A DNA stretch of 44,974 nt, taken from an uncultured Bacteroidia bacterium (GTDB lineage Bacteria; Bacteroidota; Bacteroidia; NS11-12g; UBA9320). The notes under the pieces are model-generated. The model was not told the DNA's origin. It saw only the letters and a list, made by a program, of their open reading frames with translations, and made no database searches. Position 1 is the stretch's first letter. Each line of letters starts with the position of its first letter. The translations under genes and the position numbers were made by a program. Positions 1 through 44,974 of this stretch are shown here, piece by piece. The stretch covers positions 1 through 44,974 of the forward strand of contig CAJQIC010000008.1 in assembly GCA_905478335.1 (NCBI GenBank), read 5' to 3'.

Positions 1-62
1 GTGGTGAATACCGATGAGATAGTTCCGTTTTAAAATGCTGCCGAATGCCGTTTAAACTTGAA

Positions 63-70
63 TACATTTG
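63..70 (+). promoter_or_regulatory. Putative -7 promoter box for ribD
   Basis: TACATTTG is an exact match to the Bacteroidota -7 consensus TAnnTTTG. It ends 19 nt before a TTG codon at 90 that gives the expected RibD N-terminus. No clear -33 TTG element was found, so this is inferred from the motif and its spacing. Confidence 0.4.
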
Positions 71-89
71 TGGTCGAAATTACAATCCA

Positions 90-1130
90 TTGTCGGAAGA
101 TAAACACATAAAATACATGAAGCGGTGTTTTGAGCTTGCAAGAAAAGGACACCCACTTACCTACCCCAATCCGCTCGTTGGATCTGTAATTGTGCATCAT
201 GACACAATAATCGGAGAAGGTTATCATACGGGTTACGGTAACCCACATGCAGAAGTAGAAGCCATTCATGCTGTAAAGGACAAATCTTTGCTGTCGGAAT
301 CGACACTATACGTCAATCTTGAGCCTTGCTCCCATCACGGAAAAACACCACCATGTGCAGACTTGATTATTAAACATAAAATTCCGCGAGTAGTCATATC
401 TAATCTCGATCCACATGATAAAGTTGCAGGACAAGGTATTGCAAGGCTGCGAGATTCAGGGATTGACGTACATACCGGAATACTGGAAGAAGATGGAGCT
501 ATTTTGAATCGTCGTTTTATGACGTTTCACAGTAAACACAGGCCATACATCGTGCTCAAATGGGCGGAAACACATGACGGGTTTATGGGCAGAGACCCTA
601 ACGACACAAACCACTCTAAATCAATTAGCAACGACCTAGCCAACATATATGTTCACCAACTGAGAGCAGAATCTGCTGCCATATTTGTAGGTACAACTAC
701 AGCCATAGCAGATAACCCAAGCTTAACCACACGTTTGGTAAAAGGGAAAAATCCGCTTCGCGTCATATTGGATTTGGATGGTAAACTACCTACAACACAT
801 ACCATTTTTGTAGACGGTGAACCGACCCTAGTTCTAGGGAAAAATCGTGATATTGCCAATGCTGTATTTGAACCTGCATCTTCAACGGATACCATTTTTG
901 ATGTGTTAACCAATGCATTGATGTCTCGGCACATCGACCAAGTGCTCATAGAAGGTGGAGCCAATATTCTAAACCAGTGTATCAAACAAGACTATTGGGA
1001 CGAAATACATGTACTTACAAGTAACGACAAATGGGGTTCTGGAATTAAAGCGCCTGAACTACTTGGATTGGAAACGACAACTCAATTCGACTTAAAAGAC
1101 AACTCAGTAAAAGTGTACCATAACAACTAA
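90..1130 (+). CDS. ribD: Bifunctional riboflavin biosynthesis deaminase/reductase RibD
   Basis: RibD deaminates the first pyrimidine intermediate of riboflavin synthesis and then reduces its ribosyl side chain with NADPH, in the cytoplasm. The N-terminal cytidine-deaminase-like domain shows the zinc motif HAE, followed by PCSHHGKTPPC with two zinc cysteines. The C-terminal half is the RibD_C reductase, with LRAESAAIFVGTTTAIADNP, the reductase signature region, and VLIEGGANIL near the end. The frame is open from an ATG at 45. I prefer TTG at 90, because it yields MSEDKHIKYMKRC, the usual family N-terminus, and because a -7 box lies at 63-70; an ATG at 117 is also possible. The EamA gene follows after 2 bp, suggesting co-transcription. 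Function is very secure, the start is not. Confidence 0.93.
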   Translation: MSEDKHIKYMKRCFELARKGHPLTYPNPLVGSVIVHHDTIIGEGYHTGYGNPHAEVEAIHAVKDKSLLSESTLYVNLEPCSHHGKTPPCADLIIKHKIPRVVISNLDPHDKVAGQGIARLRDSGIDVHTGILEEDGAILNRRFMTFHSKHRPYIVLKWAETHDGFMGRDPNDTNHSKSISNDLANIYVHQLRAESAAIFVGTTTAIADNPSLTTRLVKGKNPLRVILDLDGKLPTTHTIFVDGEPTLVLGKNRDIANAVFEPASSTDTIFDVLTNALMSRHIDQVLIEGGANILNQCIKQDYWDEIHVLTSNDKWGSGIKAPELLGLETTTQFDLKDNSVKVYHNN

Positions 1131-1132
1131 CC

Positions 1133-1999
1133 ATGTTTCTGCTTCTTAGTATTCTTTGCTCGACCATTATTAATCTTGTTTTTAGATATTTCCCCAAATA
1201 TCAAGTAGACAATCAACAAGCCATTGCCGTAAATTATTGGACCTGCATCGCCACAGGTTTGTTAACCTCAGATATCAGCTTCAATGTATTGGCAAGCAAC
1301 TACCAAACAAGCTGGGGTCCATACACCTTGTTGCTCGGACTTCTATTTGTTTCCGTGTTTTTCGGAATGGCCGTGACCGCTCAAAAATATGGGATTAGTG
1401 TTTCTGTAATTGCGGCAAAAATGGGCGTCGTATTCCCCGTTTTGTACGCCTTTCTATTTTTAAAAGAATCGCTTACCGCACTATTGATTGTCGGGATTGT
1501 GATGAGCTTAGTAAGCGTGTATTTTGTAAGTAAAAAAGACAAACGCATTTTGACTAGCAAAACGAATTGGGTGCTGCTGTTGCCCTTATTTGTGCTGCTT
1601 GGCAGTGGCGTGATAGACACCTCGTTAAAGATTATAGAACAACAAATAGTTGGCCAATCTCCAGCTGCCGCAACCATTATGATCTTTTGTGCTGCTGCGT
1701 TTTTAGGCACAGCAATAACGGTATACCGCGTTGTAACGAATAAAACGGTTATAACGCGTCAGAACGTGGTTGGCGGTATCATTCTTGGCATACCAAACTA
1801 CTTCAGTATTTTCTTTCTGCTTAAGGCACTGCAATCAGACTTTTTCACCACATCCCAGGTATACCCTTTGAACAACGTTGGCATCGTAGTGCTTTCAACT
1901 GTGTTATCCGTCATCATCTTCAGAGAGCAATTAAACAAGAAGAATATCATTGGTATTGTAATGGCTTTGCTTGCTATCGTTTTAATCAGCTTACCGTAA
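1133..1999 (+). CDS. EamA/DMT-family membrane transporter
   Basis: This is a 288-residue very hydrophobic protein with about ten predicted membrane helices in two five-helix halves, the layout of drug/metabolite transporters (EamA). The second half ends in the typical pattern PLNNVGIVVLSTVLSVIIFREQLNKKN followed by a last helix, seen here in shortened form around residues 240-285. The substrate cannot be told from sequence. It starts 2 bp after ribD and ends 2 bp before the YigZ-family gene, so it is probably part of one operon; a link to riboflavin export is possible from position but unproven. Confidence 0.82.
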   Translation: MFLLLSILCSTIINLVFRYFPKYQVDNQQAIAVNYWTCIATGLLTSDISFNVLASNYQTSWGPYTLLLGLLFVSVFFGMAVTAQKYGISVSVIAAKMGVVFPVLYAFLFLKESLTALLIVGIVMSLVSVYFVSKKDKRILTSKTNWVLLLPLFVLLGSGVIDTSLKIIEQQIVGQSPAAATIMIFCAAAFLGTAITVYRVVTNKTVITRQNVVGGIILGIPNYFSIFFLLKALQSDFFTTSQVYPLNNVGIVVLSTVLSVIIFREQLNKKNIIGIVMALLAIVLISLP

Positions 2000-2001
2000 A
2001 C

Positions 2002-2613
2002 ATGGAAGGCACGTTTATCACCATAGAGCGGTCAGTAGAAGTGCTGCATAAAGACAGGGGTTCAAAATTTATTGGCCTAGCATTTCACGTAGACAGTGAA
2101 GACAGCTTAAAAACCCTACTTAACGACCTACGGGTTAAATATGCAGACTCAACGCATGTTTGTTATGCGTATCGCTTGGGATTAAACGGTGAAAACTATC
2201 GGGCTAATGACGACGGTGAACCCAGCAACTCTGCAGGACAGCCCATTCTACGAGAAATTAAGTCTAAAAACCTAACCTACACCTTGGTGGCTGTTGTTCG
2301 GTATTACGGAGGCAAGAAATTAGGCGTTTCTGGACTTATTGAAGCCTATGGAAGTGCAGCTAAACAGGCCTTAGACGGATGTACAATCGTAACTAAAACG
2401 GTTCAAAAAAGAGCTTGGATAAGACATCTAGGAGCTAAAGATTTTCAGGTATACGAATTAGCGAACAGATTTGATTTTACGATTGTTCAACCACCAAGCC
2501 TGATAGGCGGTTATTTTGAAATTAAATTGGCCGAATCCAAGTACAGCGAATTTCAGAGACAACTAGAATCATTACCCAATTTTGAACTAACTGATAAACC
2601 TAATCGCGTCTAA
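2002..2613 (+). CDS. YigZ/IMPACT family protein
   Basis: The 203-residue protein matches the YigZ (UPF0029, Impact N-terminal) family: the N-terminal part has KFIGLAF, THVCYAYRLG, NDDGEPSNSAGQPIL and VVRYYGGKKLGVSGLIEAYG, which are family hallmark segments, and the C-terminal part (about 135-200) fits the small DUF1949-like ferredoxin fold. Bacterial members have been linked to translation or nucleic-acid binding, but the exact role is not settled. It begins 2 bp after the EamA transporter gene and is likely co-transcribed with ribD. The length is normal for the family. Confidence 0.9.
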   Translation: MEGTFITIERSVEVLHKDRGSKFIGLAFHVDSEDSLKTLLNDLRVKYADSTHVCYAYRLGLNGENYRANDDGEPSNSAGQPILREIKSKNLTYTLVAVVRYYGGKKLGVSGLIEAYGSAAKQALDGCTIVTKTVQKRAWIRHLGAKDFQVYELANRFDFTIVQPPSLIGGYFEIKLAESKYSEFQRQLESLPNFELTDKPNRV

Positions 2614-2619
2614 AGGCGT

Positions 2620-2627
2620 TAACTTTA
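2620..2627 (+). promoter_or_regulatory. Putative -7 box close to protease start
   Basis: TAACTTTA matches seven of eight positions of TAnnTTTG and ends 4 nt before the ATG at 2632. If used, the mRNA would have almost no leader. The near match makes this tentative. Confidence 0.25.
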
Positions 2628-2631
2628 CATA

Positions 2632-4365
2632 ATGAAAAACTGGTTGTTGGTAATTACTCTGTGCGTTTTGTCACAGTATGCTACTGCGCAAATTGCGGTA
2701 ATCCATGATCAGTCGAACGGTATCGAAATACCTGCCGTCACTACATATTCCATACATAAAGTACTCCAAACCGAGGACGCAGTTACAAAGTTTCTCAGTC
2801 AGGAGCACCTCGTATTAAGTCTTCCAGAGTATCAAACACGGCTTATAAGTTCTACGAAAAGCTTAACAGGAAAACATTATACCTATGCGGTGTCGAAAGA
2901 TGGTTTTCCTATTTACAACGCTCAAATTCGGGTACACACAGATTTACATGGAAACGTTCTGTTTGTGCAGGACAATATTCCCGCAATCCATACTGATTTC
3001 ACTTCAACCCATTCTAAATCGAAACAAGTCATTGTGGGCATAAATGGTCGTTGGGAACTCGCCGTTTTTGAACAACTAGATGACACATTTAATTCAGAAC
3101 AAATCGTGGTGGATGATGTCGTTCATGGTCAAATTACTCAAAAGTTGTTTTATGAGGCTCCAGACACACAAGTTAAAGCACAAGTGTTTCTGGTAAACCC
3201 TTTAAATACAGCTCAAAAACCATATGGGTCGCCGTATATAGATTCATCAGATTTAGATGTACCTCAACTCAATGCGGAACGCAAATGGGTTGACATGACT
3301 GTAGAACACAAAAACGATACCTTTTGGCTAAAATCTGAAAGATACTACTTCGGTAATGTTAGTAATCCGGTTACGCCACAAACTTTCTCGTTAACGGATA
3401 CCTTTTCTTTTACCCGAAGTCAATATCAATTTGAAGACGTCAATGCGTTTTATCATATCACCCACATGACTGACCATGTTGAGCAATTGGGGTTTTCGAA
3501 TGCCTTGCCAGATACCTTGGTTATCGACGCTCATGCCTACAATGGAAGCGATTTCAGTTCATTCAACTACGGTGTATCACCAGTAGAATTAGAATTCGGG
3601 GAGGGTGGAGTTGACGACGCCGAAGATGGAGAAATCGTCGTGCACGAATTTGCTCATGCCTTAGCTTTCGTCGCCGGAGGTGATTCTTATGCCAATACAC
3701 GTGATAGAAGCGCCATGGAAGAAGGAAATGCCGACTATTTTAGTGCCTCATATTCAAAATCCTACACGGATTTTGCATGGGAAAAAATGTTTAATTGGGA
3801 CGGCCATAATCCGTTTTTTGAAGGTGTAACTATTGGAGCTCAGTTGCAATATCCTCAAGACATGACCGGCAACTCGAACGCCGACAGGGAAATGTGGTCG
3901 ACTCCGTTGATGTGTATTTATGATAAAATTGGGCGGGCTAGTTGCGATTCTTTGGTGTTGGAGCATTTGTTCTATCAATACAAAACGGCCACGATTCCAG
4001 AGATGGCTAACATCCTATTAACCGTTGACTCGCTGCTATTCGACAAACGTTATCATCGTGATATCCGATCTTGTTTTTCAAATCATAATATTCTGCTTTC
4101 TGAGGGAAAGAAGCTGGAATTCAGCCAGTTGTTTACTGCGTTTAATACTGAAGGGTTTAGTTTGGGTATAGATGATGCAGCAATAAGTAGCCAATCAGGA
4201 CAACAATTTGGTTATTCAATTTCCAACGACTTAGGTCAGGAAATTGCCTCAGAATTAAACGTTTCACAAGTAAACATTGCGACACAAGAGTTCAAGTCCG
4301 GGATTTATTTTGTACAATTGAAGTTAGACGGATATACGTCATTTCTAAAACTTATAAAGTATTGA
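2632..4365 (+). CDS. T9SS-secreted zinc metalloprotease (M36/M4-like gluzincin)
   Basis: This 577-residue protein starts with a Sec signal peptide (MKNWLLVITLCVLSQYATAQ). Residues about 40-130 resemble the FTP propeptide of fungalysin/thermolysin proteases (segment GKHYTYAV...PIYNAQIRVHTD). The catalytic motif HEFAH lies at residues 338-342, and the probable third zinc ligand is one of the glutamates at 363-364 in MEEGNADYF, 25-26 residues after the first histidine, as in the gluzincin clan. The last about 70 residues form a T9SS type A sorting domain (YSISNDLGQEI ... SGIYFVQLKLDG ... FLKLIKY), so the enzyme is probably exported through the outer membrane and attached to or released from the surface. 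The next gene overlaps its stop by one base. The exact peptidase family is inferred; M36 fits better than M4. Confidence 0.82.
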   Translation: MKNWLLVITLCVLSQYATAQIAVIHDQSNGIEIPAVTTYSIHKVLQTEDAVTKFLSQEHLVLSLPEYQTRLISSTKSLTGKHYTYAVSKDGFPIYNAQIRVHTDLHGNVLFVQDNIPAIHTDFTSTHSKSKQVIVGINGRWELAVFEQLDDTFNSEQIVVDDVVHGQITQKLFYEAPDTQVKAQVFLVNPLNTAQKPYGSPYIDSSDLDVPQLNAERKWVDMTVEHKNDTFWLKSERYYFGNVSNPVTPQTFSLTDTFSFTRSQYQFEDVNAFYHITHMTDHVEQLGFSNALPDTLVIDAHAYNGSDFSSFNYGVSPVELEFGEGGVDDAEDGEIVVHEFAHALAFVAGGDSYANTRDRSAMEEGNADYFSASYSKSYTDFAWEKMFNWDGHNPFFEGVTIGAQLQYPQDMTGNSNADREMWSTPLMCIYDKIGRASCDSLVLEHLFYQYKTATIPEMANILLTVDSLLFDKRYHRDIRSCFSNHNILLSEGKKLEFSQLFTAFNTEGFSLGIDDAAISSQSGQQFGYSISNDLGQEIASELNVSQVNIATQEFKSGIYFVQLKLDGYTSFLKLIKY

Positions 4366-4613
4366 TGGACGGCTGGATTGAAGAAAACGACTTATTGAGT
4401 AAAACATTTGTATTTAACAATTTCCTTGACGCGACGCGTTGGATGTTTGATGTATCAGAACAAATTGAAGAATTGAATCACCATCCGGAATGGCGCAACG
4501 TCTACAACAAAGTGTTTGTTAACTTACGAACGCATGATGCAGACAACAAGGTTACTGAAAAGGATTATGCATTAGCAAAGCTTCTCAACGATTCATTTGA
4601 CAACTTTAAGTAA
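4365..4613 (+). CDS. Pterin-4a-carbinolamine dehydratase
   Basis: The 82-residue protein is the size of 4a-hydroxytetrahydrobiopterin dehydratase, which removes water from the carbinolamine formed by aromatic amino-acid hydroxylases. The family signature is present as EELNHHPEWRNVYNKV, with the catalytic His39-His40-Pro41, followed by VNLRTHDADNKVTEKDYALA. The frame also opens with TTG at 4362, but ATG at 4365 overlaps the preceding TGA by one base (TGATG), a common coupled start. No phenylalanine hydroxylase gene is in the window, so its partner or a moonlighting role is unknown. Confidence 0.9.
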   Translation: MDGWIEENDLLSKTFVFNNFLDATRWMFDVSEQIEELNHHPEWRNVYNKVFVNLRTHDADNKVTEKDYALAKLLNDSFDNFK

Positions 4614-4631
4614 TCAACGGCAAAAGCTATT

Positions 4632-5957
4632 TTGAACAAGCTAACACTCTATAGCTCAGAGGTTAATAGTAGGCTAACTTTCATTGCTGAGTTGATTTTT
4701 CATGACCTTCTTGGATTTGAAATAACGCTTACCTCAAACCAAGAACTCTTCGCTGCTTCTAATGGTGTTCGCATTAATTACTCCAAGAATCAAGACCTTT
4801 CAGGATATCATATTATACCTTCAAATCTGTTATTTGAAGCAGATATAAGGCATGTCGACATTGGTTTGGGTAAGGATTGGAATGCAACACCTACGCTTAT
4901 TCTTGATCAAGACATTCACCTCGATGTCTTGGCGTCTAGTTTTTATTTGGTGAGTCGCTACGAAGAATACCTTCCGTTTAGACAAGATGCACACGAACGG
5001 TTTCCAGCCACTGAGAGCTGTTTGTATCAATTAGGTCTATTGAGCCGACCAATCGTTAACGAATGGGCAATACACCTCAAAACTGCACTCCAAGCCATGT
5101 ATCCTGAGATGAGTTCAACCTCCAGGACATTTGAATACCTTTCCACTATAGATATCGACCAAGCGTGGAAATATCGTAACAAAGGATTTTTAAGGTCTTT
5201 TGGCGGATTTGTAAGAGATGTAGTCAATGGAAGTTGGCAAGACGTAAAAGACAGGATGTCTGTTATGACCAATCAAAAAGCAGATCCATTTTATAACTTT
5301 GATTGGCAAGACCACGTTCATGAGAAGTACAAAACCATTGTAAACTACTTTATTCAAATAGGTAAACGAGGTAAATTCGATAAAAACACCGATGCTTCTA
5401 ATGCTAAGTTTCAAAGCTGTATTAATCGGCTAAACGATAGATATACCATAGGCATACATCCTTCTTACCGTTCGAACTACCAGCACGCTTTAGTCGGCCA
5501 AGAACATCAACTGCTTGAAAATATAGTTGCCCAAGACATTGCGCATAGCCGACAGCATTTTTTAATGCATAAAATGCCGGATACTTATATAAGACTTGAC
5601 GGTATTGGTATTCGACAAGATCATACCATGGGTTACTCCACGCACCTAGGGTTTCGTGCAGGCATAGCAGCACCGTTCCGTTTCTTTGACTTAACTACCA
5701 ACGAGGTCACCAATCTTGAGTTAATCCCTTTCTGTTGTATGGACATAACACCACTACATTATATGAACCAATCTCCTAATCAAGCAGTTACAACAATTGT
5801 CGAGCTGATGGAGCAGGTCAAAAATGTGGGTGGATTATTTGTTAGTCTATGGCACAACGAATCGATGAGTGAAGATGGCAGATGGCGCGGTTGGAGCACT
5901 GTTTATAGCCAGATGGTTGAACACGCGTATACGCTAACCGCTGACGATGAGAAGTAA
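4632..5957 (+). CDS. Polysaccharide deacetylase-like protein (DUF7033 type)
   Basis: The 441-residue cytoplasmic protein has the layout of a Bacteroidota family: an N-terminal alpha/beta domain (DUF7033-like, with SSFYLVSRYEEYLP around 105-120) followed by a polysaccharide-deacetylase NodB-like barrel. The barrel motifs seen are TIDIDQAWKY at 172-181, with D174 and D176 in the place of the NodB Asp pair, and GIHPSYRSN at 274-282, with H276 as a likely metal ligand. It starts with TTG at 4632; no ATG fits. There is no signal peptide. Such genes often lie near surface-polysaccharide genes; here the next gene overlaps by 11 bp. The substrate is unknown. Confidence 0.75.
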   Translation: MNKLTLYSSEVNSRLTFIAELIFHDLLGFEITLTSNQELFAASNGVRINYSKNQDLSGYHIIPSNLLFEADIRHVDIGLGKDWNATPTLILDQDIHLDVLASSFYLVSRYEEYLPFRQDAHERFPATESCLYQLGLLSRPIVNEWAIHLKTALQAMYPEMSSTSRTFEYLSTIDIDQAWKYRNKGFLRSFGGFVRDVVNGSWQDVKDRMSVMTNQKADPFYNFDWQDHVHEKYKTIVNYFIQIGKRGKFDKNTDASNAKFQSCINRLNDRYTIGIHPSYRSNYQHALVGQEHQLLENIVAQDIAHSRQHFLMHKMPDTYIRLDGIGIRQDHTMGYSTHLGFRAGIAAPFRFFDLTTNEVTNLELIPFCCMDITPLHYMNQSPNQAVTTIVELMEQVKNVGGLFVSLWHNESMSEDGRWRGWSTVYSQMVEHAYTLTADDEK

Positions 5958-6330
5958 GGTTAGTGTTTTAATAATTCTCGTCCTCCTTGTGGGCCTATTT
6001 TCCAGATCTGACTTTGCGCTTCAATTCATACCGTTAAGTGTCGGTGACGCACTGTATGGAACATTAATTTACTTCCTAGTGTGTTGGATACGGGTTGGTC
6101 AGCGTCCTGCTCAGAATTTTTTAATCGCCCTGTCTTTTTGTTTTGTTATAGAATTTTCTCAACTCATTACTGTCGACTGGTTTGAAACAATTCGAAACAC
6201 GTTGGTTGGAAAGCTCATATTGGGTAACGACTTCAAACTATCAGATTTGATATACTTGTCCATTGGTGTAACAGGTGGATTGGTTATTGACAGGAAGTTT
6301 TTGGGAAGGAAAACCCAAGTGTCTACATGA
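5947..6330 (+). CDS. DUF2809 family membrane protein
   Basis: A 127-residue integral membrane protein with about four helices. The segments GDALYGTLIYFLV and FCFVIEFSQLITVDWFETIRNTLVGKLILG fit the DUF2809 family (compare VanZ-like small membrane proteins), whose function is not known. The ATG lies 11 bp inside the upstream deacetylase gene, so translation is probably coupled. It ends the first + strand block; the convergent dehydrogenase gene ends 85 bp away. Confidence 0.75.
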   Translation: MRSKVSVLIILVLLVGLFSRSDFALQFIPLSVGDALYGTLIYFLVCWIRVGQRPAQNFLIALSFCFVIEFSQLITVDWFETIRNTLVGKLILGNDFKLSDLIYLSIGVTGGLVIDRKFLGRKTQVST

Positions 6331-6415
6331 CACTATAAGGGATTGAAGAAATCTCTGTTCGGTATGTTCTTAATGTTCTTGTGCGCATAAAGAGATCCTA
6401 AGCGATTAAATCCAA

Positions 6416-7306
6416 CTACTCTTCAAAGCTAGAACTAACAACTAGTTCCTTCGTGCCGTGGCTCCAATTATAAAAACCTTCGCCAGATTTAACACCAATT
6501 CTACCTGCGTTGACCATATTAACCAACAACGGACATGGCGCATATTTTGGATTTCCAAAACCAGTATATAAAACGTCTAATATCGCTTTACAAACATCTA
6601 GCCCGATAAAATCAGCCAATTGAAGTGGCCCCATTGGATGTGCCATACCCAGCTTCATCACCGTATCAATTTCGGTTACACCACCGGCACCTTCAAATAA
6701 GGTGTAAATAGCTTCATTAATCATCGGCATAAGAATTCTATTGGCGATAAACCCTGGATAGTCATTGGCCATTGCTGGGACTTTCCCGATGTCTATCGAT
6801 AGCTTCTCGATGGTATCAGTCACCTCTTTAGACGTACAGTAACCCGTTATAATTTCAACCAACTTCATCACAGGAACCGGATTCATAAAATGCATACCGA
6901 TTACCATCTCAGGTCTCTTTGTTGCCGCCGCTAATTCAGTAATAGAAATCGATGACGTATTGGTAGCCAAAATGCAATGTTCTGGTGCAGCTTGGTCAAC
7001 CTCTTGGAAAATCTTCTTTTTAAGATCTAATCTTTCAGTTGCTGCTTCTACAACTAAATCACAGCCAGCAACGCCCGTTACCACATTTGTGAAAGTTTCA
7101 ATGCGATTTAAACTGTTGGTTTTCACATCTTCCGCAATCTTGCCTTTGGCAATTTGTCGATCGAAGTTTTTACCTATAGTTTGCAATGCTCGGTCTAAGG
7201 CATCTTGCTTGATATCAATCAAATGAACATCATATCCGTTTTGAGCAAATACGTGTGCAATTCCATTGCCCATTGTTCCAGATCCTATTACGCCTACTAC
7301 TTTCAT
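6416..7306 (-). CDS. 3-hydroxybutyryl-CoA dehydrogenase
   Basis: This 296-residue protein is a short-form L-3-hydroxyacyl-CoA dehydrogenase, which oxidises 3-hydroxyacyl-CoA with NAD+ or does the reverse. The NAD-binding Rossmann motif GSGTMGNGIAH is at residues 8-18. The family segment ATNTSSISITELA, the catalytic-region MHFMNPVPVMKLVEIITG, and the C-terminal domain NRILMPMINEAIYTLFEG ... HPMGPLQLADFIGLD are all present. The length is standard (about 280-300). An exact -7 box lies 19 nt upstream, so the gene is probably transcribed on its own. A role in fatty-acid or amino-acid degradation is likely. Confidence 0.95.
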   Translation of the reverse strand: MKVVGVIGSGTMGNGIAHVFAQNGYDVHLIDIKQDALDRALQTIGKNFDRQIAKGKIAEDVKTNSLNRIETFTNVVTGVAGCDLVVEAATERLDLKKKIFQEVDQAAPEHCILATNTSSISITELAAATKRPEMVIGMHFMNPVPVMKLVEIITGYCTSKEVTDTIEKLSIDIGKVPAMANDYPGFIANRILMPMINEAIYTLFEGAGGVTEIDTVMKLGMAHPMGPLQLADFIGLDVCKAILDVLYTGFGNPKYAPCPLLVNMVNAGRIGVKSGEGFYNWSHGTKELVVSSSFEE

Positions 7307-7325
7307 TCTGTTGTTTTTAAGGACG

Positions 7326-7333
7326 CAAATTTA
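7326..7333 (-). promoter_or_regulatory. Putative -7 box for the hydroxyacyl-CoA dehydrogenase
   Basis: On the minus strand this reads TAAATTTG, an exact TAnnTTTG match, ending 19 nt before the ATG. Spacing is typical for Bacteroidota promoters with a short leader. Confidence 0.45.
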
Positions 7334-7392
7334 GTAATAGTCAGCCATTAAACCCGTAAGAATTGTGGTAAGAAAGTTGTGATAATTCGCGG

Positions 7393-7974
7393 TTAAAATC
7401 TAAGCGTGAAACCAGCCGAAGGTAGTACTCTGCGGTTCACCACGATAAAGCTGGGTTGGGGTTTTATCGCTAGATCTTCATTGACGTCAAACTCTCGAAG
7501 ATGGGCATCGACATTGGCATCAATAATTTGTAGGACATACAGAAGTCCTAAACCCAGAATCATTTGGTCGCGCGTTTTTCTATAATAGTTGCGTTCGCTT
7601 CTTATTTTATCGACGGCAAGATCTGGATATAAATAGTTTATCGTTGTAGTGTCGTCATCCAATTCAGCGATCAACGAACTTTGATATCCCTTTAAACTAT
7701 CCGTATTTATTTTAAGCCCATAACCCAGTCCTGCCCCTGCGGCATATAACAATCCTACTTTCCAATATTTCTTGTTGTACACCTGCCCTAGTCCTGGAAT
7801 TATCGCAGACATAATGGTTGCTTTCATTGGGCTGTGCACCTCTCCAGAGTCTTTTAACGGCAGCATATAACCGGACTGATTCAGCTCCATACATTTATCT
7901 TTGAAACTAAATTGTGCTTTGCACTGCACGTGCATAGAACCAACTACCAAAAGACCAATAATAAAGCGAATCAT
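7393..7974 (-). CDS. DUF5683 domain-containing protein
   Basis: The 193-residue protein has a signal peptide (MIRFIIGLLVVGSMHVQCKAQ) and a DUF5683 core: HSPMKATIMSAIIPGLGQVYNKKYWKVGLLYAAGAGLGYGL at about 46-88, then a second hydrophobic segment (MILGLGLLYVLQIIDANVDAHL). The glycine-rich pair of hydrophobic segments suggests membrane insertion. In Bacteroidota this family is usually found directly downstream of parB, as it is here (48 bp gap). That conserved position hints at a link to chromosome segregation or cell envelope growth, but no function has been established. Confidence 0.82.
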   Translation of the reverse strand: MIRFIIGLLVVGSMHVQCKAQFSFKDKCMELNQSGYMLPLKDSGEVHSPMKATIMSAIIPGLGQVYNKKYWKVGLLYAAGAGLGYGLKINTDSLKGYQSSLIAELDDDTTTINYLYPDLAVDKIRSERNYYRKTRDQMILGLGLLYVLQIIDANVDAHLREFDVNEDLAIKPQPSFIVVNRRVLPSAGFTLRF

Positions 7975-8022
7975 GTCTGTCGCAAAATTAGTTCAATCCT
8001 GCTATCTAAACGCTTAATTCGA

Positions 8023-8928
8023 CTAAATGTGGCGCATCTTCTCTAAGATGTCAGCTAGATGAGGTTTGTCGTCAAAGTGAATAATTATTTTCCCCTTCTC
8101 CCCTTTTACTGCGGCAAACTCTACCCCAGAACCTAAACGTTCGACAAGTAAATCGCGATATGGTTTGAACTCTTTAAAGTTAGCCTTTGGTCCGGTTGAT
8201 CCAGAATCTGTTGTCTTTTCTGTAGGTTCTGGAACCGCACCTGTAGATTGATATTCCTTGACTAGTTCCTCAATCTTTCTGACCGACAAACCTTCAGCTA
8301 CAGCTCTTTTACAGATATAATCCTGAACGTCTACGTCTTCAATGTTTATTAAAGCCCTTGCGTGGCCCATTGAAATTTCGTTTCTCCTCAACGCGCCTTG
8401 AATCGACTCCGGAAGTTTCAGCAGTCTTAGGTAGTTATTGACCGTACTTCTTTTTTTCCCGACCCTCTCACCAAGTTCTTCCTGTCTCAAGCCACATTCA
8501 TCTAACAATCGCTTGTAACTCAGGGATATTTCAATGGCATTTAAATCTTCGCGTTGAATGTTCTCAATCAATGCCATTTCTAGCATTTCTTGATCATTTG
8601 CAAGCCTCACATAAGCGGGTATTCGCTCAAGACCGGCAATGATACTGGCTCTTGTACGTCTTTCACCGCTAATTATTTCATACTTGTCATTACCTATTTT
8701 CCGAACGGTTATAGGCTGTATAACACCATGAATCAATATAGACTCGGCAAGTTCACTTAATGCTTCATCCTCAAATTCATTTCTAGGTTGAAATGGGTTT
8801 GCGACAATCTGAGACAAAGCTATTGTTGCCACGGAGTTCACGGCACCTTCCGACAATGAAGAAACGTTATCTTCAGAATTTTCTAATAACGCTCCTAACC
8901 CTTTTCCTAATGCGTTTCGTTTTGCCAT
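8023..8928 (-). CDS. parB: Chromosome partitioning protein ParB
   Basis: ParB binds parS sites, clamps on DNA and spreads to form the partition complex moved by ParA. The 301-residue protein begins MAKRNALGKGLGALLE, typical for chromosomal ParB. The ParB/Sulfiredoxin CTPase domain follows (NPFQPRNEF, GVIQPITVR, YEIISGERRTRAS with the GERR motif, MALIENIQREDLN with ENIQR), then the helix-turn-helix region (LGERVGKKRSTVNNYLRLLKLP, GHARALI) and a C-terminal dimerisation part. The start overlaps the parA stop by one base, showing co-transcription. I saw no obvious parS palindrome in the window, but a motif search would be needed. Confidence 0.97.
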   Translation of the reverse strand: MAKRNALGKGLGALLENSEDNVSSLSEGAVNSVATIALSQIVANPFQPRNEFEDEALSELAESILIHGVIQPITVRKIGNDKYEIISGERRTRASIIAGLERIPAYVRLANDQEMLEMALIENIQREDLNAIEISLSYKRLLDECGLRQEELGERVGKKRSTVNNYLRLLKLPESIQGALRRNEISMGHARALINIEDVDVQDYICKRAVAEGLSVRKIEELVKEYQSTGAVPEPTEKTTDSGSTGPKANFKEFKPYRDLLVERLGSGVEFAAVKGEKGKIIIHFDDKPHLADILEKMRHI

Positions 8929-9728
8929 TACTGTAATATCTTCTCGGCTGATGCCATTTTTGTCATGTTGTTTTTCTGTAGGATTTCTCGTGCTAAATCA
9001 AGATAATTAACGCTACCTCTTGCAGTGGCATCATGCTCTAAAACGGGCAATCCAAAGCTAGGAGCCTCACTCAATTTTGTGTTTCGTTGAATAATGGTCT
9101 CAAAAACCATTTCTTGAAAATGTAGCTTTACTTCATCAACTACTTGATTTGATAAACGTAAGCGACTGTCGTACATGGTGAGCAGTAATCCTTCAATCTC
9201 CAAATTCACATTTATGCTACGTTGGATGATCTTAACGGTGTTTAATAGCTTACCCAAGCCTTCAAGTGCGAAATACTCGCACTGTACTGGAATGATAATC
9301 GAATCTGCTGCTGCAAGCGCATTCGTTGTGATTAAACCAAGAGAAGGAGAACAATCGATTATAACGAAGTCATACATGTCGTTAACTCGAGACAATATTC
9401 GCTTCATCAACTTCTCACGATTTGGCAAATCAATCATTTCGATTTCTGCACCAACCAAGTCAATATTAGAGGGTAGCAAATCCAAATTAGAGTTTGTTGT
9501 TTTTAACAAAATATCATCAGGGCTTATGTCTTGAACAAGCGCCTCATACAAACCAATCTTCACATTCTTAGGATCAAAACCAAGACCAGAAGTAGAATTT
9601 GCTTGCGGGTCTGCATCGACCAACAGAACCTTATACTCTAGAATCGCTAAGCTGTAAGCTAAATTAATAGCAGTTGTAGTCTTCCCTACACCGCCTTTCT
9701 GATTCGCAACACAAATCGTTTTTGTCAT
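8928..9728 (-). CDS. parA: Chromosome partitioning ATPase ParA (Soj)
   Basis: ParA is the nucleoid-binding ATPase that drives segregation of ParB-parS complexes. The 266-residue protein has the deviant Walker A motif KGGVGKTT at residues 11-18 with the signature lysine, the Walker A' segment LVDADPQAN, and Walker B VIIDCSPSLGLIT. The length matches chromosomal Soj proteins. It is sandwiched between the UPF0173 hydrolase gene (10 bp upstream) and parB (1-bp overlap), so it is probably transcribed from the promoter before the hydrolase gene. Confidence 0.97.
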   Translation of the reverse strand: MTKTICVANQKGGVGKTTTAINLAYSLAILEYKVLLVDADPQANSTSGLGFDPKNVKIGLYEALVQDISPDDILLKTTNSNLDLLPSNIDLVGAEIEMIDLPNREKLMKRILSRVNDMYDFVIIDCSPSLGLITTNALAAADSIIIPVQCEYFALEGLGKLLNTVKIIQRSINVNLEIEGLLLTMYDSRLRLSNQVVDEVKLHFQEMVFETIIQRNTKLSEAPSFGLPVLEHDATARGSVNYLDLAREILQKNNMTKMASAEKILQ

Positions 9729-9738
9729 AGTCTTAATT

Positions 9739-10422
9739 TTAAAAGTTCAATTTTTCTCCAACTTGTGGAAGGAGTAATTCAACCCCTTTATCACGAAATG
9801 CATTTCGCGCATCGTCATGATTAATTTCTATTATTTCGAAAGTATCATAGTGCATACCAATTACTTTCTTCGCGCCACAAAAGGTCGCAGCAATAGCTGC
9901 ATCTTTTGCCCCCATCGTAAAATTATCTCCTATCGGCAATACTGCACCTGTTAGGTCAAACTCATCTCCTATTGGTTTCATGTCGAACGTTAGGCCTGTA
10001 TCCCCAGCAAAATAGATACAATCTTTTGAACCCTTTATCACAAAACCAACTGGGTTCCCGGCATAACTTCCGTCAGGGAATGAGCTACTGTGCGCAGCAG
10101 GTACAACCTTGTATTCAACACCTTGATTTACAAAGACTCCTCCATGGTTCATTGGCCTACAGTTGGAATATCCTTGTTTTTCCAACCACAGGTATATTTC
10201 GTAGTTACACACCACTAGAGAATCCGTTTGATTTGCCAAAGCAACCAAGTCACCAATATGGTCTCCATGGCCATGTGTTATCAAGATTACATCTGCGTCT
10301 ATTTGAGACAATTCAATATCTTTGGCCAGTGGGTTTTCAGTCACAAACGGGTCCGTTACAATGCGTACATTGTCGATTTCCATTTGGAAACAAGAGTGAC
10401 CTAAATACCATATTTTTGCCAT
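9739..10422 (-). CDS. UPF0173 metal-dependent hydrolase (metallo-beta-lactamase fold)
   Basis: The 227-residue protein has the metallo-beta-lactamase metal site THGHGDHIGD with H50, H52, D54 and H55, a later AHSSSFPDG histidine, the GDTGL aspartate segment, and the C-terminal MHYDTF histidine, as in the UPF0173 (YtkL) family. Substrate unknown. It is the first gene of the leftward cluster with parA, parB and DUF5683. An exact -7 box (TAGTTTTG) lies 22 nt upstream on the minus strand. Confidence 0.93.
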   Translation of the reverse strand: MAKIWYLGHSCFQMEIDNVRIVTDPFVTENPLAKDIELSQIDADVILITHGHGDHIGDLVALANQTDSLVVCNYEIYLWLEKQGYSNCRPMNHGGVFVNQGVEYKVVPAAHSSSFPDGSYAGNPVGFVIKGSKDCIYFAGDTGLTFDMKPIGDEFDLTGAVLPIGDNFTMGAKDAAIAATFCGAKKVIGMHYDTFEIIEINHDDARNAFRDKGVELLLPQVGEKLNF

Positions 10423-10444
10423 GCTTGTGATTCTAAGACAGGCT

Positions 10445-10452
10445 CAAAACTA
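10445..10452 (-). promoter_or_regulatory. Putative -7 box for the UPF0173-parA-parB-DUF5683 cluster
   Basis: Minus-strand TAGTTTTG matches TAnnTTTG exactly and ends 22 nt before the ATG of the hydrolase. As downstream genes are 10, -1 and 48 bp apart, this is probably the promoter for the whole partition cluster. Confidence 0.45.
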
Positions 10453-10472
10453 ATTTTAAATCGTAAGGATAA

Positions 10473-12080
10473 ATGAACAGGATATTGGTACTTATTCACA
10501 TAGGAATGCTGTTAATATCCTGCAATTCGTCCAATATACAAGAAGCCAGAAGTGTATTTAGTTACAATTCAGAAAACGGCATCACGTCTCTAGACCCCGC
10601 TTTTGCCTCTTCGCAAGACAACATTTGGGCTGTAAATCAAGTGTTTAGTGGTTTGGTGCAACTCGACAATCAATTGCGTCCACAGCCTGCTATTGCCAAG
10701 CATTGGAAAATCGACTCTTCTGGAAAGATATACACATTCACCCTCCGAAAAGGTGTTTATTTTCATGAGAATCGATGCTTTACCTCTGGAGCTCGTGAAG
10801 TAACCGCCGCGGACTTCGCGTATAGCTTTAATCGCATCATCGATCCGCTGACCGCGTCTCCTGGCGCTTGGATATTTAATGACAAAATTGACGAGAACGG
10901 ATTTCGAGCCGTAAATGACTCCACATTTGAAATAAGCCTAAATCAACCTTTTGCCCCCTTCTTAGGCATGCTAGCAATGCCATATTGCGGTGTGGTGCCA
11001 AAAGAAGCCATCGAAACGTATGGAAAGGCATTTTCTCAGAACCCTGTTGGGACAGGTCCTTTTAAATATTTCATATGGGAGAAAGACGTTAACCTCGTGT
11101 TGCATAAAAATCCCAATTACTTTGAATTTGATCAAGGTGAAAGACTACCTCATGTGGATGCGGTCTCCATTTCTTTTATTGCCAACAAACAAATGGCTTT
11201 ACTCCAATTTCTTGACCAAAAACTAGACTTATTTAATGGCATTACAAGTACAACCAAGGATATCATTTTAAATGACGACGGCAGCCTTCAAGATAAACTG
11301 CGTTCTTACATTTCGCTAGAAAAAAAGTCTTTTTTGAATACTGAATATTTAGCAATTCAGGTGGATAGCATTAGTGCAAACGCTCCTTGGAATAACGTAC
11401 ATTTTCGTCGATCGATAAACTATGCGATTGATAGACAAGCAATGATTCGACACCTTAGAAACGGTGTAGGTAATCCGGCAGATGGCGGATTTATACCTGT
11501 CGGTCTTCAAGGCCATGTGTCAAACCCCGAATATGGGTATACCTATAACAAGCAATTGGCTATTACAGAATTAGAATTGTCTACTTACCGTGACAACCCT
11601 ATCCCCATTGTGGTTTCAACAACTAAAGACTATCTAGACTTGTGTATCTATATTCAAAAACAACTCAGTGAAATAGGGATCAACTGTGAAATAAATGTAC
11701 TGCCTTCCTCAGAATTGAAAGAACAAAAACGCAACGGGAATTTGGCTTTTTTTCGCGCAAGCTGGATTATGGATTATCCAGACGCAGAAAATTATTTGTC
11801 TTGCTTTTACAGTAAGAACTTCGCCCCTAATGGTCCAAATTATACGCACTATGCCAATGAAGCTTATGACGCGTTGTATGAGCACAGTTTGATTGAAACT
11901 GACGACAGTACGCGTATTTCCATGTACGCCGAAATGGACCGACTGATTTTGACTGATGCGCCAATTGTCGTTTTGTTTTACGACCAGAGTATTCGATTGT
12001 TAAACAAACGTGTTTCTGGTTTAGTGAACAACCCTTTGAATATTCCGAACTTGAAGTATGTGCGTATAGATAAGGATTGA
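10473..12080 (+). CDS. ABC transporter peptide-binding lipoprotein (SBP family 5)
   Basis: A 535-residue extracytoplasmic solute-binding protein of the oligopeptide/dipeptide (OppA/DppA) type. The N-terminus is a lipoprotein signal with lipobox LLISC, Cys17 as the lipidated residue. Family segments are ITSLDPAFASSQDNIWAVNQVFSGLV, HWKIDSSGKIYTFTLRKGVYFHE, EVTAADFAYSFNRIIDP and NPVGTGPFKY, followed by RRSINYAIDRQAM and the C-terminal YPDAENYLSCFYS. No permease or ATPase genes are adjacent, so the transport partners must lie elsewhere. The stop codon lies in the first unit of an 8-bp tandem repeat (12073-12144), so repeat changes could alter the C-terminus. Confidence 0.92.
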   Translation: MNRILVLIHIGMLLISCNSSNIQEARSVFSYNSENGITSLDPAFASSQDNIWAVNQVFSGLVQLDNQLRPQPAIAKHWKIDSSGKIYTFTLRKGVYFHENRCFTSGAREVTAADFAYSFNRIIDPLTASPGAWIFNDKIDENGFRAVNDSTFEISLNQPFAPFLGMLAMPYCGVVPKEAIETYGKAFSQNPVGTGPFKYFIWEKDVNLVLHKNPNYFEFDQGERLPHVDAVSISFIANKQMALLQFLDQKLDLFNGITSTTKDIILNDDGSLQDKLRSYISLEKKSFLNTEYLAIQVDSISANAPWNNVHFRRSINYAIDRQAMIRHLRNGVGNPADGGFIPVGLQGHVSNPEYGYTYNKQLAITELELSTYRDNPIPIVVSTTKDYLDLCIYIQKQLSEIGINCEINVLPSSELKEQKRNGNLAFFRASWIMDYPDAENYLSCFYSKNFAPNGPNYTHYANEAYDALYEHSLIETDDSTRISMYAEMDRLILTDAPIVVLFYDQSIRLLNKRVSGLVNNPLNIPNLKYVRIDKD

Positions 12081-12144
12081 AGGATTGGAGGATTGAAGGA
12101 TTGAAGGATTGGAGGATTGAAGGGTTGGAGGATTGGAGGATTGA
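12073..12144. repeat. Nine-unit 8-bp tandem repeat (AGGATTGR)
   Basis: Nine consecutive 8-bp units occupy this stretch: AGGATTGA and AGGATTGG alternate irregularly, with one AGGGTTGG at 12121-12128. The first unit contains the last two codons (GAT and part of AAG) and the TGA stop of the peptide-binding lipoprotein. Since eight is not a multiple of three, loss or change of the first unit would shift the end of the protein into the array. Similar short arrays are common in intergenic DNA of Bacteroidota; a function is not known. Confidence 0.95.
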
Positions 12145-12216
12145 ATGTATCAAGACAAGTGAAACATATAGAATAATTTAAACCCTCTTTCGTTTTTCCG
12201 ATACATCACAACCAAA

Positions 12217-12768
12217 ATGAAATACATACTTATTTCGATTTTCACAACAATTACAACGCTGGGTTTCGGTCAAAACCATTACGTTTCAACAAACGACACA
12301 ACTGATGTAATCCGCATTGATACGTTTGACACTGGCATTCATGGTTATGACATCAGCTATCATTTTAAAGATTCTCTTGCTAATGGAACTTGGCATTTAC
12401 TCTATGGTGAGGACACAAGTCGTCCTAGAAGGATTTGCACATTCAAAAATCAAAAACGCAACGGGGTTAACCTAGCCTACAACCGTGATGGGCAAATGAC
12501 CATGGACGCCTACTACATCAATGATACCATCGTACATATTGTCTACTATTACAATGGTAAAATCACTATGGAATGCCTCAAGTATGCGTTAGGTGAATTA
12601 ACAGAAGTTGTTACTTTGAAAGACTTTGAACACGCAACCAGAAAAGAATGCAGATGCCGCAGCATGAAAGAAGGTGAATGGCATTATTCGTCTCGTAAAA
12701 GGAAACGGTGCTTTTTGAAAAGATTAAAAGATGAACAACATAAATGGTCGACTTCGTCGCGTGAATAA
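12217..12768 (+). CDS. Secreted hypothetical protein, MORN-like
   Basis: A 183-residue protein that I do not assign to a function. It has a Sec signal peptide (MKYILISIFTTITTLGFGQ). Residues about 50-115 show weak motifs of the type NGTWHLLYGEDTS, KRNGVNLAYNRDGQMTMDAYY and YYNGKITME that resemble MORN/YwqK-type repeats found in many Bacteroidota secreted proteins. The C-terminus is basic with three clustered cysteines (CRCRSMKEGEWHYSSRKRKRC). The next gene starts 9 bp downstream and may be co-transcribed. Confidence 0.7.
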   Translation: MKYILISIFTTITTLGFGQNHYVSTNDTTDVIRIDTFDTGIHGYDISYHFKDSLANGTWHLLYGEDTSRPRRICTFKNQKRNGVNLAYNRDGQMTMDAYYINDTIVHIVYYYNGKITMECLKYALGELTEVVTLKDFEHATRKECRCRSMKEGEWHYSSRKRKRCFLKRLKDEQHKWSTSSRE

Positions 12769-12777
12769 AAAATTCAG

Positions 12778-13362
12778 ATGACTGAAAATCAATTATTTAG
12801 GCATTTTATCATGCATAAGCCTTATGGCTATATGACTCAGTTTGTTTATAACAACAAGCGTAAAAAAAAGTTACTCGGAGAACTACACGACTTCCCTAAA
12901 GGAACAATGGCCATCGGCAGGCTTGACGAACATTCTGAGGGTCTTTTGTTCTTAACCACGAATGGGAAAGTCAGTGCTTTGGTGCGCGGTAGAAAAATTG
13001 AAAAAGAATACCACGTCCAGGTTGACGGCATTATTTCTCAATCAGACATCGATCGATTAAAACAGGGCGTTGAAATTGGTATTAACGGCGAGAAATACCA
13101 GACCCTTCCTTGTGAAGCAAATCTTCTTCCGAATCCAGGTTATGCCGAACGCTCTAGACGCGTTCGAGATGATAGACATGGACCTACAAGTTGGATAACC
13201 GTTACCATTAAAGAAGGCAAGTTTCGTCAGGTAAGAAAAATGACCGCAGCTGTAGGTTTCCCAACACTAAGACTTATCCGATATCGTATTGGTGCAACAA
13301 CTATCGATGATTTGAAATCTGGTGAGGTCAAAGAAGTTGACCAATTTGACCTTGAGGTTTAG
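12778..13362 (+). CDS. Pseudouridine synthase, RsuA/RluE type
   Basis: The 194-residue protein lacks an S4 domain and has the RsuA/RluB/RluE catalytic core: HKPYGYMTQF, then GRLDEHSEGLLFLTTNG with catalytic Asp50, KEYHVQVDG, and KEGKFRQVRKMTAAVGFPTLRLIRYRIG. The size and lack of an S4 domain are most like RluE, which modifies 23S rRNA U2457 in Escherichia coli, but the position in this organism cannot be told. Its 3' end overlaps the convergent TPR-like gene by 4 bp. Confidence 0.9.
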   Translation: MTENQLFRHFIMHKPYGYMTQFVYNNKRKKKLLGELHDFPKGTMAIGRLDEHSEGLLFLTTNGKVSALVRGRKIEKEYHVQVDGIISQSDIDRLKQGVEIGINGEKYQTLPCEANLLPNPGYAERSRRVRDDRHGPTSWITVTIKEGKFRQVRKMTAAVGFPTLRLIRYRIGATTIDDLKSGEVKEVDQFDLEV

Positions 13363-14600
13363 CGTTTACGCAGTGATTTAACCGTCTTCTTTAATGCCTT
13401 TTTTATCCTTTTATCAGGTTCATTGTTCATTTTTGATTCGACATATTGAACAAGAAAATCCATGTCGACTCCCGATGTAGAATGAAATGATTTCGAGGCA
13501 TCCAACGCATTCTCAAGAAACGTTTCGCGAAGCGCTTTATTCTCACCAATAGAAACCTCCGTAGCAGCTCGAATATTAAAAACTATACAATGTTGCAGGT
13601 AGATATTTACAATCGGACTTTGCGTCGCTTTTGTTAATTCATATTCTGCTGTCTTGTTTAAAATTGGAATCCAAATATCAAATAAGCGCGAAATAGCTGT
13701 TTGATTTCCGGTATTCTTTGCCAATTGATACAGTGGCTCTAAAACCCTGCCTGCTACTGCTGGTTCTGCCGATAAATAACGTGAAATAATTGACAGCGTT
13801 TTACCTGCGGTTTCCTTATCCGCGTATACCGAAATAGCAGAAAACCAACGGGAATACCAATCATTAAGACTCTCAGCATCAGCTACATCTATCAAATATC
13901 TTTCAATTCTAAAATAAAGCATGCCTCTACTCAACCAATCCACAGAAGACGACTCGTTTTCTAACATCCGTAAAAAGTAAGCTTCAGCTTTATAGTATTC
14001 ACCCAGCCTCACCAAATTATCGACCACCGCCAGCATTGATGCTTCAAAACCATAAAGCGGGTCTTCTCCAGTTTTCAGTTGATTTTCTAAAACGCTTACC
14101 CATTCTTGATCAATCATATCAAGCTTGTCTAATTGTAAATGTCGCGAGTAGAACTCACGCATTCCAGACATCGCCCATCGGTACTTACGTGTACTTTGCA
14201 CCTTTCGTATATCATACCATTTTTGGTAGGCCGATTCAGCATTGGCAAACTCACCATGTTGCTCGTACACTTGACCATAATTGTAAAAGGTTACAGCGCG
14301 AAGATCAATCATCGCATTTGACTCAGTCAAGGGTAGCGCTGAATCTAAAATCATAATTGCAGAGTCCCTACTCGAACTACTTTGATATAAAGCGATTTGG
14401 TTCATATTCTCGACCCGAAGAGAATCTGATTTAAAATCGTGACGTCCTTCTAATAACTGAAGTTCCTGTTTGAGCACTTTTATTTTCAGGTCACTTAAAG
14501 ACTGAGCTGAAGCGCCTAAAACACCAAGAAAAGTGGCCACAAAAAATACCACGAGTCGATTATGTATCACTTTGTTGAACGGTTTACTACTGAGATGCAA
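13359..14600 (-). CDS. Hypothetical secreted protein with TPR-like repeats
   Basis: A 413-residue protein of unknown role. The N-terminus carries a hydrophobic export signal (HNRLVVFFVATFLGVLGASAQ, residues about 12-33). The rest is almost entirely helical; the segment at about 95-130 (NYGQVYEQHGEFANAESAYQKWYDI) is a good tetratricopeptide repeat, and others with YYKAEAYFLRML follow. It is basic at the C-terminus. It stands alone on the minus strand between convergent rluE-like and a divergent epimerase-like gene. Protein-protein scaffolding in the periplasm is possible. Confidence 0.72.
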   Translation of the reverse strand: MHLSSKPFNKVIHNRLVVFFVATFLGVLGASAQSLSDLKIKVLKQELQLLEGRHDFKSDSLRVENMNQIALYQSSSSRDSAIMILDSALPLTESNAMIDLRAVTFYNYGQVYEQHGEFANAESAYQKWYDIRKVQSTRKYRWAMSGMREFYSRHLQLDKLDMIDQEWVSVLENQLKTGEDPLYGFEASMLAVVDNLVRLGEYYKAEAYFLRMLENESSSVDWLSRGMLYFRIERYLIDVADAESLNDWYSRWFSAISVYADKETAGKTLSIISRYLSAEPAVAGRVLEPLYQLAKNTGNQTAISRLFDIWIPILNKTAEYELTKATQSPIVNIYLQHCIVFNIRAATEVSIGENKALRETFLENALDASKSFHSTSGVDMDFLVQYVESKMNNEPDKRIKKALKKTVKSLRKR

Positions 14601-14636
14601 ATTCGCGAATAATTATACAAAACCATAATGAAATTT

Positions 14637-14644
14637 TATATTCG
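14637..14644 (+). promoter_or_regulatory. Putative -7 box close to the NAD(P)-binding protein start
   Basis: TATATTCG differs from TAnnTTTG at one position and ends 3 nt before the ATG at 14648, a spacing that would give a leaderless mRNA. Tentative. Confidence 0.25.
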
Positions 14645-14647
14645 TTC

Positions 14648-15283
14648 ATGCATGTTGTACTAACAGGTGCCACTGGAGAGATTGGAAAATGTTTACTCCC
14701 TCTGCTCATAAACGAAGAGCAGATCACAAAGATAACGGTCTTAACACGTCGATCATTGAATGTAGCGCACGATAAGCTAACTCAGCGCATCATTGACTTC
14801 AACCAACTTTCTGAGACCAAAATTAGTGATGTTGATTGTGGTGTTTGTTGTTTAGGCACAACTATGGCTAAAGCCGGCAGTAAAACGGCATTCGAAAAAG
14901 TAGATTTCAATTACGTTGTCGCCTTTGCCAAATTGCTTAAACAGGCCAATGCGAATCAATTTCATGTTGTATCTGCATCAGGTGCCAACAAAACTTCTTT
15001 CTTTTTCTATAACCGCGTAAAAGGAGTTATGGAAGAAGAAATTCGGAACATCCAGTTTGACACTGCATGCATCTATAGACCTTCCTTATTGGATTCTGAT
15101 CGCAGTGAAAAACGATCTGGCGAGAAGATTGCAATTAAAGTATTTAGACTTATAAACCCACTGTTTGTAGGCTCCTTAAAGCGATTCAAAAGCATTAAGA
15201 CTTCTGCTGTAGCTAAAGGTATCTGTAATCGAATTATGAAACCGCCGAGCGGATTTCATATCATCCACTCGGAGGTCATTTAA
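14648..15283 (+). CDS. NAD(P)-binding Rossmann-fold (NmrA/TIP30-like) protein
   Basis: A 211-residue short atypical SDR. The dinucleotide-binding motif GATGEIG is at residues 7-13, followed by TVLTRRSL at the end of the second strand, typical of NADP(H) preference. The segment CCLGTTMAKAGSKTAFEKVDFNYV and the later VSASGANKTSFFFYNRVKGVMEEE, with a YxxxK catalytic-like YNRVK, resemble bacterial homologues of TIP30/HTATIP2. The substrate is unknown. It is monocistronic: neighbours on both sides are on the other strand. Confidence 0.8.
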   Translation: MHVVLTGATGEIGKCLLPLLINEEQITKITVLTRRSLNVAHDKLTQRIIDFNQLSETKISDVDCGVCCLGTTMAKAGSKTAFEKVDFNYVVAFAKLLKQANANQFHVVSASGANKTSFFFYNRVKGVMEEEIRNIQFDTACIYRPSLLDSDRSEKRSGEKIAIKVFRLINPLFVGSLKRFKSIKTSAVAKGICNRIMKPPSGFHIIHSEVI

Positions 15284-15286
15284 TCA

Positions 15287-16117
15287 TTAATTCTGATTTA
15301 AAATTAAAGGTAGGCCGTCTTTGCCGCCTCCAATAACAATCGTTTTTGCATTAGGCGATTTAGCTAGCTCTAGCGTCGCTTGGATTCCTTTCTCTTGCAA
15401 AATTTTGTCGGAAAGTGATGCGTTCAATATTCTGTTTGCAGTGGCCTTACCTTCCGCTTCAATCTTTTGTTTGGCGGCTTCTTTAGTTGCCTTTTGCAGC
15501 CTGAACTCATATTCAAGTGATTCTTGCTCTTGCTTCAGTTTACGCTCAATAGCCTCCTTTATGGTTGTAGGAAGCGTTACATCGCGCACCAAGACCTCAT
15601 TGAGTTGAACAAACTGCTTGTCTAAAATCTTCTTTGTCTCAGTGTATATTTCTTGTTGGATAACGTCACGTTTTGACGAATAAATTTGCTCAGGTGTATA
15701 TCGTCCTACCACACTTCGTGTGGCCGACCTAGCAGCAGGCTTAACAACTCTTTCCAAATAGTTTTCTCCTTTGGTTTTGTGTAAGAATCCAAGGTCTGCA
15801 TTTGCAGGTTTAAACCATAAGGAAAGATCCAATGCAATTTCCAGACCGTTAGAGGAAAGAACAGCCATGTTTTCATGTGCTTCTTGCTGACGTACTTCAT
15901 AAACAAATACTGCGTTCCAAGGCGCCACAAGGTGAAATCCCTCTCCAAGTACTTCTTCAGTGTTTACACCACCATTAAATCGCTCATAAAGCACTCCTGC
16001 TTCTCCTGAATGAATAGTGACAAAAGATTTAAATAAAATAATTAGTAAAACGAGACCTACGGCCCCACCAATAATTGTTAGTTTGTTTAGTTGCGGTGAA
16101 TTATATACTGTTTTCAT
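15287..16117 (-). CDS. Prohibitin-family (SPFH domain) membrane protein
   Basis: The 276-residue protein has one N-terminal membrane helix (about residues 13-33) and then an SPFH/Band 7 domain: TIHSGEAGVLYERFNGGV, GEGFHLVAPWN, VRQQEAHENMAVLSSNGLEIALDLSLWFK, PAARSATRSVVGRYTPEQIYSSKRDVIQ. The C-terminal part is a charged coiled coil (EAIERKLKQEQESLEYEFRLQKATKEAAKQK) as in prohibitins. Such proteins form large rings or cages at the inner membrane and often regulate FtsH protease. It is probably anchored in the inner membrane facing the periplasm. Confidence 0.9.
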   Translation of the reverse strand: MKTVYNSPQLNKLTIIGGAVGLVLLIILFKSFVTIHSGEAGVLYERFNGGVNTEEVLGEGFHLVAPWNAVFVYEVRQQEAHENMAVLSSNGLEIALDLSLWFKPANADLGFLHKTKGENYLERVVKPAARSATRSVVGRYTPEQIYSSKRDVIQQEIYTETKKILDKQFVQLNEVLVRDVTLPTTIKEAIERKLKQEQESLEYEFRLQKATKEAAKQKIEAEGKATANRILNASLSDKILQEKGIQATLELAKSPNAKTIVIGGGKDGLPLILNQN

Positions 16118-16194
16118 ACGTTTTGTTTAAAGTACAACAATGTTACAGATAAAAAGTTACGGTTAACTACTTCAAAGAATACCATTTATCACAC

Positions 16195-16202
16195 TACCTT
16201 CG
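16195..16202 (+). promoter_or_regulatory. Putative -7 box for cinA
   Basis: TACCTTCG is a seven-of-eight match to TAnnTTTG, ending 19 nt before the TTG start of cinA at 16222. The spacing supports the TTG start. Confidence 0.35.
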
Positions 16203-16221
16203 TCGTTTAAATAATATTCTC

Positions 16222-17457
16222 TTGAAGGCAGAAATAATTACTATTGGCGACGAAATCCTTATAGGGCAAGTAATCGACACCAACTCAGCTTGGATTGGCC
16301 AACAGCTAAACCCCTTAGGCTGGGACGTGACGCGGATTACAACAATTTCTGATACAGCTGACGCCATTACCCAATCTCTTGATAATGGGATAAAAAATAG
16401 TGATTTAATTATCATGACTGGGGGCCTAGGTCCAACAAAAGATGACATAACAAAAAAGACACTTTGCGCCTATTTTGGTGTGGATTTGGTCTTCGACGAA
16501 TCTGCATTTAAAAACGTGGAACGGATATTCAATCACCTGAAAAGGGAAATTACCCAAGTTAATCGCGATCAAGCCTTAATTCCAGCCAATGCCAAGGCAT
16601 TACAAAACAACTTTGGGACCGCACCAGGACTTTGGTTTGAAATAGACAACCGGATTATAGTGTGTTTACCGGGTGTGCCATACGAAATGAAAGACATTCT
16701 AAGCAATTTCGTATTCCCTCAACTACAAAAGAGATCGGTAGATATAGTGTCTCATCGTACCTTGGTTGTTTCAGGCATTCCAGAATCTTTAATAAGCGAA
16801 CAAATCGAATCGATAGAACTTGGCTTACCTGCAGGGTTAAAAATTGCTTATTTGCCTAACTACGGCGTTGTTCGCCTACGTATTTCAGGGAAAGGAAAAG
16901 ATGCAACTTTGATTGAGTCCCAAATTACGAAAGCGGTTTCGGCTATTGAAGCAATCCTTGGTAAATATGTTATTGCAACAAGCGACAAACGAATCGAAGA
17001 GATTGTTGGTAGTTTGTTAACGGAGAAACAGGAATCTGTTTCTGTGGCAGAAAGCTGTACTGGAGGATATGTGGCCCATTTGATAACCTCTATGCCTGGA
17101 AGTTCGGCTTATTTCCCAGGGTCTGTGGTAACCTATTCATACGAGAATAAGACTGAAGTACTTGGTGTGGATGCAGAACTATTATGGAATAAAGGGGCCG
17201 TAAGTCAGGAAGTAGTTGAAAAAATGGCCAAAGCTGTAAAACTCAAAAACAACACGAATTATGGTGTCGCCATATCAGGTATCGCTGGTCCGTCAGGAGG
17301 AACAGAAGATAAGCCTGTAGGGACAGTATGGATGGCCGTGACCAACGGAATAAATACGGATAGTAGGGTTTATCAATTACGTGGTGATCGACGTCAAAAC
17401 ATTGAACGTTCTGGGAATCTTGCCCTAGAAATGTTAAGACAAATCATATTGACCTAG
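16222..17457 (+). CDS. cinA: CinA family protein (NMN deamidase/ADP-ribose pyrophosphatase)
   Basis: The 411-residue two-domain CinA. The N-terminal domain (about 1-170) is of molybdopterin-binding type, with ITIGDEILIGQVIDTNSAWIG and MTGGLGPTKDDITKKTL, and carries COG1058 pyrophosphatase activity in homologues. The C-terminal domain (about 255-411) is the NMN amidohydrolase, with SVAESCTGGYVAHLIT, SVVTYSYENKTEVLGV and GIAGPSGGTEDKPVGTVWMAV. It thus probably recycles nicotinamide mononucleotide for NAD salvage. The start is TTG at 16222, the only codon giving the complete beta strand KAEIITIGDE. It is the full family length. Confidence 0.94.
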   Translation: MKAEIITIGDEILIGQVIDTNSAWIGQQLNPLGWDVTRITTISDTADAITQSLDNGIKNSDLIIMTGGLGPTKDDITKKTLCAYFGVDLVFDESAFKNVERIFNHLKREITQVNRDQALIPANAKALQNNFGTAPGLWFEIDNRIIVCLPGVPYEMKDILSNFVFPQLQKRSVDIVSHRTLVVSGIPESLISEQIESIELGLPAGLKIAYLPNYGVVRLRISGKGKDATLIESQITKAVSAIEAILGKYVIATSDKRIEEIVGSLLTEKQESVSVAESCTGGYVAHLITSMPGSSAYFPGSVVTYSYENKTEVLGVDAELLWNKGAVSQEVVEKMAKAVKLKNNTNYGVAISGIAGPSGGTEDKPVGTVWMAVTNGINTDSRVYQLRGDRRQNIERSGNLALEMLRQIILT

Positions 17458-17463
17458 ATTAGT

Positions 17464-17847
17464 CTACTCTTCCCTGACTCTTTCGACCTTGGTAACAAAA
17501 TACTTGGTATCACCCAGAAAGAATACACTCATATATTTCTCTTCGTAATAGAGTTTTACACGGTATCCTCCGTCTATCGCATTATCGATGTCTTGCAGCA
17601 CCTCGTCGCTAGAAGACTTTACGCTAAAGTGCCATATACTTGAGGTGATATCACCATTACCTTCTGAGAAACCTCCGGTGTTCAATTGACCTTCGTAGGT
17701 TTTGAACATAACCCCTTTCTTACTCATCTTGATAAGCTCGCCAGCTCTTTTCCCCTCACTAAAGTTTACATAGATGACAAAAGTGAAAATCAAAGTTGAC
17801 ACGGCAATTGTGATAAACAACAACCAAAGAAGAATTTTCTTAAACAT
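17464..17847 (-). CDS. Small single-pass membrane protein, conserved type, function unknown
   Basis: A 127-residue protein with one N-terminal membrane helix (about residues 5-27) and a periplasmic beta-rich domain (GELIKMSKKGVMFKTYEGQLNTGGF ... WHFSVKSSSDEVLQDIDNAI ... VKLYYEEKYMSVFFLGDTKYFVTKVE). I know this pattern from Bacteroidota, where some entries are labelled 6-phosphogluconate dehydrogenase; nothing in the sequence supports that enzyme (no Rossmann motif). It is convergent with cinA (6-bp gap). Confidence 0.75.
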   Translation of the reverse strand: MFKKILLWLLFITIAVSTLIFTFVIYVNFSEGKRAGELIKMSKKGVMFKTYEGQLNTGGFSEGNGDITSSIWHFSVKSSSDEVLQDIDNAIDGGYRVKLYYEEKYMSVFFLGDTKYFVTKVERVREE

Positions 17848-17913
17848 AATGAATTATTACAGTCAGCTTTTAAATAGGTATACGACTATACCTCGAATGT
17901 ATTAAAGTTGTTT

Positions 17914-17921
17914 TAATTTCG
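17914..17921 (+). promoter_or_regulatory. Putative -7 box for the Cys-rich lipoprotein
   Basis: TAATTTCG matches seven of eight positions of TAnnTTTG and ends 15 nt before the ATG at 17937. Confidence 0.3.
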
Positions 17922-17936
17922 CACAAAATAAAGAAA

Positions 17937-18302
17937 ATGAAAAAGATTACACAGGTATTATTCATCGCTTTTATTGCAATTGCTTTTGCAGCATGTAATG
18001 GTGGAGAAAAGAAAGAAGAGTGCAAAGAAGATTGCAAAAAAGAGGAATGCGCAGAAAAACATGGCGAGAAATGCGCTGATGACTGTGAAAAAGAATGTTG
18101 TTCGGACAAGAAAGGTGGCGAAGAAGCTCACGTTTGTGGTGATGACTGTAAAGACGGTTGCACACATAAAACTGAAGAAGCGCATGTTTGTTCTGAAGAG
18201 TGTGGTGATGAATGCGCTCACAAAACAGAAGATGCAGGTACAGAAGAAGGTGATGAAGACGAAGCTCCAGAATCTACCGAAGACGGCGCTGAGCACAGCT
18301 AA
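17937..18302 (+). CDS. Cys-rich acidic lipoprotein with repeated CxxxCxxxC units
   Basis: A 121-residue lipoprotein with lipobox AFAAC (Cys20). The mature part is made of four clusters of cysteines spaced C-x3-C-x3/4-C: 29/33/38, 46/50/54-55, 67/71/75 and 85/89/93. The last two are an 18-residue tandem duplication, HVCGDDCKDGCTHKTEEA (65-82) and HVCSEECGDECAHKTEDA (83-100), each adding two histidines. The tail (101-121) is strongly acidic. Thirteen mature cysteines plus histidines suggest metal binding or redox buffering at the cell surface or periplasm, but no named family is recognised. It has its own probable promoter and a strong terminator directly behind, so it is monocistronic. A lysine-rich frame overlapping it is a shadow. 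Confidence 0.88.
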   Translation: MKKITQVLFIAFIAIAFAACNGGEKKEECKEDCKKEECAEKHGEKCADDCEKECCSDKKGGEEAHVCGDDCKDGCTHKTEEAHVCSEECGDECAHKTEDAGTEEGDEDEAPESTEDGAEHS

Positions 18303-18326
18303 TCAACCTGTTACATATAAAATTTT

Positions 18327-18352
18327 AAAGCCCAATTATTTGGGCTTTTTTT
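18327..18352 (+). terminator. Rho-independent terminator after the Cys-rich lipoprotein
   Basis: AAAGCCCAA (18327-18335) pairs with TTGGGCTTT (18340-18348) across a 4-nt loop and is followed by a T run to 18352. It lies 25 bp after the stop and just before the next gene, whose ATG is at 18363. Confidence 0.88.
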
Positions 18353-18362
18353 GTGTCTCATA

Positions 18363-19121
18363 ATGAACGTGAACAAAATATCGACAGTGATTATCACACT
18401 CAACGAGGAAGCAACAATCGAACGTTGCTTAAACAGTGTGCTTGATATTAGTGACGAAATTTTGGTACTTGACAGCCATAGTACAGACGATACAGCGCGT
18501 ATATGCAAAACATTCAACAAGGTCCGGTTAATACCAACAGACTGGCTTGGTTATAGCAAAACGAAGAACAAAGGTGCGACCCTGGCTAAACATAATTTTA
18601 TTCTGTCTATCGATGCTGATGAGGCCCTAGACCAACTGGCAATAGCGTCTATACAAAAAAGTAAAACGATGGGTTTAGTTGATGCGTATTCCTTCAACCG
18701 CAAGAACTATTTCGGTAAAAAATGGATAAAATACGGGGGTTGGTACCCTGACACAAAGCTTCGACTTTACGACAAAACTACTTGCGCGTGGTCGGGAGAC
18801 TTCGTTCACGAAACACTGCAACTTAGCCATAAAACGGAAACCAAACACCTTTCAGGCAACATTGAACACTTTACGGTATCGGGTAAAAAAGAACACCTAG
18901 AAACGGTGCACAAATACGCACGCCTAGCTGCTAAAAGGGATATAACCCATAGAAAATCAAATAATGGTCTTAAAGCCGGATTAAGTGCATGCACTCACTT
19001 TATCAAAATTTATCTGATAAAACTAGGCTTCTTACATGGCAGCACCGGTTTATGGATTGCACTTAACTCTGCCAAGTCTAAATGGCTACGGTATATCTAT
19101 TGGCAAGAACTAAAGGCATAA
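18363..19121 (+). CDS. Glycosyltransferase family 2 (WaaE/KdtX-like)
   Basis: A 252-residue family 2 glycosyltransferase. The N-terminal GT-A motifs are ISTVIITLNEEATIERCLNSV, ILVLDSHSTDDTARIC, and LSIDADEALD with the metal-binding DxD. The region AYSFNRKNYFGKKWIKYGGWYPDTKLRLYDK and FVHETLQL is characteristic of the WaaE-like subfamily, which adds a sugar to lipopolysaccharide inner core; here the acceptor is unknown. The frame also opens at TTG 18351, but that codon lies in the terminator T run, so ATG 18363 is preferred. It is followed 58 bp later by murB. Confidence 0.9.
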   Translation: MNVNKISTVIITLNEEATIERCLNSVLDISDEILVLDSHSTDDTARICKTFNKVRLIPTDWLGYSKTKNKGATLAKHNFILSIDADEALDQLAIASIQKSKTMGLVDAYSFNRKNYFGKKWIKYGGWYPDTKLRLYDKTTCAWSGDFVHETLQLSHKTETKHLSGNIEHFTVSGKKEHLETVHKYARLAAKRDITHRKSNNGLKAGLSACTHFIKIYLIKLGFLHGSTGLWIALNSAKSKWLRYIYWQELKA

Positions 19122-19179
19122 ACAAATTTGAGTCTATATGGCTAATGTGTGATGATTAGCACAGATATTTGCCAACCGA

Positions 19180-20193
19180 ATGAAGAAAGAATTCAACAAA
19201 AACCTTGCAGACCTCAACACATTTGGGATGTCAATCACTGCCAAGGAGTTTGTTCCAGTTACATCAGCCGACCAAGTCAAAGAGTTGGTGAAAAATTCCG
19301 TTTTCAAATCACCTTTTTTCATCTTAGGCGGAGGAAGTAACGTTCTATTTACCAATGACTTCGAAGGGACGGTTATCAAAAATGAGATCAAAGGAATCCA
19401 TTTGATAACAGAAACCGAAAAAGACGTTACCATTCACGTTGGCGCAGGAGAAAACTGGCACGAAACCGTGTTGTACACCATTGATCAAAACTGGGGAGGG
19501 ATAGAAAATTTGTCGCTGATACCTGGTTGTGTGGGCGCATCTCCGATTCAAAATATTGGCGCATATGGCGTAGAACTGAAAGATGTTTTGACACAGGTAT
19601 ACTTCATCGACTTAGAATCTGGCGAGGAGCGCTCGTTGTCGAATACGGAGTGCCACTTTGGGTATCGAAACAGTGTTTTTAAACATGAATTAAAAAACAA
19701 AGTGTTTATCACAGGCATCGACTTGTGTCTTTCAAAACAGCACAGTTTGCAACTTACCTACGGTGCAATTATGGATCAACTTTCGAGTGCCGGTATAGAT
19801 AATCCAACGATTAAAGATGTAAGCAATGCCGTCATCGAAATTCGCCAGAGCAAATTGCCCGACCCTCGTGTACTGGGAAACTCCGGAAGTTTCTTTAAAA
19901 ACCCGGTCATTCCAAAATCTTTGTTTGACGAAATAAAAAAGTCCAATCCAGATTTAAGAAGCTACCCCGCTGGAGACTCACATGTGAAAATTGCGGCTGG
20001 TTGGTTAATAGAGAAATGCGGTTGGAAAGGGAAAAAAATTGGCAATACCGGTAGTCATGCAAAACAAGCGCTAGTGCTTGTCAATTATGGTGGAGCAAGC
20101 GGTTCTGAAGTACTTGGTCTTGCTAAAGAAATTATACGTTCGGTGAAAGAAACATTTAACGTAATCTTAGAGCCAGAAGTTAATATAGTGTAA
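19180..20193 (+). CDS. murB: UDP-N-acetylenolpyruvoylglucosamine reductase MurB
   Basis: MurB reduces the enolpyruvyl group of UDP-GlcNAc-enolpyruvate with NADPH to make UDP-MurNAc, an early cytoplasmic step of peptidoglycan synthesis. The 337-residue protein has the FAD-binding segment FILGGGSNVLFTNDFEG, the core GCVGASPIQNIGAYGVELKDV, the catalytic serine in GNSGSFFKNPV, and the C-terminal domain with AAGWLIEKCGWKGKKIG and HAKQALVLVN. It is the type I length (Escherichia coli-like). Its stop overlaps the next start (TAATG). A 6-bp inverted repeat (GCTAAT/ATTAGC, 19141-19160) lies upstream. Confidence 0.97.
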   Translation: MKKEFNKNLADLNTFGMSITAKEFVPVTSADQVKELVKNSVFKSPFFILGGGSNVLFTNDFEGTVIKNEIKGIHLITETEKDVTIHVGAGENWHETVLYTIDQNWGGIENLSLIPGCVGASPIQNIGAYGVELKDVLTQVYFIDLESGEERSLSNTECHFGYRNSVFKHELKNKVFITGIDLCLSKQHSLQLTYGAIMDQLSSAGIDNPTIKDVSNAVIEIRQSKLPDPRVLGNSGSFFKNPVIPKSLFDEIKKSNPDLRSYPAGDSHVKIAAGWLIEKCGWKGKKIGNTGSHAKQALVLVNYGGASGSEVLGLAKEIIRSVKETFNVILEPEVNIV

Positions 20194-20882
20194 TGTCATA
20201 CAACGTTTCAAAATCAATTATTTACGAAGACAATCACCTAATTGCGGTCAATAAACCTGCTGGCATTTTGGTCCAAGGAGATGTTACTGGCGACCCCTGT
20301 TTAAGTGATTACATCAAAGCCTACATTCGAAAGAAGTACAACAAACCTGGAGAGGCTTACCTTGGTACAATTCACAGACTCGATCGACCCGTTAGCGGTG
20401 TTATCATTTTTGCAAAGACCTCTAAAGCCTTGACTCGCATGAACAAGATGATGCAAGACCACAGCATCAAAAAGACATACTACGCACTTTTGCAGAAAAA
20501 GCCACGCAAATTGTCGGAGGATTTAACACATTGGTTGGTCAAGATGGAAGACAAGAACATATCAAGAGCACACGACAAGGAAGTAAAGCGCTCAAAGAAA
20601 TGTATGTTGACTTACAATTATCTGGGTACTGCCAATCACAAGTTTTTGATTCAAGTGAATCTTAAAACAGGCAGATCTCATCAGATAAGAGCTCAAATGG
20701 CAAAAATTGGTTTCCCTATATCAGGAGACCTAAAATATGGCAGCCGAAAAGGCAAAGGAAGCTTCATCTATTTGCATGCCAAAAGTTTGGAGTTTATCCA
20801 TCCAGTGAAAAAAGAAAAATTACTTTTGCAATGTCCATTACCCGATGAAGAAAATTGGAATTTCTTTAGAGATTTTGGATAA
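20193..20882 (+). CDS. RluA-family pseudouridine synthase
   Basis: A 229-residue RluA-family enzyme lacking an S4 domain. Motifs are DNHLIAVNKPAGILVQGD, the catalytic segment IHRLDRPVSGVIIFAKTSKAL with Asp64, and LKTGRSHQIRAQMAKIGFPISGD. The RNA target (rRNA or tRNA) cannot be told from sequence; the compact form resembles RluA/TruC-like enzymes. It shares one base with the murB stop, so translation is probably coupled. Confidence 0.93.
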   Translation: MSYNVSKSIIYEDNHLIAVNKPAGILVQGDVTGDPCLSDYIKAYIRKKYNKPGEAYLGTIHRLDRPVSGVIIFAKTSKALTRMNKMMQDHSIKKTYYALLQKKPRKLSEDLTHWLVKMEDKNISRAHDKEVKRSKKCMLTYNYLGTANHKFLIQVNLKTGRSHQIRAQMAKIGFPISGDLKYGSRKGKGSFIYLHAKSLEFIHPVKKEKLLLQCPLPDEENWNFFRDFG

Positions 20883-20927
20883 AAATATTGCCCAAATATT
20901 GGGTTTACAGTTAATTAAAATTTGAAA

Positions 20928-22550
20928 ATGAACGGATTTTTTAAGGTACCAACACCAAAAAATGAACGTGTACGTGATTACGTACCTGGAAGCGATGAAG
21001 TAAACAACTTGAAAGCAAAGCTTGCAGAAATGCGCAGTGAACAACGTGATGTTCCTATGTATATTGGCGGAGAAGAGGTGAGAACAGGCAACACTGGAAC
21101 AATGCACCCACCCCATGACCACAAGCATGTATTGGGTCAATTTCACCGTGGCGACAAAACACACGTGGCTTCGGCCATTGATGCTGCTCTAGAAGCAAAA
21201 GACGCATGGGCCAATTTGAGTTGGGAAAATAGAGCGACTATCTTTTTGAAAGCGGCAGATTTGATCGCTGGAGAATATAGAAATGAAATTAATGCAGCAA
21301 CGATGCTTTGCCAAAGTAAAAACTGTTATCAGGCAGAGATTGATGCGGCTTGTGAGCTTATTGATTTTTTAAGGTTTAACGTGCAATACGTAACACAGCT
21401 TTATGCTGAACAACCACCAGAAAACAGCCCTGGTGTTTGGAATAAGTTAGAATACCGTCCGTTAGAAGGGTTCGTATTCGCCTTAACCCCATTTAATTTT
21501 ACTGCCATTGCAGCAAACTTACCAGGAACGCCTGCGTTGATGGGTAACACTGTGGTTTGGAAACCAGCAGAATCACAAATTTATTCTGCGCACGTTATTA
21601 TGAAGGTGTTTAAGGAAGCTGGATTACCTGATGGCGTAATAAATCTAGTGTATGTAAGCGGTCCCGACACCGGTGACGTAGTATTTAAGCATCGCGATTT
21701 TGCAGGTCTACATTTCACTGGCTCTACAGGTGTATTTAGACACTTATGGCAAGAAATCGGAGCAAACATTGCCAAATACAGAACCTACCCAAGAATCGTG
21801 GGAGAAACAGGCGGTAAGGATTTTGTTATGGTACACAAGTCATCGAATGCAGACCAAGTAGCTACAGCATTGGCACGTGGCGCATTTGAATTTCAAGGTC
21901 AAAAATGTTCGGCAGCAAGTCGTGCATACATTCCTAGTAATCTTTGGCCTGATGTTAAAGACATGTTGGTGTCGATGATGAAGGAAATGAAAATGGGACC
22001 CACAGAAGACTTTAGTAATTTCATCAATGCAGTTATTGACGAAAAAGCGTTTGACAAAATTGCTTCATTCATCACTCAAGCTAAAGAAGATGGTGTTGAG
22101 ATAATAGCTGGTGGAAACTTTGATAAATCTGAAGGTTATTTTATTGAACCAACTGTTATTGTTGCCAACGATCCAAAATACCGAACGATGTGCGAAGAAA
22201 TTTTCGGTCCTGTATTAACCATTCACGTCTACGACGAGGACAAATACGAAGAGACCTTAGACCTAGTGGACGCAACAAGCGAATACGCACTTACAGGTAG
22301 TATTTTCGCAAAAGACAGATATGCTGTTGAGTTAGGAACAGTTAAACTACGCAATGCCGCTGGAAACTTTTACATCAACGACAAACCAACAGGGGCTGTA
22401 GTAGGCCAGCAACCTTTTGGCGGTGCTAGAGGGTCAGGAACCAACGACAAAGCTGGTGCAAAGGCAAACTTAATGCGTTGGACGAGCATGAGAACGATTA
22501 AAGAAACGTTCAATGCTCCGAAACACTTTGCATATCCATTCCACCTGTAA
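20928..22550 (+). CDS. pruA: L-glutamate gamma-semialdehyde dehydrogenase PruA
   Basis: This 540-residue aldehyde dehydrogenase oxidises delta-1-pyrroline-5-carboxylate (as glutamate semialdehyde) to glutamate with NAD+, the second step of proline catabolism. The catalytic cysteine is Cys327 in FQGQKCSAASR; the general base lies in RIVGETGGKDF; the LEGFVFALTPFNFTAIAANLPG segment is the PruA-type core. The length and N-terminus fit the monofunctional enzyme. A TTG at 20922 is also in frame, but ATG at 20928 gives the usual MNGFFKVPTPKNE. No putA is adjacent. A strong terminator follows. Confidence 0.96.
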   Translation: MNGFFKVPTPKNERVRDYVPGSDEVNNLKAKLAEMRSEQRDVPMYIGGEEVRTGNTGTMHPPHDHKHVLGQFHRGDKTHVASAIDAALEAKDAWANLSWENRATIFLKAADLIAGEYRNEINAATMLCQSKNCYQAEIDAACELIDFLRFNVQYVTQLYAEQPPENSPGVWNKLEYRPLEGFVFALTPFNFTAIAANLPGTPALMGNTVVWKPAESQIYSAHVIMKVFKEAGLPDGVINLVYVSGPDTGDVVFKHRDFAGLHFTGSTGVFRHLWQEIGANIAKYRTYPRIVGETGGKDFVMVHKSSNADQVATALARGAFEFQGQKCSAASRAYIPSNLWPDVKDMLVSMMKEMKMGPTEDFSNFINAVIDEKAFDKIASFITQAKEDGVEIIAGGNFDKSEGYFIEPTVIVANDPKYRTMCEEIFGPVLTIHVYDEDKYEETLDLVDATSEYALTGSIFAKDRYAVELGTVKLRNAAGNFYINDKPTGAVVGQQPFGGARGSGTNDKAGAKANLMRWTSMRTIKETFNAPKHFAYPFHL

Positions 22551-22640
22551 TAAATAGAGAATAATTCCCATATTGGGACTTATTCCAATTTTGTGTCAGC
22601 TATAGGATTAGTGAAATAACACAGTCCAATATTAGCGCCT

Positions 22641-22684
22641 AAAATCCGTAACACATTGTAAAACAAAATGTTACGGATTTTTTT
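22641..22684 (+). terminator. Rho-independent terminator after pruA
   Basis: AAAATCCGTAACA (22641-22653) pairs perfectly with TGTTACGGATTTT (22669-22681), with a 15-nt loop and a continuing T run. It isolates the pruA unit from the gldL-like locus. Confidence 0.88.
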
Positions 22685-22789
22685 ATGCTTAATGATTTGT
22701 CCAGAAAAATGCGGTTCCTTCTCGTCTGGCATATTCGTTGCATTTAACATATCGATTAGTTACAACTTTAAAACTGAAATCGATAACAA

Positions 22790-23143
22790 ATGCGAAAATT
22801 CGATCTACTAAACTTCTTCTATGGGTTAGGTGCTGCTATTATACTCATTGCAGCCTTGTTTAAATTTCTCGGACTTGAAGGAGCAGACGCCCTATTTATT
22901 GTTGGCCTTGTTGGTGAAGCAATAATTTTCTTGATTTCAGGTGCCCAACCAATTTTTAAGCATCAACCTTATAAGTGGGAGCGCTTATTTCCACAATTAC
23001 AAAAGGAAGATGACGACATAGAAACGGTTGAAGTAACTATTGATGGCGCTGAAGCTACCCAAGAGCAACAAATTCAACAAATCATCCAATCCATAATTGG
23101 ATTAAACAATTCTGTTGAAAATCTAAATAATGCAACCCAATGA
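22790..23143 (+). CDS. gldL: GldL-like motor subunit, cut by an in-frame TGA
   Basis: The 117 residues before the stop contain the two-helix GldL membrane domain: FFYGLGAAIILIAALFKFLG (TM1), then GADALFIVGLVGEAIIFLISGAQP (TM2), with Lys25 and Glu43 as likely equivalents of the paired charged residues used for proton transfer in GldL. After Pro54 a cytoplasmic acidic, Gln-rich helix follows. GldL and GldM form a proton-driven inner-membrane motor for type IX secretion and gliding. GldL is usually above 200 residues. Translation stops at TGA 23141-23143, but the same frame stays open for 49 more codons (23144-23290), encoding a coiled-coil-like tail that ends 5 bp before gldM. This looks like a nonsense mutation or readthrough. 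No gldK precedes it, so it is probably a paralogue rather than the canonical T9SS gldL. Confidence 0.8.
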   Translation: MRKFDLLNFFYGLGAAIILIAALFKFLGLEGADALFIVGLVGEAIIFLISGAQPIFKHQPYKWERLFPQLQKEDDDIETVEVTIDGAEATQEQQIQQIIQSIIGLNNSVENLNNATQ

Positions 23144-23290
23144 CTAACAACTTACGTGGATAAGCTAGAAACCAATTATGAAATGGTGAATAGCTCGACG
23201 TTAGACTATCATAAAGAAATAAACAGCCTTAAAATTAAGATTGCTTCGGCAAACGATAAATTAAAGGAATTTGAAAATTATAAATTTTAA
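23144..23290 (+). pseudogene. Remainder of gldL-like frame after the in-frame TGA
   Basis: This is in the same frame as the preceding GldL-like gene and encodes 48 residues, LTTYVDKLETNYEMVNSS through KIASANDKLKEFENYKF, before TAA at 23288-23290. Its helical heptad-like character matches the region just before the TGA, and its stop lies 5 bp before the gldM ATG. No start codon with family support lies inside. It is therefore most simply the C-terminal part of the same gene; readthrough would give 166 residues. Confidence 0.7.
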
Positions 23291-23295
23291 TTGCC

Positions 23296-24987
23296 ATGTT
23301 TGAATCTAGTGCTCAAAGACTGAGACAGAAGGCAATTAACCTTCTATATCTCATATTTCTGGCGATGATTTTTACATACATCTCGTCAGATTTCGTGGAC
23401 GCAGTGCAAAAAAGTGATCAGACCACTTCTGTACTCGGACGTCAAGTAGAAATACAAACCAATAGGTATAACCTTGTGGTGCTTAATCACCTCAAAAATG
23501 ATAGTGCAACATATGCCAGGACCAAACATAGAATCGCTTCTATTGATGACAAGACAAATACCCAGCTCGACTTCATTGATAGTCTAAAGTTTGCTTTGAT
23601 TGCAAAAGAAGGCTTTAACCCCTTTGGATATTTCAAAGGAGGGAAGCGCGAGGTTTTCTCTAACGAATTAATGATCGAAGGGCAGCAAGCTAAACGTTTG
23701 TTTGACAGACTCAAAGAATATAAACTAGACATTAGCCAATTTGTTGAAGCCTCACAAGTGGATCAACTGGACACGATAATGCCATTGACTAGTTTTCAGT
23801 ATAAATCAGACGGACAACTTATTGAATCTGAAAAATTCTACTTCTCGAAACACCCACTTACCGTATCGGTCATGAACCTGACTATGTTTAGAAGTCAGAT
23901 TGAACTGATACGTAGCTTCATCTTCAATACAACTGTAAGTGAGGCGATTAGCGAATCGAGCTATCCAATACCGACGCCCTTATCTAGGGTGTTAACAGCT
24001 TCTGATGCGTTAGGTTCTAAAGATTACATTCCTATTTTCTTAGATCAAGTGAATTGGGACTCTATTGTACTTAATGAGAAATTGTTAAAAAACAAACAGA
24101 GAGAAAACCAGATAAAAGAAGACAAACAAAACGAAGAACAGAAACATGCTGTAACCATTGAGTCGTTAAGTGACTCTGTTTATGCGGTGGGTAAACCAGT
24201 GCGATTCAATTTTGGATTTGACACAGAAACAAACAAACCGGTGAACATTTCCTTAACAGATCCAAATGGTGAAGAGAAAAGCTACGCACTTAATGCACCA
24301 GGTACCTTCCTATTCGTTCCTGAAATAAAAGGATATTACACGCTTCGGTTTAACAATACTGTTGTTTCTGGAAGAAAAAACTTAAAGGTGTTAGATCTTA
24401 AGCCAATTCTAGAATCTGGTCAAATGGGAACCTTATATGTAGGCTTAAACAACCAGCTCAATTTAAGAACTGCGGAGTTTGAAGATACAGAAGGTTTGCA
24501 AGCCAGAATCTCTAAAGGTCAAATACTTAAAAAAGGCAAGAGCTTCTATGCTCGTGTGAACGAAGAAGGACAAGTTCGAGTGGAGGTTTTTGCTAAAATG
24601 CCTTACGGATTCGTCAGAATCGCAGACAAACAATACGTTGTTAGAAAACTAAATCCACCTATTGCTACGCTCAATGGCATAAGTAAATCAACCATTGCCA
24701 AAGTTAGTGAGTTGGCCAAATCAAAAGCATTGAGCATCAAGTCTGATGAATTTTTGGTGGAAGAACAATATTACATTTCAAGCTTTGAAATGACCATCAT
24801 TTACAACGACCACACCGCCATTCTTAGACCTATACCAAATATAGGTAACTCACTGAATAGCAGTATCTTATATGCAATAAGTAAAGCGACAGCAGGTGAC
24901 ATTATTATGTTCACCAAAATTAAGGCGAAATCGTCGTTGGGAACGGATATTGAACTGCAACCGCTTACGTATTCAGTAACTAATTAA
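23296..24987 (+). CDS. gldM: GldM-like motor protein
   Basis: A 563-residue GldM homologue (canonical about 515). The N-terminus has the GldM pattern of basic residues before a single membrane helix, RLRQKAINLLYLIFLAMIF (about 8-26), followed by a periplasmic dimer made of several beta-sandwich domains (D1-D4); a charged, Gln/Lys-rich linker occurs at about 270-290 (NKQRENQIKEDKQNEEQK). The segment YAVGKPVRFNFGFDTETNKPVNISL begins the C-terminal domains. GldM dimers sit in the GldL pentamer and transmit motion to the outer membrane. Here the next genes are not gldN but a beta-helix/beta-barrel pair, so the partner differs from that in classic T9SS. Confidence 0.85.
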   Translation: MFESSAQRLRQKAINLLYLIFLAMIFTYISSDFVDAVQKSDQTTSVLGRQVEIQTNRYNLVVLNHLKNDSATYARTKHRIASIDDKTNTQLDFIDSLKFALIAKEGFNPFGYFKGGKREVFSNELMIEGQQAKRLFDRLKEYKLDISQFVEASQVDQLDTIMPLTSFQYKSDGQLIESEKFYFSKHPLTVSVMNLTMFRSQIELIRSFIFNTTVSEAISESSYPIPTPLSRVLTASDALGSKDYIPIFLDQVNWDSIVLNEKLLKNKQRENQIKEDKQNEEQKHAVTIESLSDSVYAVGKPVRFNFGFDTETNKPVNISLTDPNGEEKSYALNAPGTFLFVPEIKGYYTLRFNNTVVSGRKNLKVLDLKPILESGQMGTLYVGLNNQLNLRTAEFEDTEGLQARISKGQILKKGKSFYARVNEEGQVRVEVFAKMPYGFVRIADKQYVVRKLNPPIATLNGISKSTIAKVSELAKSKALSIKSDEFLVEEQYYISSFEMTIIYNDHTAILRPIPNIGNSLNSSILYAISKATAGDIIMFTKIKAKSSLGTDIELQPLTYSVTN

Positions 24988-24989
24988 TA

Positions 24990-26267
24990 ATGATCACAAT
25001 GAAAAAGATAAAATGTAAAATAGCACATGGCACTTTTTGGGCGATCATTATGATTGTGACCATTGGAAGCGCAAGCGGACAAACAATGAAAAGCTTCCCC
25101 AAAATTGTTGAATCAAACATGACCTTGGACTCCGGAGACTATGTTGTAAAAGGAAATAACATCGTCCGTTCGACAGTGACCCTTTCTTTGCGATCTGGAA
25201 CTGCGTTGTACTTCACTGAAAACGCAGTGATTCAAGTTAAGGGCGGACTAAATATTAAGGGTAAGGCTGGAGACTTTGTTACCGTAACAAGTGTTAACAC
25301 CAACAAACCTGGAATGGGATTCGCCATTCACCAAGAAAGTGATAAAGCCATAGATATTAATTACGCCGACTTTAAGGAACTAAAAAGACCCCTAAAATTT
25401 GAGCGTTACTGGTTGCGACCATCTGTAACCATATCCAATTCCATGTTTCACAAATTAAACCACGGTGTTTATTTTGAAATTCAAGAGATAGACAAGATTC
25501 TAATTCGCAATCCACTAACAGTCAACATTACTGGAAATACGTTCTCAAACAATACCGGAAGTTTGATGATTTCTGACGCTGCATGGGAACAGTTGCACAT
25601 CAACATAACCAACAATGTATTTTCACGTAATGAGTTTATAGGCAGGGAGTTAAACGGCATATTCACCATACCGTTGTTCCTCAACTACAATGAAAAAGAA
25701 GGTCAACTCAAACAGCCATCGATTAAAGATAATAGCATTAGTTACAACTATGTTGGATTAATCGGATACGATACCGTTGAATTTCTACCTGTATACTTAA
25801 CCGCAGTAGGTTCTGCCGACAAATTGGATATTTCGGATAATTACTATGGTGTTAATGCCGATAAATACTTGGAGATTAATTCTGAAATCATTCACTCGTC
25901 ACAGCGAGCTCCTTTTATTGAATATTCAACACTTTACTCCAAACCTTTGGAATCCAATAATGGTCACATCTACAAGGTTGGTGTAAACGGCGTTCAAGTG
26001 GACAATCCAAACTACGATCTTCGCATTGATCAGTTCACCGATGTTGTTGAGCTCATTGGAAATAAGGCTGCGTTACCCTCACCATCATTTGATGTTACTT
26101 ACATCTATTTGGACGATGACACGTTAAGGCGCTACCAACTCAATCATAGGTTGGAATTTCTGAACGGAAACCTTAAAACGAAGTTGTATTTGGAAGATAA
26201 GATTCTTAAGAAATTCGAAAATGGATATTTAGAAGTTACTGGTATTGGTAGATCAAAATGGATTTGA
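24990..26267 (+). CDS. Secreted beta-helix protein, probably N-terminal part of a frameshifted beta-helix/beta-barrel protein
   Basis: The 425-residue product begins with a signal peptide (about 1-31, ending SASGQ). Residues about 60-300 repeat short beta-strand patterns (SNSMFHKLNHGVYFE, ITGNTFSNNTGSLMISD, ITNNVFSRNEF, IKDNSISYNYVGLIG, ISDNYYGVNADKY) typical of right-handed parallel beta-helices. It is 2 bp after gldM and in place of gldN. The final residues (IGRSKWI) are out of character, and the next frame, overlapping by 23 bp, encodes an outer-membrane barrel without a signal peptide. I infer one ancestral protein split by a +1 frame change between 26233 and 26265. The alternative is two separate genes. 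Confidence 0.75.
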   Translation: MITMKKIKCKIAHGTFWAIIMIVTIGSASGQTMKSFPKIVESNMTLDSGDYVVKGNNIVRSTVTLSLRSGTALYFTENAVIQVKGGLNIKGKAGDFVTVTSVNTNKPGMGFAIHQESDKAIDINYADFKELKRPLKFERYWLRPSVTISNSMFHKLNHGVYFEIQEIDKILIRNPLTVNITGNTFSNNTGSLMISDAAWEQLHINITNNVFSRNEFIGRELNGIFTIPLFLNYNEKEGQLKQPSIKDNSISYNYVGLIGYDTVEFLPVYLTAVGSADKLDISDNYYGVNADKYLEINSEIIHSSQRAPFIEYSTLYSKPLESNNGHIYKVGVNGVQVDNPNYDLRIDQFTDVVELIGNKAALPSPSFDVTYIYLDDDTLRRYQLNHRLEFLNGNLKTKLYLEDKILKKFENGYLEVTGIGRSKWI

Positions 26268-27195
26268 ATTCCCGACAGTTAACGTTGGCATAAGACATTT
26301 CTTGAATAAAAACCGAAAATTCCTAGTCAATCAATATAACTACATGTCGATCCCGCGCATGGCTATGACTAATCGAGATTATTATATCACCTTAAATTCT
26401 GCCATCAGTGACAAAGCGGATACCAATGTTAATATTGACGAAGATGACATCCTCATATCTAGGAAGTATTGGGATCTTCAGGTATCAGTAGGTTCTTCAG
26501 TCTACTTTGGCGACCTGGTCACCTCTTCTGTTTCTATTTATGTACCAAACTCAAGACCCTATTTAGGCTTTCGCCTTGGGTACAATTTCAATGAACACTG
26601 GAAAGTTCAACTCCGACAAAACTCCACGATAATAGCCGGAGACGACAGAAGAGAAACAACACTTGGGAAAATTCGAGGAACGAACTACCAGAGAGGTCTC
26701 TCATTGAGAACCACGATTATAGACCTAGGAATAAGCACTGAATTTAAACCTTGGAAACATAAAAAGATTTCAAGCCTGATTCCAAGTTTTAATGCTGGCA
26801 TATCTGGATTTTATTTTAACCCACAAACCGAATATAAAGGTGTTTACTACAACCTGCGTCCTGTTGGTACGGAAGGTCAGACACTTGACGGCTCAAAAGA
26901 AGCGTACAGCAAATTTGCCTTTTCCATCCCTGTTGGAATGAAACTAGAACGCCACATTAACCAGAATGTGCTGATTGGCTTTTCTTGGACCTATCACAAA
27001 TTATTCTTCGACCACCTAGATGACGTTGGCACAGGCAGATACCCTGACGCAGAAGCCCTTAAGGCTGCTAACCCTGATTTAGGTGATATTGCAGTCAAGT
27101 TATCCAACCCCAATGATCAAGCAGGACAAAGATCCTACAGTGCAGACAATGACGGGTTCGGTTATTTTGCTATGACCGCTACTTGGAAACTATAA
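26245..27195 (+). CDS. Outer-membrane beta-barrel domain, probably C-terminal part of the preceding protein
   Basis: The 316-residue frame (first possible start TTG at 26245; open from 26233) encodes alternating amphipathic strands of an outer-membrane beta-barrel: DLQVSVGSSVYFGDLVTSSVSIYV, PYLGFRLGYNFNEHWKVQLRQ, RGLSLRTTIIDLGISTEFKPW, NAGISGFYFNP, VPVGMKLERHINQNVLIGFSWTYHKLFFD, and a C-terminal FGYFAMTATWKL with the aromatic/hydrophobic end for BAM insertion. It resembles DUF6089-type barrels. A free-standing barrel would need a signal peptide, and none is present, which supports fusion with the preceding frame. Confidence 0.75.
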   Translation: MVDQNGFEFPTVNVGIRHFLNKNRKFLVNQYNYMSIPRMAMTNRDYYITLNSAISDKADTNVNIDEDDILISRKYWDLQVSVGSSVYFGDLVTSSVSIYVPNSRPYLGFRLGYNFNEHWKVQLRQNSTIIAGDDRRETTLGKIRGTNYQRGLSLRTTIIDLGISTEFKPWKHKKISSLIPSFNAGISGFYFNPQTEYKGVYYNLRPVGTEGQTLDGSKEAYSKFAFSIPVGMKLERHINQNVLIGFSWTYHKLFFDHLDDVGTGRYPDAEALKAANPDLGDIAVKLSNPNDQAGQRSYSADNDGFGYFAMTATWKL

Positions 27196-27223
27196 AAACA
27201 TTTTAAGTTAACGTGTTGATTGG

Positions 27224-27231
27224 TACATTTG
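27224..27231 (+). promoter_or_regulatory. Putative -7 box for the AsmA-like gene
   Basis: TACATTTG is an exact TAnnTTTG match, ending 23 nt before ATG 27255. It supports that start over the GTG at 27213 and suggests transcription independent of the motor genes. Confidence 0.4.
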
Positions 27232-27254
27232 TCTACCTATCAACCCGTTTCTTC

Positions 27255-28052
27255 ATGAAGATCCTCAAAAGATTAGTCACCTTTATTCTTGCACTGCTCG
27301 TTTTATTTGTGGGTCTTGCTGTTGTTGTACCAATAGTCTACAAAAAAGAGATTGTTACCCTCATTAAAGAAGACATTAACAATAATGTAAACGCTCAAGT
27401 ACAATTCAGTGAAGACGTGTCTATCTCATTGCTGAAGTCGTTTCCCAATCTTAACATAAAAATTTCAGATGTACATATTACAGATAGTACTCTTTTTAAA
27501 GCGGACACATTACTAAAATGCGCCACAATTGAAACTACGATAGCCCTAAAGCCCTTACTTGCGGGCCACCAAATTGACATAGCTTACGTAGCGCTCGACA
27601 AACCGTATGTCCAACTCGTCACCAGACAAAATTCCAATAATTGGGACATTCTTAAAACTGAATCGACAGATTCGAATGCGCTGCATTTATCTGCTGACTT
27701 TAATAACATCCAAGTTGATAATGGCCAACTAATTTACAAGGACTCTAGCAATACAACTCATGTCGACCTTAACAACATAACTGGCTCTTTTAAAGGCAAC
27801 TATGCAGATAACATTTTCGACGTAAAGTCAGATTTCATTTGTGAAAATGCATTTGTGTCCTACGACCACATTCCTTATGTCAATCATATACCAATCACGA
27901 CCGAAGCCATTACCTCTATTGACTTAATCAGCGACACATACGCGTTTAAGGAAAATTTATTCACTGTCGGTACGCTCGAAGTCACAGCTAGCGGTGGAAT
28001 ACAATACGACAAAGATTCCGTCGAGATAGATATAGACTATACATCCAACTAG
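27255..28052 (+). CDS. AsmA-like protein, N-terminal part, cut by in-frame TAG
   Basis: The first 265 residues of a large AsmA-family protein: membrane anchor ILKRLVTFILALLVLFVGLAVVVPIVY, then EDINNNVNAQVQFSEDVSISLLKSFPNLNIKISDVHI, the typical AsmA N-terminal motif, and LDKPYVQLVTRQNSNNWDIL. TAG at 28050-28052 ends the frame after DIDYTSN. The frame then continues without another stop to 29930, and the residues on both sides of TAG fit a continuous AsmA region, so a substitution in a sense codon (for example CAG or AAG) is the simplest origin. AsmA-like proteins (relatives of TamB) are periplasmic bridges implicated in lipid traffic or envelope assembly. Confidence 0.8.
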   Translation: MKILKRLVTFILALLVLFVGLAVVVPIVYKKEIVTLIKEDINNNVNAQVQFSEDVSISLLKSFPNLNIKISDVHITDSTLFKADTLLKCATIETTIALKPLLAGHQIDIAYVALDKPYVQLVTRQNSNNWDILKTESTDSNALHLSADFNNIQVDNGQLIYKDSSNTTHVDLNNITGSFKGNYADNIFDVKSDFICENAFVSYDHIPYVNHIPITTEAITSIDLISDTYAFKENLFTVGTLEVTASGGIQYDKDSVEIDIDYTSN

Positions 28053-29930
28053 GGTGAATTTAGCGATCTGCTAGCGCTGACACCGAGTTACTACACGGAT
28101 GACATGAAAGACCTCGTGCTCTCTGGAGAGGCCATCGTTGAAGGAACTGTCAAAGGCATCGTCAGCGAAAATCAACTCCCCGGGTATACATTCAAGATGT
28201 CGTTAAACAACGGCGAACTGAACCACAAAGACCTCGTTACTCCGCTGAAGCGTATACGGTTCGACTTCAATGTAAAAAACGATGATGGCAAAGATCAAAG
28301 CCTCGAAATAGAATTGGACGACCTGTTTTTCAGTCTGAACAACAATCCTTTTACTGCCAACTTTTACGCAAAGGACATCTACGGAGATCCATCAATACAG
28401 GCACAATTAACAGGAGACCTTGAATTGGATGAACTGAATAAAATAATTCCAGCATCATACAATTCCAGTGTTGGTGGCAAAATGATGTGTGATTTGTCTG
28501 TACAAGGAAAACTGTCGAGCATCGAAACGAACCAAGTGCAAAAAGTAAATGCCAAAGGCCATGTTTCTTTGTCTAACGTGCATTATACAAACGACACTTT
28601 TCTAAGCAATTCGATTCAAATACAAAAAGGAGTTTTTGACTTCAATCAAAATGCGATAGACGTATCCACATTTGAAGCAAAATCAGGCAAATCTAATATG
28701 TTGTTAACGGGTCAAATCAATAACTGGTTGGGTTACCTATTTGGCAATCAAGCTTTGTCAGGCAGCATAACTGCGTCATCATCGATGTTTGATGTACATG
28801 ACTTCATTATAAATGATCATACACCTTCGGATGAGATTGACAGTTTCATCCATCTACCAGAAAACTTAGCTATCGACATAGTGTATGACATTGACGAATT
28901 ACAATACGATAATCATAGTTTCTACCAGCTTAGAGGAGAAGCCGTTATCGGCAACAAAGCGCTTGTAGTTAAAGAACTTAGCTCTAATCTTTTTGATGGG
29001 CAAATAGTATTTAAAGGGTTGTTAAACACGGTTGACCCTCTAGCCCCATTAGCTGACTTAGATATAACTGTACAAAACCTCAGCATACAAAAAGCCTTTA
29101 CCAGTTTCGAAACCTTAAGAAAACTTGCTCCAGTATTCGAACAAATCGATGGACAATTTTCTTCCACAGTTAAACTCAAAACAGAACTATTGAAAGACCT
29201 CAGTCCTAATCTTTCAGACATCACGTGCCAAGGTATCCTTGACTTGTACGACTGTGATGTAGAAAACCTAAAGGTTTTATCGAGCATTGGCTCAAAACTA
29301 GAACTTGATGCGTTTAGTGACCCAATCAACATTAAAGATCTCCTGCTCAGTTTTAGCATTGTTGATGGTAAAATAGAGCTAAACCCATTCTCGTTACCGA
29401 TTGGTGAATCAACCCTACAATTGGCAGGCTATTCCAAACTAGACCAAGACATCCGCTTTGATGGCCTTTTAACGGTGCCTAAAAAGCTTTACGCTGAGAA
29501 TAAAGTTGGTCTTAACAACTACATTCCGACAAGTACGTTGTCAACTATTGACAGTTTTGAGTGGTCTGATTTGGAATTTGACATAGATATAGGAGGCACC
29601 TATTACAAACCTTTGGTTGAAATAGATTTTAAATCGACCAAAAATCGTGCAAAGGAAAATATTAAGACCCAAGTTAAATCAAAAATTGATTCACAAAAAG
29701 AAATGCTAGAAAAGCAGGCGAAAGAAGAAATAGAGGCTGCCAAGAAACGCGCGGAAGAGGCAAAAAGATTGGCAGAAGAAAAGGCAAGAGCGGCTTTAGA
29801 AGAACAAAAGAAACGTATCGCCGAACAACTTCGGAAAGAAAAGGAAGCAGCAAATAAAAAGTTGGAAGAGGAGCTCAAAAAAAAGAGAGAAGAACTCTTG
29901 AAAAACAAATTTCCGCTCAAGACTAAATAA
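28053..29930 (+). pseudogene. AsmA-like protein, C-terminal part after the in-frame TAG
   Basis: This continues the frame of the preceding AsmA-like gene directly after TAG: GEFSDLLALTPSYYTDDM, then DLVLSGEAIVEGTVKG. If translation restarts, the first ATG is at 28104 and gives 608 residues, but that product would lack the membrane anchor and signal. The body is repetitive beta-strand AsmA/TamB-like sequence, and residues from about 29640 onward form a long Lys/Glu/Ala-rich coiled coil (KEEIEAAKKRAEEAKRLAEE) of about 90 residues ending in KNKFPLKTK. With the N-terminal part it would be 891 residues. Confidence 0.75.
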
Positions 29931-30034
29931 GAATTTCTAAGCTGAACCAGAGACCTTATTTTTGTTTTTCAAAACAACTGTCTAAAACAGTGGATTTTTT
30001 TTCAAACTATGTCAATTGGTTTGCTAAAAAAATT

Positions 30035-30042
30035 TACCTTTG
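30035..30042 (+). promoter_or_regulatory. Putative promoter (-7 box) for rplS
   Basis: TACCTTTG matches TAnnTTTG exactly, ends 18 nt before the rplS ATG, and has a possible -33 TTG at 30016-30018 (16-nt spacer). It is one of the best promoter candidates in the window. Confidence 0.55.
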
Positions 30043-30060
30043 CAGCCCAATTCAGAGAAA

Positions 30061-30405
30061 ATGGATTTAGTAAAGAAACTAGAAAGCACAATAATTAACG
30101 CCGAGCTTCCAGAATTTGCAGCTGGTGATAATGTAACCGTTCATTATAAAATTAAGGAAGGAAACAAGCAACGTATCCAACCATTTCAGGGTACAGTTCT
30201 TCAGAGAAGAGGTTCTGGTGCTATTGAAACATTTACAGTTCGTAAAATGTCAAGTGGTGTTGGTGTAGAGCGTATCTTCCCAGTGAACAGCCCAAACATT
30301 GACAAAATTGTCGTCAACAGACGAGGAAAGGTCAGAAGAGCTAGAATCTTCTACTTGCGAGACAGAACGGGTAAGAAAGCAAGAATCAAAGAAAAAAGAG
30401 TTTAA
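30061..30405 (+). CDS. rplS: 50S ribosomal protein L19
   Basis: L19 lies at the interface of the ribosomal subunits. The 114-residue product has the family core [59 protein letters not shown] and RRAKIFYLRDR in variant form ([22 protein letters not shown]). The frame opens at TTG 30040, but that codon overlaps the -7 box; ATG 30061 gives the usual MDLVKKLE start. It is monocistronic, with a strong terminator behind. Confidence 0.97.
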
Positions 30406-30426
30406 TTTTAGCATTTATAAATGTGA

Positions 30427-30458
30427 AAAAGCCTTCCGTTCTAACGGAAGGCTTTTTT
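30427..30458 (+). terminator. Rho-independent terminator after rplS
   Basis: GCCTTCCGT (30431-30439) pairs with ACGGAAGGC (30444-30452), with flanking A and T runs extending the stem. The T run ends where the valS -7 box begins. Confidence 0.92.
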
Positions 30459-30466
30459 TATTTTTG
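30459..30466 (+). promoter_or_regulatory. Putative -7 box for valS
   Basis: TATTTTTG matches TAnnTTTG exactly and ends 20 nt before the valS ATG. It directly follows the rplS terminator T run, so terminator and promoter are tightly packed. Confidence 0.45.
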
Positions 30467-30486
30467 TCCACTTCAAAAAGACGTAC

Positions 30487-33099
30487 ATGCAACTAAGCGA
30501 TAAATATAGTCCACAAAGCTTCGAATCAGATATATATGACTCGTGGCTAGCAAACGATTTGTTTAAGTCTACACCAAACGAAAAAACACCATATACCATT
30601 GTAATTCCACCACCGAACGTCACTGGAATTTTACATATGGGCCATATGTTAAACAATACGCTTCAAGACGTCTTAATTCGTCGTGCGCGAATGCAAGGCT
30701 ATAATGCCTGTTGGGTTCCTGGGACTGACCATGCATCGATAGCGACTGAAGCCAAGGTGGTTGCTATGCTTAAAGAGCAAGGAATCGATAAAAAGGACTT
30801 GACCAGGGAATCGTTTTTAGAGCATGCCTTTGAATGGAAAGAAAAATACGGAGGCATAATATTGAAGCAGTTGCAACAATTGGGTTGCTCATGCGATTGG
30901 GATAGAACTCGGTTTACAATGGAAGATGATTTATACAGCTCCGTTGTTAAAGTGTTTGTGGACCTGTACAACAAAGACCTTATCTACAAAGGTGTGCGTA
31001 TGGTAAACTGGGATCCAGTTGGAAAAACTGCTCTTTCCGATGAAGAAGTAATTCACCGCGAAGTAGATTCACGTTTGTTCTACGTGAAGTATAAAATTGT
31101 TGATAGTGATGAGTTTATCACTGTGGCAACTACGCGTCCAGAAACTATATTGGGTGACACGGCTATTTGCGTAAATCCAGAGGATGAGCGATACAAGCAT
31201 CTCAAAGGAAAAAATGCGATTGTACCGATAGTCAATCGGGAAGTACCCATCATATTTGATGAATATGTTCAAGTTGAGTTTGGTACTGGAGCTTTAAAGG
31301 TTACTCCTGCACACGATATAAACGATTATAACCTAGGACTCAAATACAATCTTGAGGTTATCGACACCATTAATGACAATGGATCTATGAGTGAAGCAGC
31401 TGGTCATTTCATTGGTGAAGATCGTTTTTATGTTAGAAAAAACATTGGCAAAAAACTAGAAGAGTTAGGCAATTTGGTAAAAATTGAACCTTACAAAAAC
31501 AAGGTTGGTTTTTCAGAAAGAACCAATGCGATGATTGAGCCGAAACTCAGTCAACAGTGGTTTGTTAACATGGAGGCGTTTACAGAACGAAATCCTGAAA
31601 TCCTTTCGAAAGTAATGGACGACACGATTAACATTCACCCTGCGAAACTTAAGAATACCTACAGACATTGGATAGAAAATCTAAAGGATTGGTGCATTAG
31701 CAGACAACTTTGGTGGGGACAGCGTATTCCAGCATACTATTTACCAAACGGCAAATTTGTTGTTGCTGAGACTGCAGAAAAAGCGCTTGAACAAGCGATT
31801 GAAATTGATCCGAGTGTTACCTTAACAGACCTGAGACAAGATGACGATGTTTTAGACACGTGGTTTTCTTCTTGGTTATGGCCAATTAGTGTGTTTAATG
31901 GTATCAATGAACCGCATAATCCAGAAATAGACTACTACTACCCTACTAATGTTTTGGTAACCGGACCAGACATTATTTTCTTTTGGGTAGCAAGAATGAT
32001 TATGGCTGGATACGAATACCGAGACCTTAAGCCATTTGAAGACGTTTATTTTACCGGCATCGTGAGAGACGAAAAAGGCCGCAAAATGTCAAAGCAGTTG
32101 GGCAATTCCCCTGACGCCGTTAAGTTGATGGAACAATACGGCACAGATGGTGTTCGAATGGGTTTAATGATGGCTGCACCGGCCGGAAATGACTTACTGT
32201 TTGACGAAGCGTTGTGCGAGCAAGGTCGGAATTTTGGCAATAAGATATGGAATGCATATCGTTTGATTCAAGGATGGGAAACCGTAGAAGCAACAGCTGA
32301 CGATTTTTATCAAGAAACATCGAAAACGATTCATCAATGGATGTCTGCAAAGATTTCAGAAACGATCGCACTGGTTGATGATCACTTCTCAAAGTTTAGA
32401 GTTTCTGATGCCATGACGGCTATTTATAAACTGATTTGGGGAGACTTCTGTTCTTGGTATCTTGAATGGATGAAACCAGCCTATGGCGACCCCATCCCAG
32501 TAAATGATTTAAAAATCGTTAAAGAAAATTTCGAACAGTTATTGCGTTTATTACATCCTTTCATGCCATTTCTTACAGAGAAACTTTGGCAAGACATGAA
32601 CGGCAACGCAGACACGTTTATCAACCAGTCTCAATGGCCCGAAACAAATGAGCACAAAACAGACGCTTCAGTAGAATTAAGTAGGGACCTGATAAGTCTT
32701 GTTCGTTCTGTAAGAAATGGTAAAAACATTTCTCCCAAGATTGCTGCCCAGTTAAGTATTAAAACCACTAACGAAACAATGTTTAAAACCCTTGAAGTGG
32801 CTAGTGCGAAGCTGGCTAATATTGAGTTATTTCAATATGGTAAAGAGCAAAACGGCTTAAATGAGCTTCTCGGAACGCATGAAATTAACATCGCTTTTGA
32901 CGGGGTAGATCTTCATAAAAAAGACTTAAAAGAAATTGAAAGTGAAATTAAAAGGCTTGAAGGTTTCTTATTTGGCATCAATAAAAAACTGAGCAATGAA
33001 AAATTTGTTGCGAACGCTGCCGAGGCCGTGGTTGACCGTGAGCGTCAGAAACAGGCCGATACCCAGTCTAAGATTGACGCCTTAAAAAAAGAACTTTAG
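30487..33099 (+). CDS. valS: Valyl-tRNA synthetase
   Basis: ValRS charges tRNA-Val in the cytoplasm. The 870-residue class I enzyme has the HIGH-type motif HMGH at residues 50-53, the KMSKS-type motif KMSKQ at 533-537, a CP1 editing domain between them (TTRPETILGDTAICVNPED), the anticodon-binding helical domain (SRQLWWGQRIPAYY lies in the catalytic part), and a C-terminal coiled-coil arm (KKDLKEIESEIKRLEGFLFGINKKLSNEKFVANAAEAVVDRERQK). It is complete. Confidence 0.98.
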   Translation: MQLSDKYSPQSFESDIYDSWLANDLFKSTPNEKTPYTIVIPPPNVTGILHMGHMLNNTLQDVLIRRARMQGYNACWVPGTDHASIATEAKVVAMLKEQGIDKKDLTRESFLEHAFEWKEKYGGIILKQLQQLGCSCDWDRTRFTMEDDLYSSVVKVFVDLYNKDLIYKGVRMVNWDPVGKTALSDEEVIHREVDSRLFYVKYKIVDSDEFITVATTRPETILGDTAICVNPEDERYKHLKGKNAIVPIVNREVPIIFDEYVQVEFGTGALKVTPAHDINDYNLGLKYNLEVIDTINDNGSMSEAAGHFIGEDRFYVRKNIGKKLEELGNLVKIEPYKNKVGFSERTNAMIEPKLSQQWFVNMEAFTERNPEILSKVMDDTINIHPAKLKNTYRHWIENLKDWCISRQLWWGQRIPAYYLPNGKFVVAETAEKALEQAIEIDPSVTLTDLRQDDDVLDTWFSSWLWPISVFNGINEPHNPEIDYYYPTNVLVTGPDIIFFWVARMIMAGYEYRDLKPFEDVYFTGIVRDEKGRKMSKQLGNSPDAVKLMEQYGTDGVRMGLMMAAPAGNDLLFDEALCEQGRNFGNKIWNAYRLIQGWETVEATADDFYQETSKTIHQWMSAKISETIALVDDHFSKFRVSDAMTAIYKLIWGDFCSWYLEWMKPAYGDPIPVNDLKIVKENFEQLLRLLHPFMPFLTEKLWQDMNGNADTFINQSQWPETNEHKTDASVELSRDLISLVRSVRNGKNISPKIAAQLSIKTTNETMFKTLEVASAKLANIELFQYGKEQNGLNELLGTHEINIAFDGVDLHKKDLKEIESEIKRLEGFLFGINKKLSNEKFVANAAEAVVDRERQKQADTQSKIDALKKEL

Positions 33100-33255
33100 G
33101 CGATTGACTCGCATCGTTAGGTAGATTAATTGCCTGTCCATGTATTCAATTCAACTCTTGCTATGTTCAGTTACACTAACGTTGGTTTGGCTTTCACGGA
33201 AATAACGTCCATTTAATCGAAGTAAAAATGTGCAACATCAGTCGTTGCATTTAAT

Positions 33256-33263
33256 TACGTTTG
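33256..33263 (+). promoter_or_regulatory. Putative -7 box for the LptF/G-like gene
   Basis: TACGTTTG matches TAnnTTTG exactly and ends 21 nt before the TTG start at 33285. A 6-bp inverted repeat, TGCAAC/GTTGCA (33231-33249), lies directly upstream and could be an operator. Confidence 0.45.
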
Positions 33264-33284
33264 CATAATTAAAGCAAGTACCTT

Positions 33285-34835
33285 TTGAAAAAGCTCCATT
33301 TACTTTTAGTTAAGTCATTTATTGGGCCGTTTCTTGCCACATTTTGTATTAGTATTTTCTTAATGCTGATGCAGTTTTTATGGAAGTACATTGGTGATTT
33401 AGTAGGTAAAGGATTGGAATGGTATATCATTCTAGAATTCATCTTATACTCCATACCGTATCTAATCCCAAGAGCGCTTCCGTTGGCCGTATTGTTAAGT
33501 ACCATTATGGTATTTGGTAACTTAGGTGAGCGATACGAATTGGTTGCCATGAAGTCCGCCGGTATATCGTTGGTTAAAGCCATGCGACCCATGCTGTATA
33601 CCATGATTATTATCGCTGGTATTGCTTTCTACTCGTCTAACGTATTGATTCCCAGAGCCAATTTAAGCTGGGGTGCATTGTTTTACGACGTTACAAACAA
33701 AAAGCCTGCGCTAAATATTCAAGACGGCATTTTCTTTACAGAATTGCGCGGTTTTGCTATTCGTGTTGGCCACAAGCACGACGACAATCAAACTTTGGAC
33801 GAGGTGTTGATTTATGCCAAATCTGGCAAATCCGGAGTTACCAATGTTGTGATTGCCAAAACAGGCAACATGATGATGACCGAGGATAAACGTTTCTTAA
33901 AGCTTACGTTGTATGACGGGAAGCGTTACGAAGAGATGGTTGGCGCAACAAATTACAGTAAGACTTATCTGCATAACACCATGGAGTTTAAGAAATACAA
34001 CATGGCCATTGATATGTCTGAACTGGAGTTGACTCGGAGTAATCCCGAAATGTTTAAGGACAACTATGAAATGTTAAATCTGTCTGAAATCGTTGTACGT
34101 GTTGACTCTTTTGAAGTGCTCATAGACCAAAAAACGGCATTCCTGAGGGAATATCTTACAAGTTATTTCCGTATTCCTCAAGACACCTCTGTTAAACAAT
34201 ACGACTTCTCTAACCTCGATAAAGGAAAAACCTACAGAGAATATCTCGCCATGTCAATTGACTCGATGAATATCGAAGCACCGCCAGTGATCATTGAAGA
34301 CGATCCAATTCAGCCAAAAGGTAAAAACGGTTTACTCAAACAAAAACCTAAACCGCCTACAACGCGAAAGGTAAAGATGTCAGAATTGGTTGAAAGTGCC
34401 AATCAATCCACTAGAAACCTGCATCGTATAGTGGAAAATGCAAGGAACGATGTGAGAAAAATGCAAGAACGTAAACGTAGATATGCAACGCAATGGCACA
34501 AAAAATTTACGCTTGCTTTTAGCTGTCTATTGCTACTGTTTATAGGCGCTCCAATTGGTGCAATAATCAGAAAGGGTGGATTTGGCACGCCTATGATTAT
34601 CTCCATTTTGCTATTCATTTTATTCTTCATATTGCAAACTGTTGGCGAAAAACTAGCGCGAGAAGGTGTTTTGGAAGTATGGGCGGGCTCTTGGTTTGCG
34701 CCAATGGTTTTTATTCCATTAGCTGTTTTCTTAACATATAAAAGTAATACGGAATCTATGCTGTTCGATTCAGAAGCATACCGAAAAATATTTAAAAAGA
34801 TAAACATCTTTCAGCGTCAACATGATGGGAAATGA
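33285..34835 (+). CDS. LptF/LptG family permease
   Basis: A 516-residue YjgP/YjgQ family membrane protein. The first helices (KSFIGPFLATFCISIFLMLMQFLWKYIGDLVGKG, then YSIPYLIPRALPLAVLLSTIMVFGNLGERYELVAMKSAGISL) have the family pattern, including the conserved segment GNLGERYELVAMKSAG. A periplasmic beta-jellyroll region and a long extra linker (about 310-400, basic) precede the last three helices (SCLLLLFIGAPIGAIIRKGGFG). LptF/G form the transmembrane part of the lipopolysaccharide extractor with LptB. The start is TTG with a -7 box upstream. It overlaps the following gene by 14 bp. Confidence 0.9.
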   Translation: MKKLHLLLVKSFIGPFLATFCISIFLMLMQFLWKYIGDLVGKGLEWYIILEFILYSIPYLIPRALPLAVLLSTIMVFGNLGERYELVAMKSAGISLVKAMRPMLYTMIIIAGIAFYSSNVLIPRANLSWGALFYDVTNKKPALNIQDGIFFTELRGFAIRVGHKHDDNQTLDEVLIYAKSGKSGVTNVVIAKTGNMMMTEDKRFLKLTLYDGKRYEEMVGATNYSKTYLHNTMEFKKYNMAIDMSELELTRSNPEMFKDNYEMLNLSEIVVRVDSFEVLIDQKTAFLREYLTSYFRIPQDTSVKQYDFSNLDKGKTYREYLAMSIDSMNIEAPPVIIEDDPIQPKGKNGLLKQKPKPPTTRKVKMSELVESANQSTRNLHRIVENARNDVRKMQERKRRYATQWHKKFTLAFSCLLLLFIGAPIGAIIRKGGFGTPMIISILLFILFFILQTVGEKLAREGVLEVWAGSWFAPMVFIPLAVFLTYKSNTESMLFDSEAYRKIFKKINIFQRQHDGK

Positions 34836-36033
34836 TCCGTTGAAAATACTTCAGGTTTCTAATCGAGTGCCCTATCCATTGAACGAAGGTGGCACTATTG
34901 GTATTTATAATTACACCAGAGGTTTTTTTGAGGCTGGATGTTCGGTTACACTCTTCGCACTTGCAGCTAAAAAACATCAGATTAATCATAAAGAAGCTGC
35001 AGAAGAGCTCACAAAATATTGCGCCTACCACGTCTATCCAATTAACACAGATGTAAAACCCGTACCAGCATTCTTGAATTTGTTTACGGATAAATCTTAC
35101 AATGTTGAACGGTTTTACGATAAACATTTTGAAGATGAGCTTACGAATCACCTTCATGAAAACAGTTACGATTTTATACAGATTGAAGGTACATTTCCAG
35201 CAAGATATTCTTCCACAATATTTGCTAATAGAAAAAATGCCAAAGTCGTATTGCGCCAACATAATGTCGAATACCAAATTTGGGAGCGTTTATCCAAGAA
35301 TTCTAAGAACCCCCTAAAGAAATGGTATCTTAACCTTCTGGCTAAAAGATTAAAGCGATTTGAGCAACAACATTTAAATCAATATGATGCTTTGGTTCCG
35401 GTAACCGTTGACGATGGCGATCTTTTTAAACAACTCGGGTGCACCGTGCCTGTCTTCCCCTCTCCTGCCGGTATAGACACCCAGCTTTGGAATATATCGC
35501 CCAAGGCAAATAACACTGCAATATATCACATCGGAAGTTTGGAATGGATGCCAAATGTAGAAGCGGTTGAGTGGTTTATTGAAGAAGTTTGGCCATTACT
35601 TTTTGCTCAGTTTTCAGAACTTAAATTTCATGTTGCTGGTAAAGGTATGTCTGACGATTTTAAAAGTAAAAAGCATCCAGGTGTGGAGATGGTAGGTCAG
35701 GTTGAGTCAGCAGTTGATTTTATTGAAGACAAAGGGATTACCGTAGTTCCGCTTAAATCCGGAAGCGGCATTCGCCTAAAGATATTGGAAGCGATGAGTG
35801 CGGGTAAGGTAGTGATAAGCACAACCATTGGTGCTCAAGGCATTACTTACACCGATGGAGTAGATATTTTAATAGCGGACACCCCAGAAGAATATGCTTT
35901 GGCATTTGAAAGGTTGAAAAATGAACCTGCTTTAGTTAAAAGTCTAACAACAAACGCTAGGAAACTTATTGAGGAAACATACTCGAATCAAAGCGTCGTG
36001 AATCGATTGATTGCATTCTATAAAAGTCTTTGA
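34822..36033 (+). CDS. Glycosyltransferase family 4-like protein
   Basis: A 403-residue GT-B glycosyltransferase. The N-terminal domain begins LKILQVSNRVPYPLNEGGTIGIYNYTRGF, with the glycine-rich loop, and the C-terminal domain has IGSLEWMPNVEAVEWFIEEVWP, FHVAGKG and GSGIRLKILEAMSAGKVVIST, with the E-x7-E-like donor-binding pattern. It probably makes a surface glycan in the cytoplasm or at the inner membrane. The first ATG (34822) lies 14 bp within the LptF/G-like gene, which suggests co-transcription and a link to the outer membrane; TTG at 34840 is a possible later start. Confidence 0.9.
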   Translation: MMGNDPLKILQVSNRVPYPLNEGGTIGIYNYTRGFFEAGCSVTLFALAAKKHQINHKEAAEELTKYCAYHVYPINTDVKPVPAFLNLFTDKSYNVERFYDKHFEDELTNHLHENSYDFIQIEGTFPARYSSTIFANRKNAKVVLRQHNVEYQIWERLSKNSKNPLKKWYLNLLAKRLKRFEQQHLNQYDALVPVTVDDGDLFKQLGCTVPVFPSPAGIDTQLWNISPKANNTAIYHIGSLEWMPNVEAVEWFIEEVWPLLFAQFSELKFHVAGKGMSDDFKSKKHPGVEMVGQVESAVDFIEDKGITVVPLKSGSGIRLKILEAMSAGKVVISTTIGAQGITYTDGVDILIADTPEEYALAFERLKNEPALVKSLTTNARKLIEETYSNQSVVNRLIAFYKSL

Positions 36034-36120
36034 CAATAATGTCGCTAGAAGTCTACCAGTCCACCTTTAATCCGACATACTCGTACAACCGACTCCTACT
36101 TTTCATATTGATTATTCTTC

Positions 36121-36518
36121 GCTTAGGGCTTCCGCCCTATAACCCGATTTCATTTTTGAGACCAAAAACGAAACAAACGTGTCCGCCTGCCGGCGGAAAG
36201 TCTTCCCCAAAATATGACTCCCATCGCTCAGTCCTTCGCCGCCCTCGCATTTTTGGTGGGCCATCGCTCATGGACAATGTCAAATTAGTCTGACGACTTT
36301 ATAAAGCGCAGGAGTCCAAAAATAATCGGCGGTGTGTGATGACGGGTTTTGGTGGTCTTGATGAGGTGTAGGGTATGAGCGCACCAAAACGAAGGGCATA
36401 TTATTTTTAAAGCTTTTCCAGCCAGTCGGCGGGCAGGCTTGTTTCGTTCTTTTTGCCAAAAAGATTGAAAATCGGTTATAGAGCTTGTCCGACTACTGGC
36501 GGACTGATAAGCCTAAGC
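36121..36518. repeat. Long intergenic repeat element, copy 1
   Basis: A 398-bp non-coding element filling the convergent gap (36034-36552) between the glycosyltransferase and DUF58 genes. It begins GCTTAGGGCTT and ends AAGCCTAAGC. Inside, AACGAAACAA (36167-36176) pairs with TTGTTTCGTT (36439-36448), GTTTTGGTG (36346-36354) pairs with CACCAAAAC (36382-36390), and small hairpins sit at 36125-36138 and 36487-36504. The interior matches copy 2 (42215-42628) in the same orientation, but its left end (36121-36154) is the exact reverse complement of the right end of copy 2, and its right end (36466-36512) is the exact reverse complement of the left part of copy 2. An 87-codon open frame over it is not credible coding. 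Confidence 0.9.
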
Positions 36519-36552
36519 TACATCAAAACACTTCGAAATGTTCAAAAAAAGA

Positions 36553-37899
36553 CTAAATCTTCCCTTGAGACTTCAATTCAAGGTATTTGTTTATCGTATT
36601 GATAGAAAGCTCTTCTGGCTTTGAAACGATGGTTTGCACGCCTAAAGCGTTTAGCTCTGAAGCAATTAATCTCTGCTCATATAAGAATTTCTCAGCAATC
36701 GTGTTTTCGTAGATTTCTTCCAGGCTCGTTGGTTTTTTAGCAGCCAATTCCGCTATTTCAGAGTTTTCGAACAAAACTGTTACCAAAAGGTGCTGTTTGT
36801 TCATCAGGCTCAATACAGGTTTGATTCGCTGTAGAGAATGCAGCGTATTGCAATTGGTAAACAAGAATATTAAGGATCGCTGACGTACATTGCGTTTCAC
36901 CGCATGATACAACGCATTGAAATTCGCATCAAGATCTTGCTGGTTTATGGCATACAGGGATTCTAAAATACCTGATAATTGCCCACGTCTGTTTGCCGCT
37001 TTGATGAATACATCAAACTCTTTATCAAACGTGAGTAAACCTACTCGATCACTTTTTTGCAGTGCAACATTACAAATGGCTAAGGTGCTGTTAACCGCAT
37101 AATCAATCAAACTCAATCCGTTAAAAGGCATGCGCATATTTCGCCCCTGGTCAATCGCAAAATAAATGGGTTGAGACTTTTCATCTTCGTATTGATTAAT
37201 CATCAACGTCTGATTCCTGCCGGTAGATTTCCAATTAATACTGCGATAGTCATCGCCTTGCACGTAGGTCTTGATTTGTTCAAACTCGTAACTATGCCCG
37301 AGTCTTCGCATTTTTTTAACACCTTGGCTAAGCGCAATTTTTGATAGCGTCTTTAGCTCGACTTCCTTCATATGAATGAGTGAAGGGTATACGGCGACAT
37401 CCTTTGATTGGTCAACCTGTATGCGCCTTTGTAACATTCCAAACAAATCAGAAGACACAAAAACGTCTATATCTCCAAAAGTATATACCCCTCGAGATAA
37501 AGGATGTATATCATACTTTAAAATTTTTGTTTCACCTGGCTTCAATATCTGATCTATTCCGAAATCTCTTATTTGAAGCTGGTACGGCAAATTATCGATT
37601 ACTTTAACCTTTACTGAGGTAAGAAAACCGTTGGTAATTTCAATACGAATGTTGTTGTCGTCGCCTAGAGATAATACTTTTTCCAGCTTACGTGCGGCAT
37701 CTATAAAACCACCATGCCAATAGAGCATGAAATAGTCAATCAACATTAAAACTATGAATCCTATTGCAGCAATTACAGCGAGGATAAACAGCAAATTAAG
37801 CCACGCTCCTAGCACCATGGTGACGACGATGATACCAAACAGCCAAAAGGTGATGGTATTAAAGTATATAGACTTTATATGACTTACGAAACGCTTCAA
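36553..37899 (-). CDS. DUF58 domain protein
   Basis: The 448-residue protein has two N-terminal membrane helices (about 15-60) and a DUF58/vWA-like domain: YSFEFQIKTYVQGDDYRSINWKSTGR-type core, here HSYEFEQIKTYVQGDDYRSINW, and FAIDQGRNMRMPFNGLSLIDYAVNS. DUF58 proteins are conserved partners of MoxR ATPases in envelope or metal-insertion functions. It lies 4 bp after the moxR-like gene on the same strand, as expected for the pair. The 3' end borders repeat element 1. Confidence 0.9.
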   Translation of the reverse strand: MKRFVSHIKSIYFNTITFWLFGIIVVTMVLGAWLNLLFILAVIAAIGFIVLMLIDYFMLYWHGGFIDAARKLEKVLSLGDDNNIRIEITNGFLTSVKVKVIDNLPYQLQIRDFGIDQILKPGETKILKYDIHPLSRGVYTFGDIDVFVSSDLFGMLQRRIQVDQSKDVAVYPSLIHMKEVELKTLSKIALSQGVKKMRRLGHSYEFEQIKTYVQGDDYRSINWKSTGRNQTLMINQYEDEKSQPIYFAIDQGRNMRMPFNGLSLIDYAVNSTLAICNVALQKSDRVGLLTFDKEFDVFIKAANRRGQLSGILESLYAINQQDLDANFNALYHAVKRNVRQRSLIFLFTNCNTLHSLQRIKPVLSLMNKQHLLVTVLFENSEIAELAAKKPTSLEEIYENTIAEKFLYEQRLIASELNALGVQTIVSKPEELSINTINKYLELKSQGKI

Positions 37900-37903
37900 C
37901 AGT

Positions 37904-38980
37904 TTATCTAGGGACCTTTACTTTTTCAATAATCTGTTGTAAAATGGTAGATGCTGGTACGCCTTCCATTTCGCGTTGTGGGGATAGAATGATACGATGA
38001 TTTAGCACTGGCTTAGTAACCCAACGAACGTCGTCAGGTGTCACGAAGTTACGCCCGCGTAAAGCTGCAGCGGCCTTCGAAGCCTTCATTAACCAAATAG
38101 CCGCTCGTGAAGATGCACCTAAAAATAAATCGCCGGTTCTCCGCGTTTCTTGAATAATACCAGCGATGTATTCTAGAATTTGACTTGAAATTGTTATTTT
38201 TTCTACAGTCTTTCTGAGCTTAACTAGCTTCTTTAAATCCACAACTTTCTCAATTGCATCTGCTTCCTTCATATCAAAATCATTCTGGAATCGCTCCAAA
38301 ATTTTGATATCTTCAAGCAAACTTGGGTAGTCCACAACAATTTTAAACAAGAATCGATCTAGCTGCGCTTCAGGTAGATTATAGGTACCTTCATTGTCAA
38401 TAGGGTTCTGCGTAGCTAACACCATGAATGCATCGCCCATCGACCTTGTTTCTCCATCAACAGATACTTGCGCTTCTTGCATTACTTCAAACATGGCTGC
38501 TTGGGTTTTTGCAGGAGCACGATTTATTTCGTCAGCAACCACAATGTCAGCAAAAATTGGCCCGGCTTTAAACTCAAAGTCATTGGTTTTCGCATTAAAA
38601 ATATTGGTACCTAAAATATCACTTGGCATTAAATCAGGTGTAAATTGAATCCTGCTAAAGTCTGCATTAACCGTTTGTGCAAACAACTTTGCCGTCAATG
38701 TTTTGGCAACTCCCGGAACGCCTTCAATCAGAATATGGCCCTTGGTCAAAATGGCTATAATCATCAAGTCCATCAAGTCTGTTTGGCCTACAATAACCCT
38801 CGATAACTGTTGTTTTATCGCATCGGATATGTTGATTATTTCTAATATTTCAGCTGTCACCCCAACATTAATGGCCGGTTCTGTTGCTGACTCTGTACTC
38901 GATTCAGACACATTTTGTTGATCACTCTGATTGTTTTCGTCAGGATCTACTATTGGTAGGTCGTGCTGGTCTTCGCTCAT
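37904..38980 (-). CDS. MoxR family AAA+ ATPase
   Basis: A MoxR-type chaperone ATPase. From the chosen ATG (38978-38980) the protein has 358 residues: an acidic, disordered 40-residue N-terminus, then the AAA+ core with Walker A GVPGVAKT (87-94), Walker B VVADEINRAP, sensor region ATQNPIDNEGTYNLPEAQLDRFLFKI, and the C-terminal lid with GASSRAAIWLMKASKAAAALRGR and VTPDDV. The frame also opens at 39019, giving MLLSFQSKNSRNS extra residues, which look non-coding. It forms a pair with the downstream DUF58 gene and is divergent from dnaN. Confidence 0.94.
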   Translation of the reverse strand: MSEDQHDLPIVDPDENNQSDQQNVSESSTESATEPAINVGVTAEILEIINISDAIKQQLSRVIVGQTDLMDLMIIAILTKGHILIEGVPGVAKTLTAKLFAQTVNADFSRIQFTPDLMPSDILGTNIFNAKTNDFEFKAGPIFADIVVADEINRAPAKTQAAMFEVMQEAQVSVDGETRSMGDAFMVLATQNPIDNEGTYNLPEAQLDRFLFKIVVDYPSLLEDIKILERFQNDFDMKEADAIEKVVDLKKLVKLRKTVEKITISSQILEYIAGIIQETRRTGDLFLGASSRAAIWLMKASKAAAALRGRNFVTPDDVRWVTKPVLNHRIILSPQREMEGVPASTILQQIIEKVKVPR

Positions 38981-39173
38981 GCTGTTTCTGCTATTTTTAG
39001 ACTGGAAAGATAAAAGCATTCAACAGTTATTTATAATATTAGTCAGAATTCTTTATACGTATTCGTTTTGCTACATCCTTCTCAACACTCATGGGGAATA
39101 TTTACACATTAGTTGAGTTATTTTGTGTCAATGGTTTAACTTCGCCATCACTAATTTTAATTAAAACGGTTTA

Positions 39174-40301
39174 ATGAAATTTATAGTTAACACCTCTGCC
39201 CTACTCGCTAAATTACAAGTTGTGATAGGGACGGTAGCGGCAAAACCTATTTTGCCTATTCTCGATCACTTTTTATTCAATATAAAAGACGGAGTATTAA
39301 CCATCACAAGTACGGATTTAGAGACTAGCATGTCTACCACAATGGAAGTGCAATCTGAAGAAGATTGTGTAGTTGCTGTGCCGAGTCGGTTAACGATGGA
39401 CACGCTTAAAGCGTTGCCGAACCAACCGATTACATTCACGTTAGACGATAAAACACACGCCATTGAATTAAGATCAGAAAATGGCCGGTATAAATTATCA
39501 GGTCAGCCCGGTGAAGACTTCCCAAAAACACCTGATTTAGATTCTGACACTTCTTTCGAGATGGCTTCAATGACCTTGTTGAGTAGCATCTCAAAAACAA
39601 TTTTTGCTACTGGCACAGACGACCTTCGTTTGAATTTGACTGGCGTTTATGTCGAGTTGTTTAACGACTCAGCCAACTTTGTTGCTACGGATGCAAACCG
39701 ATTGGTTCGTTTGAAAAGAAAAGATGTAAAACCTGGTGTGGAGCATTCTTTCATCTTACCAAAAAAAGCACTTAATCTGTTAAAAGCAACATTAAGCGAT
39801 GACGACTCCGTTGTAAAAATTGATTATAACTCAAGCAACGCCTATTTTTCTTTTGGAGACGTTAAATTAATATGTCGATTCATCGACGAACGGTATCCAG
39901 AGTATGGTGCCGTAATCCCTGATGAGAACCCTAATGTTTTAACGATTAACAGAATGGATCTGTTAAACAGTGTTAAACGTATTAGTATATTCTCAAATAA
40001 AACAACCCACCAAATAAGACTTAAAATCAGCGGTAGTGAATTGATAATAAGCGCGGAAGACATTGACATGGCCAATGAAGCTACTGAGCGATTAAGTTGT
40101 GCATACGAAGGCGTTGATATCGAGATTGGATTTAATTCCAAATTACTCATGGATATTTTAAACAACATCGATGCCGTATCGGTGCGTGTTGAGTTATCTG
40201 AACCGAGCCGAGCAGGAATCATTTTGCCTGATGAAAATGAAGAAAATGAGGACTTGTTAATGCTTGTAATGCCAATGATGTTAAACAGTCCTTCTGCCTA
40301 A
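39174..40301 (+). CDS. dnaN: DNA polymerase III sliding clamp (beta subunit)
   Basis: The 375-residue protein has the three similar domains of the beta clamp: MKFIVNTSALLAKLQVVIGTVAAKPILPILDHFLF at the start, LRLNLTGVYVELF and FVATDANRLVRL in the second domain, and YEGVDIEIGFNSKLLMDIL with a C-terminal LVMPMMLN. The clamp tethers polymerase III to DNA. It is not next to dnaA, as it is in many bacteria, but that is common in Bacteroidota. A terminator follows. Confidence 0.97.
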   Translation: MKFIVNTSALLAKLQVVIGTVAAKPILPILDHFLFNIKDGVLTITSTDLETSMSTTMEVQSEEDCVVAVPSRLTMDTLKALPNQPITFTLDDKTHAIELRSENGRYKLSGQPGEDFPKTPDLDSDTSFEMASMTLLSSISKTIFATGTDDLRLNLTGVYVELFNDSANFVATDANRLVRLKRKDVKPGVEHSFILPKKALNLLKATLSDDDSVVKIDYNSSNAYFSFGDVKLICRFIDERYPEYGAVIPDENPNVLTINRMDLLNSVKRISIFSNKTTHQIRLKISGSELIISAEDIDMANEATERLSCAYEGVDIEIGFNSKLLMDILNNIDAVSVRVELSEPSRAGIILPDENEENEDLLMLVMPMMLNSPSA

Positions 40302-40453
40302 AATATGGTTTGTCACAGTTAGAACAGTAAAATGTCAGAAATTGAATAAGAACAAAACGTCGTTCAAATCTGATATTACCGTGACAGAAAATGGAGCCCA
40401 TGAGGCTTACATTTGACTTAAGACTTTTAAACGAGTCTGAAAGCCAACAGCAC

Positions 40454-40483
40454 AACCCTGGTACTAGGTATCAGGGTTTTTTT
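40454..40483 (+). terminator. Rho-independent terminator after dnaN
   Basis: AACCCTGGTAC (40454-40464) pairs with GTATCAGGGTT (40468-40478) with one G-T wobble, followed by a T run to 40483. It lies about 150 bp after the dnaN stop; the sequence between (40302-40453) shows nothing recognisable. Confidence 0.82.
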
Positions 40484-40498
40484 ATGCCTAATATTTGA

Positions 40499-40506
40499 TA
40501 GATTTG
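40499..40506 (+). promoter_or_regulatory. Putative -7 box for the lipoprotein upstream of trmD
   Basis: TAGATTTG matches TAnnTTTG exactly and ends 4 nt before ATG 40511, so the mRNA would be leaderless or nearly so. Confidence 0.35.
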
Positions 40507-40510
40507 TTTG

Positions 40511-41470
40511 ATGCGTGCGCTAACCCTAACCTTATTTTCATTTGTTTTATTTAACACTTCTTGTTACAGGTCTACTATTGACGATCGTTACGAAGCCCTC
40601 TTATCATCGAGGTTAGAACAAGCTGGGTACGACATGGACTCTTTAATTGATGTTTGTGAAAAAGCGATGATTGAAGGGAAGTACTTTGAAAACAACTCAT
40701 CTCAGCAGTATATCAACTACATCAAACATGTCAATAAGGTTGGTGATGTGGTAGCTTATGACTTCCACATTGGTCAATTGACGAAAGAAGCTTTAGTCAA
40801 TTTAGATGTTTCATTTAATGCTGACAATCATACTGAAATTCAGGAGGAGGTGGTGAAAGACGCCAATAGTATAGTATACAAAGCCGTTCACATCATGGAT
40901 GAGGTAAATGCTCATGGAGATATATCACCTACCACCTTAACTGCCAGTGTTCTAAATCATATTACAGTTGACGATTTTGATGTGTCGTTATATCGATTGT
41001 TGTTCTTTAAATTTTTTACAGGCCTAGCCGATACCGATAAAGGGTTACGTGTCGAGTTGCCGGGCTATCCAGACGAAGAGACAAAACAGGTTATTCCTGT
41101 TAACCCGAATCAGATTTTAGAAATGTATGTTACAGGATTAGACAACATTTTTATAAACCGACAACCAAGTGTTTTAACAGATATCACAGATGCTGTAAAA
41201 TCATTCTTAACAGGAACATCTCAAGATAGTAGTCAGCGTTCTTTTGCAATGTCAGAGAAGATTGTATCACTAAAAAATGAACGAGGCACTAAAGTCCAGC
41301 TATACATCGATGTATACAATGAAATAACACGCGCGTACAACGAAGTTCGGAATGAAGTGGCTCAAAGAAAATATGGTAAGAAATATAAGGACTTAGAAAA
41401 ATCGGATCAAAAAGTCATCAGAACCCTCGTTCCCTTTAAAGTGAGCGAAGCAGAACCAGTTAACGACTAA
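40511..41470 (+). CDS. Hypothetical lipoprotein
   Basis: A 319-residue protein I do not recognise. It starts with a lipoprotein signal, [18 protein letters not shown], with lipobox-like NTSC and Cys18. The mature part is mostly helical with a middle hydrophobic segment ([19 protein letters not shown]) and a basic helical C-terminus ([23 protein letters not shown]). A TTG at 40508 is also in frame. It stands between the dnaN terminator and trmD (16 bp downstream, which has its own -7 box). Confidence 0.75.
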
Positions 41471-41474
41471 CACC

Positions 41475-41482
41475 TATTTTTG
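41475..41482 (+). promoter_or_regulatory. Putative -7 box for trmD
   Basis: TATTTTTG matches TAnnTTTG exactly and ends 4 nt before the trmD ATG (41487), implying a leaderless or near-leaderless mRNA. Confidence 0.35.
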
Positions 41483-41486
41483 CATC

Positions 41487-42164
41487 ATGCGTATCGACAT
41501 CATTTCAGCTGTTCCAGAATTGCTCGACGGACCTGTCAACCAGAGTATCCTTAAACGAGCTTCTGACAAAGGATTAGCGGAAATAATCGTTCACAACTTA
41601 CGCGACTATGGCCAAGGACCCTATCGCCAAATCGACGATAAAATTTATGGCGGAAGTGCGGGAATGGTGCTTATGGTAGAGCCCGTTTCTAACTGCATTG
41701 ACGACCTAAAAAAGGAAAGGAACTATGATGACATCATTTATATGACTCCAGATGGTGAAACCTTCAATCAGTCGTTAGCCAACCAAATGTCTTTGCAAAA
41801 GAATATTGTGCTTTTATGCGGTCATTATAAAGGCATTGACCAACGTATACGAGACCATATCATTACCAAGGAAATCTCTATCGGAGACTTTGTGCTGACT
41901 GGAGGAGAACTGGCTGCCGCCATGATTGCAGACGCCGTTATTCGTCTACTGCCAGGTGTCATTTCAGATGAGACATCGGCTTTAACAGACAGTTTTCAGG
42001 ATGGACTCCTCGCCCCTCCTATTTACACAAGACCAGCTGAGATTAATGGATGGAAAGTTCCTGACGTGCTTTTGTCAGGGCATTTTACCGAAATCGAAAA
42101 GTGGAATGACGAAATGGCTTTGAAACGAACGGAAGAACGTCGGCCCGATTTGCTTAAGGACTAG
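41487..42164 (+). CDS. trmD: tRNA (guanine-N1)-methyltransferase TrmD
   Basis: TrmD methylates G37 of tRNAs read by CNN and related codons, preventing +1 frameshifts. The 225-residue protein has the knotted SPOUT fold motifs: [52 protein letters not shown] and [28 protein letters not shown], then [27 protein letters not shown]. It is complete. It is not next to rpsP/rimM/rplS as in many bacteria (rplS lies 11 kb away). Confidence 0.97.
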
Positions 42165-42170
42165 ACCTTA

Positions 42171-42205
42171 GTTGATAGTTGATAGTTGATAATTGATAAT
42201 TGATA
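42171..42205. repeat. Five-unit 7-bp tandem repeat (RTTGATA)
   Basis: Three GTTGATA units (42171-42191) are followed by two ATTGATA units (42192-42205). The array starts 6 bp after the trmD stop and ends 9 bp before repeat element copy 2. Confidence 0.95.
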
Positions 42206-42214
42206 ATTTTCGTC

Positions 42215-42628
42215 GCTTAGGCTTATCAGCCTTTGATCTGTCTTCGATTAGGCTTATCAGCCTACCCTTCTTCGATTAGCTTATCAGTCCGCCAGTAGTC
42301 GGACAAGCTCTATAACCGATTTTCATTTTTGAGACCAAAAACGAAACAAAAAGTCTTACCAAAAATATGCTCCCAATCCACCGGCCAGCGCGTCCCCCGC
42401 ATTTTTGGTGGACCAACGCTCAAGAACTTCGTCAGACAAATACTGCAACAATGCGAAGCGCGGGAGGCCAAAAATAATCGGCGGTGTGCGATGTGGGGTT
42501 TTGGTGGCCTAGATGAGGTGGAGGGTTGAGCGTGCCAAAACGAAGGGCTTATTATTTTTAAGGCTTTTCTTGTTTCGTTCTTTTGCCTAAAAAGAATGAA
42601 ATCGGGTTATAGGGCGGAAGCCCTAAGC
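42215..42628. repeat. Long intergenic repeat element, copy 2
   Basis: A 414-bp non-coding element in the convergent gap (42165-42638) between trmD and the UbiA gene. It starts GCTTAGGCTT and ends AAGCCCTAAGC. The left end holds the hairpin AGGCTTATCAGCCT twice (42219-42232 and 42250-42263) and a third variant at 42277. The closing stem AACGAAACAA/TTGTTTCGTT is at 42340-42349 and 42570-42579, and GTTTTGGTG (42498-42506) pairs with TGCCAAAAC (42533-42541) using two wobble pairs. The inner left arm (42325-42349) is identical to that of copy 1. The ends are exchanged relative to copy 1, as described there. A 66-codon frame over it is not credible coding. Confidence 0.9.
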
Positions 42629-42638
42629 AAAGAAAAAA

Positions 42639-43487
42639 TCAATAAAAGATCATAGACAACAAACCCGTTGCCATAATATACTTCGCCAAGGCACTCATTT
42701 GAGTGTAATCAGACTTTACTCTAGATTTATACGTCAGATACAATAAAATAATCATCGGTGTTACAACGCATAGAATGTGATATCCCATAACTACACCAAG
42801 AATCGGCATTTTAAATTGACTCATAATCCATTCTAGCAATAGGTTGCCATAAGAAATCAAAACAAACACAGTGGTAATCATAGCAATGGTTTTGCTTTGA
42901 CCCAGCCCAGCCAAAACTGGAAAGGTCTTATAACCAGCGCTCGAATCTCCATCAACATCTTCCATGTCTTTAAGTATCTCTCTGATATAGGTTACCAATG
43001 CAGCAAACCCCGTATAAAAAAGTATCAGTTTATAGTCTTGTGATCCAAAAGTTAAATACACGACATAAACGCTAAAAGCGGCCAAAAGGCTTATCGTAAA
43101 GTTGCCAACCAGCGGAAGTCGTTTTAACCACAAGCTGTATAGAACCAGCACCACTACCACGTTTAGATAATAATAAAAAAGATGAACTGAAACGATAAGA
43201 CTCAAAGCCAGCCCTAGGCTTGTTATAATGATATAGGTTGTCCAAAAACTAAGGTTAGACCAACTTGACACAAATTGTTTTTCCGGCTTGTTAATCAAAT
43301 CCGCAGATTGATCCATCCAATCATTAAAAAGATAACCGGCGGCCGTGATGCAAAGCGATGCTGCGATTAATAAGATAATTGCTCTACCGATTGGTGGATG
43401 GCTGAAATCAATATAATGATAGGTCACTAATTGAAGTATTGCAACAATTAGCAGGTTTACAGGTCGAAAAACCAAAAGTGATTTCAA
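42639..43487 (-). CDS. UbiA-family prenyltransferase
   Basis: A 282-residue membrane enzyme with about eight helices that transfers a polyprenyl group to an acceptor. The first Asp-rich motif is NDWMD at residues 55-59 (N55, D56, D59); the second is DMEDVDGD near 173-180. The N-terminal RPVNL segment is typical of the subgroup labelled geranylgeranylglycerol-phosphate geranylgeranyltransferase in Bacteroidota. The true acceptor is unknown. It follows def by 3 bp on the same strand, and its 3' end borders repeat element 2. Confidence 0.9.
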   Translation of the reverse strand: MKSLLVFRPVNLLIVAILQLVTYHYIDFSHPPIGRAIILLIAASLCITAAGYLFNDWMDQSADLINKPEKQFVSSWSNLSFWTTYIIITSLGLALSLIVSVHLFYYYLNVVVVLVLYSLWLKRLPLVGNFTISLLAAFSVYVVYLTFGSQDYKLILFYTGFAALVTYIREILKDMEDVDGDSSAGYKTFPVLAGLGQSKTIAMITTVFVLISYGNLLLEWIMSQFKMPILGVVMGYHILCVVTPMIILLYLTYKSRVKSDYTQMSALAKYIMATGLLSMIFY

Positions 43488-43490
43488 GGC

Positions 43491-44042
43491 TTATTTTTTA
43501 GGAAATTTCATCCTGTAATCAACGGATATATTACCCTTACTAATATCTGTTAGTTTGCCTTTAATTAACCGTCGCTTTAAAGCAGAAATATGGTCAATAA
43601 ATAACACGCCTTCAATGTGGTCATACTCATGCTGGATTACACGGGCCGTCATTCCATCAAAGGTTTCTTCATAGGTATGAAAATCAAGATCTTGGAACCT
43701 AATTTTTATGGTTGCGTTACGGTCAACATTTTCTCTGATGTGGGGAATACTTAGGCAACCCTCCCCGAACGTCCACGCATCGTCGTATTCGTCTAACATT
43801 TCAGCGTTTATAAACACCCTACGCTGTCCTACAGATTCATCGTCATACATGTGCGTGCTGTCAATAACAAACAAACGAATATCTTTTCCAATTTGCGGAG
43901 CTGCTAAACCAACTCCGTTAGACGCATCCATGGTTTCCATCATGTTTTCAACCAATAGACCCAAATCAGGGTAATCGCTGTCGATGGGCTTACACATTTT
44001 TCGTAAAACGCCGTCTCCAAAAGCACGAATGGGTAGAATCAT
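43491..44042 (-). CDS. def: Peptide deformylase
   Basis: The 183-residue metalloenzyme removes the formyl group from the N-terminal methionine of new proteins. The three family motifs are GVGLAAPQIG (43-52), EGCLSIP with the metal Cys, and QHEYDHIEGVLFID with HExxH. It is a type I/II-like bacterial form of typical length. Its start overlaps the ruvX stop by 4 bp, so it is translationally coupled. Confidence 0.97.
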   Translation of the reverse strand: MILPIRAFGDGVLRKMCKPIDSDYPDLGLLVENMMETMDASNGVGLAAPQIGKDIRLFVIDSTHMYDDESVGQRRVFINAEMLDEYDDAWTFGEGCLSIPHIRENVDRNATIKIRFQDLDFHTYEETFDGMTARVIQHEYDHIEGVLFIDHISALKRRLIKGKLTDISKGNISVDYRMKFPKK

Positions 44043-44452
44043 ATTCTATTCTCTAAATAATCCTGCAAAATTAAGCCTGCACTCGTGGAATCCAATAATG
44101 ATTTGTCGCGCCTTTGTTTCTTTTTAACCCCACTATCAATTAGCGCTTGCATGGCCATTTTAGAAGTATAACGCTCATCGCATCTCGCAAAAGGCATGTC
44201 GGGTAGTTTCTCTTTAAGCTTGTCGATAAATTTCAAGATTACAGTTTCTACGTCCGACAATTCACCTGACATGCGAAAAGGTTGTCCAACCACAATCGTT
44301 TCTACTTCTTCCCGCTTACAATAGTCCGTAATAAACGCAACGGCTTCTTTGTTGGTTACAGTCGTTAAAGGACTTGCAATAATCTGAAGGGGGTCCGTAG
44401 AGGCGATCCCTACCCGTTTCATTCCAAAGTCTATTGCGATTATTCTTGCCAT
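44039..44452 (-). CDS. ruvX: Putative pre-16S rRNA nuclease YqgF/RuvX
   Basis: A 137-residue RNase-H-fold protein of the YqgF family, needed for 16S rRNA 5' maturation in Escherichia coli and once proposed as a Holliday junction resolvase. Motifs seen are MARIIAIDFGMKRVGIASTDP, with the first Asp, VVGQPF, and CDERYTSKMA followed by KSLLDSTSAGLILQDYL. The frame opens 18 bp earlier, but ATG 44450-44452 gives the conserved start. Overlap of 4 bp with def. A near -7 box (CATATTTG) lies 14 nt upstream. Confidence 0.94.
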   Translation of the reverse strand: MARIIAIDFGMKRVGIASTDPLQIIASPLTTVTNKEAVAFITDYCKREEVETIVVGQPFRMSGELSDVETVILKFIDKLKEKLPDMPFARCDERYTSKMAMQALIDSGVKKKQRRDKSLLDSTSAGLILQDYLENRI

Positions 44453-44670
44453 TGGTGCAAAGAAACGCAAATATGCCCGAGTATGGCGTATGGAGAATAT
44501 ACGTTTATGTAAATGTCAACCGAACAAATATTGAGACTAACCTCTATTCTGAACCTAATCACATGGTGCAATTGGAATGATTACTTGACCGTTAAGCCAT
44601 CAATTGCATTAAGTTAGTAAACTACACAATGATTCAAATGTCTGCACTGCATGCTAGAACCAGTCGTTGA

Positions 44671-44859
44671 TTAGTCGTGCGTGACCAAAATTCGCTGAAT
44701 AACAACTTCATCACCGATACTCATTTTACAAACGTATATACCCGAATTCAGTGTAGAAACGTCTAAATCAGATTGGTGTGCTCCAACATTTTGTAATGAA
44801 TTCAGAACAACTTGTATTTCTTTTCCTGACAAATCATACAGGCCTATATGTGTAAAATG
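44671..44859 (-). pseudogene. Orphan T9SS type A sorting-domain fragment
   Basis: The minus strand encodes 62 residues ending at TAA (44671-44673): GLYDLSGKEIQVVLNSL, then LDVSTLNSGIYVCKMSIGDEVVIQRILVTHD. This is the typical C-terminal sorting signal (strand YDLSGKEI, then LNSGIYVCKM and a C-terminal basic strand). The frame is closed by TGA at 44860-44862 on its 5' side and there is no start codon, so only a remnant of a larger secreted protein remains, unless a frameshift joins it to sequence beyond 44862. In 44863-44974 no continuation is obvious. Confidence 0.7.
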
Positions 44860-44910
44860 TCAGCCTAATGTTTACCACTTAAGAGATAAAGTTAAGTAAC
44901 AGTTTATTAT

Positions 44911-44930
44911 CTTGAAAGACGTCTTTCAAG
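44911..44930. promoter_or_regulatory. Perfect 20-bp palindrome
   Basis: CTTGAAAGAC is followed directly by its reverse complement GTCTTTCAAG. There is no loop and no T run, so it is more like a dimeric repressor operator than a terminator. It lies 30 bp before the ATG at 44961. Confidence 0.6.
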
Positions 44931-44960
44931 GCTTTATCAAATCTTAAAAAGTAAATAATA

Positions 44961-44974
44961 ATGGGAAAAGTAGG
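44961..44974 (+). CDS. Possible start of a gene running off the window
   Basis: ATGGGAAAAGTAGG begins a frame reading MGKV before the window ends. It is preceded by an AT-rich stretch and the 20-bp palindrome, which is the only support. Too short to name. Confidence 0.3.

Follow-up and report, generated by a model that had tools for sequence, protein, structure and literature searches.

A conserved operon of a GldL/GldM-type motor and a predicted beta-helix/PorG-type barrel protein, separate from the gldKLMN locus, in Bacteroidia

The window considered here is the whole 44,974-nt stretch of contig CAJQIC010000008.1 (assembly GCA_905478335.1) of an uncultured Bacteroidia bacterium, in which three adjoining genes on the + strand, gldL2, gldM2 and bhb, were analysed together with their neighbours. 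The first one, gldL2 (22790..23290, +), encodes a motor subunit with two transmembrane (TM) helices, carrying Lys25 and Glu43, and a coiled-coil C-terminal tail. Its full frame has 166 codons and ends at 23290; a TGA at 23141-23143 interrupts it, so that the readable ORF (22790-23143, 117 aa) is a truncation, and the homologues are intact at 166 aa (the copy of the sister genome being 96% identical). The 117-aa ORF matched the Pfam family GldL_N at 1.5e-18, and GldL2 scored 67.2 bits with PF22827 (GldL_N; cut-off 24) and 70.3 bits with TIGR03513, narrowly above the cut-off of 68.3. Glu43, in TM2, is kept in all 17 aligned GldL sequences and sits at the position of the TM2 glutamate of GldL, which is E49 in F. 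johnsoniae and for which strict conservation and a critical role have been reported (PMC8986121). Lys25, in TM1, is kept in 16 of the 17, with L050 as the exception. A previous sequence-only reading of this DNA had described a two-helix GldL-like protein with these two residues, and both the Pfam and TIGRFAM matches and the residue positions confirm it. The same reading had put the GldM gene 5 bp after the GldL frame. This is true only of the frame read through the TGA, since that stop interrupts gldL2, and not of the 117-aa ORF; the stop had passed unnoticed.

The second gene, gldM2 (23296..24987, +), encodes a protein of 563 aa with one TM helix, carrying Arg10, followed by the periplasmic domains D1-D4. 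It matched the Pfam families GldM_1st and GldM_4th, plus GldM_3rd slightly below its cut-off, and its match to TIGR03517 (4.4e-31, 108.2 bits) lies under the equivalog cut-off of 180. Judged by these profiles, GldM2 is a homologue of GldM and not a canonical equivalog. The AlphaFold model (mean pLDDT 73.8) had PorM 7cmg and GldM 6ey4 as best Foldseek matches, with 6ey5 also matched, and a profile search of the PDB returned 7cmg at 8.8e-38. GldM2 is thus predicted to have the PorM fold, with one TM helix and PorM-like D1-D4.

The third gene, bhb (24990..27195, +), starts 2 bp past gldM2, as the sequence-only reading had it, and is one gene for a signal peptide, a beta-helix, an Ig-like domain and an eight-stranded barrel of PorG type. 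In eight relatives it is a single ORF of 729-747 codons (about 734 codons at this locus), and in the window it reads as two ORFs, 24990-26267 and 26245-27195. The beta-helix and the barrel previously assigned to successive ORFs are therefore both present, but they belong to one protein split by a frameshift that had been overlooked. In the model built from the sister copy (mean pLDDT 76.8), a signal helix is followed by a beta-helix, an Ig-like sandwich, a linker without order and, at residues 493-733, the eight strands of the barrel. Residues ~31-318 (25080..25943, +) are predicted to form a right-handed parallel beta-helix, with VIA-align Z scores of 16-19 against beta-helix proteins; residues ~489-734 (26455..27192, +) would form the outer-membrane barrel of PorG/DUF6089 type, which has no C-terminal tail cysteine, with Z scores of 16-18 against OmpA-type barrels. 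Between them, residues ~326-418 (25965..26242, +) appear to form a beta-sandwich, which we read as Ig-like from the strand pattern of the model. The structural matches of the barrel are of OmpA/OmpW type; those of the helix include AlgG, NosD and polysaccharide lyases among the nearest folds, and these match lists leave room for further relatives of the single domains. In the Pfam search the helix had a weak NosD match. By sequence, no solved structure related to BHB was found at E 0.1. GldN-like sequence inside the beta-helix gene was ruled out, as no match was obtained in the profile searches and GldN sits elsewhere in the genome.

Downstream of bhb lies an AsmA-like gene (27255..29930, +; AsmA match at 9.6e-16), which is a neighbour of the operon in part of family f1, to which the window belongs, and which is one ORF of ~880-905 aa adjoining the operon in L040, L043, L048 and L050; whether it is a member of the system is uncertain. 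Elsewhere in the window, a short ORF at 17937-18302 resembles a lipoprotein gene and has a very high content of Cys, Glu and Lys.

We considered 28 loci with a readable gene upstream of bhb, one row each (9 from f1, window included, 7 from f2, 9 from other families and 3 from Bacteroidales). A GldM-type gene was directly before bhb in all 28; the contigs of L089, L090 and L140 stop short of gldL, and another bhb locus outside this set, L139, is on a contig ending before any upstream gene. The linkage, in which gldM is either single or double, spans several families of the class Bacteroidia and rules out a chance neighbourhood. The sequence-only reading had proposed to look for a beta-helix/barrel gene next to GldL/GldM homologues and would have given up its claim if this linkage were not conserved; the 28 loci speak for it on both points. 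Its label of "orphan" motor is misleading, in that the motor genes belong to a stable operon. Synteny of gldL-gldM-bhb is conserved within the family and more diverged over the class: in f1, close relatives share the order murB-rluD-P5C dehydrogenase-gldL2-gldM2-bhb-asmA-rplS-valS and others share part of it, f32, f36 and f40 have gldL, gldM, bhb, three Bacteroidales contigs have gldL, gldM, gldM, bhb, and f2 and f12 have a coiled-coil/TM gene followed by gldL, gldM, gldM, bhb. Strong matches to the beta-helix domain were found in 14 of the 395 sampled genomes of the class. In a phylum-wide sample of 395 genomes the window's own genome was the sole strong BHB match, and the other genomes, sampled to look for occurrence outside the class, gave only partial matches near 50 bits, which look like generic beta-helix matches.

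The small gene before gldL in the twin-GldM operons (L086:12472-13011) encodes a signal peptide, a coiled coil and a C-terminal TM helix, and occupies the same place in L085, L087, L088, L091, L135, L137, L138, L141 and L142; its product could anchor the motor. One twin-GldM operon (L049:1-3558) was observed in the window's own family (g8), whose other members have the single-GldM type, and horizontal transfer is a possible origin of it. A 1347-aa repeat protein resembling T9SS cargo adjoins this operon.

On another contig, C35, the same genome carries the canonical gldL, gldM and gldN with a partial gldK that lies at a contig end, and on C20 it has a canonical PorG, above the cut-off. GldL2/GldM2 are thus a second motor, and the gldKLMN set on C35 rules them out as the sole motor of the genome. 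A separate canonical GldL was also present in all the 19 other genomes with a BHB operon that were checked. As the sequence-only reading had noted, gldK and gldN are absent from the operon: neither was beside it in any locus read. The outcome that it had named as adverse, a genome with no other gldKLMN while close relatives have GldN-like sequence in the beta-helix gene, was not seen, given the set on C35 and the lack of a GldN match.

We also built trees of GldL and GldM, which are quick ones, with few GldL columns and an unreliable inner order. In the GldL tree a branch with SH-aLRT 100 separated 49 canonical rows from the BHB-linked ones, and the GldM tree gave the same separation for 48 canonical rows (SH-aLRT 99). 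This is the phylogenetic check that had been proposed, and together with the canonical set in the same genome it upholds the distinction from gldKLMN. Since canonical and BHB-linked rows come from the same families, the split predates the families or else the operon was passed from one to another, and on these alignments the BHB-linked GldLM is an anciently diverged paralogous motor. The twin GldM proteins of f2 and f12 formed two clades (99 and 98), and those of Bacteroidales clustered together, so the doubling of gldM probably occurred more than once. Like the GldLM of T9SS, the system has a two-helix GldL with Lys and Glu, a GldM with a TM arginine and PorM-like D1-D4, and the order L then M; unlike it, it has bhb as partner, a shorter GldL, a separate lineage and, in some lineages, two gldM genes. 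Neither adjoining gldK/gldN nor a canonical tree grouping, by which a T9SS core locus gldKLMN is recognised, is found here.

Two further pieces resembling the motor were observed: a 136-aa membrane protein on C11 (L003:1270-1680) whose first helix pair is like that of GldL, and a 199-aa protein on C14 (L009:6258-6857) like the TM helix and D1 of GldM alone. Short proteins like the one on C11 also occur in G033, G034 and G035. The partner gene (GldM and GldL, respectively) is absent beside each, and we rejected both as extra operon copies.

The barrel of BHB matched DUF6089 (PF19573) at 6.3e-6 with 26.1 bits, above the cut-off of 23.2 (relatives reach 3e-19), and T9SS_PorG at 1.5e-16 with 60.8 bits, below the cut-off of 130; the best T9SS_PorG score among the BHB relatives was 128.7 bits (L143). 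The LRxxGTEGQ and DYLDDVS motifs, in loops, are common to the BHB barrel and PorG. As far as sequence comparison goes, the two barrels are homologous, and this kinship ties the machine to T9SS in evolutionary terms. The "distinct trans-envelope machine" of the sequence-only reading is therefore separate from the canonical gldKLMN without being free of a T9SS tie. Unlike PorG, the barrel is fused to a large N-terminal beta-helix and an Ig-like domain and is encoded beside its own motor, and it mostly scores under the PorG cut-off. PorG is disulfide-linked to GldK via cysteines of its C-terminal tail, and its passing of force to the translocon is a speculation of the authors of that work (PMC12635249). 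A tail cysteine was present in 5 of the 6 PorG-like barrels of the same genome, whereas the BHB sequences have no conserved cysteine and end at the last strand or in a cysteine-free tail (in L040 alone, a cysteine lies within the last strand). Among the PorG-like barrels of this genome (L094:6293-8183, L095:6023-8027, L096:6329-7240) some are in tandem and most have a short cysteine tail like DKCPxF. L092:603-3143 encodes an 846-aa chain of three PorG-like barrel units.

The reading that we favour, with moderate confidence, is that of a dedicated trans-envelope motor, driven by protons, whose GldM arm would push an outer-membrane-anchored beta-helix where the T9SS motor pushes the GldK/GldN ring. 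Precisely, a presumed GldL2 pentamer and a presumed GldM2 dimer, whose arm would span the periplasm, would use the proton gradient via the same intramembrane Lys, Glu and Arg as the T9SS motor; the 5:2 arrangement and the ion-driven rotation are suggested by the homology with GldLM. If both ends of the barrel face the periplasm, as in OmpA, then the beta-helix is periplasmic, and the tip of the arm would act directly on it. The PorG-type barrel would hold BHB in the outer membrane, and we propose that, with BHB so anchored, the motor strokes become a lateral or rotary force on the barrel and on any partner bound at its conserved loops. We counted in favour of this machine that in L136 the beta-helix is retained next to the motor with the barrel missing, and that L050 lacks both the BHB gene and the motor lysine. 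In L136 the beta-helix gene is followed by one for a PorE-like PD40/OmpA protein. Against the machine we counted that a conserved linkage falls short of proving physical contact, and also L047, an f1 genome like L050, in which the motor genes are present with Lys and Glu intact and there is no BHB match, as well as the lesions in gldL2 and bhb of the window and the PorG kinship of the barrel, which leaves room for a T9SS-accessory role.

That role would be one of an accessory T9SS or gliding motor, in which GldL2M2-BHB supplies extra force to the same SprA translocon or gliding track and BHB serves part of the cargo as a variant of PorG. The shared barrel motifs speak for it, and SprA and GldN were found in 24 of 25 BHB genomes; but SprA is in 331 of 339 complete genomes of the class regardless, so its co-occurrence is uninformative and was dropped as a sign of a T9SS role. 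We consider this reading rather unlikely, given the lack of adjoining GldK/GldN, the missing tail cysteine for a linkage to GldK and the separate lineage of the motor. Less probable still is a machine for envelope maintenance or polymer handling, Tol-Pal- or Ton-like, in which the motor energises an outer-membrane tether or moves lipid or polysaccharide and the beta-helix is a binding surface. It would fit the AsmA-like gene, the peptidoglycan-binding genes of OmpA/PorE-like type that lie downstream in L136 and L143, and the folds closest to the helix (AlgG, NosD and polysaccharide lyases among them); but the AsmA adjacency is lost beyond part of f1, the helix fold is a common one, and the W-x-R motif is the only catalytic-looking residue set conserved across the subtypes. 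Finally, a single chain with a signal peptide, a beta-helix at the N-terminus and a barrel at the C-terminus, as in type V autotransporters, might indicate a surface protein with its helix outside, simply encoded beside a motor. To this we give very little credence: unlike the 12-stranded translocator of that type, the barrel is eight-stranded and of PorG/OmpA kin, the family profile searches gave no autotransporter match in BHB, and the linkage to a dedicated GldM is fixed.

Another explanation concerns this copy and not the system, namely that the operon is decaying and non-functional in this particular genome. We called the lesions against the sister genome (L042, same contig as L106), in which gldL2 and bhb are both intact. 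Codon 118 of gldL2 is TGA here and AGA in the sister, bhb has one extra T near 26243 that splits the frame, and the AsmA-like gene has a TAG at 28050-28052, while murB, rluD, P5C dehydrogenase, gldM2, rplS and valS are full length, all of which would agree with decay. Against this, the sequence past the lesions in gldL2 and bhb is under strong purifying selection: the 48 codons past the TGA of gldL2 have zero amino-acid differences from the sister with saturated synonymous sites, and bhb past the frameshift has a dN of 0.066 with saturated dS. The lesions must then either be very recent or come from assembly errors. We regard decay as possible and somewhat doubtful, and this copy may be recently damaged or misassembled. 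In-frame stops in the AsmA-like gene were observed in the window genome (27255-29930) and in the sister (L106:14428-16923) alike.

GldLM is treated as the motor of T9SS and gliding. In the open-access literature searched (preprints and most subscription papers being outside its scope), a GldLM paralogue with another outer-membrane partner is not described, and a review of the 5:2 motors has two GldL length classes and no BHB-type system (PMC9389320). Like MotAB, ExbBD, TolQR and AglRQS, the system described here would be an ion-driven inner-membrane pentamer-dimer acting across the envelope; unlike these members of other protein families, it has a GldM-type axle, four arm domains and, presumably, an outer-membrane-anchored beta-helix as target. 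Only tentatively, and with less confidence than in the favoured reading above, we suggest a second class of GldLM-powered trans-envelope machine, independent of T9SS, with a single outer-membrane-anchored beta-helix in place of the GldK/GldN ring and a heteromeric arm of two GldM proteins in some lineages.

If this is true, an old conserved GldLM paralogue with its own outer-membrane effector means that the motor was reused, and that an outer-membrane protein may receive force with no GldK/GldN track in between. A system of three or four genes offers a simpler setting in which to ask how force travels from the GldM arm to the outer membrane, and the role of PorG could naturally be compared with it. 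GldL or GldM matches alone should not be counted as copies of T9SS. What these genes suggest is a machine, so far undescribed, by which something at the cell surface is pushed or moved.
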